Part shown: positions 1-64,000 of the stretch, piece after piece
Position numbering within the stretch: the stretch's first letter is position 1
How the letters are laid out: every line of letters starts with the position of its first letter
Assembly (NCBI GenBank): GCA_963924555.1
Contig: OZ004585.1
Span: 4,353,488 to 4,417,487, forward strand
Direction: 5' to 3'
Length of the DNA stretch: 64,000 nt
Source of the DNA: Crambe crambe
Taxonomy: Eukaryota > Porifera > Demospongiae > Poecilosclerida > Crambeidae
Notes under the pieces: model-generated
The model's database searches: none
What the model saw: the letters and a program-made list of their open reading frames with translations, nothing else
What the model was told of the DNA's origin: nothing
Translations under genes and position numbers: made by a program

Positions 1-563
1 TATTAGAAGGTTTCTATTATGGTAGATAGCTAGTCCATTGCTATACCATTGATAGGCTTGATGTAGGGATGATAATAAATCAAACATTTTCTTTTCGCAA
101 TTTCTTTCCTTGTTTCTTTATTTTTTTGTACACTATTTTTGTCATCCCTACATCAACTTTCATTTTTTTCAAATGTTTTTTCCTTTACTTGTTTTCTTTC
201 TCTTTTTTTTTTGTAATTAATTCATAGCTCCCCTGCCTACGCATATACGCCCTTGGTATGAAATCAAAAGGTGGGATAGATACATATTAATTTTTTTATA
301 GAGAACTACTTGCTCGTCCCCGGTTTGTGGAGGCAGTCAATAGAGCACTCTTTGCACATGTGCCAAAAATCCGATTAGGTGGATTTGTAATCTACTTTCA
401 GTAATCTTCTGTGACACATGATGCCATATGCTGAATCAGCACTGCGGTAGACAGCTATGTACTTCTTCTCGGACAGCTATGTGTCTTTTATATCCTATCT
501 CAGCTGGAACAACCCCATCTAGTTAAGGAATGGTCTTGTTCAAATTGAAGTAAAGCTCAAGTC

Positions 564-917
564 CTAACTTTCAATTGTTGTCCGAGTGCCTGGATGCTTG
601 ACAGCCATAACTCCTGACTGCTTCATCTTATATCTACAATCTTGGTACCATCTTGGGTCTTGTTTTGGTACTGGTAATACTTTGAGGGTGTTCTCTTTGG
701 CTTTTAAGGCTGTATTGATCAGGGATTTGATGTCTTTGACTGTGTTGATATCATTAGCATGAGAGCTGTTGATGAATTCCTTCTCTGTAGGAGGTCAGTT
801 TGAAAGGACTGCGTTCTAGGTTCTCCAGCAGCTCCGCCGCTGGAGAACAATAAAATTCAGGTGGTTTATCTTCCCTTCTATGTGTTCAATAGAATACTGC
901 AAATACCCTTTGATGTG
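564..917 (-). pseudogene. decayed coding-looking segment
   Basis: On the minus strand, an open stretch of about 74 codons ends at a TAG at 564-566 and includes the piece KDIKSLINTALKAKENT. Just upstream a different frame is open (LLENLERSPFKLTSYREG), as if one frameshift separates two parts of one coding sequence. Composition looks like protein rather than random sequence, with a balanced mix of Lys, Asp, Leu and Val. I recognise no family and see no clear splice sites. It could be a retro-copy or a remnant exon of a neighbouring gene; it could also be chance. Low certainty. Confidence 0.25.
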
Positions 918-1318
918 TGAAACCTTCATTAATATTTGGGGAGAACACTGCTAGTAGGTCCATGCCACTTACAAAAAAGAAAGAACAAAGTAAGCTCATT
1001 CTCAAAATAAGATTTGACTACATGTTGTCTGGATGAAGAAACTATAATATAGTGTGTCTATACTTTAATGTATAGTATGTGGAGGATACCACTACAATTA
1101 ATCGGCAGAATTTAACAACTTACTTTTCTATTCATACCCTAAATCACTTATATTTCATTGTTAAAATATTTTCGTATCATGTTAAATGACAACAAAATGT
1201 GTAAGTAGTATTAAAGTCAATTAGTAGATATGAAATTAATTCAACATGAAAAATGTTAAACCAGGAAAGGTATATACATGTATTTGGTAAAAAAGTCATT
1301 ATGTTACCTCTGATGTTA

Positions 1319-1621
1319 TAAAGGAAAAAATATTTATTCTAAATAAAAAAGAGAAGTAGGGATGGCTGTGTGCGGTTCAAAAAACTTCAGCAACAAGAGA
1401 GTGAACTTCAGTCAAGTAACCCCTTACCCATCACCAACTACGAGGTAACTATTCCTTAAATTATATCTCATCATGAGAGTGAAGTAGAAATAGTTGGCTC
1501 GTAGTTGGTGATGGGTAAGGGGTTACTTGACTGAAGTTCACTCTCTTGTTGCTGAACTTTTGAACCGCACACAGCCATCCCTACTTATTTTTTTATTTAG
1601 AATAAATATTTTTCCCTTTAC
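1319..1621. mobile_element. foldback MITE (about 125-bp arms)
   Basis: Left arm 1319-1445 is the near-perfect reverse complement of 1497-1621, with a short AT-rich loop. The outer ends are TATTTATTCTAAATAAAAAA-like, followed inward by GAAGTAGGGATGGC. The same outer design (TAAATAAAAAG then GTAGGGAT) recurs at 18022-18225 and 39153-39664, so this belongs to a dispersed foldback family. No coding capacity. Confidence 0.85.
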
Positions 1622-1929
1622 TTGTTCATCATCTTTTTTGATGTAATGCTCATTACAGGCAACTGGATGCTATCAAAAGTTAAAGTTCACATGTTGTAGC
1701 TATGTAGTTCATTGCAGATTTCATCAGAATCTGATCTGGAAGATCTATACAGTTTATAAATAAGATTGCCATTGACCTAATTTTGTATATAATTTTTAAG
1801 GCCTTTACTGATATGTACTTGATATACTGTTGCATCAAGGGTTGATTCATAACCAGACTAGTGCCTAGGGTTTATGCTCTGAGCATCAAGAGACCGAGAA
1901 AGCTAATGACAGATTCACTAGTCAGTTGC

Positions 1930-1977
1930 GAGGTCAAGGTCCAAGAATCACGTGAGGTCAAGGTCCAAGAATCACGT
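1930..1977. repeat. 24-bp tandem duplication
   Basis: Two perfect head-to-tail copies of GAGGTCAAGGTCCAAGAATC plus ACGT, at 1930-1953 and 1954-1977. Confidence 0.8.
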
Positions 1978-2354
1978 GTACGGGGTGGGGCTGCCTCGTT
2001 GTAGGTTGAAAGCTAGCAAGTTGGAAATGACATGCTATTTTTGAACATGTCGATTTAAAGGTAAAGGATTATAGCACAGTCATTTCTGAGTAGATTGGTA
2101 TAAGAATTATAGCATTTGAATGAACCATTTCTGAAATAAGTTGTTTGATGATGATGATGATGAACAACCAGATGAAAACGGCGATTTTTGAAGTCGCTGT
2201 AAAATGATACTGCTTTGTTCTCTGCTCTTCATATTTGAGTCCTAGCACATTGAAGGTGTTCTGTCTTCAAGTTAGGAGTTGCTGACTGCAGGAGGTAAGT
2301 ATTCTGGAGTTATAAAATAAAATATTAAGTACTACTCCAATGGAGCTTCCGTCC

Positions 2355-2390
2355 CATCCCTACTTAGAGAGTACTATCGTACTCTCTGAT
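2355..2390 (-). repeat. AGAGAGTNC hairpin with CATCCCTAC end (copy 1)
   Basis: CATCCCTACTTAGAGAGTAC, a 4-nt loop, then GTACTCTCTGAT. This is one of about ten copies of the same hairpin in the window. Here the stem carries a compensated G-to-A/C-to-T pair change, so the stem stays paired. Confidence 0.75.
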
Positions 2391-2598
2391 AAAAGACAGC
2401 TACATCCTGGAATTGAATTTCAACAACTACTCTGTTCTAGCTATAATATGTACATATTGTAACTCATAAATATTTAAATTTGGAGTGTTGATATACCTTC
2501 AATACTGCCATATACTTTTGCATGTGTCATTAGAGCATGCGCAATTAAGAAGCTTACTTGGGGTCAAAGGTCAACTGGCAACGTTCCTCTCCCTAGGC

Positions 2599-3414
2599 AC
2601 TAAAGTCTATTCGCGTTCACCTCGACCCCGGAAGTAGCTGTGGTGTAGTAAGCTTACGTAAGAACACGTATTAATCCAATTAGCCACATAGTTATGGCTA
2701 TAAGTATGCGCGGGTAATTGGAGCCAAGCCACGTGTTATCAGTTTAGATCAAGTTATTTTCTCGTTTCTTTTCTCGTTTTTGTGTGACTTTCTCTCATGC
2801 CTGCCATGACTCTCCCTGGACTTCTGCCTTGTTCTTCTACTGGACAATCCCCAGAGAGGTAGGGTGGTTCAGCTGACATCTCAAGCCTGCTCCTTCCTTT
2901 CCTGATCCCAGCAACTCCTGGAGGGTTTAGCAATGAATGTTCTGTATAAGCTAAACTGCCGGGAAGATTAGCAGTGATTCGAATATTGTAGTTAAACTTG
3001 AAAATGTGACTTCTCATTGATTCTATCGATCTAGTTAGCTAAAAGATTCTGTGATTCAGTTTTCTAGTTAGCTGAACTATTCTATAATTCATATTTCTTA
3101 GTTTTAACCAGCAGTTACTTGCGTAAGCTAGCTAACTTACTCGAGATTCAGTAGCACCTGGCAGCCATTGTTGTTGCTCTATCGCGCGCAATGCGCGCGC
3201 ACTACATTCCTTGTGGTGAATGGCAGCTCCATACTTTGCTTATGGGACATACAGCTAACTTCTTACTGGTAAGGATTGAGTCTTTATAAAAAGTATCATC
3301 ATAAATCTCGGATAATTAGCTAGCTGCTGGTGTTTGAAATTTTGAAATTGGTCAAGAATTGAGCAAGTTATCACGGATATAAAAAGGTCGAGGTGAACGC
3401 GAATAGACTTTAGT
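2599..3414. mobile_element. inverted-repeat-bounded block (816 bp)
   Basis: ACTAAAGTCTATTCGCGTTC at 2599 is repeated as its reverse complement ending at 3414; the inverted ends are about 28 bp long. The interior has an 87-codon minus-strand open frame (2754-3017) that resembles no family I know. I could not define a target-site duplication. Most likely a non-autonomous DNA element. Confidence 0.65.
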
Positions 3415-3441
3415 TATATAGTACACAGCTGGAATTGTGCC

Positions 3442-3463
3442 TTTTTTTTTTTTTTTTTTTTTT
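3442..3463. repeat. poly-T tract
   Basis: A run of 22 T, lying just outside the inverted-repeat block. It could be a retroposon tail in reverse orientation or a simple slippage tract. Confidence 0.7.
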
Positions 3464-3639
3464 GGAATAAAGCCTTTTTAGTTGGAACAAATAGCAAAAG
3501 GTCAATGTCACAGCTGCAGCCAGTAAGTCAGTATGTTGATCTTTATCATTATTATGAACAAAAGTCAATTTTAGATATCGTTTTTTTTTCTTATGTTAGC
3601 GAATATTTTTGAACATTCTCTCTACTGTGTAGGTGTAAT

Positions 3640-4003
3640 GATTCACTGTAGTCTTCTGAGAACCTGTAGAGTAAGGGTAGAAGAGAAAGAAGAGTTTTTA
3701 GTTTATACAGTCCTATGGACTTTGACCTGCCATCCCTACTTAGAGAGTGCTAGTGCACTCTCTGATTATGAACAAACTAAACAAAACTCAATTCTAGAAA
3801 TCGTTTTTTCTTGTGTTAGCGAATGAATTTTTGATTTTGAACATTCTTCTCTCTACTGTGTAGGTGTAACCTACACAGTAGAGAACTTGTAGAATAAATT
3901 CTTCTGAGAACTTGTAGAGTAAGGGTAGAAGAGAAAGAAGAGTTTTTAGTTTAGGACTTTGATCTGCCATCTCTACTTAGAGAGTGCTAGTGCACTCTCT
4001 GAT
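3640..4003 (-). repeat. two tandem copies of a TAGGGATG-family repeat
   Basis: Two units share GAGAACTTGTAGAGTAAGGG, then AGAGAAAGAAGAGTTTTTAG, and end in the CATCCCTAC hairpin (3731-3766 and 3968-4003). The same body plus hairpin appears at 35830-35960, 39700-39824 and, without hairpin, 63455-63520. Confidence 0.75.
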
Positions 4004-4337
4004 TTGGGTCAAATGGAGTTATTGGAAGCTGGAGTTTTATAGCTATGCTGTTTAACAAATTTCTAAAAGTCTATAGCATAGGCTGCCAATTATCGTCCAA
4101 GACGTGTTATCGACCACTACCGGTACATATTATCGATCACGTAGTATACGGAAATAACCTGAATGTTAACGGACATAAACGGGTAGACCATGCTTTCGTT
4201 TCGAGAAGGAGTAGTGTGGCTGAATGTATCTTCCTATTTCTTGCTTTTATTCTTTGTAATTGACGTTTATATTAGTAAGTTGACTTTAGAGATTGTATAT
4301 TTTCTCGATAGTTACCCGTTTTATTTTCAAAAATTCA

Positions 4338-6765
4338 TGGGTCGACCCAAAAAGCAGAAAACAGTAAAAAAACCTCTGTCCCCAAAAACCAACAACAGAC
4401 AGAAGAAAAGAAAGCAATGGACTGACCAGCAAATGATTTACGCCATGGAAGCAGTGTCAAATGGAACTTCCATGAACCAGGCAGCTATTATTCATGGTGT
4501 GCCACCATCCACACTTAAAGACAGAATGTCTGGACGAGTGCTTCATGGCAGCAAGCCTGGACCAGTCCCGTACTTAGCTCCAGAAGAAGAGGATGAATTG
4601 ATTGGGTACCTTCTGAAGGCTAGCCAGCTTGGGTATGGGAAGACTAGAAGACAGGTGAAAGAGATAGTTGAACGAGTTGCTACTACTAAAGGTATTCTGT
4701 GCTCTGAAAGTATCTCTGATGGATGGTGGAAACATTTTCTACAGAGGAATGGTAATATAGCTCTACGTTCTGGTAATGCCACTGCTCATGTAAGGATGAA
4801 AGCAACGAATAAGGAGAACATCGAACATAATTATTGAAAGAGATTTTCGATACGAATGACTTTGCTGCACATCCAGAACGAGTGTACAATATGAATGAGA
4901 GTGGGATGCCGTTGGATCCTAAACCTCCCAAGGTAGTTTCATTGAAAGGGCAGAAGAAGGTTGTCTATCGCACATCTGGGAAAAAGGGTCAAATCATGGT
5001 CTTGGGTTATGGCAGTGCTACAGGTCAGGCTCTCCCACCCCTTTTGATATTTGATGCAAAGCGGCTTAATCATCTCTGGACCCGAGGAGAAATTGTCGGT
5101 ACCAGATATGGCCTTAGCGATACTGGATGGACAGACCGAAAGTTTTTTTTGGCTGGTTGAAAAATCATTTCTTGACACATGCTGTGTCTGGACGGCCACT
5201 ACTCCTCCTAGTAGATGACCATAGCTCCCATTATGATCCTGAATGTATCAAGTATGCACGGAGTAAGTCGGTCATATTGTTCTGCCTTCCACCCCACACC
5301 ACTCATGTGGCGCAGCCTCTTGATGTTAGTTTGTTGTTTTTTTTAAGTCACTCAAGAGTAATTGGTGTGAAGTAACTCACACATTCTACCAAAAATCCAG
5401 GGGGAAAGTGATCACAAAGTATAATTTTGTTCAGCTATTTTCTGAAGCATGGATGGATGAATGCTACGACACCAGAAAACATCTGTTCTGGATTCCGTAA
5501 AACTGGAATTGTGCCTTTCAACCCGAATGCTCTCAACTCGCTGTATATGAAAAAGAATAACAAAGAATCAGAAAAGGAGAAAAAAGATGCAGAAAAAATA
5601 AGAATGACACAGAAAAGGAAACAAGAGTGAATGATGAAAACAAGAGTTGTGCACCAACCTTTACAGCAGTGCAACATGAACTCTATACCAGAAGATATGA
5701 AGAGGGATACGATCTGGTTGATGAACAGTACAGTTTATGGCTTCAAAAGTTTCACCCTGAAGAAGCAACTTGTTCCACCAGTGTGATTCCTGCAATCTCG
5801 GTTTCTCCCATATCCCTTGACCCCCATACAGTATCTCCGCTCACCACGACTCCACCTCCATTGCAGGTCATGTCTTCTCCATTGTCTCAGTTGACTCCAG
5901 CTTTTACTTCAGTTTCAGTTTCACCAATTGTATCCTCCCCCAGCCCCCTTCTGGCATCTTCAGACACCAGGACACCATTGGCTCCTGTACAAGTGACTCC
6001 ATCTCGTAGTCTAAATCCAAGTCATCCAGTTTCCCATATTGAATTCTCTCCCAACCCTATATCACCATCTCCATTAACTAGGAGTTCTGCTGCAGCTAGA
6101 ACATCATCTCCATCGGCACAAGATAAGTAGAATCAACCTATGGTCTCTGAGAGGCCTGCATCCATTCTTAGTATGCATCTTGATTCTTTAGATGATGTGG
6201 AACACTCAAAGCCTGTTCGAACAGGATGTGCAAGAGTATTGACCAGCAGTGAATGTTTGGAAGCACTAGTAGAGAAGAAGAAATAGAGTTAGAACTTAAA
6301 GAAACACGAAAGAAGGAACGTGAGCAGAAAAGAAAGGAAAAGGCAGAGCTTATGAAGCAGAAAAAAGGAGAGCGGGAATGTCAGCGAAAGAAAAAACTTG
6401 AAGCAGCAGCTGAAAAAAAGAGAAAGCGTCAAACTAAGAAGACTTCCAAAAGTACATCTACATCCATCTCAGCATTTACATCTATCCCTGCATCTACATC
6501 CATCCCATCTGTCCCTGCATCTACATCTATCCCATCTGTGTCTACATCCATTCCTGCATCTATATCCATCCTAGACAACACTGCTCCAGAGTAGGTGAAT
6601 GCAAGTGAAGAGTGTCTATTCTGCTTTGAAACTTACTGTAATGATGGACAAGACTGGATCCAGTGTGCCTGTGGCAATTGGATTCATGAAGATTGCTTGG
6701 AAGAATTATTTGTGGATTCCTTTGGTCAGGAAAGATTTTGTCCAACATGCATTAATATGATATAA
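4338..6765 (+). pseudogene. pogo/Tigger-type transposase, inactivated, with C-terminal zinc finger
   Basis: Transposase of the pogo/Tigger branch of the Tc1/mariner superfamily, on the plus strand. It starts at 4338 with a basic Lys-rich tail, then a Psq-type helix-turn-helix (WTDQQMIYAMEAV...NQAAIIHGVPPSTLKDR) and a CENP-B-like second DNA-binding half. The DDE core follows: NMNESGMPLD where families of this type normally have a catalytic Asp (here Asn), LLLLVDDHSSH for the second Asp, and HVAQPLD for the third. After a Ser/Thr/Pro-rich and a Lys/Glu-rich segment, 6595-6765 encodes a Cys/His finger (ECLFCF, CACGNWIHEDC, FCPTC). The frame breaks near 4830, in the T8 run near 5148 and near 5335, and stops interrupt it (6130, 6592), so it is dead. 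No clear terminal repeats found. Confidence 0.9.
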
Positions 6766-7353
6766 TTTCATGTATCATCTCATTGTTAGTTTTTTGGGAA
6801 TTGAAACTTTTTGTGATTTATTGTATAGCTTTCTAAAACGAATCTATGACTGTTTAAAGTTTTTTTGTCAAGTTCTGTGAGGGAGAGATACTTTAGTAAG
6901 GTGATGGTTGATAATACGCTAATACATTTTCAACGGGTGGGTGATAAATGAAGAGTATCGCTGATCATTGCCAACTGGGTATAAATATTCATTAGGATAT
7001 TACAGAAAAGTATCTAAATATCAGAAAATAATATTGAAATAACTGTGTGGAAGACGTTTTGCTCTTCGAACTGTTACAAGTTCGAAGTCTCTGCGACTAT
7101 CTACGGTGAAGATACAGAGCAGTATGTATTAACCGGCTGATATATGGCGGCCTACGCTACTTAGTCTAGGGAAATGCAAAGCATTGTGGTGAGCGAAACT
7201 TTAGCCGATGACTTCACCTTATCCCACCAGACGAAATCGGAAGTCAGAACATATAAAGCAGTGCCCCTCATTTGATTCCGTAGGCGGCTCGCTTCGCTCA
7301 CCAATTAAAATAATTAATATTTATCATTAATTTTTACTCATGAAATACCTTAC
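6766..7353. other. gap with no gene recognised
   Basis: Sequence downstream of the dead transposase. 7140-7300 has locally higher GC and short inverted words but no open frame or family match that I can support. It may contain the unrecognised right end of the pogo element. Confidence 0.4.
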
Positions 7354-10300
7354 CATCTGATGACGATAAATTGAATTGTTGCCTTAACATTCCCCTTCCA
7401 AGGTTAGGATTATCAAAGTTCACTGTAATGTTATATATGCCCTCATCAGATTCATTGAAGTTCCAGAGCACTAATTTCATGTCATATTTACAGAAGGTGA
7501 TATCAGGTTCAATGCAAGTCCGTTGTTGCTTAACTCTGAACTTTCCACTGCTATTACAAAGTTGGGATGAGAAATTTATCAAATTGGAACAGAAATACAC
7601 CACTTCATTTTCCTCATTTAATTTGGTAATTTCTAAATCTCTGATTCTTTTGGTCATTTTACAAGATCCACCATCAGTGAAACTTATTCTGGTGTCTATC
7701 AATACATTACCATTTGGAGTACCAGCAATCTGCATTATTCCGGGGCATTCTCCAAATTCACCAGGACAAGATATAAAAAATGGTCTTCCTACAATAATAA
7801 AGATTGTAGTGTGAAATAAACATCTGATATTATTTGCATTATACAAAATAAGGTGCAACTACGTATGTGGAAAAAAAAAGAGCTCATGCGCATGCCATAT
7901 AATTATGGGATCAACTGAATATCCACAGAAAATTCCTACTTCTCTCCATACACTTTCCTATGGAGCTATACCCTCATGCAAGTCTGGAGAAGTCAGAATT
8001 CCCATGGACGTTGAACAAACTCTATTACCTTGCACAAATAAACACAATGATGCTGGCTGAATAGTATTGTTGTCAACTCCACAATGGTAGGTGCCTTCTG
8101 CAAAACCATTAACTTTACGTATGGTCAGCTCATTTCCATTTTGGCGAAATGAATCATTCAGAGTTAAAGGTGCACCTAAACCATCCAGTGAGTCATTCCC
8201 ATTCATGTATCTCCGTATGTACCAGGATGAAGTAGATGCATCAGGACCAGAGCACCGTGCTGATACTTGAATGTCAGAAAAGGGATCTACAGCTAAAGAC
8301 AGCATAATTTCCAATGTGTCAGTGGGGAATGTGAAGCATCACATAGATACATGCAGCTATTGTGAATTGCACTCAATTATTTAAGTTTTGGCCAAGGAGC
8401 TTGCTGATTAACACAGTCACAATTATCATCCCATAATAATTAGTATAGTTAAAATAAGCACTCTGGAAGCCTTCTTTCCCTGAACCACAGTTTAAAATTA
8501 ATAATATTAGTATAGTAATTACATGCTTTTGAGTGTAATTTGGGTATAATTGCATGAGGAACTGGCTAGGTAATTGCACGAGGTGAAGCCGAGTGCAGTT
8601 CCGAGTGCAAGTGATTGCCTATTAATCATATCATGGTAAATTACTTGTATCAGCCAGGCAGCTGCTTGTAGGTAGCTGTTTATGTGAACCTGTAATACTT
8701 GCCACAAAACACTTACTTCAGCCTAGCGGTGGCCTACTAGGCCCACAATCCACGATAAGCCTAGCACCTACAATTCACCCTGAAAAAATGCTGTCAATCA
8801 AGCTAGCCCACAATCTTCAGAAATGTCGTTACTAGGTTAGTCTGCACATGCACAGTAGGTAGCTAGGAGTGAAATTATGAACTACGAGTGAAATTAAGGA
8901 TTAATTTCCCTTGAACTAATGAGAGTAAATATACTAGTAAATGTGATAGTAGCTACTTGAGAAAAGGGGTCTTACCACGCAAAACATTAAAAGCTGTTAA
9001 ACCGCTTGTAAAGTTTACAAGCTACATATAAAATGTACATGAGATGTAAAATTCATAACTCAGGAACAAAGTAGTGTATTAATTAGATTTAAAAACCATG
9101 TAAATCTCCTGTTTAAGAGCCGTTTTGAATTTTTGCGAGATAAGACCCCTTTTCTCAAGTACTATCACAAATATTAACCATATGATTACAAGTATAGCAG
9201 GTGGTAATATCTTTTTTGAATTTTGGAGATAATGGCAGTATTTGTGGTTAAATTTTTTGGTGCGGTGTGGCGCATGCAGCTAGCTGACCTATAGCCAGCC
9301 ATGCACCAGGTGCTAGTATGGTATAGGCTTTAAATGCTAGGAAGTAGAAGTTGTAGCTCATTTGAGGTTGAAGCCAGTACCTATGCTGATCATACGGTCT
9401 TCATCATAAAAAAGTTCCCGTTGCGTTGCCGTACAACGTTGGTAGAACGCTCAAGTGTTGTAAAAAAAACGTGTGCGAACGCTGTATGAACGCAAAGCAG
9501 AAGTTATAGCGCTTTGCGTTGAACGGCCCAATTAAACGTACGTAGTTGAGTTTGAAATTACTAAACGTTTTTGCGGTATGAAAGCACGCAGCAATTCCAG
9601 CAAAAGCGTTCATCAGCAGATCGACAGCAAGATGACCTGCAGAGAGTCTCCGAGGAAGGCCTTGAGCTCTACGTAGCTAGATATCGGACTCGTGCATGCT
9701 AGTGGTAGTACAATTTCTTCTGCCTTCATCGTGTCTGTAAAGTTTCATCACACTGCAAATCTGACAATAGAACATCATCATAAACATGGGTGGTGTTATA
9801 CTATAGCTAGCTGTAAGTGCAGAACTAGCTAGCTAGCTAGCTAGCTCTAGTGCTAACATAAGCTAGTCAGCCTAGAGAGATACGTAGCTACATATAGTTC
9901 TATAAGCTTTAGGCTTACGTTTTGTAACAACGTTTTTTCACCTACGTACGTACATAGCTATGCTTCTTATCGTTTCGTGTAGAAAATTAAACACACGGGT
10001 AACTGTGTAGAACCTACAACGGTCAAGTCGTTCAATGCCAGTCTTACGTGGACAGAACGGGAACTTTTTTTTGCAGTCTACCGTACTTAGCATAAAATCT
10101 ATGCCTTCTTCCTGATGAACAGTGTGTCCCACAGCAATTTTCATCACCAGCAAATTTGCTGACATAAATTATTATCCTTAAAAGGGGGCCTTGGGAAGTC
10201 TTTTTGCATTTAAAGTATCAGAATAAAGCCTCTTTTTTGCTACTGCAACAATCCGGGGCGGCACTGGGATTTTTTACGTTACATGTGCAGTATAATTATT

Positions 10301-10575
10301 TGTGGGTAAAAACTGTGGTCTTTTCAATCACAAAAACCATGAAAATAACCCGCTATACAGTAGGTCTTGAAAATACAATATACGTATACAGTAGTGCTAA
10401 TGGGGGGGGGGGAAGCAAAAAAACAACAACAAAAAAACAATAAACAAACAAACAAAAATTCTTCTAGCAATCAAAACTTACTTCTGTTTTCGATGCCGTC
10501 AGTTCTACATAAATCTTCCAATCCACATCCCCAAGCAGGAGAAAGAATGGCTACTAGCATCCACACAATGATCAT
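7354..10575 (-). CDS. Ig-domain surface receptor, 5' part (signal peptide plus two Ig-like exons)
   Basis: Minus-strand gene reconstructed from three exons that join in phase 1. Exon 10575-10482 begins with a signal peptide (MIIVWMLVAILSPAWG) and ends at GTAAGT. Exon 8292-8029 encodes an Ig-like domain with a first Cys in SARCSG and the typical GTYHCGV second Cys. Exon 7788-7354 encodes a longer Cys-rich Ig-like domain (ISCPGEFGECPG ... DEGIYNITV) and ends at GTAAGG. Splicing is GT-AG throughout, and each exon starts and ends in phase 1 as is usual for Ig exons. No membrane or kinase exon follows on this strand within the window, so the 3' end lies beyond position 1 or has been lost. By analogy with the kinase gene at 21-34 kb it may be another receptor kinase, but that is inference. 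Confidence 0.8.
8942..9169. mobile_element. MITE in Ig-gene intron
   Basis: TGTGATAGTAGCTACTTGAG at the left end is matched in reverse complement at the right end (CTCAAGTACTATCACA), and the inner AAAAGGGGTCTTA is also mirrored. It is 228 bp with no open frame and sits in the first intron of the Ig-receptor gene. Confidence 0.75.
9408..10072. mobile_element. non-autonomous TIR element, copy 1 (about 665 bp)
   Basis: Ends are AAAAAAGTTCCCGTT and its reverse complement AACGGGAACTTTTTTTT. Most of the body is repeated in inverted orientation at 48583-49108, including an ACGTACGTAGGTGAAAAAAC segment. It contains (AGCT)n at 9827-9846. It lies in the first intron of the Ig-receptor gene. Confidence 0.75.
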
Positions 10576-11591
10576 TTTATCTGCAAAATCAAAGTTTAGT
10601 TAAGTAGCCATTCAATGAACATCTGAATTGGCTACATAGTATACCAAGTAATGTTGTTAGTTTTCTTGCTCTTGTACACACTTTATTTTCTTAGTACACT
10701 CTACTATCATAGAAGTGCCATCAATTAAATGCCATGCATCTAGCTACTACTTCTCAGCAGCTACAACAACTTAGGCAGTGATAATGCAGTGATTGCATTG
10801 ATGAGTGAGATTTCTTGAGTGTTGCTTGCTGAAGCCGAGGTTTTTCAGGAGGAGCATAGCTGGCCAAGGGGTTTCACATTGAAGGAAGTGATAAGCATGT
10901 GATCACATGCACATGATGCACAGTGAAGAAAGTGATCACAGTTCTGTAATGTATCGAAAGCTCTAGTTACTTACCTTAACTTCTTGAGGCTTGACTTCTT
11001 CCATAATATTATGTGTAGCTGGCTCAGGTGTGTAGCTGGCTCAGGTGTGTAGCTGGCTCAGGTGTGTAGCCAGGATTTTATCATAGGGGTGCTTAGCAAG
11101 AAAAGAAATATCTGTGCGCTTGCGCGCGGAAATTTTTAACCTAGTCACACCCACTTTCCCACTGACCACACCCTTTTTGGATAAATCGTGCCCACTTGAT
11201 GTCAATTATCATTAATCGATTTACAGATTATGAAGAGATGCTAAAATTGATAAAATTTTGTCTAGTGTCCAATATTAATTTTCATCATCAATATCCCTTC
11301 ACCAAACATAGCTATCTGCACTTGCTTTGAATGTCTGATGAAAATTACTCAGTGCAAGTTGCAACATAACAATAGTGGTACGATTCTTGTATTGTAGCCT
11401 ATGAGAGAAATCTTGTTCTAATTAAGAGAATGGCATTTTATGCAAAGTGTGTACTGGGTATGCCCTAACACAAAATTTCGAAGTGCACCAGTTTTGGCTT
11501 TCTTTTGATACCAAACACACCAGGTAGAAGTGAGCTTACAACAGTACATTTTTGAAGAATGGAAGAATGGGTCTACTCTATAATAATACAC
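10576..11591. other. upstream region of Ig gene; repeat fragments
   Basis: No gene seen. 11012-11062 has three copies of a 17-bp unit (TGTGTAGCTGGCTCAGG). From 11054 a half copy of the CAGGYGCGTAGCCAGG element family starts (compare 36100-36422), with the GCGCGCGGAAATTTTT and CACGCCCACTTT signatures. Confidence 0.6.
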
Positions 11592-11668
11592 TGTAAAAAC
11601 AAAACAACCCATTTTTATCTGAGTTACAATTTGCAACTCAGACAACCTAAAAATGGGTTGCTTTTACA
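11592..11668. mobile_element. short palindromic MITE
   Basis: TGTAAAAACAAAACAACCCA ... with its reverse complement TGGGTTGCTTTTACA at the other end; arms about 33 bp. The ends resemble those of the palindrome at 21993-22106 (GTAAAAACAAAAGTG), suggesting one small family. Confidence 0.7.
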
Positions 11669-12382
11669 CATTTGTGTAGATGAGATCTTTTGCTACTAGC
11701 AATCTTCAGAAACCAGCCCAGAAATTTTGAAAGGGGGGTTCTATAATAATCCGCATGCAAGATTTGCCTGGCCACGCCCACTTTTACCTGACCACAACAA
11801 TTTTAGATAGATCCGCATACGCTGTTTTTTAGCTATGTATTAAACTAGTAGCTGGTAGCTAATTGTTAAAATCATGAAGATTACGAGTAGATGATGAAGA
11901 TGGTACCACTTCTTCTACCTGTACAATTTTACAATAAGACTTAGATAAGCTAAACTAAGCAGAGCTTAGTTTCAGGCACCATAGATCTGTTACTGTTTAT
12001 TCAGTAGGTTATAGCAAGCAAAAAACTGACCTTTTCTGGACAATAGAATAGGCTTTGCTAGACTCGTTCTTTCACTCTGCTTCGAGCATCAGCTAGCTCA
12101 TGCACATGAACTAAATACAACAAATTTTTAATGACGTGCGTGATGTATGTGCTAGTGCAGTTTCTCAGAGTAATCTGTCCAGCTTCATCTAGGAGCACAC
12201 AATCCCACTAATGCAGACCGTCCTCAGTGCAAACTTCTGAACCTTTTCTAATTTTTTGACAAGGTGAGGGTCCCATACTTGTACAGGAAGGAATACTAGT
12301 ATTTGTACAGGAAGGAATACATGGTAGCTACAAAGCTAAAGTGTCCCATAGACATGCATGCATCTTACTTATATGTAGCAAT

Positions 12383-13209
12383 GAAAGGAAAAAAATTTAT
12401 GCTAAATAAAAAGGCCATGTAGGATTAGTCTGTACTTTAACAGTTTCTGTCAACAAAAATCAAAATTATGCTGCCTTCAATAATAATCCATACATCACTG
12501 CTTCCCACCAAGCTGCTTTAATTGTTTATGTCAGTATAAAAGTGTTCTGCTTGGTTTAGGCAGTGATGTAGGGATTATTATTGAAGGCAGCATAATTTTG
12601 ATTATTGTTGACAAAAACTGTTAAAGTCTACATGGCCTTTTTATTTAGCATAATTTTTTTTTCCTTTCACTTGTTTGTTTACTTCTTGTATGATATAAGG
12701 TTGCATATTGTTTTCAAGTAAAAATAGCTGGTTGGCACGCACGTACATGCACGTTATAGTGACAGATGCGCGCGCATGACAAATGATGTCATTTTAAAAT
12801 GGCTGACATAGAAAAGTCGTTCGATATGAGTGATTATTTTGAAGGGAAACTGTGGATATAACGATGGTAAAAGCACATTGTGTGGTTATAACTGCACAAG
12901 TTGATATGAATTTCATTGTCGTATGTGAAAGGATCATGGAGTTACAACCGTCAAAGAAGATGATGATGATGAACGAATTATAAAAAAATTTACATTTAGG
13001 CAGCGGCTGGTGCCGATCGTTGACGCTGTTCTGGAGGAGTTTGAGTGGTCATATCATCTTCTGCATTGTTTTCCAGATGTAAGAAGTTTAGTTGAGCCTG
13101 TAGCAAGAATAGAAGAGATACAGAGAGTCTAGTTTGTATTGTTCTAATGAGAGAAGCCATGCCCATTCCGTACTAACCCTACATAGAGAGTGCTACCGCA
13201 CTCTCTGAT
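12383..13209. mobile_element. foldback element ending in TAGGGAT hairpin, copy 1
   Basis: 12383-12668 is a palindrome with ends GAAAGGAAAAAAATTTATGC and TAAATAAAAAGGCCATG. It is followed by a unique-looking 500-bp body and finishes with the hairpin ACCCTACATAGAGAGTGCTA / CCGCACTCTCTGAT at 13174-13209. The same order (palindrome, then GGTTGGCAC...GTGACAGA, then hairpin) is found at 23757-24202, so the foldback head and hairpin tail belong to one element. Confidence 0.8.
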
Positions 13210-13299
13210 ATAACAATATTAACATCCTAACTTCTGTGTATCGAGAAAAAAATGCCATAAAATATCATTTAATACATCCTGACTTCTGCTATTATTAGG

Positions 13300-13650
13300 T
13301 AGAATATTTGAATGTAAAAAGACATTTCTAACAAATTGTAGAGTTGTGTATATAGGATGACCATAAAAAATGAAAGAGCAAGGATAGTTGAGATTACAGA
13401 AGGATAAAAATTAAATGTCAGGGCACTGTCACAAGGCGATGTACCCATGTTTGACTTCATTGGCCTTTCATATAATCTCAACTTCATCTTAGTTTGCGTG
13501 AGCCAGCCAATTTATTACCTGGAGATAGCTATAGCTAGTCTGGTGACTATATAGAACCAGGTTTTTGTGTATAGGTACATGCATGGTGTCGGAACGTTGA
13601 CACCAGAATCTGATTGGGAATCTGGTTGGTTGTGATCATACTCAAAGTCA
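13300..13650. repeat. diverged 340-bp repeat, copy A
   Basis: Matches 14395-14745 in direct orientation (shared words include GGATAGTTGAGATTA, TAAATGTCAGGGCAC and GATTGGGAATCTG). Copies are clearly diverged. A solo LTR lies between them. Confidence 0.8.
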
Positions 13651-13709
13651 AAGCCCACTTTCAGATCTGATAGCTATCATGTAGTGAGCGACCTAACTCT
13701 GATCAGGTC

Positions 13710-14223
13710 TGTGGAGGGACAGCCTCCACGTGAGGTGACCCATGGCAGTGCCATGTAGGGGAATGTACATGTGTGTGTGTATAATTTTGTATCACCATGT
13801 GTAATGAATGTATGTATCCATTATTATAATGTATGTAATTCTGTAATCACAACATGCCCTTTATGTTCGTGTACATGTGTAATTCTGTATCATCTTGTGT
13901 ATGTGTTAATCCATGTTCTAATCATTATTGTGTCACCTCTCATCAATGTCTTATGTGTGTGTGAATACGTTGTATGTGTTGACAAACTTATAGTGTGTGT
14001 GTTACTATGTTTAGTTTGACGAGGTGAAGGGTATAAAAGCATCCACCTCATTTTTATCTGTTGATTTTTGTCTTACTCATGTGAATAATAATTTAATACT
14101 TATCTATTCCTGATCCTGCGCTGGGTAAAACTAGCTGGGGCCATAGACAGAATCCTGGTGGCAGCAACCCTCTTACGTGGCGGCAACTGACGGAGTTTAA
14201 ACCCTCCAGCTCATCCCCCCACA
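13710..14223 (+). mobile_element. solo LTR (514 bp) with AGGTC target-site duplication
   Basis: Begins TGTGGAGGGACAGCC and ends CATCCCCCCACA, so the terminal TGTGG/CCACA is inverted. It is flanked by the same 5 bases, AGGTC, at 13705-13709 and 14224-14228. A TATA box (GGTATAAAAGC, 14030-14040) lies about 180 bp before the 3' end, as expected for an LTR promoter. No internal retroelement sequence is attached, so this is a solo LTR left by recombination. The interior holds a (TG)n-rich stretch. Confidence 0.88.
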
Positions 14224-14242
14224 AGGTCATACTCATTGATGT

Positions 14243-14289
14243 ATCAGAGAGTGCACTAGCTAGCACTCTCTACTAGCTATAGGGATGAC
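14243..14289 (+). repeat. TAGGGAT hairpin (copy)
   Basis: ATCAGAGAGTGC, loop, GCACTCTCT, then AGGGATGAC. It lies 15 bp beyond the solo LTR. Confidence 0.7.
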
Positions 14290-14394
14290 ACAGCATGCTC
14301 CATAGACTTAATATTATAAAGTACCAGCCAGGCTATGAATATGATTACAAACCTATAATATTATGCTAACTCCTCTGATCATAGTGCTATATTT

Positions 14395-14745
14395 GAAACA
14401 TGTAATAAGTAAAAAAAACATTTCTAACAAAATGTTAGAGTGGTATATAGGATGACATAGCTAGCTAAAAAGTGAAAGAACAAGGATAGTTGAGATTATG
14501 GAAGGATAAAATTAAATGTCAGGGCACCCACACAAAGTAATGTACCCATGTTTAACTTCATAGGCCTCTCGACTTCATCTTAGTCTTGCTATGCACGAGC
14601 CATCCTATTTATTACCCTGAGATAGCTAATCTGGTGGCTATAATTAGCTATGGAACCAGGTTTTTGTGTACATTATGTTGGAACGTTGACACCAAAATCT
14701 GATTGGGAATCTGATTGGTTGTGACGATATGTGACATATTCAAAT
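14395..14745. repeat. diverged 340-bp repeat, copy B
   Basis: Direct partner of 13300-13650; see that entry. Confidence 0.8.
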
Positions 14746-14887
14746 CCAAGGCAGTGCTACTCTAGTGACTAAGCTGTGGAGAAAGTTGTAATTGCAGGCT
14801 ACAGAATAGGCTACCGCCTGGCTGGAAACCCCACCCAGATAACTCAACAGCTAAGGAATTGAAGTACAAAGAGTCATACTTTACTTA

Positions 14888-16440
14888 GGGTGTCTTGATT
14901 CGGTGGAATGGACTAGTGGAATGGAATAGTGGAATGGAATACTGGAATGGTGGAATGCTTCAGAGGGCATACCTTATCAAGATCATCCAGCACATTATTG
15001 TCTAGATTGGTGGAATGGGAATAAACTGGAATCTAAGATTTAGATTAGCTATTAACACATGTTCCGACTTTGGCTTCCATGTTCTATTATTGCATGGGTA
15101 TTAAATCTGTGCAACAATTGTACCAATTCAGATGCAGGAATCTATAGCATATATCAGCAGTTAAAAGTGGATGTAGCAGCTTTGTGTTAAACATAACCAT
15201 GAAAAAAATTGCTTTTGCAGAGGGTTGGAGTGCACAAGAGGAGACATGATCATGTTGATCACCTGTTACTACTATGGATGTTTGCTGAGTAATATATCTA
15301 CATATCACTTGAAGGTAGCTAGTAGCTATAGGCCCGTGGATTGGGAACAGTGGAATGGAATACAGTGCACAAGAGGAGACGTGATCATGTTGATAATGTT
15401 GACTACTACTATGGATGTTTGCTGAGTAACATATCTACATATCACTTGAAGGTAGCTAGTAGGGCCATGGATTGGGAACAGTGGAATGGAATACTGGACT
15501 AGAATACTACCAATACTATTGATCTAGCTAGTAGCTAGCTAGCTATTAGGCCCAGTTAACCTATAATTCATTTCTTCAATGCTAACAAACATGCCCGTAC
15601 CAACAATTGCATGTATGATAGCTAATTAAGTGATTGTTATTACTGAAACCTAATATAGAACTTGTAAGATCCCAGATAAATAATGCTGGCATCATTTTTT
15701 TTGAGTAGCTAGCTATATATCTAGAAATGTTGAGTAATATTAGTTTATAGCTACAGTATCAGTCTGACCAGATGGTAATATGGAATGTGGATGTGGGATT
15801 CAGCAAATGACAGATAAAATACTCAAGAGCTGCATGCCTATTAGCTACCTTCAAGTGATATGTAGATATGTATTTTCATTACTCAGCAAACATCCTCAGG
15901 GAACTATAGGTGATCAACATAATCACATCTCTTGTGTTGTGCACTCCAACCCTCTGCAAAAGCAATTTTTTCATGGTTATATTTAACACAAAGCTGCTAT
16001 ATCCACCTTTAACTGCATCACACTGATGCATCTGAATTGGTACAATTGTTGCTAGCAATCACAGATTTAAGAGTCAACAGATTTAAGAGTCAAGCTATGA
16101 TCAGCCCATAGATACACCATGATTAGCCTAACTGTTACCAAACTTCACACAACAATCAAATGCCACGTGCTTAAATTTTCTTCTTCTTCTTCTTCTTCTT
16201 CTCTTCCTCCCACGCGTACCTTTTTCGATCCGCCTGCAAAGTGCATGCATGTACGTGCCAGGGAACGGGGCTAGCATGCAAATCGAGCAAGCCACTGAAG
16301 TCTCCAAAGTTGAACGCGCTGGACGATCATGATGAAATAAGCCTTTAAGTTTTAGAGCATTCCACCATTCCAGTATTCCATTCCACTATTCCATTCCACT
16401 ATTCCATTCCACTAGTCCATTCCACCGAATCAAGACACCC
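14888..16440. mobile_element. 1.55-kb foldback DNA element with 9-bp TSD
   Basis: Terminal inverted repeats of at least 65 bp start GGGTGTCTTGATTCGGTGGA and run into GGAATGGAATA-type repeats; the right end is the mirror image, ending AAGACACCC. The flanks carry CTTTACTTA at 14879-14887 and again at 16441-16449, a 9-bp target-site duplication. Inside, 15120-15320 is again inverted at 15840-16060, so the element is a long foldback; part of the left arm (15340-15470) is also duplicated directly. No transposase frame. A 9-bp TSD with long TIRs is typical of Mutator-like elements, so a MULE-mobilised element is the best guess. Confidence 0.85.
16180..16202. repeat. (TTC)n microsatellite
   Basis: About seven TTC units inside the foldback element's right arm. 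Confidence 0.85.
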
Positions 16441-16727
16441 CTTTACTTACTTGACCTAGTTTTATCTACTAGCTAAGCTTATTAGCTGACAATCAAAATA
16501 GGATCTGGCTTATAGAGTGAGACTAGATAGCTAATTAAATAAGCTTACTCTACTAAATCAGTACAAATTAACTAACTAGCTACATGTAGCTAGCAAAACA
16601 AGCATGCAAGATTCTTTTTTTGGATCCCCTGCTAGCTATTATACCCTGGCTTTATGTTTCTTGTCTCACCTGGCTACGAAAAACACCTAGTGTACAGACG
16701 GCGAAAAGCTAGAAGTCGCTGGATTCT

Positions 16728-16892
16728 TTTCTTCTTAGACAACTCGAATCATTCAAGCTAATTCTATCAGCTACAATCTTTTGTACTCGTCAATCCTCGA
16801 AAGAGTCGATGTAAACACTGCGGAGGACAGCACTCGACCTAACTTAATTATTGGAAGCCATTTTTTTCATAATACGCATGCGCATGTATATG
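16728..16892. repeat. dispersed repeat, copy 1 (partner at 28895-29093)
   Basis: Shares CGATCTTTTNTACTCGTNNATC, CTCGAAAGAGTCGATG, ACAGCACTCGAC and ATACGCATGCGCATGTAT with 28895-29093 in the same orientation. Family unknown. Confidence 0.7.
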
Positions 16893-16937
16893 ATATCGAA
16901 ATTAGCGTAATGATTTTGACCACGCCCACACAACTAG

Positions 16938-17530
16938 ATATGTGACTGGCTCTGGAAAAACCCTCCGTCCAGCGAAAATTTAAAATGGTAATCTATGGCC
17001 CTTTGGCTCTTTATTGCGCAAATTTCAAAGCTATAGCTTTTACGAGGCCTGAGGAACAGCTCTTAGAAAGATTGAGGTAGCGTCCATTAGCGTTATTGTT
17101 TTTTCGAGAAAAGCTGACTAAGCAGCGTGAACATTATTTCCGGATATGCTCGTGCACTATTAAAATCGACGGTGGGTGGGGTTTCGAACTGTAGTTGGTA
17201 AGAAGCTAGTTTCTTGCCTTTTGGCTCAAGAATAGGTCATATTTCTAAGCACATAAGCTGGAAAGCTAGCCTAAAGTTCAATGAATTTCAGCCTGACTCT
17301 CAGTTATTAGAATCTCCGTGCATGAAGCTTCAATGGCTGACTAGCGCTTCATTTGAAGCCTTTGTACTTGTAGTCTGAGCTCCAAACTTTGTCTGTGCTT
17401 TGTTCAAGGATCATAGTTGTCATTTATGCTGTAAAATTAGCCAAATTTTGGCACTACCAACTAAACGTGCTCGTATCTGATAATTGATTTTTTCACCAGA
17501 CGGAGGGTTTTCCCAGAGCCGGTCACATAT
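16938..17530. mobile_element. TIR element (593 bp)
   Basis: ATATGTGACTGGCTCTGGAA at the left is mirrored by TTCCCAGAGCCGGTCACATAT at the right, and the inverted repeat continues into ACCCTCCGTC; about 32 bp in total. No open frame. The palindromic outermost ATATGTG makes the TSD ambiguous. Confidence 0.78.
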
Positions 17531-17793
17531 TTCTTCATCGCTGGAGGAGAATATTTGGAGTGATATCTTCAAACTCGGCTCCTGGTATAAGTGGGCTTAT
17601 TGATGGATCTACTGTACTCCCCCTGTTAACCCATTTGAAGAAATCATGGCTACCTGCAACTATTAAACTTTTTTTAATACTTCTGACCTCTGAACTCATA
17701 ACATTCACATCATCATTATAATCATGCCAATATTATATATGCTTGTGCCCCTCCTTTCCTGGTCATCTCCATTCCTGTATTCACCAGAATCTA

Positions 17794-17879
17794 GTCTCGC
17801 GTGGCCAGACCCTTTACCAACCGCAGCACGGATGAATATATCCATGCTGCAGTTGGTAAAGGGTCTGGCCACGCGAGAC
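17794..17879. mobile_element. 86-bp perfect hairpin MITE with TA target site
   Basis: GTCTCGCGTGGCCAGACCCT is followed, after a short loop, by its exact reverse complement AGGGTCTGGCCACGCGAGAC. It is flanked by TA on both sides, consistent with a Tc1/mariner-type MITE. Confidence 0.82.
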
Positions 17880-18021
17880 TATGGCCAAAATCCAATTGTA
17901 CATTGTGATGCTAAAAAAAGCCAGATTTGATTTGCATTTTTCTTGAGCTGCTCCTCAAAATAGCCAAAATTAGTACCCTAAATTTTAAAAGTCAGACTCT
18001 ATGCTAATAATAGTTACCTTA

Positions 18022-18225
18022 AGGTAAATAAAAAGTAAAGTGGGATAGCCATAAAATTTAGCTATTACTATTCCTATCACTCTTCTCCTAATTTCAATAA
18101 CCACACCTATATCCAACTTTAATCCCCTCTTCAGCAACAAATGAGTCAAGTAACCACCCATCACCAAACTCAAGAACCACAGCAATATTACAAAACTACT
18201 ATCCCTACTTCACTCCTAGGCCTCA
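18022..18225. mobile_element. half copy of foldback MITE
   Basis: Diverged match to one arm of the palindrome at 39153-39664 (AAATAAAAAGTAAAGTGGGA, CATCACCAAACTCAAGAA, CCCTACTTCACTCCTAGGCC). The second arm is missing. Confidence 0.75.
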
Positions 18226-18867
18226 CTGTGTGGTATCATGTAGGTTAAGTTTAGTGGATTATATATCTAAATTTACTTCATTGCCTCGTTAGCTACTTCT
18301 GCATCGATGCTTTCAATTTGAGTGATTCATTAATTCTGTGCCATTTTCCTTGAATGTATAAACTGTGTCACATTTACTTAGAGGTAGAGGGAAGCTATAG
18401 GCCGAGAAAGTGGTGATACAGTATATCAGTACACGTATAGCTACTGGTCAGGCATAGCTGTAGCATGCATGCAGTTTTACTGCAGTGAACCTATAGCTAA
18501 TTATAGAATATAGAAAGAGGTGTGATACTGGGAACTGGATTGAGAGCACATTCCATTAATAATTATGATGATCTTGGGTAAACTGAGCATGCATACTCAC
18601 CTACACTTGTACCTAAAGTGGTCCCTGGATTATATGACCACACCTTGGGATGGCAGAAAGTGAAAAGTGGTCTAATATTGCATGTGGTCTCTATATTATA
18701 AAAGAAAGGACCAATGGTCTAGGGTCTTGTAATCCAGGGTGGATTAACCATAAAGAAAGTGTCTTATTTTTGCAGTGGGCATGGTTTGACATCCAAAAGG
18801 GGTGTGGTTAGGTAAAAGTGGGCATGGCTAAGGCAAAAATTTCCCCGTGCATAAGCGCGCGGATATT

Positions 18868-18889
18868 CCCCCCCCCCCCCCCCCCCCCC
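18868..18889. repeat. C22 tract
   Basis: Homopolymer C inside a GCGCGCGGATATT-type repeat; it could form G4 or i-motif structures on one strand. Confidence 0.8.
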
Positions 18890-19305
18890 ATTAAAAAAAT
18901 CCTAGATAGAACCCTGGTTTGGTCTGGCCGATGTTTACTAATGGAAGCAACTGAACATGAATAGTGTAAAGGTCTTACATTAATTTGATAGATGAATTAT
19001 TCAACTTTCCTAAAATATCAGAAAGGTCATTGCCTTCACACATTTTATTAATAATTATGCATCACTAGCACTTCACATGCTGACAACTGTGCTGATCAAT
19101 AATTTATTGAGCACATGGAAGAAATTCGTAGCTACTATTCTTATGCTATAATTATTTCTGTGTGGTAGTCTGCTGTCGGATATCTGCTCATTAACCTGGA
19201 GCTTTATTCTTGCAAACCTCTTAGGCCTAGAAAATCTTGTCCTTTTAACATAAACAAGAATTTTACTAAGTTTCATCTACTGGGAGGGGGGTGGGGGTGA
19301 AGTTT

Positions 19306-19351
19306 CCCCCCCCCCCTCCCCCCCCCCTCCCCCCCCCCCCCCCCCCCCCCC
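19306..19351. repeat. interrupted C46 tract
   Basis: C-run with two T interruptions directly followed by A9. Confidence 0.8.
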
Positions 19352-21168
19352 AAAAAAAAATATATATATTTTTCTTATGTTCATAAGGTTTATATAGCTA
19401 TACTTATTGAAAGAAATGTAATCCCCTCCCTAATAGAGTATTGGCATTTGTGAAAATGGTAGGAGAATTAACCAACAATGAGTCCTCCAAAAATAAGTAA
19501 AATTTTCTTTTGCGTTCTGTGCAGGAGGGGGCACATCACCCTCCCGCACTCTCCCCCTCACCAGTGAGCTTCTCCCCCAAAGTGAAATTCCTAGATGAAA
19601 CCCTGACTATGTATCTATAACCTTCACTGATGACCATCTTGTCTCTTCGGGTGCATGCAGCCAGGTAAGTCCTTATTTTAACGTAATTTTAATTAGTTTT
19701 CCATGAACGGGCACTGCAATGATTTCCTATGGTAGAAACAGTAACGTCTAAATAAATAAAAACTTAATAAGGGTGGGGGCCAACCACCCTAGATACATGG
19801 GTAGGTTTAATCTGACGTACATGATAGAACGGAACGGTAGTAGTGCTTCGTACTGCACTGTGTTACAGTTCTTTTAATGCTTCATTTACGTACCTGTTCA
19901 CATTAGCTAACAGAGAAACAATTTCACCAAAAAGCCGAAAAAATTCACCTATTATTTCAAATGCTATAACGCATGCCTAATTAAAATGTTGGCATTATCT
20001 AGAAAATCCTAACCATGATAATGTCAAACGTGACAGAATAAATTATTAGTTTCCTGTTGGCAGAGGACACTTTATAATAAGTGAAATGCCTGCAGCAGAA
20101 AAAAAATTGTTTTGGTGCAAAACTCTGTAGATTAGCTACTGTCAATTCTTTCTGGAATTAGGAATTACCCCACTTTACCCTATTTACAATGGTATCCAGA
20201 ATTCCAGATGCAAAAAATTAATAATGAAAGCAATCAAAATGCAGGTAGCTAACTATGTTAATCTCTTCGTTCCTCACTTGCTCATTCAGGGCACTCTGGT
20301 TGGTCCAGTTTTCACCAGATCTTTATTATCTCCACACCTACAAAGCACCATGACCCAAGCAGACAAATTGGGCATGTGCATCCAAAATTTTTCCTCGCAC
20401 AAGCACACCTGACCACTCAAAATTTCTGTGGACACACCCTGTCATTCATTACAAAAATTAGAAGGAGTCAATGTTGATCAGAAGACCTACCAGGACTTGT
20501 TGAGTTTGTTGAAGAGTAGAGAGGTCTCTGGTTATTTTTTTTGAAAAGCTTTATTTCAGTGGTTATTCAACTGCAAGCACATGCAGTGGTGCCTGTCATC
20601 CAAACACACTGACAGATTACGATTACCTTACAAAAAAAGATAGCTAACAGCAACTATAGGTGCACGAATATACACACATGTAAATGTACTTGTATGTCCA
20701 TGAAGTACTGTATTTGTATGAAATTGCTCACTCAGTGAACATTATGTGATTACATAAAAGCGAGGAAGTGAACTCATGTCCTGAGAGGAAGAATCATTGA
20801 TGAAATGTACATTCACGAAGATCTATATGCATGGTGTTTTACTGTCACACTGTGAAGGTAAGAGACTAGCTATAGCTGTATATGTATCTCCCTTATAATA
20901 AGACAGCTATGGGTGTCCAGCATTCATTTGACAATATAATATAAGTGTAGGCTACTAGCAATAATAAGAGTAGCTAGCTACTGTACTATATTATAAGAAT
21001 TTAAAAAAAAGTTTTGCACAATGTACACAAAACAAATAGTAGATGACCTAGCTACAGTATTATGTTCAATACCTGCATGTCATTAGAGACCTACAATAGC
21101 TACTTATTATGTATACATATTATTGGCTAGTTTAATGACACAAAAATGTTTCTGTTTTAGCTTAAAGC

Positions 21169-24100
21169 CTACAGGCCTAATTTTGCGGAGAAGGCTGAGA
21201 ACTCAATATATCCAGCCACTTTTTCCAGTAGTGAGTTAATTTCTTGTACCAAGTCTTCAAAAGAAGGTCTCTTTCCAGGTTCTTCATCCCAACATTGAGT
21301 AATTAGGCCATACCTGGAATATAGCAAGACTTTAGAATGGATGCTTGTGATTGGAGACTATGTTGAGTTTCATGTTCACACTGTTAACAGTTCATACGTA
21401 CATGACTCATCTATAGGTTTGATTATTGGAAAAAAATATGTATTCTTAATGAAACAGATTAAGTATAGGGATGGCTGGGTATAAGGTTCCGAAAAAAAAT
21501 TCATGAACAAGAAAACAGCGAGCCAGCAAGCAATTAGCTAAGTGTCAAATTAGCTGATAGAATTTGTGTTTGAACCATCTATAGCTATATCCTTAGGATA
21601 TTGCTGTCAGAGACAGAGTGGTGCATGGTCCCAACCAGGCAGCTGCATACATGATAAGAAGCTATAATGTTTTCAAGTTCGTACAATAAGTCTAGTGCCT
21701 CTGCCTATGTATACTATATCGCAAGACACATAGTATGCCTGGGGTGTTTTCGAGTGTAGACCTAGTACGTACGTATACAATTTCAATGAGTAATAACCTG
21801 AGAGTCACAGATAGATAGGTATTGCTAATTTTGAAGGTGTGATCTCTTCTGTTTTGCTTTGTCTTAGCTACCTGGGACCAATTAGACAGTAGAACCCATA
21901 CATACGTAGCTTCTATTGAAAGGTTGGCCTATGGCCATCCCTATAATTATTGTTTGGCAGTTTGGCCTGTACAATCCTGATTATATATCACTGTAAAAAC
22001 AAAAGTGTTTACTGCACACCATTTTGTCCCAATGCACACACTGTTTTTGCTTTTGGTGTGTGTATTGGGACAATTTAGTGTGCAGTACACACTTTCGTTT
22101 TTAGACTGCATTACCCACAGTTCTATTCCCCGTGACTTCGTGTACCAGGCCTTCCACAATCATAACTTTTGAAAGGGCCTGGGGGGACGAGGCTATTATA
22201 GCTGAGCATAATCTCATAATATGCACTGTGCACCAAATTTTGTACACCAAGTACAACAATGCTTTTCACACATTACAATGGACTGACTTAACAAAAGAAC
22301 TCACACTTGAAGGGTACAACCAGCATTACTGGGTTGCTCGAGTCTTTCTCCACTTTGGAGAAATTTAACCAAAGTGAATGGATCAATGGCAGGGTAAGGG
22401 GTGTGGCCAAGGCTGAATATTTCCCAACATGTTACTCCAAATGACCACTGAAAACAAACAAAATTAATAATTTTTGATTCCATGAAAGTGTGTCTTCTAT
22501 TTCTAATAAAAGCTAGCTATGTAGCTACAGTAAAATCTCTTAACAAGGGACGGTTTATTAATTAAAGTTGGCACAAGTTATTGTATTGTTATCAACTTTA
22601 TCGTCCAGGTGGAGAGGTGTCCTCTTCTTATGCAGAGGTTGCAAATGTGGAAGAATCAATCAGGGGGATGTCATTTGAATCCAACATTAAAACAGATCTC
22701 TTATAGCTAGCTACTTACTACATCAGTCTTCTCAGAGAAGATCCCATCAAGAAGACTTTCCAAGGCCATCCACTTGATTGGGAGTTTCACTGAGGCATTC
22801 TCCCCTTGTCTAAAATAATTAGTACTGTATATTTCTTCACTGAGGCCGAAATCTCCCACCTTTATCAAAAAATGCTCATCAATCCTGCATCAAAGTATAT
22901 AATGTGTTATACCAATAGCTCTATAGCACTCAATTTGTGGGTGCACAGGCCTAGGTATGAGATTATAATATCAGAGTACATATTTCTTAGATATAGAGTT
23001 ATACTATCAAATTTTCCTATTGATTACTGTCCATGTAGCTAGCCTTGAACCCAGCCTCATTTTTTCTTTTCAGAGGCAGAAACGCCTGGGGGTGGGGGAC
23101 TGATGGCATTTACCATGTCTAATGTTATCAAGATATCCATCATCATAAGTTCATGGAATGAGAAAGTTCGATAAAATTCTTCCCCCCCCCCTAGTATCTG
23201 CTTAATTTTGGGCAGGGGAAAATGAGAGCCTGGTGTCAACTGTTTGCACATGCACCAATTTTCCCCCGAAGGATTTCCACTTGCTATAGCTACATGATTG
23301 TAATAATTAGCTAATAATGGGCACAGTTCACAATTATTAAGATAACAAAACTAGCAACAGAGAAACTTGGCATTCCCAAAATTTCCTCAGTAATCTACGA
23401 TGGGAATATATACTTCCACTTCTCCTGCAGACTAACAAGTGAGTGCAAGAGAAGATCCCTGAAGTTTTGGTCCCCCTGATGCCCCCTCACTATGAGAAGT
23501 CCTGAGCCCAGGACTGACTCTTTTCCGATGGACTTAGCCAACTATGTATGCTCTGGAGTTCTTTGAAAAATCTTCACTAAGTGAAAATCTGGTACTTTTT
23601 GCCTTGGCACCGAAGTGCTGAGGCACAGTGCTGCAGGCAACTATCTATTATGGTACGTTGGTAGCATGTGCAAATAGTCATAAGCATGCACATGACCTTG
23701 ACGTGAGAAAGCAGAAAGAGAGCCAAGCAGCAAGAGCAGAGACAGTACTATATAGTAAAAGGAAAAAAATTTATGCTAAATAAAAAGGCCATATAGGGTT
23801 AGTCTGTACTTTAACAGTTTCTGTCAACAAAAATCAAATTATGCTGCCTTCAATAATAATCCCTACATCACTGCCTCCCACCAAGCTGCTTTAATTGTTC
23901 ATGTCAGTATAAAAGTGTTCTGCTTGGTTTAGGCAGTGATGTAGGGATTATTATTGAAGGCAGCATAATTGTTGACAGAAACTGTTAAAGTACAGACTAA
24001 CCCTACATGGCCTCTTTATTTAGCATAATTTTTTTTTCTTTCACTAGTTTGTTTACTTTTTGTACGACCTTAGAATATAATATTGTTTTCCAAGTAAAAA

Positions 24101-27100
24101 TTAATAGCTGGTTGGCACACGCGTACGTGCACGTGATAGTGACAGACGTGCCCGCCCATTCCATACTAACCCTACATAGAGAGTGCTACCACACTCTCTG
24201 ATAACGATCATCTGAGAAAGCACATGGGAGCAAGGAAATATAACCAACATGAAAGTCATAAATAATGAGATCAAGGTCAAGATTTTATGATCATCTAAAA
24301 AAGCAGCAAGAACAGAATCTACAAAGTCACAGTACCTTCAGAAAGCAGAAGGAGAGCCAGCAAACAAGCTTGACCACCATAAATACTCTAGTTTGTTAAA
24401 TCAACATAGAAAGTCATTGATGTGATAGACATGCATGCATAATAATATTTTATGTACATGCAAAAAAAAATCAGTAACAAGTCAACTACATGCTGAAGCA
24501 TCATCAGTCTTTTTAAAGACAAACTTTTTGAATTAAGCTACTATTGCTACTATTTGTCTTTTTGAAGCTACTATTAATATCAGCTTGTTTGCGATTTAAG
24601 GCTATCATTGTATGTGATCAGCTGTTGACACCAAAACAGTACAAGAAAGGACTGGATCCGTCTATGGGTCCAGGCTGTGAGCAAGGACTTCATGTTGGAA
24701 CCAGTTGTGCAGGGAAGCAAGATTTGATTGGTCTGGCCAAAGTTATAGCTATGAACACAGGAGAAATTTGTACAGCTATATGAAACTTACATGCAGTTGC
24801 GAGCAGCTAAGTCTCTGTGCACGAACTTCTGTTCAGCAAGATAACACATTCCTTTGGCAACTTGAAGGCACATTGACAACAGCTTTCTTTGGGCATCTTC
24901 AATCTTACAGAAATACACATTATAATGTATACTATAACAACAATTATAAATATTATCTTTCTACCATTTCCTCTCCAGCACCTTCTGCTAGTGTAAAGTG
25001 GGGTCGTTTTTTCTTCAGGTATGTCAGGAGACTGCCATTTGCCATGAAGGGCATGACAATATATGGCCTTTCTCCTACATCAATGCAAACTCCAATCAGA
25101 TTCATCACGTTAGGATGGTTAAACTTCTTCATCCTTTCACTCTCTGCTATCAGATCTTCAATATTTTTTGCTGAATAGAAACCTGAGTAGTTACAGAATC
25201 ATTATAATTATTATGCCTTACTTATGTATGTTCACATAGTACAATAGCTACTTGGAACAGGTATGGATACTTTTTATGTAGTTCATGCATTGGCTTTCAG
25301 TCCTGTTTTACGTACCACATTATTAATCAGCCATTACAAATAAGAAGACTAAACGATTTAGCTATATCATGTAAGTCGATGAGTGTATTACTGGACTGAT
25401 GCATATGACAGGAGTCCCATCTCTCTCATGCTAGCTACAATAATCAAATGCCTTGATTATGAGTGTCCTGACTTGCAACTTAGAAAATCTATACTCTAAG
25501 CCATTATTAATTTAGTTACTTTTCAGAGTCTTGACAGCTACAACTTCTGCTGTAGTTCTTCCTTGCCAGCTTGTGAGAGAGCTTTGATATACCAGTCCAA
25601 ACTCTCCTATCATTTAAGTACAACAGTGAAATAATAAAATATTGAGTAGTATAGTATAATTATTATAACGCAGACCTTAATGTTTCTGCTCTTACAGACC
25701 TTCTATTCTTCCCACCTTAAGAAGAGCCAATATCATAATAACTATTCCAATCTTCTATTTCTCAACCATTGCTCAGAAAACATACCATATAGCGGGTATA
25801 TTTCGAGGGGCGGAAGTTTCACGATTAGACCTTTTTGTCTTATTTCGCGGGGAAATCTTTCGTATTGTATATTGTAATATTATATATTATTCCCATGCCA
25901 GTGTTTTCTATTGACGACCCTTTCCAGTGTCCATTTCTGCTTTCTATTTACATTTCCACTTTCCATTTCCACTGTTTACAGTTGCCCAATATGTTCATAC
26001 ATCATGTAGAAAACAACTCAGTGTCTTGAAAAGATCTCTCTCTCTCTCTCTCTCTACCACAAATAGTAGCTATTGTATTTATGACCTTTCCAAATCGATA
26101 GACTTGCAGTGACATTATTTACCCTGTCCTATGGTGTGTTCCAGCTGAATATAACGACCAGGTATCAGCAAGTTGGACTCAGATAAATTTCTGATAAATG
26201 ATTCAGAAGGACCTATTTTTCCAGCTCCAAGTACTGTGGATTTCACTAGTATACAACATAGAGAACATCATTCTATTATAATAATTAACTTTGCTACTTT
26301 GTAGTACCATAATTGATATTGAGACTTGATGAATTGGAAGCTTGAGGATCCTCATCTTTATCATTTGACCTGCAAGTTTTAAGCTGTTGATAATATATGT
26401 ATCTATATGTATGATGTACGTACATTGAAAAAGAACCTATGATAGAGACTTCTGTATTTTGAATGGCATACTAACTTCGCCTTCGATATCAGTAGCTAGC
26501 TCTATCTCCTGGACCACTTTGTGGCTCAATATGTCATTAGGGTGCAATGGAACACCCAATTGATGGACACAGTCTTGGGATCGGCCTATAGCCTTGGAGG
26601 CTATTAATTTTGTAAATAAAGGATTTTAGATTGTTAAGAAGTTTGTCATCTTTTGGAGTGTCTTTAATGGGTCATATTATTACAGCTATCATGATTATGA
26701 TTGAGCTAGAGCTATAATCATTCTGCAGGGAAAATCAATGGAGAATAATATTACACTTTCTTTTGAAGTTCTGCATCAAGGTTTGAAAGGATTTTTTTGG
26801 TTCTCTTCTTCTTAATGCAAAAAGCTGCAACAGCTACAGCTGTTATTATTCCTAGCAGTAGCACAATGCTGATAGGGACTGAAACTGCAATCAAAAGTGA
26901 AGAGATGTCATCTCTGCCTAAGGTCAAATCATTGATGACTGTTGAGGAGGAAGTGACAGTAGTCATAGTCCCTAAAATTAATATCAACAGAGTTATAGAG
27001 GTTAGTAAAGTGATTTGGCTAGTTGAAAATTTCTGCATTTCCGTAATCCTATACAAGTGGCAGAAAGATACAAGTGTTGTACATGAAACACTCTTGTAGG

Positions 27101-28855
27101 ATATTGTCATTCATTCATCAACATAAGCTCACAAGTCATAGGCTACTTAGATTAGTTTTAGATAGCTATAGCTCTGATTCACTAAGGGTGGGTGTGAGGT
27201 TTCTCCACAGCAGCAGGTTATATTAAGCTCTAATATAAGTCCTATGGAGCTATGCACCGCACTGTTTTGCCACTCATACAAATCTGGAGAAGTCAGAATT
27301 TCCATGGATACCCAATTGATGAGCCCTAGCCCTAGTCCTTCTTATCTATAACCTCCAACCTATGAAATTTGATTTCAGTATAAAATGCTCCCATTTTCAG
27401 TTTTTTACCACGAATTTCAGCCATTTTATAGCTAAATAATGTAATATAAAATGTGTATAGTAAGATTATCTAAATTTTGTGTATTTTTGGTATAGTTGGA
27501 GGCTCTGCAAGTTATAATCTTTTTTTTAAGACTTGTGCCTTGATTATAGTGACCATGAATTTACTATAAAAACATAAAAATTTATCTTACATAAGTTACC
27601 TCTGACTGAAGTCAAATTATTGGTCACTGTTGAGGAGGAAGTGACACTACTAGTCACAGTTCCTATAATCATAATCAGCAAGATATAATAACGAGTTAAC
27701 AAGTTAGTCTTATATAGACTTCTGTCTTGGCACCATATAAACTAGAAGCTATAAGCTAGTAGTGACTAGGTATACCTACATAGATCAGCCATTTTATAAG
27801 TAATCAGAGAGTGCGGTAGCACTCTCTATGTAGGGATGACTCGGATGGCCGCGCGCGCCGCCTATTGACTAATACAAAAGTGAAATTCTAGTTCCCCCAC
27901 TTAGACCTAACAAAAGCTACTGTGAATGATTATCCAGCCTACTAGAGCCTACTACAATGTGCAGACCAAGTTTCAGGACCAGGGAGCTTACCGTTTCAGA
28001 AATACGGCAAGCAGGTAAATCGTTGGATTCTTCTTCTTCTCTATTATTATTAGCGTAAGGCATCACTATTCGGCCAGACTATTTTCCTCGTGCCGTATCG
28101 TCTTCACCGATGGTCGTCAAAGCCTCAAACAGAACCATAAGGAAGATATTTCCTTCCTCTTTAACGTCATATAAATCATTTCCCCCACAATTGGATAGAA
28201 ATTTTGTAACATTGGATCTACTACATCAACTAAAGAACCAATAATCGTCCACCAATATCTATCTTCGACCACCCGTTGAAAATCTAATATCAATAAATTC
28301 GTCCACCCCAGTCTTTCTTTTAAAGTTTTGCTCCACTACATGTCAGGGCCTCAAGGGCCCTTAAAAAGATACTTTTATACTATTTTATGCTATGAAATAC
28401 ATCATTATAACAAATTTTATAAAAAATGAACGTATCATAAGCGGCTTCACATTTTTCAGTCGAATTTGCTCTTTGTTATAGCGAGGGCTGTACGGATGGA
28501 TATGACTAGATTTATGAAACACAGACCAATGAAGACTGTTTCTGAGTATTTTTATCTGAATCTAACAAAAAGGAGAGCTTCTGCAGCAGTTACCATTCTA
28601 CCATAAGTCGATAGTTTGAGCAATCTTCTGGAGCCATGGGGATGGGTAACGTGAGCTAGCAACTTACTTTCATACTACAGCTGATAAATAGTTCTCTTGA
28701 AGTCCTGTTTTCTCTCCATAGCTTGTAAGTTTTTCCCATCCATTTTCCAATGCAGCCATTTTCTTAGACTCCGTTTACGTTTGTTTACTACCGTAGACTT
28801 TCTGTGTCATTAAAACGGTCGATTTAAGATGCGGTCGAAATTTGATGCCTTACGC

Positions 28856-28888
<33 letters not shown>

Positions 28889-31800
28889 TACTCTTAGACA
28901 ACCATATCTCTCGAACCACTCAAGCTACAGCTATGATTTCTGGATAAATTCACTCCAAATTCTACCAACTACGATCTTTTCTACTCGTTGATCCTCGAAA
29001 GAGTCGATGAAAAAGGAGACACTACGGAGCACAGCACTCGACTAATTCAATTAGGAAGCCATCTTTTCTATAATACGCATGCGCATGTATTTGATATCCT
29101 ATTATTCAAAATTACTCAGCTGTCTCTAGCTAGCTAGCTAGCTAGCTCTAGATAATGATGATAGACTACTGTATCGACTCGGGGATTTAGATTCACGACG
29201 GTAGACTCTATTTCAGCATCTTCCTTCGACCTCCAAGTATAGCTCAACAATAACACAACACCTTGACTCGTTGATAATGATTGGGCTGGTATGCTGGAGA
29301 ACTATTGGAGAACTATTCTTCTTTCATCTGTCCCTGCATACACATACGTAGAAGAATGCTAAAACCATAAAAGAGAGGAAAAAAGACCAGGAACAAGTAA
29401 GGGAAAAAGCATTTTGTGAAATGAAAAAAGATGTAGGGATGACTACTGCTCAAAAAAGTAAGGAAACAAGAAGGATGGAATGGGATTAATCTTTGTTCTG
29501 TATATCCAGCCAACAATCCCTAGGGTAGCTTCCTATTATAGTGTAGTAATGTACGTAAATATACCCACTATACGGTATAAACTATGAAAGGTAAATTGAA
29601 AAGGGGGCCGGGACCAGTTTTTTATTTTATTTATGAATGGTCTCTCCTTTTAGATATATGATGGATTGAATGGGGGACCAGCTTACTAACAAGAAATATC
29701 TCCCAAAATGCTCATGAATGCATGTCGGATGGTCTCCGTCTCCCAAAATTTAATGTTTATTTTGTAAATCTTTATAAGCTATTATAGGAATCAAGGTATC
29801 CAAACAAACAATGAGTCAGAATTATGATTATGACTGGCAGCAAATCAATAACAGCTGCATGGTATAAGAACTATGATCCAATCCCTACAAGTGGATTTAC
29901 ATCCAATCTTGATGAAATGTTAAGTTGGTAGGATCCTGTCTGTTATAAATGAAGTGATCACACAATCACTCCCTTGAGCACAACATGCTTCCCCCTTACT
30001 TCTCACTCATAATCAGTGCCTATGCCCAGGCTCTGAGTCTTCATGAAGACTAGTCATGGGGCTGAAGAATTATTGCTATACACAAACAGCTATAAGCATT
30101 TTCTTCAAGCTGCTAAAATCATTGAATTTAATTAGTATACCTGGAACTAAAATAGTCCTTCATGTAGCAAAGTAGGACTGCTAGCATTTATCATGAAACA
30201 GTACCATAGCTAGAGAAGTTATACATCCTCATGTCTGTCCATGAAGCTATGGGTCCATTATGTATAATATTGCAGAACTCCCCCAACATGATTAGTGTGT
30301 GGGCTTCTTTTGACAACCAAATCACTATACCATCATGAATAGTTTATTTCCTCTCTAATCAATGCCTTTTGCATGTAGCTACATATTGAGCTCAATGTAA
30401 TGTAATCATAGGGAGAGTGGTTTCAGTGGTTGATACACCAACTGTATGGCCAGGTAAGAACCATAATCTGACGTGAATAATAGCTACAAGCACTCACCAA
30501 TATCTGATTGAGTTGATTGTTGAGGATATACAGTCAATGTGATAGTAATGTTGATATTGTCTCCCCTTAGTGACAAAGAGGCCAGATTTTGCTCCACAAT
30601 GCATTGAATTGCGTACTGTTTTTCTTCCATTATGACTAAATCAAGCTCACCAGTCATGATTTCCAAGGTCGTGTTAATCGTGTTACTTGTTCTATGAGTT
30701 ATATTTATTGAGATCCCATTCTGTTCACAGCTGTCAGGACCACTAGATGATCCATTAAACATCCACCTCACACTGATATTACTTCCTTTAGCATTGCAAT
30801 GAAAGATAGCTGTGTCACCATTTGTTATTGTCTGGAATGAAGGAGGAAGTTTAGTTATTGCACTTCTCTCTATAAGAATAATATGCAGCCAATAATAACA
30901 GCATTCCTCATGGAGTTATATACACTGTACCTAGTACTTTGATTTCCATGAGGGGTCCGGTAATATCCAATATTTGACAACGTTGAGAATCAGAGCATTG
31001 TCTAAATTTTACTTTACATCGGAATGCCCTCTGATCAGTAGGACTTGAAATCAGTACAAAAAGGGTTCTGCTATCTTGAGAGAGTATATATTCTCTGTCT
31101 GAATCATTCATTAACCGTATTGGAATTGAATTCACAAGTTGCTCCCATATTATAGTGTAAAGACTGCGTACAGTAGGCAGTGGAATGGGGCACATCAACA
31201 TTGCAGATGTATTACAAAATACATCAGTAGAGACAGTTTGATTAGATACAGTTGGGATAGCTGCATTAATAATAAAAAATACATTAATCATTGCTGCAAT
31301 TAGGAAAGCAAAAACAAGTTATTGAGATATGATCAAAATTCTTCATTTTAGAGTAGAATTGGAATCAAATCCAAAGGAATTTTGGTTCAATTATAATGGT
31401 CTGTAACTAGTGAACGTTAATCATGTCAAATTATAGCTCATTATTATTATGGATACATACCACAGTCATGTGAGATGTCCACTTTGAAAGTATATACATA
31501 AATTGTTATTCAAGAGGCTGTTGGTACGTGTAGCTTACAGTCTGTAAGTGCATGGTAACTATTATGACCAAAAATGTGACGCTAGCTAGTGCATACATAA
31601 AATATAAAAGTGCAGAGTCCTTTCATGGTGCCCTCACATCTTTATAATTTTTGTACATTTTATTTAATAGCATATGGATGGTAATTTTCAAGGTGTCAAT
31701 AGGTACTATCCTTTGCATTAACTATCTACATATCTTCTCATTTCTTCTTCCTCTCATTTAGTTTAAGTTCCTGAAGACATCGGGCAAGCATATACTTCAG

Positions 31801-34115
31801 CTCATGATCACTGCTTGATTTACATTGTGACCTTAACTATTATCAGCTCTGTCAGTCATGCTAAATAAACTTACTCTATAAAGACTCCTTTCGGAAAACT
31901 TGGTAGTCAATGTTATAAAGGACCAGTGATGCAGCTAAAAGAGGCATGGTAGTAGCTCCATTGGTGACCGCACATTGGTGACACAATGGCATGAGATGAG
32001 AATAAAGGATAAAGTCAAGGGAAGCAGCTAATAAGATGCCATAATGTCTCACACAATCGACAGAGCCTTTCCAGTATCATTTTGCTGACTACTTAGGAAG
32101 ATGCTGTATAATGGTCTATTCATGCAAATGTTGAAGAAGAAAAAAACAAGCAGGGAATAATTTCAGAAGAAACATACAAGCAAGAAGACTTAAATAAAGA
32201 TCTTCTACACTTTGCTTAAAGCTCATTTTCACAGGTAAACAGAAACAGATGTCTAGCTATGGTATTAATCTTTCAATCTTTGAATAATTGAAACAATAGA
32301 ACACTAGAATTATTATTTTAAAGCTAGCATAAGGCATCAAATTTTGACCGCATCTTAGATCGACCGTTTTAATGACACGGAAAGTCTACAGTAGTAAACA
32401 AACGTAAACAGAGTCTAAGAAAATTGCTGCATTAGAAAATGGATGGGAAAAACTTACAAGCTATGGAGAGAAAACAGGACTTCAAGAGAACTATTTATCA
32501 GCTGTAGTATGAAAGTAAGTTGCTAGCTCACGTTACCCATCCCAATGGCTCCAGAAGATTGCTCAAAAGCTAGGAAAACTATCGACTTATGGTAGAATGG
32601 TAACTGCTGCAGAAGCTCTCCTTTTTGTTGGATTCAGATAATAATGCTCAGAAACAGTCTTCATTGGTCTGTGTTTCATATTCTTACAGAATCTAGTCAT
32701 ATCCATCCGTACAGCCCTCGCTATAACAAAGAGCAAATTTGACTGAAAATTGTGAAGCCGTTTATGATAGAAAAGCTTTGTTCATTTTTTATAAAATTTG
32801 TTATTTTATAGCATAAAATAGTATAGAAGTATCTTTTAAAGGGCCCTTAAGGCCCTGACATGTAGTGGAGCAAAGGAAAGACTGGGGTGGACAATTATTG
32901 ATATTAGATTTTCAACGGGTGGTCGAAGATAGGTATTGGTGGACGATTATTGGTTCTTTAGTTGATGTAGTAGATCCAATGTTACAAAATTTCTATCCAA
33001 TTATGGGGGAAATGATTTATATGATGTTAAAGAGGAAGGGAATATCTTCCTTATGGTTGCTGTTTGAGGCTTTGATGACCATCGGTGAAGACGATACACC
33101 ACGAGGAAAATAGTCGTGATGCCTGGTTCATTCAGTCCTGATTACAATCCAGCATACACTGTAAAGAGGAATGGCACAGATGCCCCATTGGAATGTTATG
33201 CTGGGATTCCCACTTGTCTTGCAATAGAGTAACTCCATGGCTTCGAAGTGGTATATCATAATTGTAGCATTAGAAGGAAGGAATTAAATGTTTATGACAC
33301 ACAATCATCCTGGTAGCTCTCTCTAAAATTTGTATATACCCTTTTCCAAGTATACTATAAGTAGCTATAGTACTAGCTACATGGGATAGGAAACCCACAT
33401 CACCCTATGGTGACAAAAAGTGTTGAGTGCTATTTTTGTGTTAAGTTTGAGTTTATATAGGCCCTTCTTCTTTCTCTTCCTTTTGTGGGTATAGGGCATA
33501 TATGCGCTGTATCCTATGCTATGCATGTAGCTACTTCGGGAAATTAAAATTTCTGCATGCGTGATCATGCAGACTTAATTCTGCAAATCAAATTGCAAAG
33601 TGCATACTAGATATCCTGTATTTGAGTACATAGCTAGCTAGCTACATTATAGCTCATGTGTATAGCTATAACTCATTGCAGAGCTCAAGTCATACAGCAA
33701 AATATTGTTGCTATACTTAAACCCTATGTAACTAACTTTGAGTAAATACATAGCTAGATAGCTAGCTAGCTAGCTAGCTATATCTATCAGATACAACAAA
33801 CAAATTACCAGCAAACGAGATGTCTCCCGAGTGTTCTTCCCCTATTGTGCAGCGAACAATTGCCTCAGAATCCCTTGCAATATTGTAGGTCAGGTAGTTT
33901 CTATTGGTGTCTGTAGGCTGATCTCGGAGTAACGCACCCGTGCTGTTATAGAACTTGAATCTTGCATTTGAGCTAGCCCGGCCGCCACTGTCTATACATT
34001 CCAGCTTTAATACGTTCGGAGCTTCGTCTGAAGGTTTATAGAAGTCCAAAATAGGCCTACCAAAAATCACATGGATTTCGCCCCAAAACAGAAAGTAAGT
34101 GAACAGAGATGCCAT
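21169..34115 (-). CDS. receptor tyrosine kinase with Ig-like ectodomain, 13 exons
   Basis: Complete minus-strand gene encoding a single-pass receptor tyrosine kinase of 781 residues. Exons, 5' to 3': 34115-33809, 31260-30931, 30869-30498, 27662-27600, 26971-26757, 26383-26308, 26245-26123, 25606-25520, 25170-24965, 24903-24791, 22884-22719, 22447-22305, 21313-21169; all junctions are GT-AG, phases agree and the sum is 2,346 nt. Order: signal sequence ([10 protein letters not shown]), three Ig-like exons (1-336), Ser/Thr stalk, membrane segment about 383-410, KKKR stop-transfer, juxtamembrane part, kinase. Kinase motifs: GQGEFGLV loop, VAVK (K521), [19 protein letters not shown] (D624), DFG (D642), activation-loop Y650 and Y654, [31 protein letters not shown]. 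All catalytic residues are present. ATTAAA lies about 30 nt past the stop. An in-frame upstream ATG (34271) leaves the start uncertain. Geodia-type sponge receptor kinases have a similar plan. Confidence 0.93.
21993..22106. mobile_element. palindromic MITE in kinase intron
   Basis: GTAAAAACAAAAGTGTTTAC and GTGTGCAGTACACACTTTCG pair across a central CACACAC/GTGTGTG segment. It lies in the last intron of the kinase gene and is related in its ends to 11592-11668. Confidence 0.72.
23757..24202. mobile_element. foldback element ending in TAGGGAT hairpin, copy 2
   Basis: Same palindromic head (23757-24042) as 12383-12668 and same hairpin tail (24167-24202), but the middle is about 385 bp shorter. 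It lies in the intron between the HRD and DFG exons of the kinase gene. Confidence 0.8.
26035..26055. repeat. (CT)n microsatellite
   Basis: About ten TC units in a kinase-gene intron. Confidence 0.85.
27803..27839 (+). repeat. TAGGGAT hairpin (copy)
   Basis: ATCAGAGAGTGCGGTAGCAC TCTCTATG TAGGGATGAC; a perfect 9-bp stem with loop GGTA, in a kinase-gene intron. Confidence 0.78.
28053..28855 (+). mobile_element. 803-bp TIR element with coding-like remnants, copy 1
   Basis: Ends are GCGTAAGGCATCA and TGATGCCTTACGC. It is flanked by TATTATTA on both sides (8 bp, but inside an ATT microsatellite, so ambiguous). It is repeated as an inverted copy at 32327-33125. The minus strand preserves short open pieces that are also open in the other copy ([34 protein letters not shown]), as if host exons had been captured. 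Located in the kinase-gene intron downstream of the third Ig exon. Confidence 0.8.
28856..28887. repeat. (ATT)n microsatellite
   Basis: About ten ATT units at the edge of the 803-bp element. Confidence 0.85.
28895..29093. repeat. dispersed repeat, copy 2 (partner at 16728-16892)
   Basis: See 16728-16892. A short (AGCT)n array follows at 29118-29145. Confidence 0.7.
32327..33125 (-). mobile_element. 803-bp TIR element with coding-like remnants, copy 2 (inverted)
   Basis: Reverse complement of 28053-28855 with moderate divergence; the termini are degraded (GCATAAGGCATCA; TGATGCCTGG). It contains an 82-codon plus-strand open frame at 32865-33113 with the piece [21 protein letters not shown] do not recognise the protein. 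It lies between Ig exons 1 and 2 of the kinase gene, so the two copies bracket Ig exons 2 and 3. Confidence 0.8.
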
Positions 34116-34561
34116 AGCTAAAAAGTAGCCAGCTACAACGGAAATTTTCCAGACGTCTCGCAAGCCACACCCATTAAATGATTTCACTTGCACGTGGGTA
34201 CCACTCTTATGTCCTAGTCTCGTGAACCAGACCATCTTATTCATATTCCGCCAAATAATTGGGTGATGCACCCCCCTCCCCTCAACACCATTATAGTAGT
34301 GATACCGGATGCTATGGTGGGCGGGGTCAATTTTTTATACGTAAAAATAATACTGCAGGACGGCACCAAAAGTGACCAAGATATAACCTGGCTGCGAAGG
34401 TCCAGATCCAAAGAAATCCAGGAAAAAAACATATCAACAGAATCCTAATATTCTAGAGAATCTAACTGTGACAGTTTCTTTTAGATAGAGTGCTAAATTT
34501 AGATTTGATGTTCAAAAACATATTTAAATTTCGATTTTCTTATGATATAACACTTGAACAG
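34116..34561. other. upstream region of the kinase gene
   Basis: Presumed promoter side of the kinase gene. The minus-strand frame stays open to 34271 (extra ATG codons), so the 5' end of the coding sequence is uncertain. No TATA box is obvious. Confidence 0.35.
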
Positions 34562-34684
34562 GTCATGAAACCATATTTTTTGGAAACTGCATCAAAAACT
34601 GATCCTGGTACCTTGGATACCTTCTTGTATCAAGCGGAAAAGAAGGCACGCAAGAAGGATAAGGCATTCAACTTATATAACTGA
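34562..34684 (+). CDS. possible terminal exon of an unidentified plus-strand gene
   Basis: After CTTGAACAG the frame reads 40 codons and a stop, with protein-like composition (KPYFLETASKTDPGTLDTFL ... KKARKKDKAF). It is acidic then strongly basic. No partner exon is recognised upstream. It could be the 3' exon of a gene or a retro-copy scrap; I do not know the family. Confidence 0.3.
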   Translation, partial: VMKPYFLETASKTDPGTLDTFLYQAEKKARKKDKAFNLYN

Positions 34685-35829
34685 TGGGTCAAAGTTCATG
34701 ACCTCAACCCTTTCCCACTTAATTTGAATCTGTGCTGCCTCAGGTGAATAGCCTAACCCCCTTCACCCCCATAGTACATATTTTAATGTAAAATAAAAGT
34801 GATGAAAAATGCTTGAATTCTGAATCAATCTCTGAACAACATAAATCAGTTCTGGCTGTGGAGTAATGCTGCAGTCTGTTCCTTAATAACAGCAAAGCTC
34901 CCAGATCCTGTACATGACTTTGAACATCAATCACTGTCCACTGCAAAGCTTGGCAGCATAAATTGCAGACTTAATGCCACAAATTCTAAAATATAGCAAA
35001 GCCGTAATACAGTAAATTTGAAATGAGCAATCAAAAACACGTTTTACATGGGGAGGGTAGGTCTACTGAAGTTCCTAACTTTGTTAATGTTGTGTACATT
35101 CAAAATAGAGACAGACTCTAGGACAACAATTGTATAACAGTTCCTACTAGTCTGGTGTTATCCAGACTACATGGCCTATTTTTTTAAAATTTACCCTTAG
35201 TTCTATAGTCATTTTCTTACTCTTCCATATGAACTTTGTTTGAAGAAAATCCATCTAGTAGATCCTAAGATACGAGCAAAAGATTGCGCTATAATGACCT
35301 TTAACCTACTTTGGAAAGGTGCCGTTTTCTTAATTAAAAGAAAGTAAAATTTTCCTGTACAATTCCAATTATAAAATGTTACGTATCTCTGCTTCTACTG
35401 GATGGATTTTTATCGGATAAAGTTTATCTGGCTGAGGAAAAAGAGCTTAATATTTTTAAGAAATGAATTTATAGTTTCATAGTATTTTTAAAAATAGCCC
35501 GGTATCACTAATTATAGTATCCCCATGTGATTATTCTCAACTAGCCACCACTTCTACAATATCCATTTAGCTACAATAATTGTTAGCCATATCCATGATG
35601 ATTTTAGCTATCACTTGAAAACATTAGCAGCACTCCGTCACACTCTAAAATATTTGTGGTGCAGTAATGCCAGTCAAATTCATATTATATATTCTTTTTC
35701 ATGTGTATACTTCTCAAGTAGCTAAGCAAAGCACTGAAATACCCCATGGAAAACAGGTGCTTTATGTAGCTACATATAATTGGGGCTGAGCGAGCCCCAC
35801 ACTAGCGAGTTGGCTCTAGAATTCGCTAT
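34685..35829. other. gap with no gene recognised
   Basis: AT-rich sequence without supported open frames, splice-compatible exons or inverted repeats that I could detect. Confidence 0.4.
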
Positions 35830-35960
35830 ATCAGAGAGTGCGGTAGCACTCTCTAAGTAGGGATGGCAGGTCAAAGTCCATAGGACAGTATAAACTAAAA
35901 ACTCTTCTTTCTCTTCTACCCTTACTCTATAGATTCTCACAAGTCATGGCCCTATCCCTA
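35830..35960 (+). repeat. TAGGGATG-family repeat with hairpin
   Basis: ATCAGAGAGTGCGGTAGCAC TCTCTAAG, then TAGGGATGGCAGGTCAAAGT and the CTCTTCTTTCTCTTCTACCC body shared with 3640-4003 and 39700-39824. Confidence 0.78.
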
Positions 35961-36099
35961 CATCTACACAGAAGACAGGACAATGTATAATAATCTAAAA
36001 TTCATTCTATAACATTAACAAAAAACGATTTCAAAAATTGACTTTTGTTCTAGTTTTCAACATAATAATAATCAGATCGGCGTACTGACTAACTGGCTA

Positions 36100-36422
36100 C
36101 AGGCGCGTAGCCAGGGAGGGGCTCAGGGGGCTCGAGCACCCCCTTTGAGCTGCACCGGATGTGTAATAGCTACCTAATTATTAACAGACGATCTACGTAC
36201 TTACTTAATAATTTTCTCCCAGATCCACCAAGCTCAAATTAAGCTAAACTGTCTTGCTAACTTCTGCTAACGCTATAGCTAGCTACTATTAGTTCAAAGG
36301 TCGCATCAAGTGGGCGCGGTTTAGTGGGAAAGTGGGCGTGGCTGGATAAAAATTTTCCGAGCGTAATCGCGCGGATATTTCTTGCTAGCACCCCCTATGA
36401 TAAAATCCTGGCTACGCACCTG
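36100..36422. mobile_element. 323-bp TIR element with GGCTA TSD
   Basis: Left end CAGGCGCGTAGCCAGG, right end CCTGGCTACGCACCTG. GGCTA occurs immediately outside both ends (36095-36099, 36423-36427), a 5-bp TSD. The interior has the GTGGGCGTGGCTGG and GCGCGGATATTTC words seen in many fragments of this window (11060-11170, 18775-18890, 37660-37760), so this complete copy defines the family. Confidence 0.85.
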
Positions 36423-36751
36423 GGCTATAGTCATCAGAATTCTGTTCGGGCCATCTGTTAGAGCGGCACCTAGAGGCTGATCTTTTGCTATTAGTTTTCA
36501 CTACAGTTCCATTTCACAATTCAGTGATTATGGAACACTAGCTAATCTAGCTAGAGCTAGCTGTTCAGCTTTGATATCTATACTTCAGCTAGCTATTTCT
36601 TGTGTTTCAGTCATTCCTCAGTACAGATTCTCATCCTACACATAATCAGTCTGTGCAGTTTGCTCACTTCACCATGCCAGTGCCTCCAGCTGCACACCCC
36701 AACTATAGATAACGCATTTTCATTCACTGCTCTTACAATTACATCATCCAG

Positions 36752-37477
36752 TGCCACCTCCAGCCGCGCATCCCCTCCCAGAAGGTAAGCAACTATGGAA
36801 ATTTCTCCACTCTCACAATTACATCATCCAGTGCCACCTCCAGCTGTGCGCCCCATCCCAGAAGGTGAGCAACTACATGTATGTAGAATTATCACATTCA
36901 CTGCTCTTACAATTACATCATCCAGTGCCACCTCCAGCTGTGCACCCCATCCCAGAAGGTGAGCAACTACATGTATGTAGAATTATCACATTCACTGCTC
37001 TTACAATTACATCATCCAGTACCACCTCCAGCCGCACGCCCCCTCCCAGAAGGTAAGCACTATAGATAGCACATTTCATAATCTTACAATTACATCATCC
37101 AGTGCCATCTCCAGCTTCCCACCCTCACCCAGAAGGTGTATGGAGGGGTAGGGCCAGGGCCAGGCGGAGGGGGAGGGGACGTCAACGGTTCTGCCCGTTC
37201 CCGTGTGAGTACATACTTAACTATTTTCCACCAACACATAACATGCATCACCATAATCTATAATTCCAGACCCAAACATGTACAATGGAAATCGTAAGTA
37301 ATATAAAACAGTACAAAATCACTTAGCTATGGCTACTTCTCTTTTCCAGTACACTTTCATTACCATGGGAGGTAAAAAGTAAGTCGTGCACTCTAACACT
37401 ATAAAACATTTCATTTGCATCTCAATACTTGCAGAAATCCTCAACAAGAACTCAAGGCAAGCATAAAGCTGCTATAG
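36752..37477 (+). CDS. proline-rich protein with tandem 33-nt mini-exons (5' end not found)
   Basis: Plus-strand gene with at least four identical-length mini-exons: 36752-36784, 36832-36864, 36926-36958, 37020-37052. Each follows CATCATCCAG, ends in CCCAGAAG at GTAAGC or GTGAGC, is 33 nt, and is phase 1 at both ends, so each adds 11 residues of the type VPPPAVHPIPE-G. A fifth (37103) runs on into an Arg/Gly-rich or Gly/Pro-rich segment to about 37204. It is followed by in-phase exons 37270-37293, 37350-37371 and 37435-37477 (stop). An upstream unit (36681) has lost its donor. Repeat units including introns are about 80-94 bp. No known family; a structural or secreted low-complexity protein is possible. 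The start exon is not identified. Confidence 0.6.
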
Positions 37478-37633
37478 CTAGGCTTCATTTAACCCTATTG
37501 CTTTATACTTGCAGAACTCAAATCATTCATAATAACTTAGATATAATCTCGCGATCATCACGTACTCAAACAGCAGATCTCTATACTAAGCTGCACAAAA
37601 TCCTGCTATCAAAGCTACCAGCATCATAACATG

Positions 37634-38401
37634 CAGGGGCGTAAGAAGATGTTTTCTGATGGGGGGGGGGGCTGATGTATGTGTGCTGATCCGCGCGCTT
37701 GCGTGCGGGAAAATTTTTAGCTGACCACGCCCACTTTCCTTAACCACACTCATTTTTGGATACCACAACTGGCTTAACAGTGCAGAGGTGTTGGAAGCAA
37801 GATTCGATTGGTCAAGCCCAAAATTGAAACATAATTACCGAAGTTCTACAGTTTGCTATACTTGAGCATCATATGTATTTAAGTTATTGATTGATAGCCA
37901 CATAATAATTAATCCCAAAATATTTTATTATTGATTGATAGCCACTTAATAATTAATCTTGTTTTTCCCAAAATATTGGTCAGGCCTGGGCCTGACTGGC
38001 CTTACCTGTTCCACCGCCTATGCAGTGGCATCAGTGCTTGTGATTGAGGTCTCTGAAGATGGACCAGCATCATCACTTGCAAATACAATATTTATAATGT
38101 ACATATGCAATCTTACATCGATAGTTAGCTACCTGAGAACTGAATTGGAGCGATGAATTCTCATAGTAGAGCCAAGCTAACTGCTGAGTTAGGTGTTACT
38201 AATACTTAATTAACCAACGTCATCTCATTCTGTGATGTTAATACTTAGCTAGTAGGTGTTATTAATACTTAGTTGACATGCAGCATCTGTTTTGCACATA
38301 CTAATGCCTATATATGTGCAGGTACTATCCATTTTGAGTGGGGGGCTAAAGCCCCCCCCCCCCCCCCCCCCCCCCCAGCCCCCCTGCTTCTTACGCCCAT
38401 G
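37634..38401. mobile_element. 768-bp TIR element with ACATG TSD
   Basis: Left end CAGGGGCGTAAGAAG, right end CTTCTTACGCCCATG, each followed inward by a G- or C-run. ACATG occurs outside both ends (37629-37633, 38402-38406). It resembles the 36100-36422 element in end sequence, 5-bp TSD and the GCGCGCTTGCGTGCGGGAAA and CACGCCCACTTTCC words. Confidence 0.8.
38351..38376. repeat. C26 tract
   Basis: Long homopolymer at the right end of the element above. Confidence 0.8.
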
Positions 38402-38439
38402 ACATGTACACACAGGAGGTAGCACACGTGCCACAAATT

Positions 38440-38720
38440 ACTACTCTTATTTGCTCATTCCCCACACCCTCCCTCATACAAGACAACCAAACGTCTAGTA
38501 TTCAACTTAATGCTTCATTCTGCTCTCATTTGCACTGCATATGCTCATCCATCCTCCCTCATGTAAGACAACCAAACCTCAACAACTATTATTAAATTCA
38601 ATGATTGTGCTCCTCTACAATAATGCTTTTCACTCCTCAGTACTGTATCCACAACAGATAGCTCCTTCATGTCAGTCATACTCTCCTCCCTCAAGATAAC
38701 AAAACATTCTTCAGTCCTAT
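38440..38720. repeat. weak tandem repeat of about 100 bp
   Basis: Three diverged copies of a unit containing CCTCCCTCATACAAGACAAC followed by CAAAC and an AT-rich spacer. Confidence 0.5.
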
Positions 38721-39152
38721 GCTTGCAAACAATACCGATTGCAAATTAACCCTCAGCAGGCATGCACGAGAGGGTACTCTCAATACAAAAACTGCCCAAT
38801 CACTCCTTATTGCACATGCCCACACACATTAATTGAAAAAAGAAAACACCGAAATCTGGGTATTAGCTAAGTGCAGCCATTCATTTCTTCAGGTTCTTCT
38901 TCACCACTGCACCTTCTCATTCTCTGCCAAGTGAAGATATTGAAGCCTCTTCATCAGTCAATCATCCCTGACGAATATAACATTCAAAATTAATCATTGA
39001 GCTTTTCTTAGCATATATTTGGAAATAACTACTTCTTATGAATATGAATAATACACAAGTATTGTTATCTTCCATATCCAGTGCTATGTGCTTACCAAAG
39101 AGGAACATTTCAATTTATATAGCTAATTACAAAGAAAAAGAATGGAAACAAG

Positions 39153-39664
39153 TGAATGCAAAAAATTTCTTCTAAATAAAAAGTGAAGTAGGGATAGCAG
39201 TAAATTTAGCTGCATTCCTATCACTCCTACCCCTCCTAAAATTTCAATATCCACGCCCATATATACACCCAACTTAAATCCCTACTCTTCACTCCCCCTT
39301 CAGCAATACGTGAATCAAGTAACCCCTTACCCGTACCCATCACCAAACTCAAGAATCACAGCAATAATATTATTACAAAACTACTATTCCTACTTCACTC
39401 CTAGGCCTCCTTAGGAGTGAAGTAGGAATAGTAGTTTTGTAATAATATTATTGCTCTGATTCTTGAGTTTGGTGATGGGTACGGGTAAGGGGTTACTTGA
39501 CTCACGTATTGCTGAAGGGGGAGTGAAGAGTAGGGATTTAAGTTGGGTGTATATATGGGTGTGGATATTGAAATTTTAGGAGGGGTAGGAGTGATAGGAA
39601 TGCAGCTAAATTTTACTGCTATCCCTACTTCACTTTTTATTTAGAAGAAATTTTTTGCATTCAT
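39153..39664. mobile_element. 512-bp foldback MITE (250-bp arms)
   Basis: The two halves are almost perfect reverse complements around CCTAGGCCTCC near 39405. Outer ends are TGAATGCAAAAAATTTCTTC and TAAATAAAAAGTGAAGTAGG. High arm identity suggests recent formation or ongoing gene conversion. Immediately followed by a TAGGGATG-family unit (39680-39824). Confidence 0.9.
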
Positions 39665-39824
39665 TATACATTGTTTTGTCTTCTGTGTAGATGTAGGGAT
39701 AGGGCGCCCGGCCATGACTTGTGAGAACCTGTAGAGTAAGGGTAGAAGAGAAAGAAGAGTTTTTAGTTTATACAGTCTTAATGACCTTTGACCTGCCATC
39801 CCTACTTAGAGAGTGCTACCGCAC

Positions 39825-41575
39825 ATAAAGGATCTGTCTTGAGAGTGTCTATTGGCACCACAAGTGTTCTTTTTCCTATATTTTGCCACTTCACCAACTC
39901 CTTCTCTGCATCGCTCCAACCACACTTTCCTACGTATCTTGACATAGCTAACTGGTACCAACTCTCCTTCAAACCAATTGCCTGTAGGTCTCCTGATATC
40001 AGGTCTCTCTCCACCTCTTCTTTGGCCCATGGCATGCCCTCTTCTTCCCCAGCTCCCCAAACAACGACTTCTTTGGCATCATCCATGCGACCCAGATGAC
40101 CCTGTCCATAATGATGTCTGGGATCTGCCAAACTTGTTTGCTAGGGTCTTTGATGTCAATCTCTGCTCCCACTGCTCATACCTGGTGACACCTAGCTATA
40201 GGATGGTCCTCACACAGTGATTGTGAAAGGTGGTCAGTCACCTCACATGTTCAGCTTTTAGAGTCCATGTTTCTGCTCCATACATCAACACTGCCAATAC
40301 TGTGGCCCTGTACACTGCTCTCTTGGTTGGTAATGAGAGGATAGGGTTATTGAAGATTGGGCCTCTCAGAGAGCCAAAAGCTCTAGAGGCTTTCACAATC
40401 CTGCACTTCACATCATTCGTAACATCTCCATCCCTTAACATGACTGAGCCCAAATACGCAAAGTGATCTACCATCTCTACCTCCCCACCTTCAACCTGAA
40501 CTGGAGCAACATCCTCTTCATTAAGGGATTCTCCCACAGCCATTCCCTTCATCTTCTCAATGCTCACTGTCAATCCCCACCTTCCTTGCCATAGTCTCCA
40601 GACAGCCTCGGGATGTAGTGTACAGCGCAACATCATTGGCAAACTGGGACTCTGTCACTCTCACCACACTCAACCTTGACTTCGCAGTCCTGTTTCCATC
40701 CAGCTTCCTTCCACGACGAAAGAGAACATCCACTCCAGCCTCAGTGTCACCCCTATGCCAACTAGCCACCACAGCACTGAAATAGATGTTGAAGAGTGTG
40801 GGAGCCAGTGTGCACCCATGCTGAAGGCCATAACTTCAAAACCATCAGAGAGCGAAGTTCCTATTCTGACTTCAGCCTCCATGCCTTCATGAAAGGACTT
40901 CACAATCCTCAACATCCTTGGAGGTGCACCACACCTCTCCAACACCCGCCACAGAACTGCTCTTGGCACAGAGTCGTATGCCTTCCGCAAGTCCACAAAG
41001 AGGGTGAATAATGAATCATGATGCCCTTGCCTTCTCCAGCAGCTGTCTTACCACAAAAATCATATCACTCCCTTCCTAAAACCACACTGGGATTCTGGCA
41101 GCACCCGCTCTGCAATCATCTGAAGCCACTCTTGGATGATCCTAGCAAAGATTTTCCCCACCACATCCAACAAGCTGATCCCACGCCAGTTGTCACAGTG
41201 CTGGGGTATAGGCACCACTTCAGCATTCTTCCAATCTGCCACTACCTCCCCCTCCCTCCACATGACCTACATCAACTCCAATAGCCTGTTCCAGAGAATT
41301 GCACCACCAAACAACACCAGCTCAGGCAGGATCCCTGTCTTACCTCCAGCCTTACGCCTCTTCATCTTGGACAGAGCTGCCTCCAGTTCCTCTTCTGTGG
41401 AGGGCTCATCAAGGTCCAGACAAGGGGGCAATAATGGCATCTCCTGGACAACTGCATCGTCAAACTCACTTTGCTGGTTCAACAACTTGTGGAAGTGCTG
41501 ATACCACCTTTGTAGCACTTCCTCTGGACCCTGTGTCATCCCACCATCCTCCTTCCTCACTTCACTCTAGGTGAT
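39825..41575 (-). pseudogene. non-LTR retrotransposon (LINE) reverse transcriptase, 5'-truncated and decayed
   Basis: Minus-strand pieces in several frames give the C-terminal two thirds of a LINE ORF2. In order: WYQHFHKLLNQQ...LSKMKRRKAGG (41560-41270), EVVPIPQHCDNWRGISLLDV (41260-41060), DLRKAYDSVPRAVLWRVLER (40996-40670), SQFANDVALY (near 40640, where the catalytic FADD motif reads FAND), VDHFAYLGSVMLRDGDVTND and the Cys-poor tail ending LGRMDDAKEV. The endonuclease is missing. Frameshifts and the FADD change show that it is dead. Its 3' end cuts a TAGGGAT hairpin at 39824, so that hairpin element was the insertion target. Confidence 0.88.
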
Positions 41576-41629
41576 AAGGATAAAGGTAGCTAGCTTCTAC
41601 ACAAATTTGTCAACCTTTACCCATCAAAA

Positions 41630-41659
41630 AGTATGATAGTACTCTCTAAGTAGGGATAG
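41630..41659 (+). repeat. TAGGGAT hairpin (diverged copy)
   Basis: GTATGATAGTACTCTCTAAG then TAGGGATAGC. The left stem half is partly lost; it abuts the kinase-exon scrap. Confidence 0.6.
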
Positions 41660-41663
41660 CACG

Positions 41664-41699
41664 GCTGAATATCTCCCAGCAAGTTACTCCAAATGACCA
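41664..41699 (-). pseudogene. orphan tyrosine-kinase exon fragment (subdomain IX)
   Basis: After an AG at 41700-41701 the minus strand reads [12 protein letters not shown], identical in protein to the start of exon 22447-22305 of the kinase gene, with about three synonymous differences in 36 nt. The match stops abruptly where the TAGGGAT hairpin begins. It is a remnant of a second kinase gene cut by a repeat insertion. Confidence 0.8.
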
Positions 41700-42016
41700 C
41701 TGTGGCTTAATAATGCCTTAATTCTAATTTCATTAAGTCCACAAAGTATGGATTCCTCCATAATAATCCAGGAGTCACAATCAGTATTAATGTCAATATG
41801 CAGCTAAAGAGTACAAATTTTCCTAGACATGATAGCTAATAGCTATCTAAAAGCATATTCAATAAAACTGTTACAGTTATAAAATGAGTAGAGAATTATT
41901 AATGAAGTGGTAGCTAGAGGAAAATCTTAATGCCCAAATAATTCAAATTGTATTTGGTGCTAACTGGAATGGTTAAAAAATTAAGTGGGATTAAAAAAAT
42001 AAGTCTATAAATTAAT

Positions 42017-42876
42017 TTAGTTACGGTCAAGTACGAGGATAAGAGCAAAATTAAAATAACATAAAGTGGGATAAATGTAGCTGCTAACGCTTAAATATTT
42101 GCACAAGGTTATTACAAAATCAGCTGTATATATCATTCCATTTTTATCAACTGCTATGCCATAAATATCTACAAAATTTATTTTCTTTTCTTCATTTTTA
42201 CCAATTGAATCAGTTAACTCTCCATTGGGTTTGAATACACATACACGACAGTTAGCATGATCAGCAACAAATACATTGTCATCATTATCAATGCATATTC
42301 CTGCAGGTGAGTAAAGAGTATCATTACCGAAGTTTGTGATGTATTCTCCCTTGGCATCAAAGCTCTGTACACGATTATTGTTCATATCTGCTACATAGAC
42401 AGTACCATCGTTAGCCACTGCCACATCACATGGGTGGTCGAATTCTTTCTCTTGATGACCCCTGCTACCAAACTCGAAAAGAAAGTTCAGATCTAAATCC
42501 AGTACCTGGATTCTGTTGTTGCATTCATCTGCTATGTAAACCCTCCCCATTGCTATGCTAGTTGAAATGCCACAACGACCATTAAATTCTGATGGCTTGG
42601 TACCTTTTACCCCACCAACAGATTTGATACAAAAACCTTCAAAAGAATACTTTGAGATGGATTGATTGCTTCTATCTGATATGAACAGGTAGTTTCTATC
42701 TGTTGATACTCCTCTGGGACTCGGTTTTGATTTTTCTCTTTTGAGTTTGAAAGATGTAATGATTTCTCCTTCCTTAGAATAGATGTTGACATGTTTATCA
42801 GAATCTCCCACTATTACTATCTTATCATCTGTCACTGTTAGCATATCAGGACATTTTACTTTGATTGTTTGGACAT
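42017..42876 (-). CDS. NHL-repeat protein, last coding exon
   Basis: Minus-strand exon beginning at an acceptor (TTTTTTTCAG, first base 42876) and ending at a stop at 42017; about 286 codons. It encodes a six-bladed NHL-type propeller: repeated motifs such as GISTSIAMGRVYIADECNNR, CDVAVANDGTVYVADMNNNR, AGICIDNDDNVFVADHANCR and YGIAVDKNGMIYTADF. NHL propellers bind RNA or protein partners, often at the C-terminus of TRIM (RING/B-box/coiled-coil) proteins. No RING or B-box exon is visible nearby, because the 5' flank is interrupted by a Gypsy element, so the N-terminal architecture is unknown. Confidence 0.85.
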
Positions 42877-43576
42877 CTGAAAAAAATAAAATAGAAATTC
42901 AGTAAAGCATGCTTAACTTTTGTAATGGATTCTGGAAGTGCTTCAGTCAAAACTCTTGTACTATTTACAGTAGTAGCTATTGTTTTGTGGCTGTATCATC
43001 ATGACAAACTAAAATTATGGCAGTAATTTTTTTAAATTTAGTAGATGAGGAAGTTCAGTTACTCAACTATGACCATAATGTAAGGTTCAATGCATGTGCA
43101 TGACCTAAATAGTTTTCATATGATTTCTCCCTATAGAGTAGCTGTGAATTTTAATAAGAAAAAATGTAGCCAATGGCATCTTTGTGCTCTTAACAGCTGT
43201 TATATTGCTTTAATTTTCTCATCAACAATGTTATTTTATTCACCATAGCAATCTGTCACAGTCAAAATTAATTTTTAGTCATATCACTCATACTTGAAAA
43301 ATTTGCAGAACCAAAATTAAGTTGATATCAAAGCAACTAGCTGAAAAGTGTGCATGTGGGGCTGGCTGTGCCAGACCAGTATTTGCCTTGGGTACATTCT
43401 TGAGTAACCACAAGATACTGTATAGCCGGAAATGTTGATGAAGATTTTAATTTGATGCTTTGCGGATCAAATCACCAAAAATAAAACCATTGAAAAATCA
43501 TGCAAGTTCGCAATATGTTGCATGCCATTTATTGCACACCACTGCTGGAGAGAGGCCTCCCTGGAGGAGTAGCGCC

Positions 43577-43767
43577 TATAATGTTCACTAGATCAGTCTT
43601 TATTTAAGTTCTTACAAACAATCTTTTGTATAGCTGTATGCTAGCTAGCTACATGAGGTCTAATCACGTGACCCAATCAATGATGATACAGAATAATGTG
43701 ATAGAATAATGTGATACAGAATGATGTGATTGATAGAATAGAATAATGATAGATACTAAATATTACA
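43577..43767 (-). repeat. 3' LTR of Gypsy element
   Basis: On the minus strand reads TGTAATATTTAGTATC ... AGTGAACATTATA. About 97 percent identical to 47867-48057. Confidence 0.9.
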
Positions 43768-43821
43768 TCTCTTCCTTTCTTTAGATTTACAATAACTACT
43801 ATATAATGACTCACAACAAAT

Positions 43822-44941
43822 TCAATGATCATAAATGTTTTGGCCATATCTGTGAGTTGGCCTTCGGTTCCTTGTTGGATATCTCAATTGACCAGGCTGA
43901 CCATCACCTGATTCATTTCGTGGCCTCACAGTATCTCTTCGGGGGCTCACATCATGATGATCATCATCATCTTCGTCTTCCTCCTCTTCCTCAGGATGAA
44001 AATTTCCAGGATTAACTCTCTTGAATAGTGAAACATTTCTAGTGATATACTTTTTGTTGCTGTTATCATGGTACCTTTTTTTTCGAGTAACACGAAATGG
44101 TGCTGGGTCAAATCTGGTGGAAAATTTATTTTGTTTCTTCTGTCTAATGAGAACTATATCTCCAATATTGATATGTGAGATTGCAGCTCTTCGTTTCTGA
44201 TAAGCATATTTTTTCATTCGGTCCTTGGCTTTCTCATCTCTCTCTTGGATCACAGTGTCCTTTTCAGGGTCACCTCTGGATACCATTTGTGGAAGTTTTT
44301 GTTTTGATCTCTCTATTGAACAGCAATTTTGCAGGGGAGAATCCAGTTGTGGCATGTGGAGTCGCTCGATAGTTCAACAAAAAGATGTGGAGCTCTTTCT
44401 TCCAGTCCCTTCTTTCCATGTTGGCAGCACGAATGGATTTAGTTAGGGGCTTCATGAAATTTTCTGCTTCTGAATTGGCTTGAGGCAAAAGCGGTGTGAT
44501 TTGTTGGTGGTTTATTCCCCATTCATCCATGAAAGCTTTGAATTCGTGACTGGTAAAGGGTGGGCCATTGTCGGTTCTGACAACTCTTGGTATCCCATGG
44601 GTTGAGAAAATTCGTTCCAACTTCGATATTGTTCCTTTTGCTGCTGTGGATGAGACAACATCTACTTCAGGGAAACGTGAATACGCATCTATCACCACTA
44701 ATACATATTCCTCAGTCAGAAAGGGACCACAAAAATCCATGTGAACAGTGTGCCACAGCTCAGGTGGTAGTGGAGACATCTGTAGTGGATCAGGGTGACT
44801 TGCAGGACTGTTGGCTTGACAAGCCATGCAATTGTTGATCAGCTTCTTTACTTCTTCGTCAATTTTTGGAAACCATATCTTTTCTCGTAGCAGCTGTTTT
44901 GTCTTTACTAAGCCTTGATGACCTTCATGTGCAATAGACAT
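43822..44941 (-). pseudogene. Gypsy integrase and C-terminal tail
   Basis: Zinc-binding HHCC region (HEGHQG ... NNCMACQ), then the catalytic core with VHMDFCGPF, VRTDNGPPF and NSEAENF giving D, D and E. A second frame (44355-43822) continues with the integrase C-terminal domain (INIGDIVLIRQ, FDPAPFRVT) and an acidic EEEEDEDDDD tail. The change of frame near 44300 breaks the protein. Confidence 0.88.
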
Positions 44942-44947
44942 AGCTTG

Positions 44948-46478
44948 TTATTGTAGTGATAGTGGCATCACGATACGATTACCTCGTAGGATAATGTCGG
45001 CCTCTTCATTGACGGTTAGCTCATCTCTGATTCTGCTGAATGCCTTTAACTCTGCTATATTGACTCCTTCATCTTCCTCTTCTACTGATGTCCAGTCATC
45101 AGACCGGATTAGATTAGCCAATTTCTGGAGGGTGCAGTCAACTTTCGTCATCTGTTGTATCTCCACCAATGACATTGCCTTTGGTACAGCATGGGTGGAT
45201 AGAAACTTGATATAATCTTCAGCTATTCTTTCTTGCTTTTCTACAATCTCAGGACTAGGATGTCTGGACAAAAAATCTGATGGATTGTCTGCTCCTTTGG
45301 TGTGTAGTGCAGAGAAGTTGTAGTCTTGAAGACGGAGGTTCCACCTCTCAATATGGGCTGGTGTTTTCGATTTTTCGTTGTTCAGGATGAGTTCGATGGG
45401 TTTGCAATCCGTATGTAGGATAAAGTGGTCACCATACAGGTAGATGTGTAGGCGTTCTACTGCCCATACTATTGCCAGAGCTTCTCTTTTGGTTTGTGAA
45501 TACCATTGCTCTGCAGATGATAGAGATCTGCTGACATATGCAACAATTCTTCGATCATCTTTTCCTGGAGTGTGTTGTGATAGTATAGCTGATAATCCCC
45601 ATGGAGAAGCATCTGTAACAAGTTCTGTTTGCTTCTTTTTATCAAAATACGTCATCACCGTGTCACTGGTAAGGATTTCTTTCACTTTTTTGAAAGCAAC
45701 ATCTTCCTTCTCTGTCCATTTGAATCGTACGTTCTTCTTTGTGAGTTCTCTCAGGGGTTGAGTAATGTCACTGAACTTTGGCACAGTATGTCGCCATGCC
45801 GAGGAAGCTGCGAATACCCGTAGTAGATGTTGGAGGTGGAGCATCATGAATGGCTTGTACCTTTTGGGGATCAGGCGATATTCCCTTATCAGAGAACATG
45901 AAACCAAAGAATGATAGTGAATCTAGTGAATTTTTATTGAATGAACACTTTTCTTTGTTCAGTGTCAATTCACTGCTATTAAATTGTTCCAAAACAGCTC
46001 GTAGTGCATCGTCATGATTTTGTTTTGTTTTCCCAAATACGATCACATCGTCACTGATATTGAGAGTACCAGGAATGTCACGTAGCTGTTCACTAATGAT
46101 ATGTTGAAATAGCTCACTTGCCGAATTTGTGCCAAAATTGAGCCTTGTGTACCTCCGTAGACCCTTGTGTGTAGCGAAAGTCGTGATGTATCTGCTTTCT
46201 GGTGCCAGCGATATCTGATGGTAACCTGAGCATAAATCAAGCTTTGAGAAATGTGTTGCTCCATTTAGAACATGAATCAAATCGTCTATGGTTGGACTTG
46301 GATGACGTTCCCTGCGTATGGCCTTGTTGGGCATCCTCATATCAACACAGAGACGAATTTCCCCACTCTTCTTGGGAATTACAACTAACGGCGAGATCCA
46401 GGGAGTAGGTCCTTCAACTCTCTCAATGATGTTTTGTTGTTCCAACTTTTTCAGTTCAGCTGAAACTTTCTTCCTCAT
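44948..46478 (-). pseudogene. Gypsy reverse transcriptase and RNase H
   Basis: RT with WISPLVVIPKKSGEIRLCVD, FSKLDLCSGYHQISL, and the catalytic ISDDVIVFG box (the ISDD variant is common in this group). Then FFGFMFSDKGI and the connection. A frameshift near 45790 leads into RNase H with LVTDASPWGLSAILSQ and ALAIVWAVERLHIYLYG. The fold-critical residues are present; the frameshift makes it non-functional as a single protein. Confidence 0.9.
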
Positions 46479-47211
46479 GTGAAAGGGAATCTTGCGTGCG
46501 GGCTGAGCGACTGACTGTACGGCTTGGTCAATGTGTATAATTTTGCTTTGTAATCCTTGAGCTTTCCGATTCCTTTGAATACATTAGGGTACTGCTGCAC
46601 TAACTGATCACATCCTGTGACATTGTTGACTTTGACCTCTACGAGTCCAAGTTCTGAAGCTGTGTGATAACTCAAAAGTGAGCCGTGCAGACCCTTTACC
46701 ACATGGAGAGTGGCACTAATGCTATTACTTCCTGTTTCTAGAGTAGCATCAAATTTTCCAAGAATTGATAGTTGAGATCTCGAACCATATGCAAATAATC
46801 GAGCAGATGATTGTCGGAGTTCAATTTGCTCAGATTGGGTGATTTTTGCAAAGGCACCAGCGTCGATCGTCATTTTAATTGACACGCCTTCGACATTAAC
46901 AGTGTTTCTGGCACTTTTGGCTTACTGCCGTCTTGTTCTAATGTATACACATACTCCTCATCACTGCTGCTCGTTTGAGAAGATGGTTGAGGTTCTGCCA
47001 TGATCTGATGAATTTGAGAATTTGATTTTGATGATGAATGACTCGACTGTGGGTAATTTTTTTTACCATGCTTTTGACTGTCTGCTTTGTGACGAGATAA
47101 ACACACTTTTGCAAAATGATTAGGTTTCTTACAATTATGACAGACTTGACCTTGAGCTGCTTTGATATGCGGCCAAGTTAATCCACACTTGCGACACTTA
47201 TTTGGTTTCAC
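46475..47211 (-). pseudogene. Gypsy zinc knuckle and aspartic protease
   Basis: Two zinc fingers (CRKCGLTWPH and CHNCKKPNHFAKVC) followed by a protease whose active site reads IDAGA instead of the usual D-T/S-G-A, so it is probably inactive. A frame change separates the finger part (47211-46870) from the protease (46885-46475). Confidence 0.82.
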
Positions 47212-47369
47212 AGACTGAGATGAATGTGACTTGGGTGGTCTAGTGGACTGTCATTTTTGATGAATGCGATGTACATTCTCTGTGGTGGTATATACTGGGT
47301 TGAGAAGAATGCTCCATACCACTTGCCTGGCTTTCACTAGCCTCGAGTGCTCGGGCTTTTGACAACAAT

Positions 47370-47846
47370 TTATCCAGTGTCATCTCCTCTTTCCATAGAC
47401 CAAATCGTCGTAATCCTTTTCGACAAACAATGTTGAATAACAGCGGACTTCAGTTCTTTGTCCAGATTCTCGAACTCACAATGGGCAGCCAACTTTCGAA
47501 GACGGGTAACATACTGATCAGTTGTCTCTCCAGCCTGTTGAACAGCCTCCCTAAATTGAAAAATCTCATAGTCAACATTCTTTTTTGGTAGAAAGTAACC
47601 ATCCAGCTTTGCTAAAGCTGTTGTATAGTCATCTCCCGTATCAGGAAGAGTATCAAAGAGTTCTTGTGTTTCTTGTCCGGCTTGATATAGCAACAGAGCA
47701 CGTTTCTGCTTGTCTTCAGTTATGTTGAAAGCAGCCAAGTACGTTTCAAACCGACGCTTCCAACTTTTCCAACGTTGGCTCAAAGAGCTCGGGTCACTTA
47801 CAGGATCAAAAGGTGGGAGCGGAGTTACTTCAACTCTGCCAGCCAT
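47370..47846 (-). pseudogene. Gypsy gag-like N-terminal part
   Basis: Starts MAGRVEVTPLPPFDPVSDPS about 20 nt from the LTR. Contains WKSWKRRFETYLAAFN and QTTDQYVTRLRKLA-like capsid motifs typical of Ty3/Gypsy gag. The frame breaks near 47390 before the zinc knuckles. Confidence 0.82.
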
Positions 47847-47866
47847 TATTTATCCTCGTCGCCACT

Positions 47867-48057
47867 TATAATGTTCACTAGATCAGTCTTGATTTAAGTT
47901 CTTACAGACAATCTTTTTTATAGCTGTATGCTAGCTAGCTACATGAGGTCTAATCACGTGACCCAATCAATGCTGATACAGAATAATGTGATAGAATAAT
48001 GTGATACAGAATGATGTGATTGATAGAATAGAATAATGATAGATACTAAACATTACA
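47867..48057 (-). repeat. 5' LTR of Gypsy element
   Basis: Upstream LTR in the direction of transcription; see the whole-element entry. Confidence 0.9.
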
Positions 48058-48097
48058 GCGCCTTGAACCTGTGATAGTGCAACGAACGAGCCATCCA

Positions 48098-48294
48098 TCA
48101 CAAGTAAGAAAGAGAGAACAAGTGGCTGAAATTCTTCAAGGGATCTTCAAGGGATGTGTCCAATGATTGCAGCCGTCTTACAGCATAAGGATTGCTGTCA
48201 ACGTCAGTCTCTCTTCTTACACTCCCAAGAATTGGAGTCCATATGCTTTTGTAGATGCAATGGCCCCTCACACGACCAAAGAACTTGTGGTTGT
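48098..48294 (-). pseudogene. decayed protein fragment (HKFFGRVRGHCIYKSIWTP type)
   Basis: Minus-strand open stretch of about 65 codons containing RVRGHCIYKSIWTP and DVDSNPYAVRR, ending in a stop at 48098. It resembles the N-terminal part of the HIRAN-like proteins that are abundant in sponge and cnidarian genomes next to transposon-type genes, but I recall this only loosely. The Gypsy element sits directly beside it. Confidence 0.35.
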
Positions 48295-48582
48295 GCTAAA
48301 TCTAGCTAGCTAGCTGTACACAGCTGGCATGCACGAAGCACGAGCAATTTATTTTGCGTGCTTTCAGATTCCGTCAAATTAAATACCATCATTGGTATTT
48401 TTATGAGGAAATCAACCAGACTTTATAAAAATGCTGGTTTGTATTAATTGGAGTATACTGACTTTTATAGGGCAAAATCACTGCCATAATTAATTATTCA
48501 TCATGAGACATGAAATATGTATTTAGCAGGCTTACTTACTAGCTATATACTGTAAAATTGAAATATGCATATGGTAGGCTGT

Positions 48583-49108
48583 AAAAAAAAGTTCCCGTTC
48601 TGTCCACGTAAGACTGGCGTTGAACGCCTTGACTGTTGTAGTTTCTACACAGTCACCCGTGCATTTAATTTTCTACACCGTTAACATCAAGCATTGCATG
48701 CCTGTGCCCACCATTCAACGTTCAAAAAGAAACGGTAAGAAGCATAGCTATGTACGTACGTAGGTGAAAAAACGTTGTTACAAAACGTAACCCTACGTAG
48801 CTAAAGCTTAAATATAGACTAGCTAGTCTTGCGAGCCAGCCTAGAGAACTATATGTATAGCTTTCTCTCTATGCTGACTAGCTTATGTTGGTACTAGAGC
48901 ACTTACAGCTAGCTATAGTATAACACCACCCATGTTTATGATGATGTTCTATCTGGATCTGATCTTCTGATGAACGTTTTTTGCTGGAATTGCTGTGTGC
49001 TTTCATACGTAAAAACCTTTAGTAATTTCGAACTCAACTAGCTACGTTTAATTGGGCCGTTCAACGCAAAGTGCTATAACGCCTGCTTTGCATTTATACA
49101 GCGTTAGA
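48583..49108. mobile_element. non-autonomous TIR element, copy 2 (truncated, inverted)
   Basis: Starts AAAAAAAAGTTCCCGTTCTG and follows the reverse complement of 9408-10072, but stops where the gag-protease relic begins (about 49109), so one terminus is missing. Confidence 0.75.
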
Positions 49109-49116
49109 CAAACACT

Positions 49117-50458
49117 TTGGCTGTCAATAGTGCTCCCCCTCTGACTACTTTTACTGGCGAAGATGTAGAGTCTGAAGACAATAATTTTGATACATGGCTT
49201 GAGCGATTTACTGAACGTGCTAGTTTGTTACACTGGTCAGAAGAACAACAGCTCTATCAGTTAAAACAGCATCTAGATAAGACAGCTCTAAGGGCCTTTC
49301 AGCTTTTCACTCCAGAGCAACGTGATTCTTTTACAAGTGCAGTTGCAGCACTCAAAAAGAGATTTAAGCGAGTAGACATAGAGGAACTCAGGGGTTTGGA
49401 GTTCCATCAATGTATGCAGTCGCAGGAATCGGTGGAACAGCTGGGTCTAGATTTGATGTCTTTAGTGCAGCAGGAGTTTCCTATATAGTTTGGGAGGCAC
49501 AGAACGTGATTGGTTGCTTAAGGGTCGGTTTTTCCAAGCTTTACTTCCAAAATGGCAACGGAAACTTGGGGCTCCGAAGGTTTCTGAAACTTTTAGTGAC
49601 TTGTACGAAAGAGCTCGGACTTGTGAACGGCACAGTCAGCAGTTTGGTTTCAACAGAGAGCCAGGGAAGACAAAACCTAGGTCTGTCACACCTTCAGACT
49701 AAGACAACCACGTGGAACATTCTAACAAACCACGTAATGTCAAATGTTTTTTGTGTGGAATGGTTGGCCACATGAAGAGAGATTGTCCACAGAAAACTGA
49801 GACAAAAGCTGATAGGAGTGAAGCACCTGGCAAACATAGCTCAAAGCCAACGATTAGTACAGCTACCGTAGGGGTATCTGAGGCTAGTCTTGACCCCACT
49901 CCACTCTTTGATGGTTTTTCTGACGAGCAACTGGAAGCAGCATTAACAGCTAGGAGGTGTAGCAAGGAGCAGAGTTTATTGTGTAATAGTGAGATTAGCA
50001 CAGTTATAGCTCAGGGTAATGCTTCAGCTGTTGGGCCAACACTAGTGCTTGAGGTTAGCATAGAGGGTGTACTGGTTTCATCTATGGTGGACACGGGATC
50101 TCAGTGCAGTATTATTTCAAGGAACATGCTGCAGAGTATAGGCAAACATTTAAAAGGTCAAGGGAAAGATTGGCCAAAGTTGCAACCAGCATCAGCAAAG
50201 CTGTATGGTAAAGATGGGAAAACAGGTGGGCATGAATTGGATATTACAGCCCAGATCACATTCACAGTGGAGGCAGATGGTGTTTCTGTCCCTGTACTTT
50301 TCTTTATCCAACCAGATAGCACTCAGCCATGCTTACTTGGCATGAATGCCTTACCAGCATTAGGGTTGTCTTTCTTGAATGCTAAGGGAAAACCCTTGCA
50401 GACGGTAGGACAGTCAATAAGGATATCTGCAAGAGTTAGCTTGATTGATTGTAAGTCA
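49117..50458 (+). pseudogene. retroelement gag-protease relic, left part
   Basis: Plus strand. A capsid-like N-terminus (FDTWLERFTERASLLHWSEE, LKQHLDKTALRAFQLF) is broken by a frame change near 49488. It continues in frame 2 with an in-frame stop (49700), then a CCHC knuckle (CFLCGMVGHMKRDC) and an aspartic protease (SMVDTGSQCSIIS ... CLLGMNALPALGLSF), whose DTGS site is intact. No reverse transcriptase follows. The reading frame is interrupted at 50458 by the 8.3-kb transposon and resumes at 58751. Family: Ty3/Gypsy- or BEL-like, unresolved. Confidence 0.85.
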
Positions 50459-50498
50459 AACCTCTTCCGATTTCAGTGGAGAAATTCCGATTCTGATT
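50459..50498 (+). repeat. left terminal inverted repeat
   Basis: AACCTCTTCCGATTTCAGTG, then GAGAAATTCCGATTCTG. Immediately inside are ATGGATGAAAT (50503), TTTCATCCATAG (near 50533) and TTGGATGAAAC (50554), putative subterminal binding sites. Confidence 0.9.
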
Positions 50499-50667
50499 TT
50501 TCTATGGATGAAATTGAAGTAATTTGCTTATTTTCATCCATAGCTTGAAATCATTGGATGAAACTGACTATTTTTGGTTATTTTAATCCATACCACAGGA
50601 ATATATATTTTAGGTCATAAAAAGTATATAACTAGCTATTAGCCTTTTAGCTACAACACAAAAATAA

Positions 50668-53600
50668 TTAATCATGATCAGTCTTCGAAATGTCTGCCTT
50701 CATGCGTACTGCCCTTTCTCCTGATACAATAACATTTCTTGATTCTTCAAGAAGTTGTTTCACTACTCCAGCTGCATTAGAAATAATGATGTCCTATTAA
50801 TTACTTCCAACAATTTTTCTTGTTTACAAGAGCATGGAATAGGGACTGCATGATAATTTCCACCAGATTAGCCAAGTGTTTTGGCGGATGGGAAATTTCC
50901 ACCAGATAAGGCCAAGTGCTTTTGGTGGATAGGAAATTTCCATCAGATTAGGCCAACTGGGTGGGAAATTTCCACCAGATAAGGCCAAGTGCTTTTGGTG
51001 GATAGGAAATTTTCACCAGATTAAGCCAACTGGGTGGGAAATTTCCACCAGATTTAAGTGCTTTTGGTGGATGGGAAATTTCTACCAGAGCAGGCCTATA
51101 GTAATTTCCACCAGATGCAGACTTGAGTTTTGATGGATGGAAAATTTCTACCAGATTCAAGTACTTTTTGGTGGATGTGAAATTTCCACCAGAGCAGACC
51201 TAGTAGTTTCCACCAGATGCAGACTGGAGTTTTGGTGGATCACCAGAGCAGGCCTATAGCAATTTCCACCAGATGCAGGCTTGAGTTTTGGTGGATGGGA
51301 AATTTCTTTTGGTGGATGGGAAATTTCCACCAGATTCAAGTGCTTTGGTGGATGGGAAATTTCCACCAGAGCAGGCTAGATTAATTTCTACCGTACCAGG
51401 CTAGGGCTAGGGACTTGATAACTGGTATATAGCTACAGGCTTGGATTCAACTATAATCTTTATTGTCAATCTTTTTTAAATAGAGTACTAACCTGATATA
51501 TTATCCAATAAAAGTATATAATCCTCCTCTGTTGTATAATATTGTGTCATATCCATGAAATAGTCCTCAAATATATTATTTGAAGATAAGGACTTCATAC
51601 CCTTGTTAGATGCTGCAACTATAAGTGGTTGTACAACTGACTTCAAAAGAGGACCTACATATGCAAGAATGAAGTCCTGTCTAGCATTATAGTGCCAGTA
51701 TTTTATATAATGACAGTAGATAGTTCTAGACAGTATATCGAACCTTGGGTTGGGGGCTTTTTAATCCAGTAGCAGCATTGAGCCAGCCATTGTGCCTCCT
51801 GAAACTCTTTCATTACTGATTTAATATCTTCTGGTGGTGAGGATAGAGCTACAACAAAGTTAGGGCCATTGCAGGAGGTTTGCATTCCTCGACAAAAACG
51901 GATGAATTCATTCACCTATAGTGGAGTTATTAGCTATGCTACTATAATAATGGTGGAATTGTGAGCATACCGAGAATCTGGATCCAACAGAAGCAAATAT
52001 TAAACTGAATCCACAAAAGCCAGGGACGTGCTTACATAAAATTGAGTAAGTTATATCAGTGGGATTGTCGTAATCGAACAGAATGCACTTTACTCTGAGC
52101 CCATCTTTTTGAATGACTATAGAATCTGGATTGTCAGTATCATTTTTGCTGGTCATTGCTTTCCTGCAGTAAGCAAGGAAGTCAGAAGAGGGTGTGTTTT
52201 TTGAACCGAATGCCTTTCCAGCGAATTCTCTGAAGCGATCTTCAGTAGCATGGTATGGAAATTGTTCCTGTGCTTCTTTCCAGGTCTTTAATCCAGTCTG
52301 CTTTACAAACTCCAACTTCATACCATTCATATCCTTTATTTTTTTACATTCTAATGGCAACTTCTTCAATTCTATTTCTTTCGTAATCACTTTATCAAGT
52401 AGCTGTCCAACTAACTCATCTGAGAGTCCCCTGAGACCCTTAAAGTGGAAAGAAGCACATTCCGGTCTCCCAGACAAGAGACCTTGTTTGGTCTTAGGAA
52501 TTTTGCAAAGCTTTCCGGCTTCAAATAATTGGTAAATGTGAGTGATTCGGCTGTAGTTTTCCTTTTTTAAGCCAGCAAGAAAGAATACCAGGTTTTCTTC
52601 TAATTTTTTTTTCTGCAAAAATGCATACATATGTACATAATAATAGCACAATCATGAAAATTTGCTACTTACTGGAACTAAGAGAGTCTCTTCACAAGAT
52701 TTTCTCCACTCAGTGGTACGCTCTGGAGTTGGTCCATCCAGGGGTACCTTCTGTAATGTATACAGTCTGATACGACTCAACTGAATCTGTAATAATAACA
52801 AATGAGCTTGTATTAATAGGGTGGGCAGCTGTCGCTTACTTTATCCTGAGTCAGCATCTTATTAGTGAATTCTGTAGCTCTGTTGTGTCGTAATGATAAA
52901 TGTTGAGCTTCTTCATCTGTAATGGTATTGCTGTAAACACTAACAGTTCTGAATCGATATGTATCTGGTAAACGTGTATTCGATTCCAAAAGCTCACGTA
53001 GCGCTATTCTAGAATGATTTCCACCGATGGTTTCATACACATATGCCTCTGGATGTTTTTTGTCATATTCTTCATCATCTTTGAGGTGGACTACACCTAT
53101 AAGTGGAGCAACATTACTTGTGGGGTTATTCAGCATTTCATCTTTTAGTGCCTTTACATACTCCAGATTAGGATCACGGACAAGACGTGATGCACGTGGT
53201 TCAATTAAACATTTAACTGGAATATTGAAGAGACCTGTGAAAAATAATGTAAGTGCACATAACTATTGGAAGTCCTACCCTTCATGGGACTATAGGATAG
53301 GATGGACATGATATGGAAAGTCTTATGGACCATCTCTGGGATATGTGGGATTGTTGCATGTACCACACTCATAAAATATCTGGTTGGTACTCTTACAGTG
53401 GAACCTTTATAGAGGACTAAAATCACCCACTTACGTAGCACATAATGATTGTAACAGAGCATGAAAACATGCGACAGACAAATTAAAGGTTCTGATTTTA
53501 GACCTGACCCTAATATGTATGCACTTACCGATAAATTTCTCAGCAATTATAAAGTCGATATCCTTTGATGCATCTTCAGAATGAATTCGGCGCTTCTTAG

Positions 53601-54142
53601 CACTAGGTTCACTAGAGAGTGACTCATCACAGGAGAATGAAGTACCAGGGTCTTGTGAGGTATCAGATATTTGATTGCAGGAGAGATTACGAGTAGATTC
53701 GTTGGAAGTTTGAGGTGTGTATACACCAGTTATAGGAGCTATATATGGTTGTATGTGTTGCTTCCATTGATCCACAAATTGCTTGGCAGAATTAACATGC
53801 TTGAAAATCATGCTTAAAGCATTGCTTCTGAAATTAAATCTGGCTAGCCTCAGTGGTTTTGGCTGATGCAAACCACAGGCTTTGAACTGCAAAACGGGAT
53901 AAGTCACTGTTAGTAGTCGAATCTTAGATGTTTATAACTAGCTAACTTATTCATATAAAGGGTATAATACTTACTACAACATAGTCTTTTCCATCATGAG
54001 TGTATGGCCTCACATCATGGACCCACTCGATGTCTGGGCGTGTTCCTTCTTTGAAGTTTCCTTCAACTTTTAGCTGCTGGTTATTCTTATATATATATAT
54101 CGATCCTTGGTGCTCTAGATACCATGATCCAGAGGAACTCAT
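50668..54142 (-). CDS. ParB-like-domain protein encoded by the transposon
   Basis: Minus-strand gene, exons 54142-53975, 53886-53529, 53234-52840, 52786-52673, 52612-51971, 51915-51493 and 50771-50668; all GT-AG. The first 175 residues include Ser-rich and basic stretches (AKKRRIHSED). Exon 3 (about 176-307) reads like a ParB/sulfiredoxin-type domain: FNIPVKCLIEPRASRLVRDP, VAPLIGVV, then YETIGGNHSRIALREL (where ParB has a G-E-R-R/G-H-R box) and TDEEAQHLSLRHN. The rest (about 425 residues) is unfamiliar; VVALSSPPED followed by WIKK faintly recalls motif IV of N6-adenine methyltransferases, but I would not rely on it. Six exons are phase-consistent; 51915-51493 needs a 1-base shift near the A5/C5 run at about 51760, so this copy is probably frameshifted. 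Expected length about 734 residues. Likely a DNA-binding partner of the transposase. Confidence 0.8.
50850..51400. repeat. palindromic minisatellite inside the transposon
   Basis: About ten irregular units built on GGTGGATGGGAAATTTCCAC CAGA. The core is itself nearly palindromic (GGTGGA ... TCCACC around GGAAATTTCC). Spacers carry GGCCAAGTGCTTTT or GCAGACTTGAGTTTT. It lies in the last intron of the ParB-like gene, 390 bp from the left terminus. Confidence 0.85.
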
Positions 54143-54462
54143 GATGATATCTAAAACAAATTCATTGCAAGAAAAATAACTGCTAGCAGACTCTAGCTGG
54201 CAAGTAATCTTGACATTTACTTTGAACTTAGAGCTCTTTTATAAAGTTTATAATACTTACCAATTCTCTATCCAACATGTGCTCGCTGCAGGAATATTCC
54301 AGTTTCTAGAATTTTCTCATTTGAATCAGCACAATTATGTCATTTCCTTATAAAGTCATTTTAATCAGCACTAGGAATTTTCATTTTATTTTCAAAGATT
54401 TCTTTTGTGCCATAGCTATAATAATGCTATAGCTATATAGCTAGCTAACTGATTTCTCAAGC
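54143..54462. promoter_or_regulatory. shared bidirectional promoter interval of the transposon
   Basis: The 320-bp stretch between the two divergent start codons. AT-rich, with AGCTATATAGCTAGCTAACT just before the plus-strand ATG. It must hold both promoters unless untranslated exons extend elsewhere. No certain TATA box. Confidence 0.55.
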
Positions 54463-57400
54463 ATGGATAGTCCTGATAGTCTGTTACCCTTTGTGGAGTT
54501 TGATCAGCTCAACTCGTCAGATTCCAGTGTTCCTGGTGTGAATTTTGATGACTTGGAAAATTCTAACTCTTCTTGGACAAGTATTCCATGTCCAGACTTC
54601 GAATCAATTGCATCTGGTCAGGAACATTGCTTACCATTGACTTCTACACCAAATGTGACTGGTGCTTCCTGTCCAAAAAGAAAGCTAGACTTCTGTCATT
54701 GTAAGACTATATAGACTAAATCTATGCATGGACCTATTTTATGTTGCTTGTTGCTTTAGCTATTACTCGTTGCTTTATTATTTACTTAGCTGTACAAAAG
54801 AAGTTTAAGAAACCCATCAGACTGGATGAATCAAATCATTCACCAAATTATTCACCAACAGAGTTGGATATAGGTACGTAGGTTGTGTACTGATTATAGT
54901 AGGGAGGGAATACTATGAAGAATAAACATTAGCTTTAACAAGACTGTCCACACACTTGTGGCCATATATGCCCTCAAATGCACTAGAGCAATGCAGATAA
55001 TAATTACTCTACAAGTGCTTCATTCTTTGACAATATTATACTCGTAGATTCTTCTTGCTCATCGTTTTATGGTTGGGATTGGATGAAGATATGGACAATG
55101 GATGGTTGTAGTTATAATTGTGTACAGTTAGTACACAAACTTTCTATTCCTGATATCTTAACCTACCATAATTTATTCTCCCTACAACCACAATCTCTCA
55201 AGAAGCAATGGCTCCTTGATTATTTTCAAATGAACACGCAAAGTAGCTCAGAGACAAATCATTCTGTATGCGGCCAACCAGTTTGCTATCAGGTGTGGTT
55301 AAGTATTCTTGGAATAAGTCAGTCCTATTACTACAAAGTCCGGTCATTATTCAAAAGTGGTGTTGTGAAGAGAAATACTCAGGTAAGTTAGTTTTCTGCT
55401 TTGTCAGCTTGTGGTTTAATTATGTGTGCTCATCAGCTCATGTGTGTTGTGCTTTGTCAGCTAGCTAGTGGGTTCTAGGTTTTATTGATTGCATTATATA
55501 GATACCACATTCACCTCTTCAACGAACACGAGAAGCATTTGGTTGGTTGGCTTCATTCATCGAGTTAATGGGGGATCAGATGCCTAACAGCTTAATTATC
55601 CATTTGCCAAGCAGTATGACCAAAGTACAAATTTACCAGAGATTGGTCGAGGATCTGACTAAACGAGGAAAATCAAACATAATTTCACAGTCTCACTTCT
55701 TTGACATTTGGAAAAAACACTTCAGTCATGTTACTATTCCTAAGGTAATTGGGGATTTGGCGGGAGCAAAATGAGGGATGTACCAATGCAGACAAGGTTT
55801 ATAGGGGGGATCATTATTATGCCTACATACAATACCTTCAAGCATCTACGTACATATAAGCTTTGTATATTTGTATTATTATTATTACAGGAAAATAGAT
55901 TCACTAAGTGTGATGTCTGTACCATGGTAAAAAGGGAATTAGAAAAGACAATAGACTCTGTAAAGAGAGGGGAATTGAAGAGTGTGCTTGCTGAGCACAA
56001 CAAACTCCAGATGTAAGTCCAATAGCTATGCATGTTGCTAAATAAGCTTGCATGGGCCAGGCACTATATTGTCTGGGGAGATGCCAAAGTAATACAAAAT
56101 CAACTTTCAAATAAAATTAGAACAATAACACTATGTGTGATCTAAGTGTGAATCATTGATCTAGGCGAAATAATATGTTAACACCTGTCTCTTTCCCACA
56201 GTCTTTCCTGAGTCATGATTTAGGCATGATCATTTCAGTATCTGAAATCACATTGGGGTTATTGGGCCAAACTGGGCTGGCTGGGTTAGGTTATTAGGGC
56301 TGGGAACAAAATATTATTAATAAAATCCCCACCATGTTTCTAATTTTCATAATATAGGGAGCAGAGACAGCGATACCATACCTTACGTGAGAAGGCAGAG
56401 ACGGACAGATCTATCATGTCTATCATACTGGATGGTATGGACCAAAATGCCACCAATCTTCCTCACTTGAAGAGATTTAATAAATCTGCTGTCAATCTTT
56501 GGCATATGAGAACACACATCACAGGGGTCATCATCCATGGTCATGGGTCATATGCATACACAGACCTGCTACAGTGGCCTCATGATCCAAATTTGACCAT
56601 GAATATTTTGACTAGAGTTCTATTGCGGAGATTTTTGGAGCTTATTAATAGCAATAGTCACCTACCAAAGAAACTCTATCTTCAACTTGACAACTGCATG
56701 CGTGAAAACAAAAATCGTCATGTATTGGGTTTCCTTGGTCTATTGGTGCAGGAACAAGTGTTTGAAGAGGTATTGAGGACAATTTAGTTTTAATGAAAAT
56801 AATTAAGAACATGTTATCTTTCAGATAGAACTTGGATTTCTAATGGTTGGACACACCCATGAAGATATTGATGCTTTATTCGGAAATATTAGCCAATGGC
56901 TAAAAAGGAATGATGCTTTCACTCTTCATGGTACGTCCCTACTAATAAAAATAGCTAAGGTGCATAACAGTCTTGGCAAGGCACCAGAGTCTTTACTAAC
57001 AATCTTTGGCATGCAGATATGTTCAAAGGTTGCAAGGATGCAAACCAAGGAATGAAGGATACCATTCTACTTCCACAGATGTATGATGTGAAGTCCTGGC
57101 TAGATCCAGTTCTCAGCAAGCTTCATAATCATTCACATCCACATGTGTTCAAATTTGTTAGGGATTGCAAGGGCAGCTCACGGATGTTTTATAAGAACTG
57201 GAGTAAAGATCAATGGCTACCAGAAGATAGTCCTGGAATTTCTCTATTGCAGGTAGATATACATTATGTTTCAGTAACTCTCACTGTTACTGACTCCCTA
57301 TAACTTTATATGTAAATCAAGATTACGTCATTTATTTTACAACATACCAGGCTAGCCCAAGTGGCATACCAGGACTTGTACATCCCAAAGGTGAAAAGCT

Positions 57401-58437
57401 TGATTTACCCCATCTGAAACGGGACATTCCAAAATATGCAATATCCAATATGAGCCCAGATGCAATGGAATGGTGGAACACATTTATTTGTCGAATGGAG
57501 GAATCTCTTGAAGTTACTACCACAGCTATAATTTGGCCTTTTGCCGAGCTTCTTGAAGTCATTCAAGAGGCTGTAGCAGCAAACAACCAAGTAGCACTAA
57601 CTGAACAACCAAGTCTTCCAGCTGAACTCCTAAAATTGAGATTAGCTGAGGTTGATCAAATTCCAGAGGTATGCATAAACATAGCTATTCTCTGGATTGT
57701 GGCTTAAATAATGGTCCTAAGCTTACCGAAACTATTTTTCTTTTACAATAGCTATTTACTTACAGCCAGCTTAGTTAAGTTTGGTAACATGGAAATTTCC
57801 ATTTATGCAACAGGTAAATATACAAACAAGTATTTTGGAAATTTCCATGCTACCAATCTGCAAAACTGTTAGCTAGCTATCTGAATTCATTTTGTAGGTG
57901 TATACTGGAAATTATAGACACAAGGAGAAAACAAAATCTACTCAGAAACCCACCAGTAGTGCTTCTTCCACTCAATCAGCAAGGAAGAAATCTACTGAAA
58001 CACCTACCAGTAGTGCTCAATCAAGGAAGAAATCTACTCAAACACCTGCTTCTCCCACTCAAGTGGCAGCCAGGAAAGTACCTACCAGCATCCCTCAGAA
58101 ATCTGCTTCTCGAAGGAGTACAAGAAGAAACAGCCACACTTCCAACACTGTTACAAGATCTTGTTCAGAGTCAGACTTTATTGCATTCCGGCACCCTTCT
58201 TGGAGTGATAAGCCCTTAATAGGACACATTGTTGCAGTTAAAAAGGAGACAGTCACTATACATTGGTGGATTGGGAGGTATGTAGGCAGTTGGAAGGAGT
58301 GTACAAAAGATGGCGAACCCTGGCTAGAAGATATTCCAAATGACTCGATAATTCACAGATTTTCATGGAATACCACTGCTACTAACAATAGGCTCACTAA
58401 AGACCATGTTACTGCAATAAAAAAATCATATAGCTAA
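54463..58437 (+). CDS. DUF7869-like transposase of the 8.3-kb transposon
   Basis: Plus-strand gene with ten exons: 54463-54700, 54790-54873, 55048-55382, 55502-55744, 55891-56012, 56358-56769, 56825-56930, 57017-57252, 57351-57668, 57898-58437. All introns are GT-AG, phases match, and the total is 2,634 nt (877 residues), with no stop or shift. The N-terminal 110 residues are acidic/Ser-rich. A helix-turn-helix-like segment (VCYQVWLSILGISQSYYYKV) is at about 183-202, and C307/C310 form a CxxC. The core (341-513) has LDGMDQN (D366/D369), YLQLDNCMRENKNR (D452, E457) and VGHTHEDIDALF (E491, D492, D494), the order expected of an RNase-H/DDE-type nuclease and matching what I recall of Pfam DUF7869. 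A Lys/Ser/Thr linker (705-790) leads to a compact C-terminal region with VTIHWWIGRYVGSWKEC, possibly SH3/Tudor-like. It appears intact. Confidence 0.9.
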
Positions 58438-58446
58438 ATATGCTTA

Positions 58447-58452
58447 AATAAA
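58447..58452 (+). terminator. polyadenylation signal of the transposase gene
   Basis: AATAAA ten bases after the stop codon. Confidence 0.6.
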
Positions 58453-58489
58453 AAGAATCAATCATTCTGATATGAGATTTCTAAATTTA

Positions 58490-58746
58490 AATGATTTCAT
58501 CATAAGCTGAATTTTGTATGATGGAATTAAGAATTTTAGGAAGATTTCATCAATACTCTTATTCAGATGAAATATATCGATTTCATCATACTATGGACTA
58601 ATTTTCCCTACATCTACACAATATCCAGCTTATTCGTGATCAAAATGGATAAAAATCATTGAATTTTATAAAATGTATGATGAAATTGGGGCAAAATACC
58701 AAATTTATCAGAAATCAGAAATTCTCCAATGAAATCGGAAGAGGTT
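58490..58746 (-). repeat. right terminal inverted repeat and subterminal repeats
   Basis: The terminus (reverse strand from 58746) is AACCTCTTCCGATTTCATTG. Inside, ATTTCATC or its complement GATGAAAT occurs at about 58494, 58544, 58567, 58580 and 58678, with related words near 58519 and 58646; the left end has the same word. Likely transposase-binding subterminal repeats. Confidence 0.85.
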
Positions 58747-58750
58747 GTCA

Positions 58751-58850
58751 GTATCAGCAAGAGCAAGTTCTTTCATTGAGGCAAAGGTGGAATCGGAAAA
58801 GATGCATGGCACCAACCCAAATAGCTGTTATAGCTAGATGGAGGTCGACC
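58751..58850 (+). pseudogene. retroelement gag-protease relic, right part
   Basis: Directly after the right GTCA the frame that was cut at 50458 is open again for about 30 codons (ends in TAG at 58848-58850), with a composition like the sequence before the break. The relic ends in minisatellite sequence; no reverse transcriptase is seen. Confidence 0.7.
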
Positions 58851-59012
58851 CAAATAGCTGTTATAGATGAGGGTTGACCCAAAATTAATAACTGTTATAG
58901 ATGGAGATCGACTGGGCAAATAGCTGTTTTATGGAATTTATTGAGGGTTGACCCAAATAGCTGTAGATGAGGGTTGACCCAAATACGTATGTAGCTGTTA
59001 ACTATAGATGAG
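58820..59012. repeat. degenerate minisatellite (ATGAGGGTTGACCCAAATAG)
   Basis: Five to six irregular copies of a 30-45-bp unit containing GAGGGTTGACCCAAATAGCT and TGTTATAGATG. Confidence 0.75.
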
Positions 59013-59017
59013 GGTAG

Positions 59018-59583
59018 ATCCATCAGCATCAGCCTTTTTGGTTCATGTGACTTTGATCAATCCCAAAGGGGCAACCGAAGTACTGAAGCACCACCTTCTA
59101 TATTGGAGTCTGATGAATTCAAGATTGGAGTAGGAGCAGCTGGAGGATGTCTTGCTTTGCTAATCATCATGGCTGTGTTGCTACTTTTATGTTGTAGATG
59201 TTACCGCAGAAAGAAAACCTCAGCACAAGAAATGTATGCTTACTATATAGCTATAGCTGTACATCTGTAGCTAGTTATTAGCTAAGGTGAGTGGAATTTA
59301 ACCACCTAACCAATAATCAATTAATTTCTACATACAATACTGCTAACTTGTAATAATTATAACCATGCATTGTTGTAATACAGGAACAAGTGTATAAAAA
59401 TATCTTAACAAAAAATACAGTAGCTATAGCTCAAAAGATTGTAGCTAGCTCTTATAAGGATGGCTTTAAATATTTTATTCTCCATCATGAAGTGGCTAGC
59501 TAACTTCAAGTTTTAATAATTTTTTTTACAGGATTAACCTACCAGTCCAGAATGATCACAAAGGAGTGGATAACTATGGATAA
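59018..59583 (+). CDS. single-pass membrane protein, 3' exons
   Basis: Two plus-strand exons join in phase 2. 59018-59233 encodes a short ectodomain stalk (SCDFDQSQRGNRSTEAPPSI), a membrane segment (CLALLIIMAVLLLLCC) and a basic stop-transfer (RCYRRKK), ending at GTATGC. 59532-59583 encodes a short acidic tail (NDHKGVDNYG) and stop. This is the 3' end of a type I membrane protein with a cytoplasmic tail of about 25-30 residues. The ectodomain exons are not identifiable; the upstream sequence is the retroelement relic and transposon, so the gene may be cut off from its 5' half. No kinase follows. Confidence 0.65.
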
Positions 59584-60589
59584 ACAGCAGGATAAGTTTT
59601 CTAAGTGAGATTTCTTATTAGAAAACCTCTTAATAGAAACTTCTTATCCTTCTAAAACTGGTAAACTATTAGCTATAATTTGTCCCCTTTAATTTAAGGT
59701 CCTAGCCATGAGGTGGGCATTAGCTATTATTGGAAATACCTTCTATCCATTCAAAGTTATAGTAGAAGCACAAAGTAGACAAAAGCATATAGCTAATATT
59801 AACAGGGAGCCATGGACAAAATGACCCAGATTTTAATCTTGAATTATTTTGCTGTTATTTCAGCTCATTAGCATGGCATACTCTGACTGATGCAAATTTT
59901 AACTTAATGTGTTGTATTGTCATGAGCTCAGGTTCACAACACCTGACATGTACAAACATGGTGCACAATTTAGAGGCATATGCTAGTCACATGTTCAGGT
60001 ACACAACATCCGTCATGTAGCTACAAACATGACATAGCTAATCAGGTACAGAACACCTGACACATGCTTAGAGGCATGTGCAAGTCACGAGCTCAGGTAC
60101 ACAACACCAGGCATAATTTGAGGCCTACCTGGCACTCATTACACTGCAATCACCAGTTGCATATCTAAGGATACAAGGATGAACTTGAGGTTTTCATCAT
60201 TCCATCTCTCTTGAAGTCATCAATTTACTCCTGCACTTTGGAGAGAAGTACATAGCTAGCACATTAAACAATTACGTATCTCTTCTGTCTTAATCAAACA
60301 TACCTTTTTCTTCGATACTATACCTTTTTCTTCGATGAGAGAGACTGTCAGTGAGAGAGGAAGGCCTGGGAATGAGGCTACGTACTTATAACTTACGTCT
60401 TTCAGCCAACAATATATATAGGAGTATGGATCAGATTACTCAGTAGATGTTAGTCATGCATAGTACACAAAGGATATCTCAACAGATACCATGATCATGT
60501 AGCTAAATTTCTAGCTACAGTAACTCAGTATCAATTAAGAGTAGAATACATAGTTTAAAGAGAGAAGACACTGCCATGAAGATGAGCGA
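59584..60589. other. gap; contains a degenerate tandem repeat
   Basis: No gene seen. 59930-60120 has three to four diverged copies of a 60-80-bp unit with TCAGGTACACAACACCTGAC ATG. Confidence 0.5.
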
Positions 60590-61085
60590 AGTAAGACACC
60601 CTCCAGCTGCTCCTACAATTCATCAGACTCCAATATAGGAGGTGGTATTTCAGTACTTCGGTTGCCCTTTTGGGATTTATCCTCAACAGGTCACATGAGC
60701 CAAGAAGACTGGTGATAGCTAATGGGTCAACCCTCATCTATACAGCTATTTACATTAATTTTGAATTCACATTGAAGGGTTCGCTACTTTTATGCTGTTG
60801 CATTTTTGATACTGCAGAAAGAAAACCTCAGCACAAGAAATGTATGCTATAGCTACATCAATATCAAATTAGCTAAGAAGGTGAGTGGAATTTAGCCAAC
60901 TCACCAAATTGCTCAACAGACTGTATTAGCTAGATGGTTTTTATTGCTACTCCATTATAAAGAATGCCATCTGGCTCTACTACTAGTACTAGTTAATAGA
61001 CTGTAGCTACTTAAAAAAACAACACCATTAACCTATAATTATAGCTACCTGTTCAGGATGATCATAAAGGAATGGATAACGATAG
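60590..61085 (+). pseudogene. rearranged duplicate of the membrane-protein 3' exons
   Basis: 60590-60745 is an inverted copy of 58975-59130 (stalk part). 60779-60850 is a direct copy of the membrane/stop-transfer part (GCAGAAAGAAAACCTCAGCA). About 61045-61085 is a direct copy of the tail exon (DDHKGMDNDSP). The first half of the exon is therefore flipped and most of the membrane segment lost, so this is not a working gene. Confidence 0.75.
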
Positions 61086-62558
61086 TCCATACTTATGCAA
61101 GTGAGGAAATTCAGCAAAGCAGCCGTGACTATGAGATATCACTTCAAAGTGATCACTCCTATAGTAAGAAGCCTCCTGATATTGAATATGATTCTATCTA
61201 GCTACACTGAAATCCAGCCTTGTCAAGGAAAGCTGGGTGATAGCATCATGATGAACCAATGCAGTGCATTATTATGGAAGCCATGCAGATTTCAACTATC
61301 TACTTAGATAGCTACAGCTGTAGCTATCTAAACACGTTTTTCTGCGATGATCACAGATAGATACATGTATGTGCATGCCCAGACCACAGATTCACAGAGC
61401 AATCAACTTGTGTGAAATTACAGTAAGTCAATTCATTCCTTTGTTTGCTGAGTGGCCTAGCTTATCTTTCTTTTTCCAGTGCTCTATGATCAAGGCCATG
61501 ATCTGGAGCACGGGAGTCTTCATATTCCAAAGAATCTCCATTGGAAATATTGTTATCCAATAGTTAACAGTTAACAAGGGCTGTACTGGATATATTGCCG
61601 GATGCCCAAGGCAGAGCTGTACACCTGCATTTTTAAAGCCTACAATGGCTTCCTGATATTGCCCTAATCACATCCTGTGTAATATGAATAATACCTCACT
61701 CCTCTCTTGCAAAACAATAGGTCTGCAGTATGGAATATAGAGCAGCAGCGTAGTACTTTGATCTTAACAACTAATTCTGATACAAGTTTGCTAGTAATAA
61801 TAACAATAACAACATCAATAATAATAATATAATAATAATTATTATAAACAGCTATTTCCTTCATGACAATTATTCTTGTAGCTATAATAAAATCAAATAT
61901 AAAATATGTAGAGAAGTAAAAAGAGGAATTATTCAAAAGTACAGTAGATCTACTGAAATAAAGTTTAGTTTCTTCTCTATGTCTAAAAATGATATAAGTA
62001 CAAGTAACTTATTAGCTGCAGTACATGTAGACCCTTTTATTTTTAAGCATTATGGACTTAAGGGTGGCAGCACACTACGCCCACGCATGGTTGCTAAGGA
62101 AAATTAACTTCAAAACTATTCATGATAGAAATTTCTAACTTGTACCAAGTTTCCAAGTTATTAAATATCAGAATAGTACTACATAGCTACACCAATCATA
62201 ATGACTATGTTATGACTGATTTCATTCTCAAGGTAGGGTAGTTGCCATATGCAAAAATATTAATGACATAATTATTCATTATTCATGCTAGTATGGAATT
62301 TATATGTGCCAAAGCAGCAGCTGCTATTGTGTTTACTATCTATTATTTCAGAGCGGTAGTGCTTGTGGTTAATTAGTGCTTATACTAGCACATGCCTCAG
62401 TTACTATGTGTGGCAACCCTTAATAATATCATGGGTTATTCCATGCAACTTATATGGATCATGACTCTGACTTTAGCAGACCCCTTTAGTTTTTATAAGC
62501 ATAGGATCTGTAATATGGGTTTGTATAGCCAAAGAAGTTAAAGTAATATTTTGCCCAC
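61086..62558. other. gap with no gene recognised
   Basis: AT-rich sequence with a degenerate AAT/TAA-rich stretch near 61797-61850. No supported exon or inverted repeat. Confidence 0.4.
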
Positions 62559-62656
62559 CTTCCCCTCCAAGGTTGCAGAATTTCCCCCCATTTCATCAGT
62601 CTCAAATTGTGGTTGTTGCTCATCTTCTTCTGGCATACCAGGAACCATTTCCTTTG
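62559..62656 (-). CDS. possible isolated exon
   Basis: Minus-strand open segment between an acceptor (TTTCTTTAATAG) and a weak donor (AAGGTGGGC) reading KEMVPGMPEEDEQQPQFETD. Acidic and protein-like, but short and without a recognised partner. It may be a tail exon of a membrane receptor. Confidence 0.25.
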
Positions 62657-62875
62657 CTATTAAAGAAATATGTAACACATCACACTGGTTACAAAGGAGA
62701 AGTACAGATAGTTATAGTATGATGTGCCATTAGTGAAAAATCAGTCCTATAGCTATTATAGCTAGCTATAGTAATGTATTAGCATAGTTTGCTATAGAGG
62801 CTTGCATTTGAGACTTCTGCCATGGCTTTATTAGTAGTCCTGATGTCACAAACGATGGTTATCTCTCATCTAAGC

Positions 62876-63090
62876 ATGTTTTAAAGGTGTTATCATGTAA
62901 TGAGATGGTGAAGGAGGATTGAAGAAAAACTGGCAACCCAAGTGACCCCGCAACCCACCAGCTGAGTTTGAACCCGCAGCATCTGACTTTAGCCGTCATA
63001 GCCACAGGACCCAACCGAATGAGCCACCAGGCACCCAGGAACCAGCTCTCTCCAATCCACCTTATATACTGCATTGGTGGTACTGCAATA
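62876..63090 (-). mobile_element. tRNA-derived SINE, minus copy
   Basis: Reverse complement of 63110-63345. The RNA polymerase III boxes are on the minus strand (TGGCTCATTCGG and GGGTTCAAACTC). It forms a near-perfect palindrome with the next copy. Confidence 0.8.
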
Positions 63091-63109
63091 CTGCAGTCTC
63101 ACTAAGTGG

Positions 63110-63345
63110 CTTGCACTGGTGTGAGACTGCAGTATTGCAGTACCACCAATGCAGTATATAAGGTGGATTGGAGGAGCTGGTTCCTGGGTGCCTGGTGGCT
63201 CATTCGGTTGGGTCCTGTGGCTATGACGCCTAAAGTCAGATGCTGCGGGTTCAAACTCAGCTGGTGGGTTGCGGGGTCACTTGGGTTGCCAGTTTTTCTT
63301 CAATCCTCCTTCACCATCTCATTACATGATAACACCTTTAAAAAG
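63110..63345 (+). mobile_element. tRNA-derived SINE, plus copy
   Basis: The tRNA-like head has A box TGGCTCATTCGG and B box GGGTTCAAACTC about 50 bp apart, followed by an unrelated tail ending CATGATAACACCTTTAAAAA. The head cannot fold as a normal tRNA, so this is a SINE and not a tRNA gene. Confidence 0.8.
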
Positions 63346-63454
63346 TCCTGATGTCTCTTACAAATGAAGTGAGAGTGGCCCCTTCAAAATCAGGGAAAGA
63401 TGAAGGATATGCTAGATGTTTCTCCATCACTTATAGCTATATAATGCACTGTGT

Positions 63455-63520
63455 ATGTAGGGATGGCAGGTCAAAAGTCGAAAACTTCTTTCTCTTCTAC
63501 AAGGTTCTCACTATCTACAC
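63455..63520 (+). repeat. TAGGGATG-family fragment
   Basis: GTAGGGATGGCAGGTCAAAA, then CTTCTTTCTCTTCTAC, matching 35860-35930; the hairpin part is absent. Confidence 0.65.
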
Positions 63521-63535
63521 AGTAAAAACAAAATA

Positions 63536-64000
63536 GCTACTATTCTTTATATGGATAAATATAATGTACTGACTCACTGCATGGCTATAGTTAGCTATAT
63601 CACAATTGTTATGGCCATCTGTTATAGAGCGGTACATACACACTGATCTTTGGCTATTTGTTTAAGTAGTCCACACCAAAGTTAGATAATTCCAAATAGT
63701 GCACACCATAGCTAAGAAAGCTAGACACTCACAGATGAATCCAACCAATGGACACTAAAGCAAGCTAGTTAGTTATAGCTACCATCCAAAAAATACCACA
63801 CGTATAATTTTGTATAATTTCGTGTAAAATAACGTCTACACACACCATTTTTTGTTGTGATTTAGTGCGTTTTAGTGTGCAAATGCGCGATGAAATCAAC
63901 ACGGGATTGCAATTGAACTAATCATAATCTTATAAAGGGAAGACAACATTCAATTCACATACAATCCACTTGAAGTAAAAACCAGCATGGAATAAGATGG
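63536..64000. other. window end, no gene recognised
   Basis: No supported exon or repeat apart from short AT-rich words. Confidence 0.4.

Follow-up and report, generated by a model that had tools for sequence, protein, structure and literature searches.

An 8.3-kb DNA transposon of Crambe crambe, probably of the Sola1 kind, with a DUF7869-type transposase and a ParB-like companion gene

The window analysed here, a stretch of 64,000 nucleotides from the genome of the sponge Crambe crambe, contains an element of 8288 bp at positions 50459-58746 in which two divergent spliced genes lie between terminal inverted repeats (TIRs) and a duplicated GTCA (Table 1). A previous sequence-only reading had proposed the same borders, and these agree with the TIR arms, the GTCA pair and two empty sites. 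It had also described TIRs of 35 bp; the inverted repeats were recovered, with arms of 34 nt that are alike at 31 of 34 places, whereas the best of 200,000 random 34-mer pairs drawn from the window reached 26 matches. The 4-bp duplication was found at both borders as described. Elsewhere in the window, frames on the minus strand at 43822-47846 appear Gypsy-like by eye (gag, reverse transcriptase and integrase), and an open frame at 4190-4837 has the look, by eye, of a pogo/CENP-B-like helix-turn-helix.

Table 1. Features of the element and of its immediate borders, in window positions
Feature	Position	Strand	Remark
Target site duplication GTCA, left copy	50455-50458	.	single GTCA at two paralogous empty sites
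Left TIR	50459-50492	+	starts 5'-AACCTCTTCC; 91%, 31/34 places match
Frame with putative last companion exon	50671-50793	-	exon border by eye
Degenerate tandem repeat	50855-51400	.	probably within companion intron
Putative companion continuation, other frame (KAPNPRFDILSRTIY...)	51491-51760	-	open reading frame
Companion exon 6, putative 3' end	51744-51915	-	frame break or missed intron nearby
Companion exon 5	51971-52612	-	likeness to fern ParB-methyltransferase proteins stops within
Companion exon 4	52673-52786	-	gene model
Companion exon 3	52840-53234	-	ParB N-domain-like core (IGGNHSRIA)
Companion exon 2	53529-53886	-	gene model
Companion exon 1, start ATG	53975-54142	-	gene model
Transposase exon 1, start ATG	54463-54700	+	gene model
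Transposase exon 2	54790-54873	+	gene model
Transposase exon 3	55048-55382	+	gene model
Transposase exon 4	55502-55744	+	gene model
Transposase exon 5	55891-56012	+	CxxC inside, invariant in 49 aligned relatives
Transposase exon 6	56358-56769	+	D366 codon 56431-56433, D452 codon 56689-56691
Transposase exon 7	56825-56930	+	HTHEDID; third Asp D494 codon 56870-56872
Transposase exon 8	57017-57252	+	gene model
Transposase exon 9	57351-57668	+	gene model
Transposase exon 10 with stop	57898-58437	+	C-terminal BAH/SH3-like domain, about residues 785-877
Right TIR	58713-58746	-	inverted partner of left arm
Target site duplication GTCA, right copy	58747-58750	.	read from sequence

On the same contig (C8), the left flank of the element matches C8:4615589-4616045, ending at the last base of the GTCA, and for the right flank the match, C8:4616042-4616349, starts at the first base of the GTCA; both matches are 98% identical and they share exactly 4 bases of overlap. 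A second empty site was found at C3:1696211-1696242 and 1696239-1696308 (97% each, likewise with a 4-base overlap). Two paralogous, uninterrupted loci with a single GTCA thus demonstrate the insertion directly. The interrupted host frame (window 49712-50458) carries zinc-knuckle and aspartic-protease-like motifs of retroelement type, by eye, and reads open once the element and one GTCA are removed, which together with the empty sites bears out the proposed insertion into a foreign reading frame. A 98% identical paralog of this frame sits about 212 kb further on the same contig. A 25-nt TIR pattern searched with up to 3 mismatches across the whole 143-Mb genome had no match beyond this copy's own two ends. 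With one copy by this test, the age of the insertion is not measurable and its description as recent is unproven; dating by TIR identity was rejected, being invalid for DNA transposons.

The plus-strand gene has ten exons with GT-AG splice sites and a stop-free frame of 877 residues, in which D366/D369, D452 and the HTHEDID block (488-494) were all reproduced. Its translation was expected to match the Pfam domain DUF7869 and does so (PF25273; E 4.9e-69, 232.2 bits against a curated cut-off of 26). The places of D366, D452 and D494 are conserved in 49 aligned relatives; D366 was preferred to D369 as the first catalytic residue as it maps to the first strand of the structural model, the two places being equally invariant. 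An AlphaFold model of the relative P0001 folds into an RNase H-type core in which Asp occupies all three catalytic places, in line with the earlier suggestion of a DDE/RNase-H-type nuclease. Foldseek searches with the model of the relative found no match at E ≤ 0.001 among PDB or among viral structures. The predicted RNase H-type fold and the order of the three acidic residues are like those of mariner Mos1/Metnase and of retroviral integrases, with 7-13% identity over the aligned core among the matches listed. Mariner elements produce 2-bp TA duplications.

For the divergent minus-strand gene the model comprises six exons separated by five GT-AG introns. Both genes had been described as spliced; the plus gene is intact, but the minus gene has a frame break or a missed intron near 51750-51765. 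Its kinship to ParB emerged only via contigs of fern-like elements, with whose companions it aligns by hhalign at E 3.6e-12. A model of the fern relative P0127, in whose alignment exon 3 of the window is one row, adopts a ParB fold; searched with Foldseek against the PDB, this model had no match at E ≤ 0.001, the best row being a ParB at E 0.0013. When the companion alignment was run as a sequence profile against the PDB, three marginal matches appeared (E 0.015-0.018) that were taken as chance, and of the 7995 candidates scored in the companion-protein search none reached E ≤ 0.001. In viral contigs 40 stretches fitted a pattern and 0 were confirmed as relatives. Judged by the sequence similarity to the fern companions and the predicted ParB fold of P0127, the companion is a ParB-like gene on the opposite strand, in a conserved layout beside the transposase.

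The fern-like two-gene elements (L045, L048, L050, L051 and L053) are contigs in a Trichormus bin and, like the element in the window, pair a DUF7869-type transposase with a divergent ParB gene. Unlike the window's companion, for which no N4/N6 DNA methyltransferase was matched by Pfam in the pieces scanned, the fern-like partner carries methyltransferase motifs (in L050 by Pfam, in L048 and L053 by eye), and L050 has ParB and an N4/N6 DNA methyltransferase together on the strand opposite the transposase. L053 resembles the element further in its 34-nt TIRs starting 5'-AAC and, by eye, in a similar C-terminal domain; its ends show no target site duplication (0/1 in the fern contig), and the ends of L045, L048, L050 and L051 were looked for and not found. 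The bin (CAKZGI01) is filed as a cyanobacterium, and since the fern-like transposon genes of L045-L051 and L053 bear introns, eukaryotic contamination of it is probable. At 5725-6005 of L036 there is a 125-nt near-perfect palindrome (98%), close to where the ParB part present in L034 is missing from L036.

The state of the companion bears on whether the element is still mobile. The view that it is a dead relic, with a readable transposase, a broken companion and no second copy, draws on the single copy found by TIR pattern and on the frame break near 51750. The 877-residue frame is nevertheless stop-free with GT-AG splice sites, the break may be a missed intron or an assembly error, and the companion may be dispensable, since short elements with the same domain have space for a single gene. 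We regard loss of mobility as possible, though doubtful.

Across the genome, 47 stretches matched DUF7869 (46 above the cut-off, with a single gene possibly yielding several stretches), against 0 in 14 control genomes. The proposed genome-wide search thus recovered other DUF7869 elements with 4-bp duplications, but not a second copy with the ends of this element. Their ends fall into at least five kinds, namely that of this element and four more that were compared, and exact 4-bp duplications flank 13 of the 16 two-ended copies examined, the window's copy included. Ends of the AACATAGTCC type gave 17 pattern matches. All five strict pairs are exact (C10 TTAA, C14 TAGC, C16 ACCA, C16 TATA and C18 TGTA) and two looser pairs are not (C10 TTTT/TTTG and C8 ATAA/TATT), five single ends being left out of the count. 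GTGTA ends gave 10 matches and four pairs, of which three are exact (ATAT, ATTT, ATAT) and that on C3 is not (ATAT/ATCG), with two single ends left out. Elements ending in GGGCCG are flanked by ATTT and AAAT, and those ending in GGGGCATGG by ATAT in both cases. In palindromic duplications (ATAT, TATA, TTAA) the exact border was chosen by the duplication itself, so the non-palindromic GTCA, TAGC, ACCA, TGTA, ATTT and AAAT carry the argument for a 4-bp duplication.

The AACATAGTCC family shares DUF7869, TIRs and the 4-bp duplication with the element in the window, but transposase segments of at least 50 residues are 28-39% identical between them. Three of its copies are 93.8-99.9% alike across their main blocks, suggesting that this family moved fairly recently. 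One copy, C18:3203494-3204194, is an internally deleted, MITE-like form of 701 bp. The ends of the copy at C14:4263470-4276119 lie 12.65 kb apart, compared with about 8.5 kb on C10, and it probably holds a further insertion. The elements with GTGTA, GGGCCG and GGGGCATGG ends are similar to the 8.3-kb element in DUF7869, TIRs and duplication length, and differ in being short (about 2.4-2.7 kb), with one long intronless frame. They comprise L011, L013, L014 and loci on C13, C6, C1 and C5, with AT-rich 4-bp duplications; L011 and L013 share the motif GHT(K/R)FSPD, and their proteins end, by eye, in a zinc-knuckle-like motif. A tree built from 32 core domains groups the window's transposase with P0001 (100/100) and splits the seven short-element rows of this genome from the other 25 (100/98); it is midpoint-rooted, and L007, among the seven, is a long branch.

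The wider family comprises 336 relatives; among the 120 listed the nearest named one is cnidarian, and many of the named homologs listed carry the label 'uncharacterized protein'. The name DUF7869 was not found in the literature searched. Three of the relatives (P0039 and P0041 and P0050, two from Saccostrea and one from Branchiostoma) also carry PF02338 or PF02902, which we take to be OTU and Ulp1-type protease domains. Such labels, the ten exons and ends found in no other copy could suggest a domesticated host protein beside incidental inverted repeats. The empty sites with a single GTCA rule out a host gene at this locus, DUF7869 elements at several other loci lie between TIRs and 4-bp duplications of their own, and one related family has the 701-bp internally deleted copy flanked by TGTA; this explanation thus retains next to no probability. 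As the sequence-only reading had held, DUF7869 is very probably the domain of the enzyme that moves the element, i.e. a transposase domain, given elements with at least five kinds of ends and the 13 of 16 exact duplications.

The original Sola paper is reportedly that of Bao et al. 2009. Sola elements, in the portion of PMC10741241 consulted, have DDD transposases, 4-bp target site duplications, sizes mostly of 2-9 kb, variable ends and TIRs of 11-1124 bp; Sola is not mentioned in PMC3706591. Set against that partial description, the element fits in duplication length (GTCA, with two empty sites), in a DDD triad placed at D366, D452 and D494 by alignment and by the predicted model, in size (8288 bp) and in TIR length (34 nt). 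Sola1-1_Ec32 of the brown alga Ectocarpus, classed as Sola-1, combines a transposase with an opposite-strand gene bearing a ParB-like domain; it is 21.5 kb long, and a DNA methyltransferase domain is present in the partner protein of 1104 aa (PMC12477816, excerpt). Compared by description from that excerpt, the gene arrangement is like the window's, while the length differs (21.5 kb against 8.3 kb) and the window's companion has no recognisable methyltransferase; the ParB and N4/N6 methyltransferase of the fern relative reproduce the layout published for the Ectocarpus element. Other superfamilies were also considered. Most Kolobok elements follow a TTAA duplication rule, from which KolobokP differs, and hAT, MuDR, P, Kolobok and Dada have a C/DxxH signature between the second D and the last E (both from the part of PMC9587614 consulted). 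A TTAA duplication, which is also that of piggyBac, is not the rule here, the duplications being GTCA in the window and TTAA, TAGC, ACCA, TATA and TGTA in the AACATAGTCC family.

The fit of duplication, triad and gene pair to published Sola and Sola1 elements led us to file the element as Sola1-like, by descriptions rather than reference sequences. With a probability of about 0.85, it is a DNA transposon of the Sola1 kind that moves by cut and paste, is complete and looks autonomous, with DUF7869 as its DDD transposase. This reading draws on the termini, duplication, empty sites, transposase gene structure, family membership, conserved catalytic places and gene pair, all read directly, and on folds known from predicted models of relatives. 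The competing proposal is an unnamed DDD superfamily that is Sola-like only in duplication and triad, both having acquired a ParB gene independently. It gains from the reliance on descriptions in place of reference sequences, from the widely differing termini of the DUF7869 families found here and from the separation of the short intronless and the long group into distinct clades (100/98). However, an opposite-strand ParB/methyltransferase gene is reported for Ectocarpus Sola1-1 too, and DDD, 4-bp duplications and variable termini are Sola traits in the published descriptions as excerpted; we consider a separate superfamily improbable. The claim that the kind is new is not supported, as its 4-bp duplication, DDD triad and opposite-strand ParB gene agree with what is published for Sola, and for Sola1 especially. 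One guess is that the short elements may represent a different division of Sola.

For a Sola1-like element of this build, the DUF7869 transposase would bind the 34-nt inverted ends and excise the element by double-strand cleavage, using the RNase H-type core with D366, D452 and D494. Staggered joining to the target DNA, offset by 4 bases and followed by repair, would leave the 4-bp duplication, the target being GTCA in this copy and not one fixed sequence. The BAH/SH3-like domain at the C-terminus probably serves to read chromatin or to bind a partner. By analogy with the bacterial DNA-clamp protein ParB, the ParB-type accessory may be loaded onto the DNA of the element itself and spread from there, as a DNA clamp or to mark the element.

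A profile comparison (E 3.4e-20) shows the C-terminal domain of the transposase (window 58156-58434) to be homologous to the C-terminal end of human NIPBL; among proteins of solved structure, NIPBL alone turned up with this domain. The tail occurs in DUF7869 transposases of this genome and in those of cnidarians, echinoderms, hemichordates, molluscs, a nemertean and an arthropod, and the fern copy has a likely counterpart; Pfam gave weak, scattered matches on 15 transposase tails. A genome search with the human NIPBL tail returned this element and C106:10169-10363 (L062) only, though a single human query has little power to reveal a host NIPBL that has the tail. A literature search on a transposase origin of NIPBL had no paper naming NIPBL among the matches listed, and the link may still be published. 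The homology suggests a transposase origin, and on these sequence comparisons we lean slightly towards the view that the C-terminal domain of this human cohesin loader descends from the tail of a DUF7869/Sola1-type transposase.

These results provide a function for a Pfam domain of unknown function, with DUF7869 as the mark of a DNA transposase, and many genes now called uncharacterized may be transposon genes (336 relatives, 120 of them listed). A ParB accessory gene, already described in algal transposons, is now found in this genome and in a fern, and with a methyltransferase not recognisable in the window's companion, the roles of ParB and of methylation become separable for testing. The NIPBL link amounts to a specific claim, open to testing, about where part of a human chromosome-architecture protein came from; if true, a core protein of chromosome architecture captured a transposase tail.
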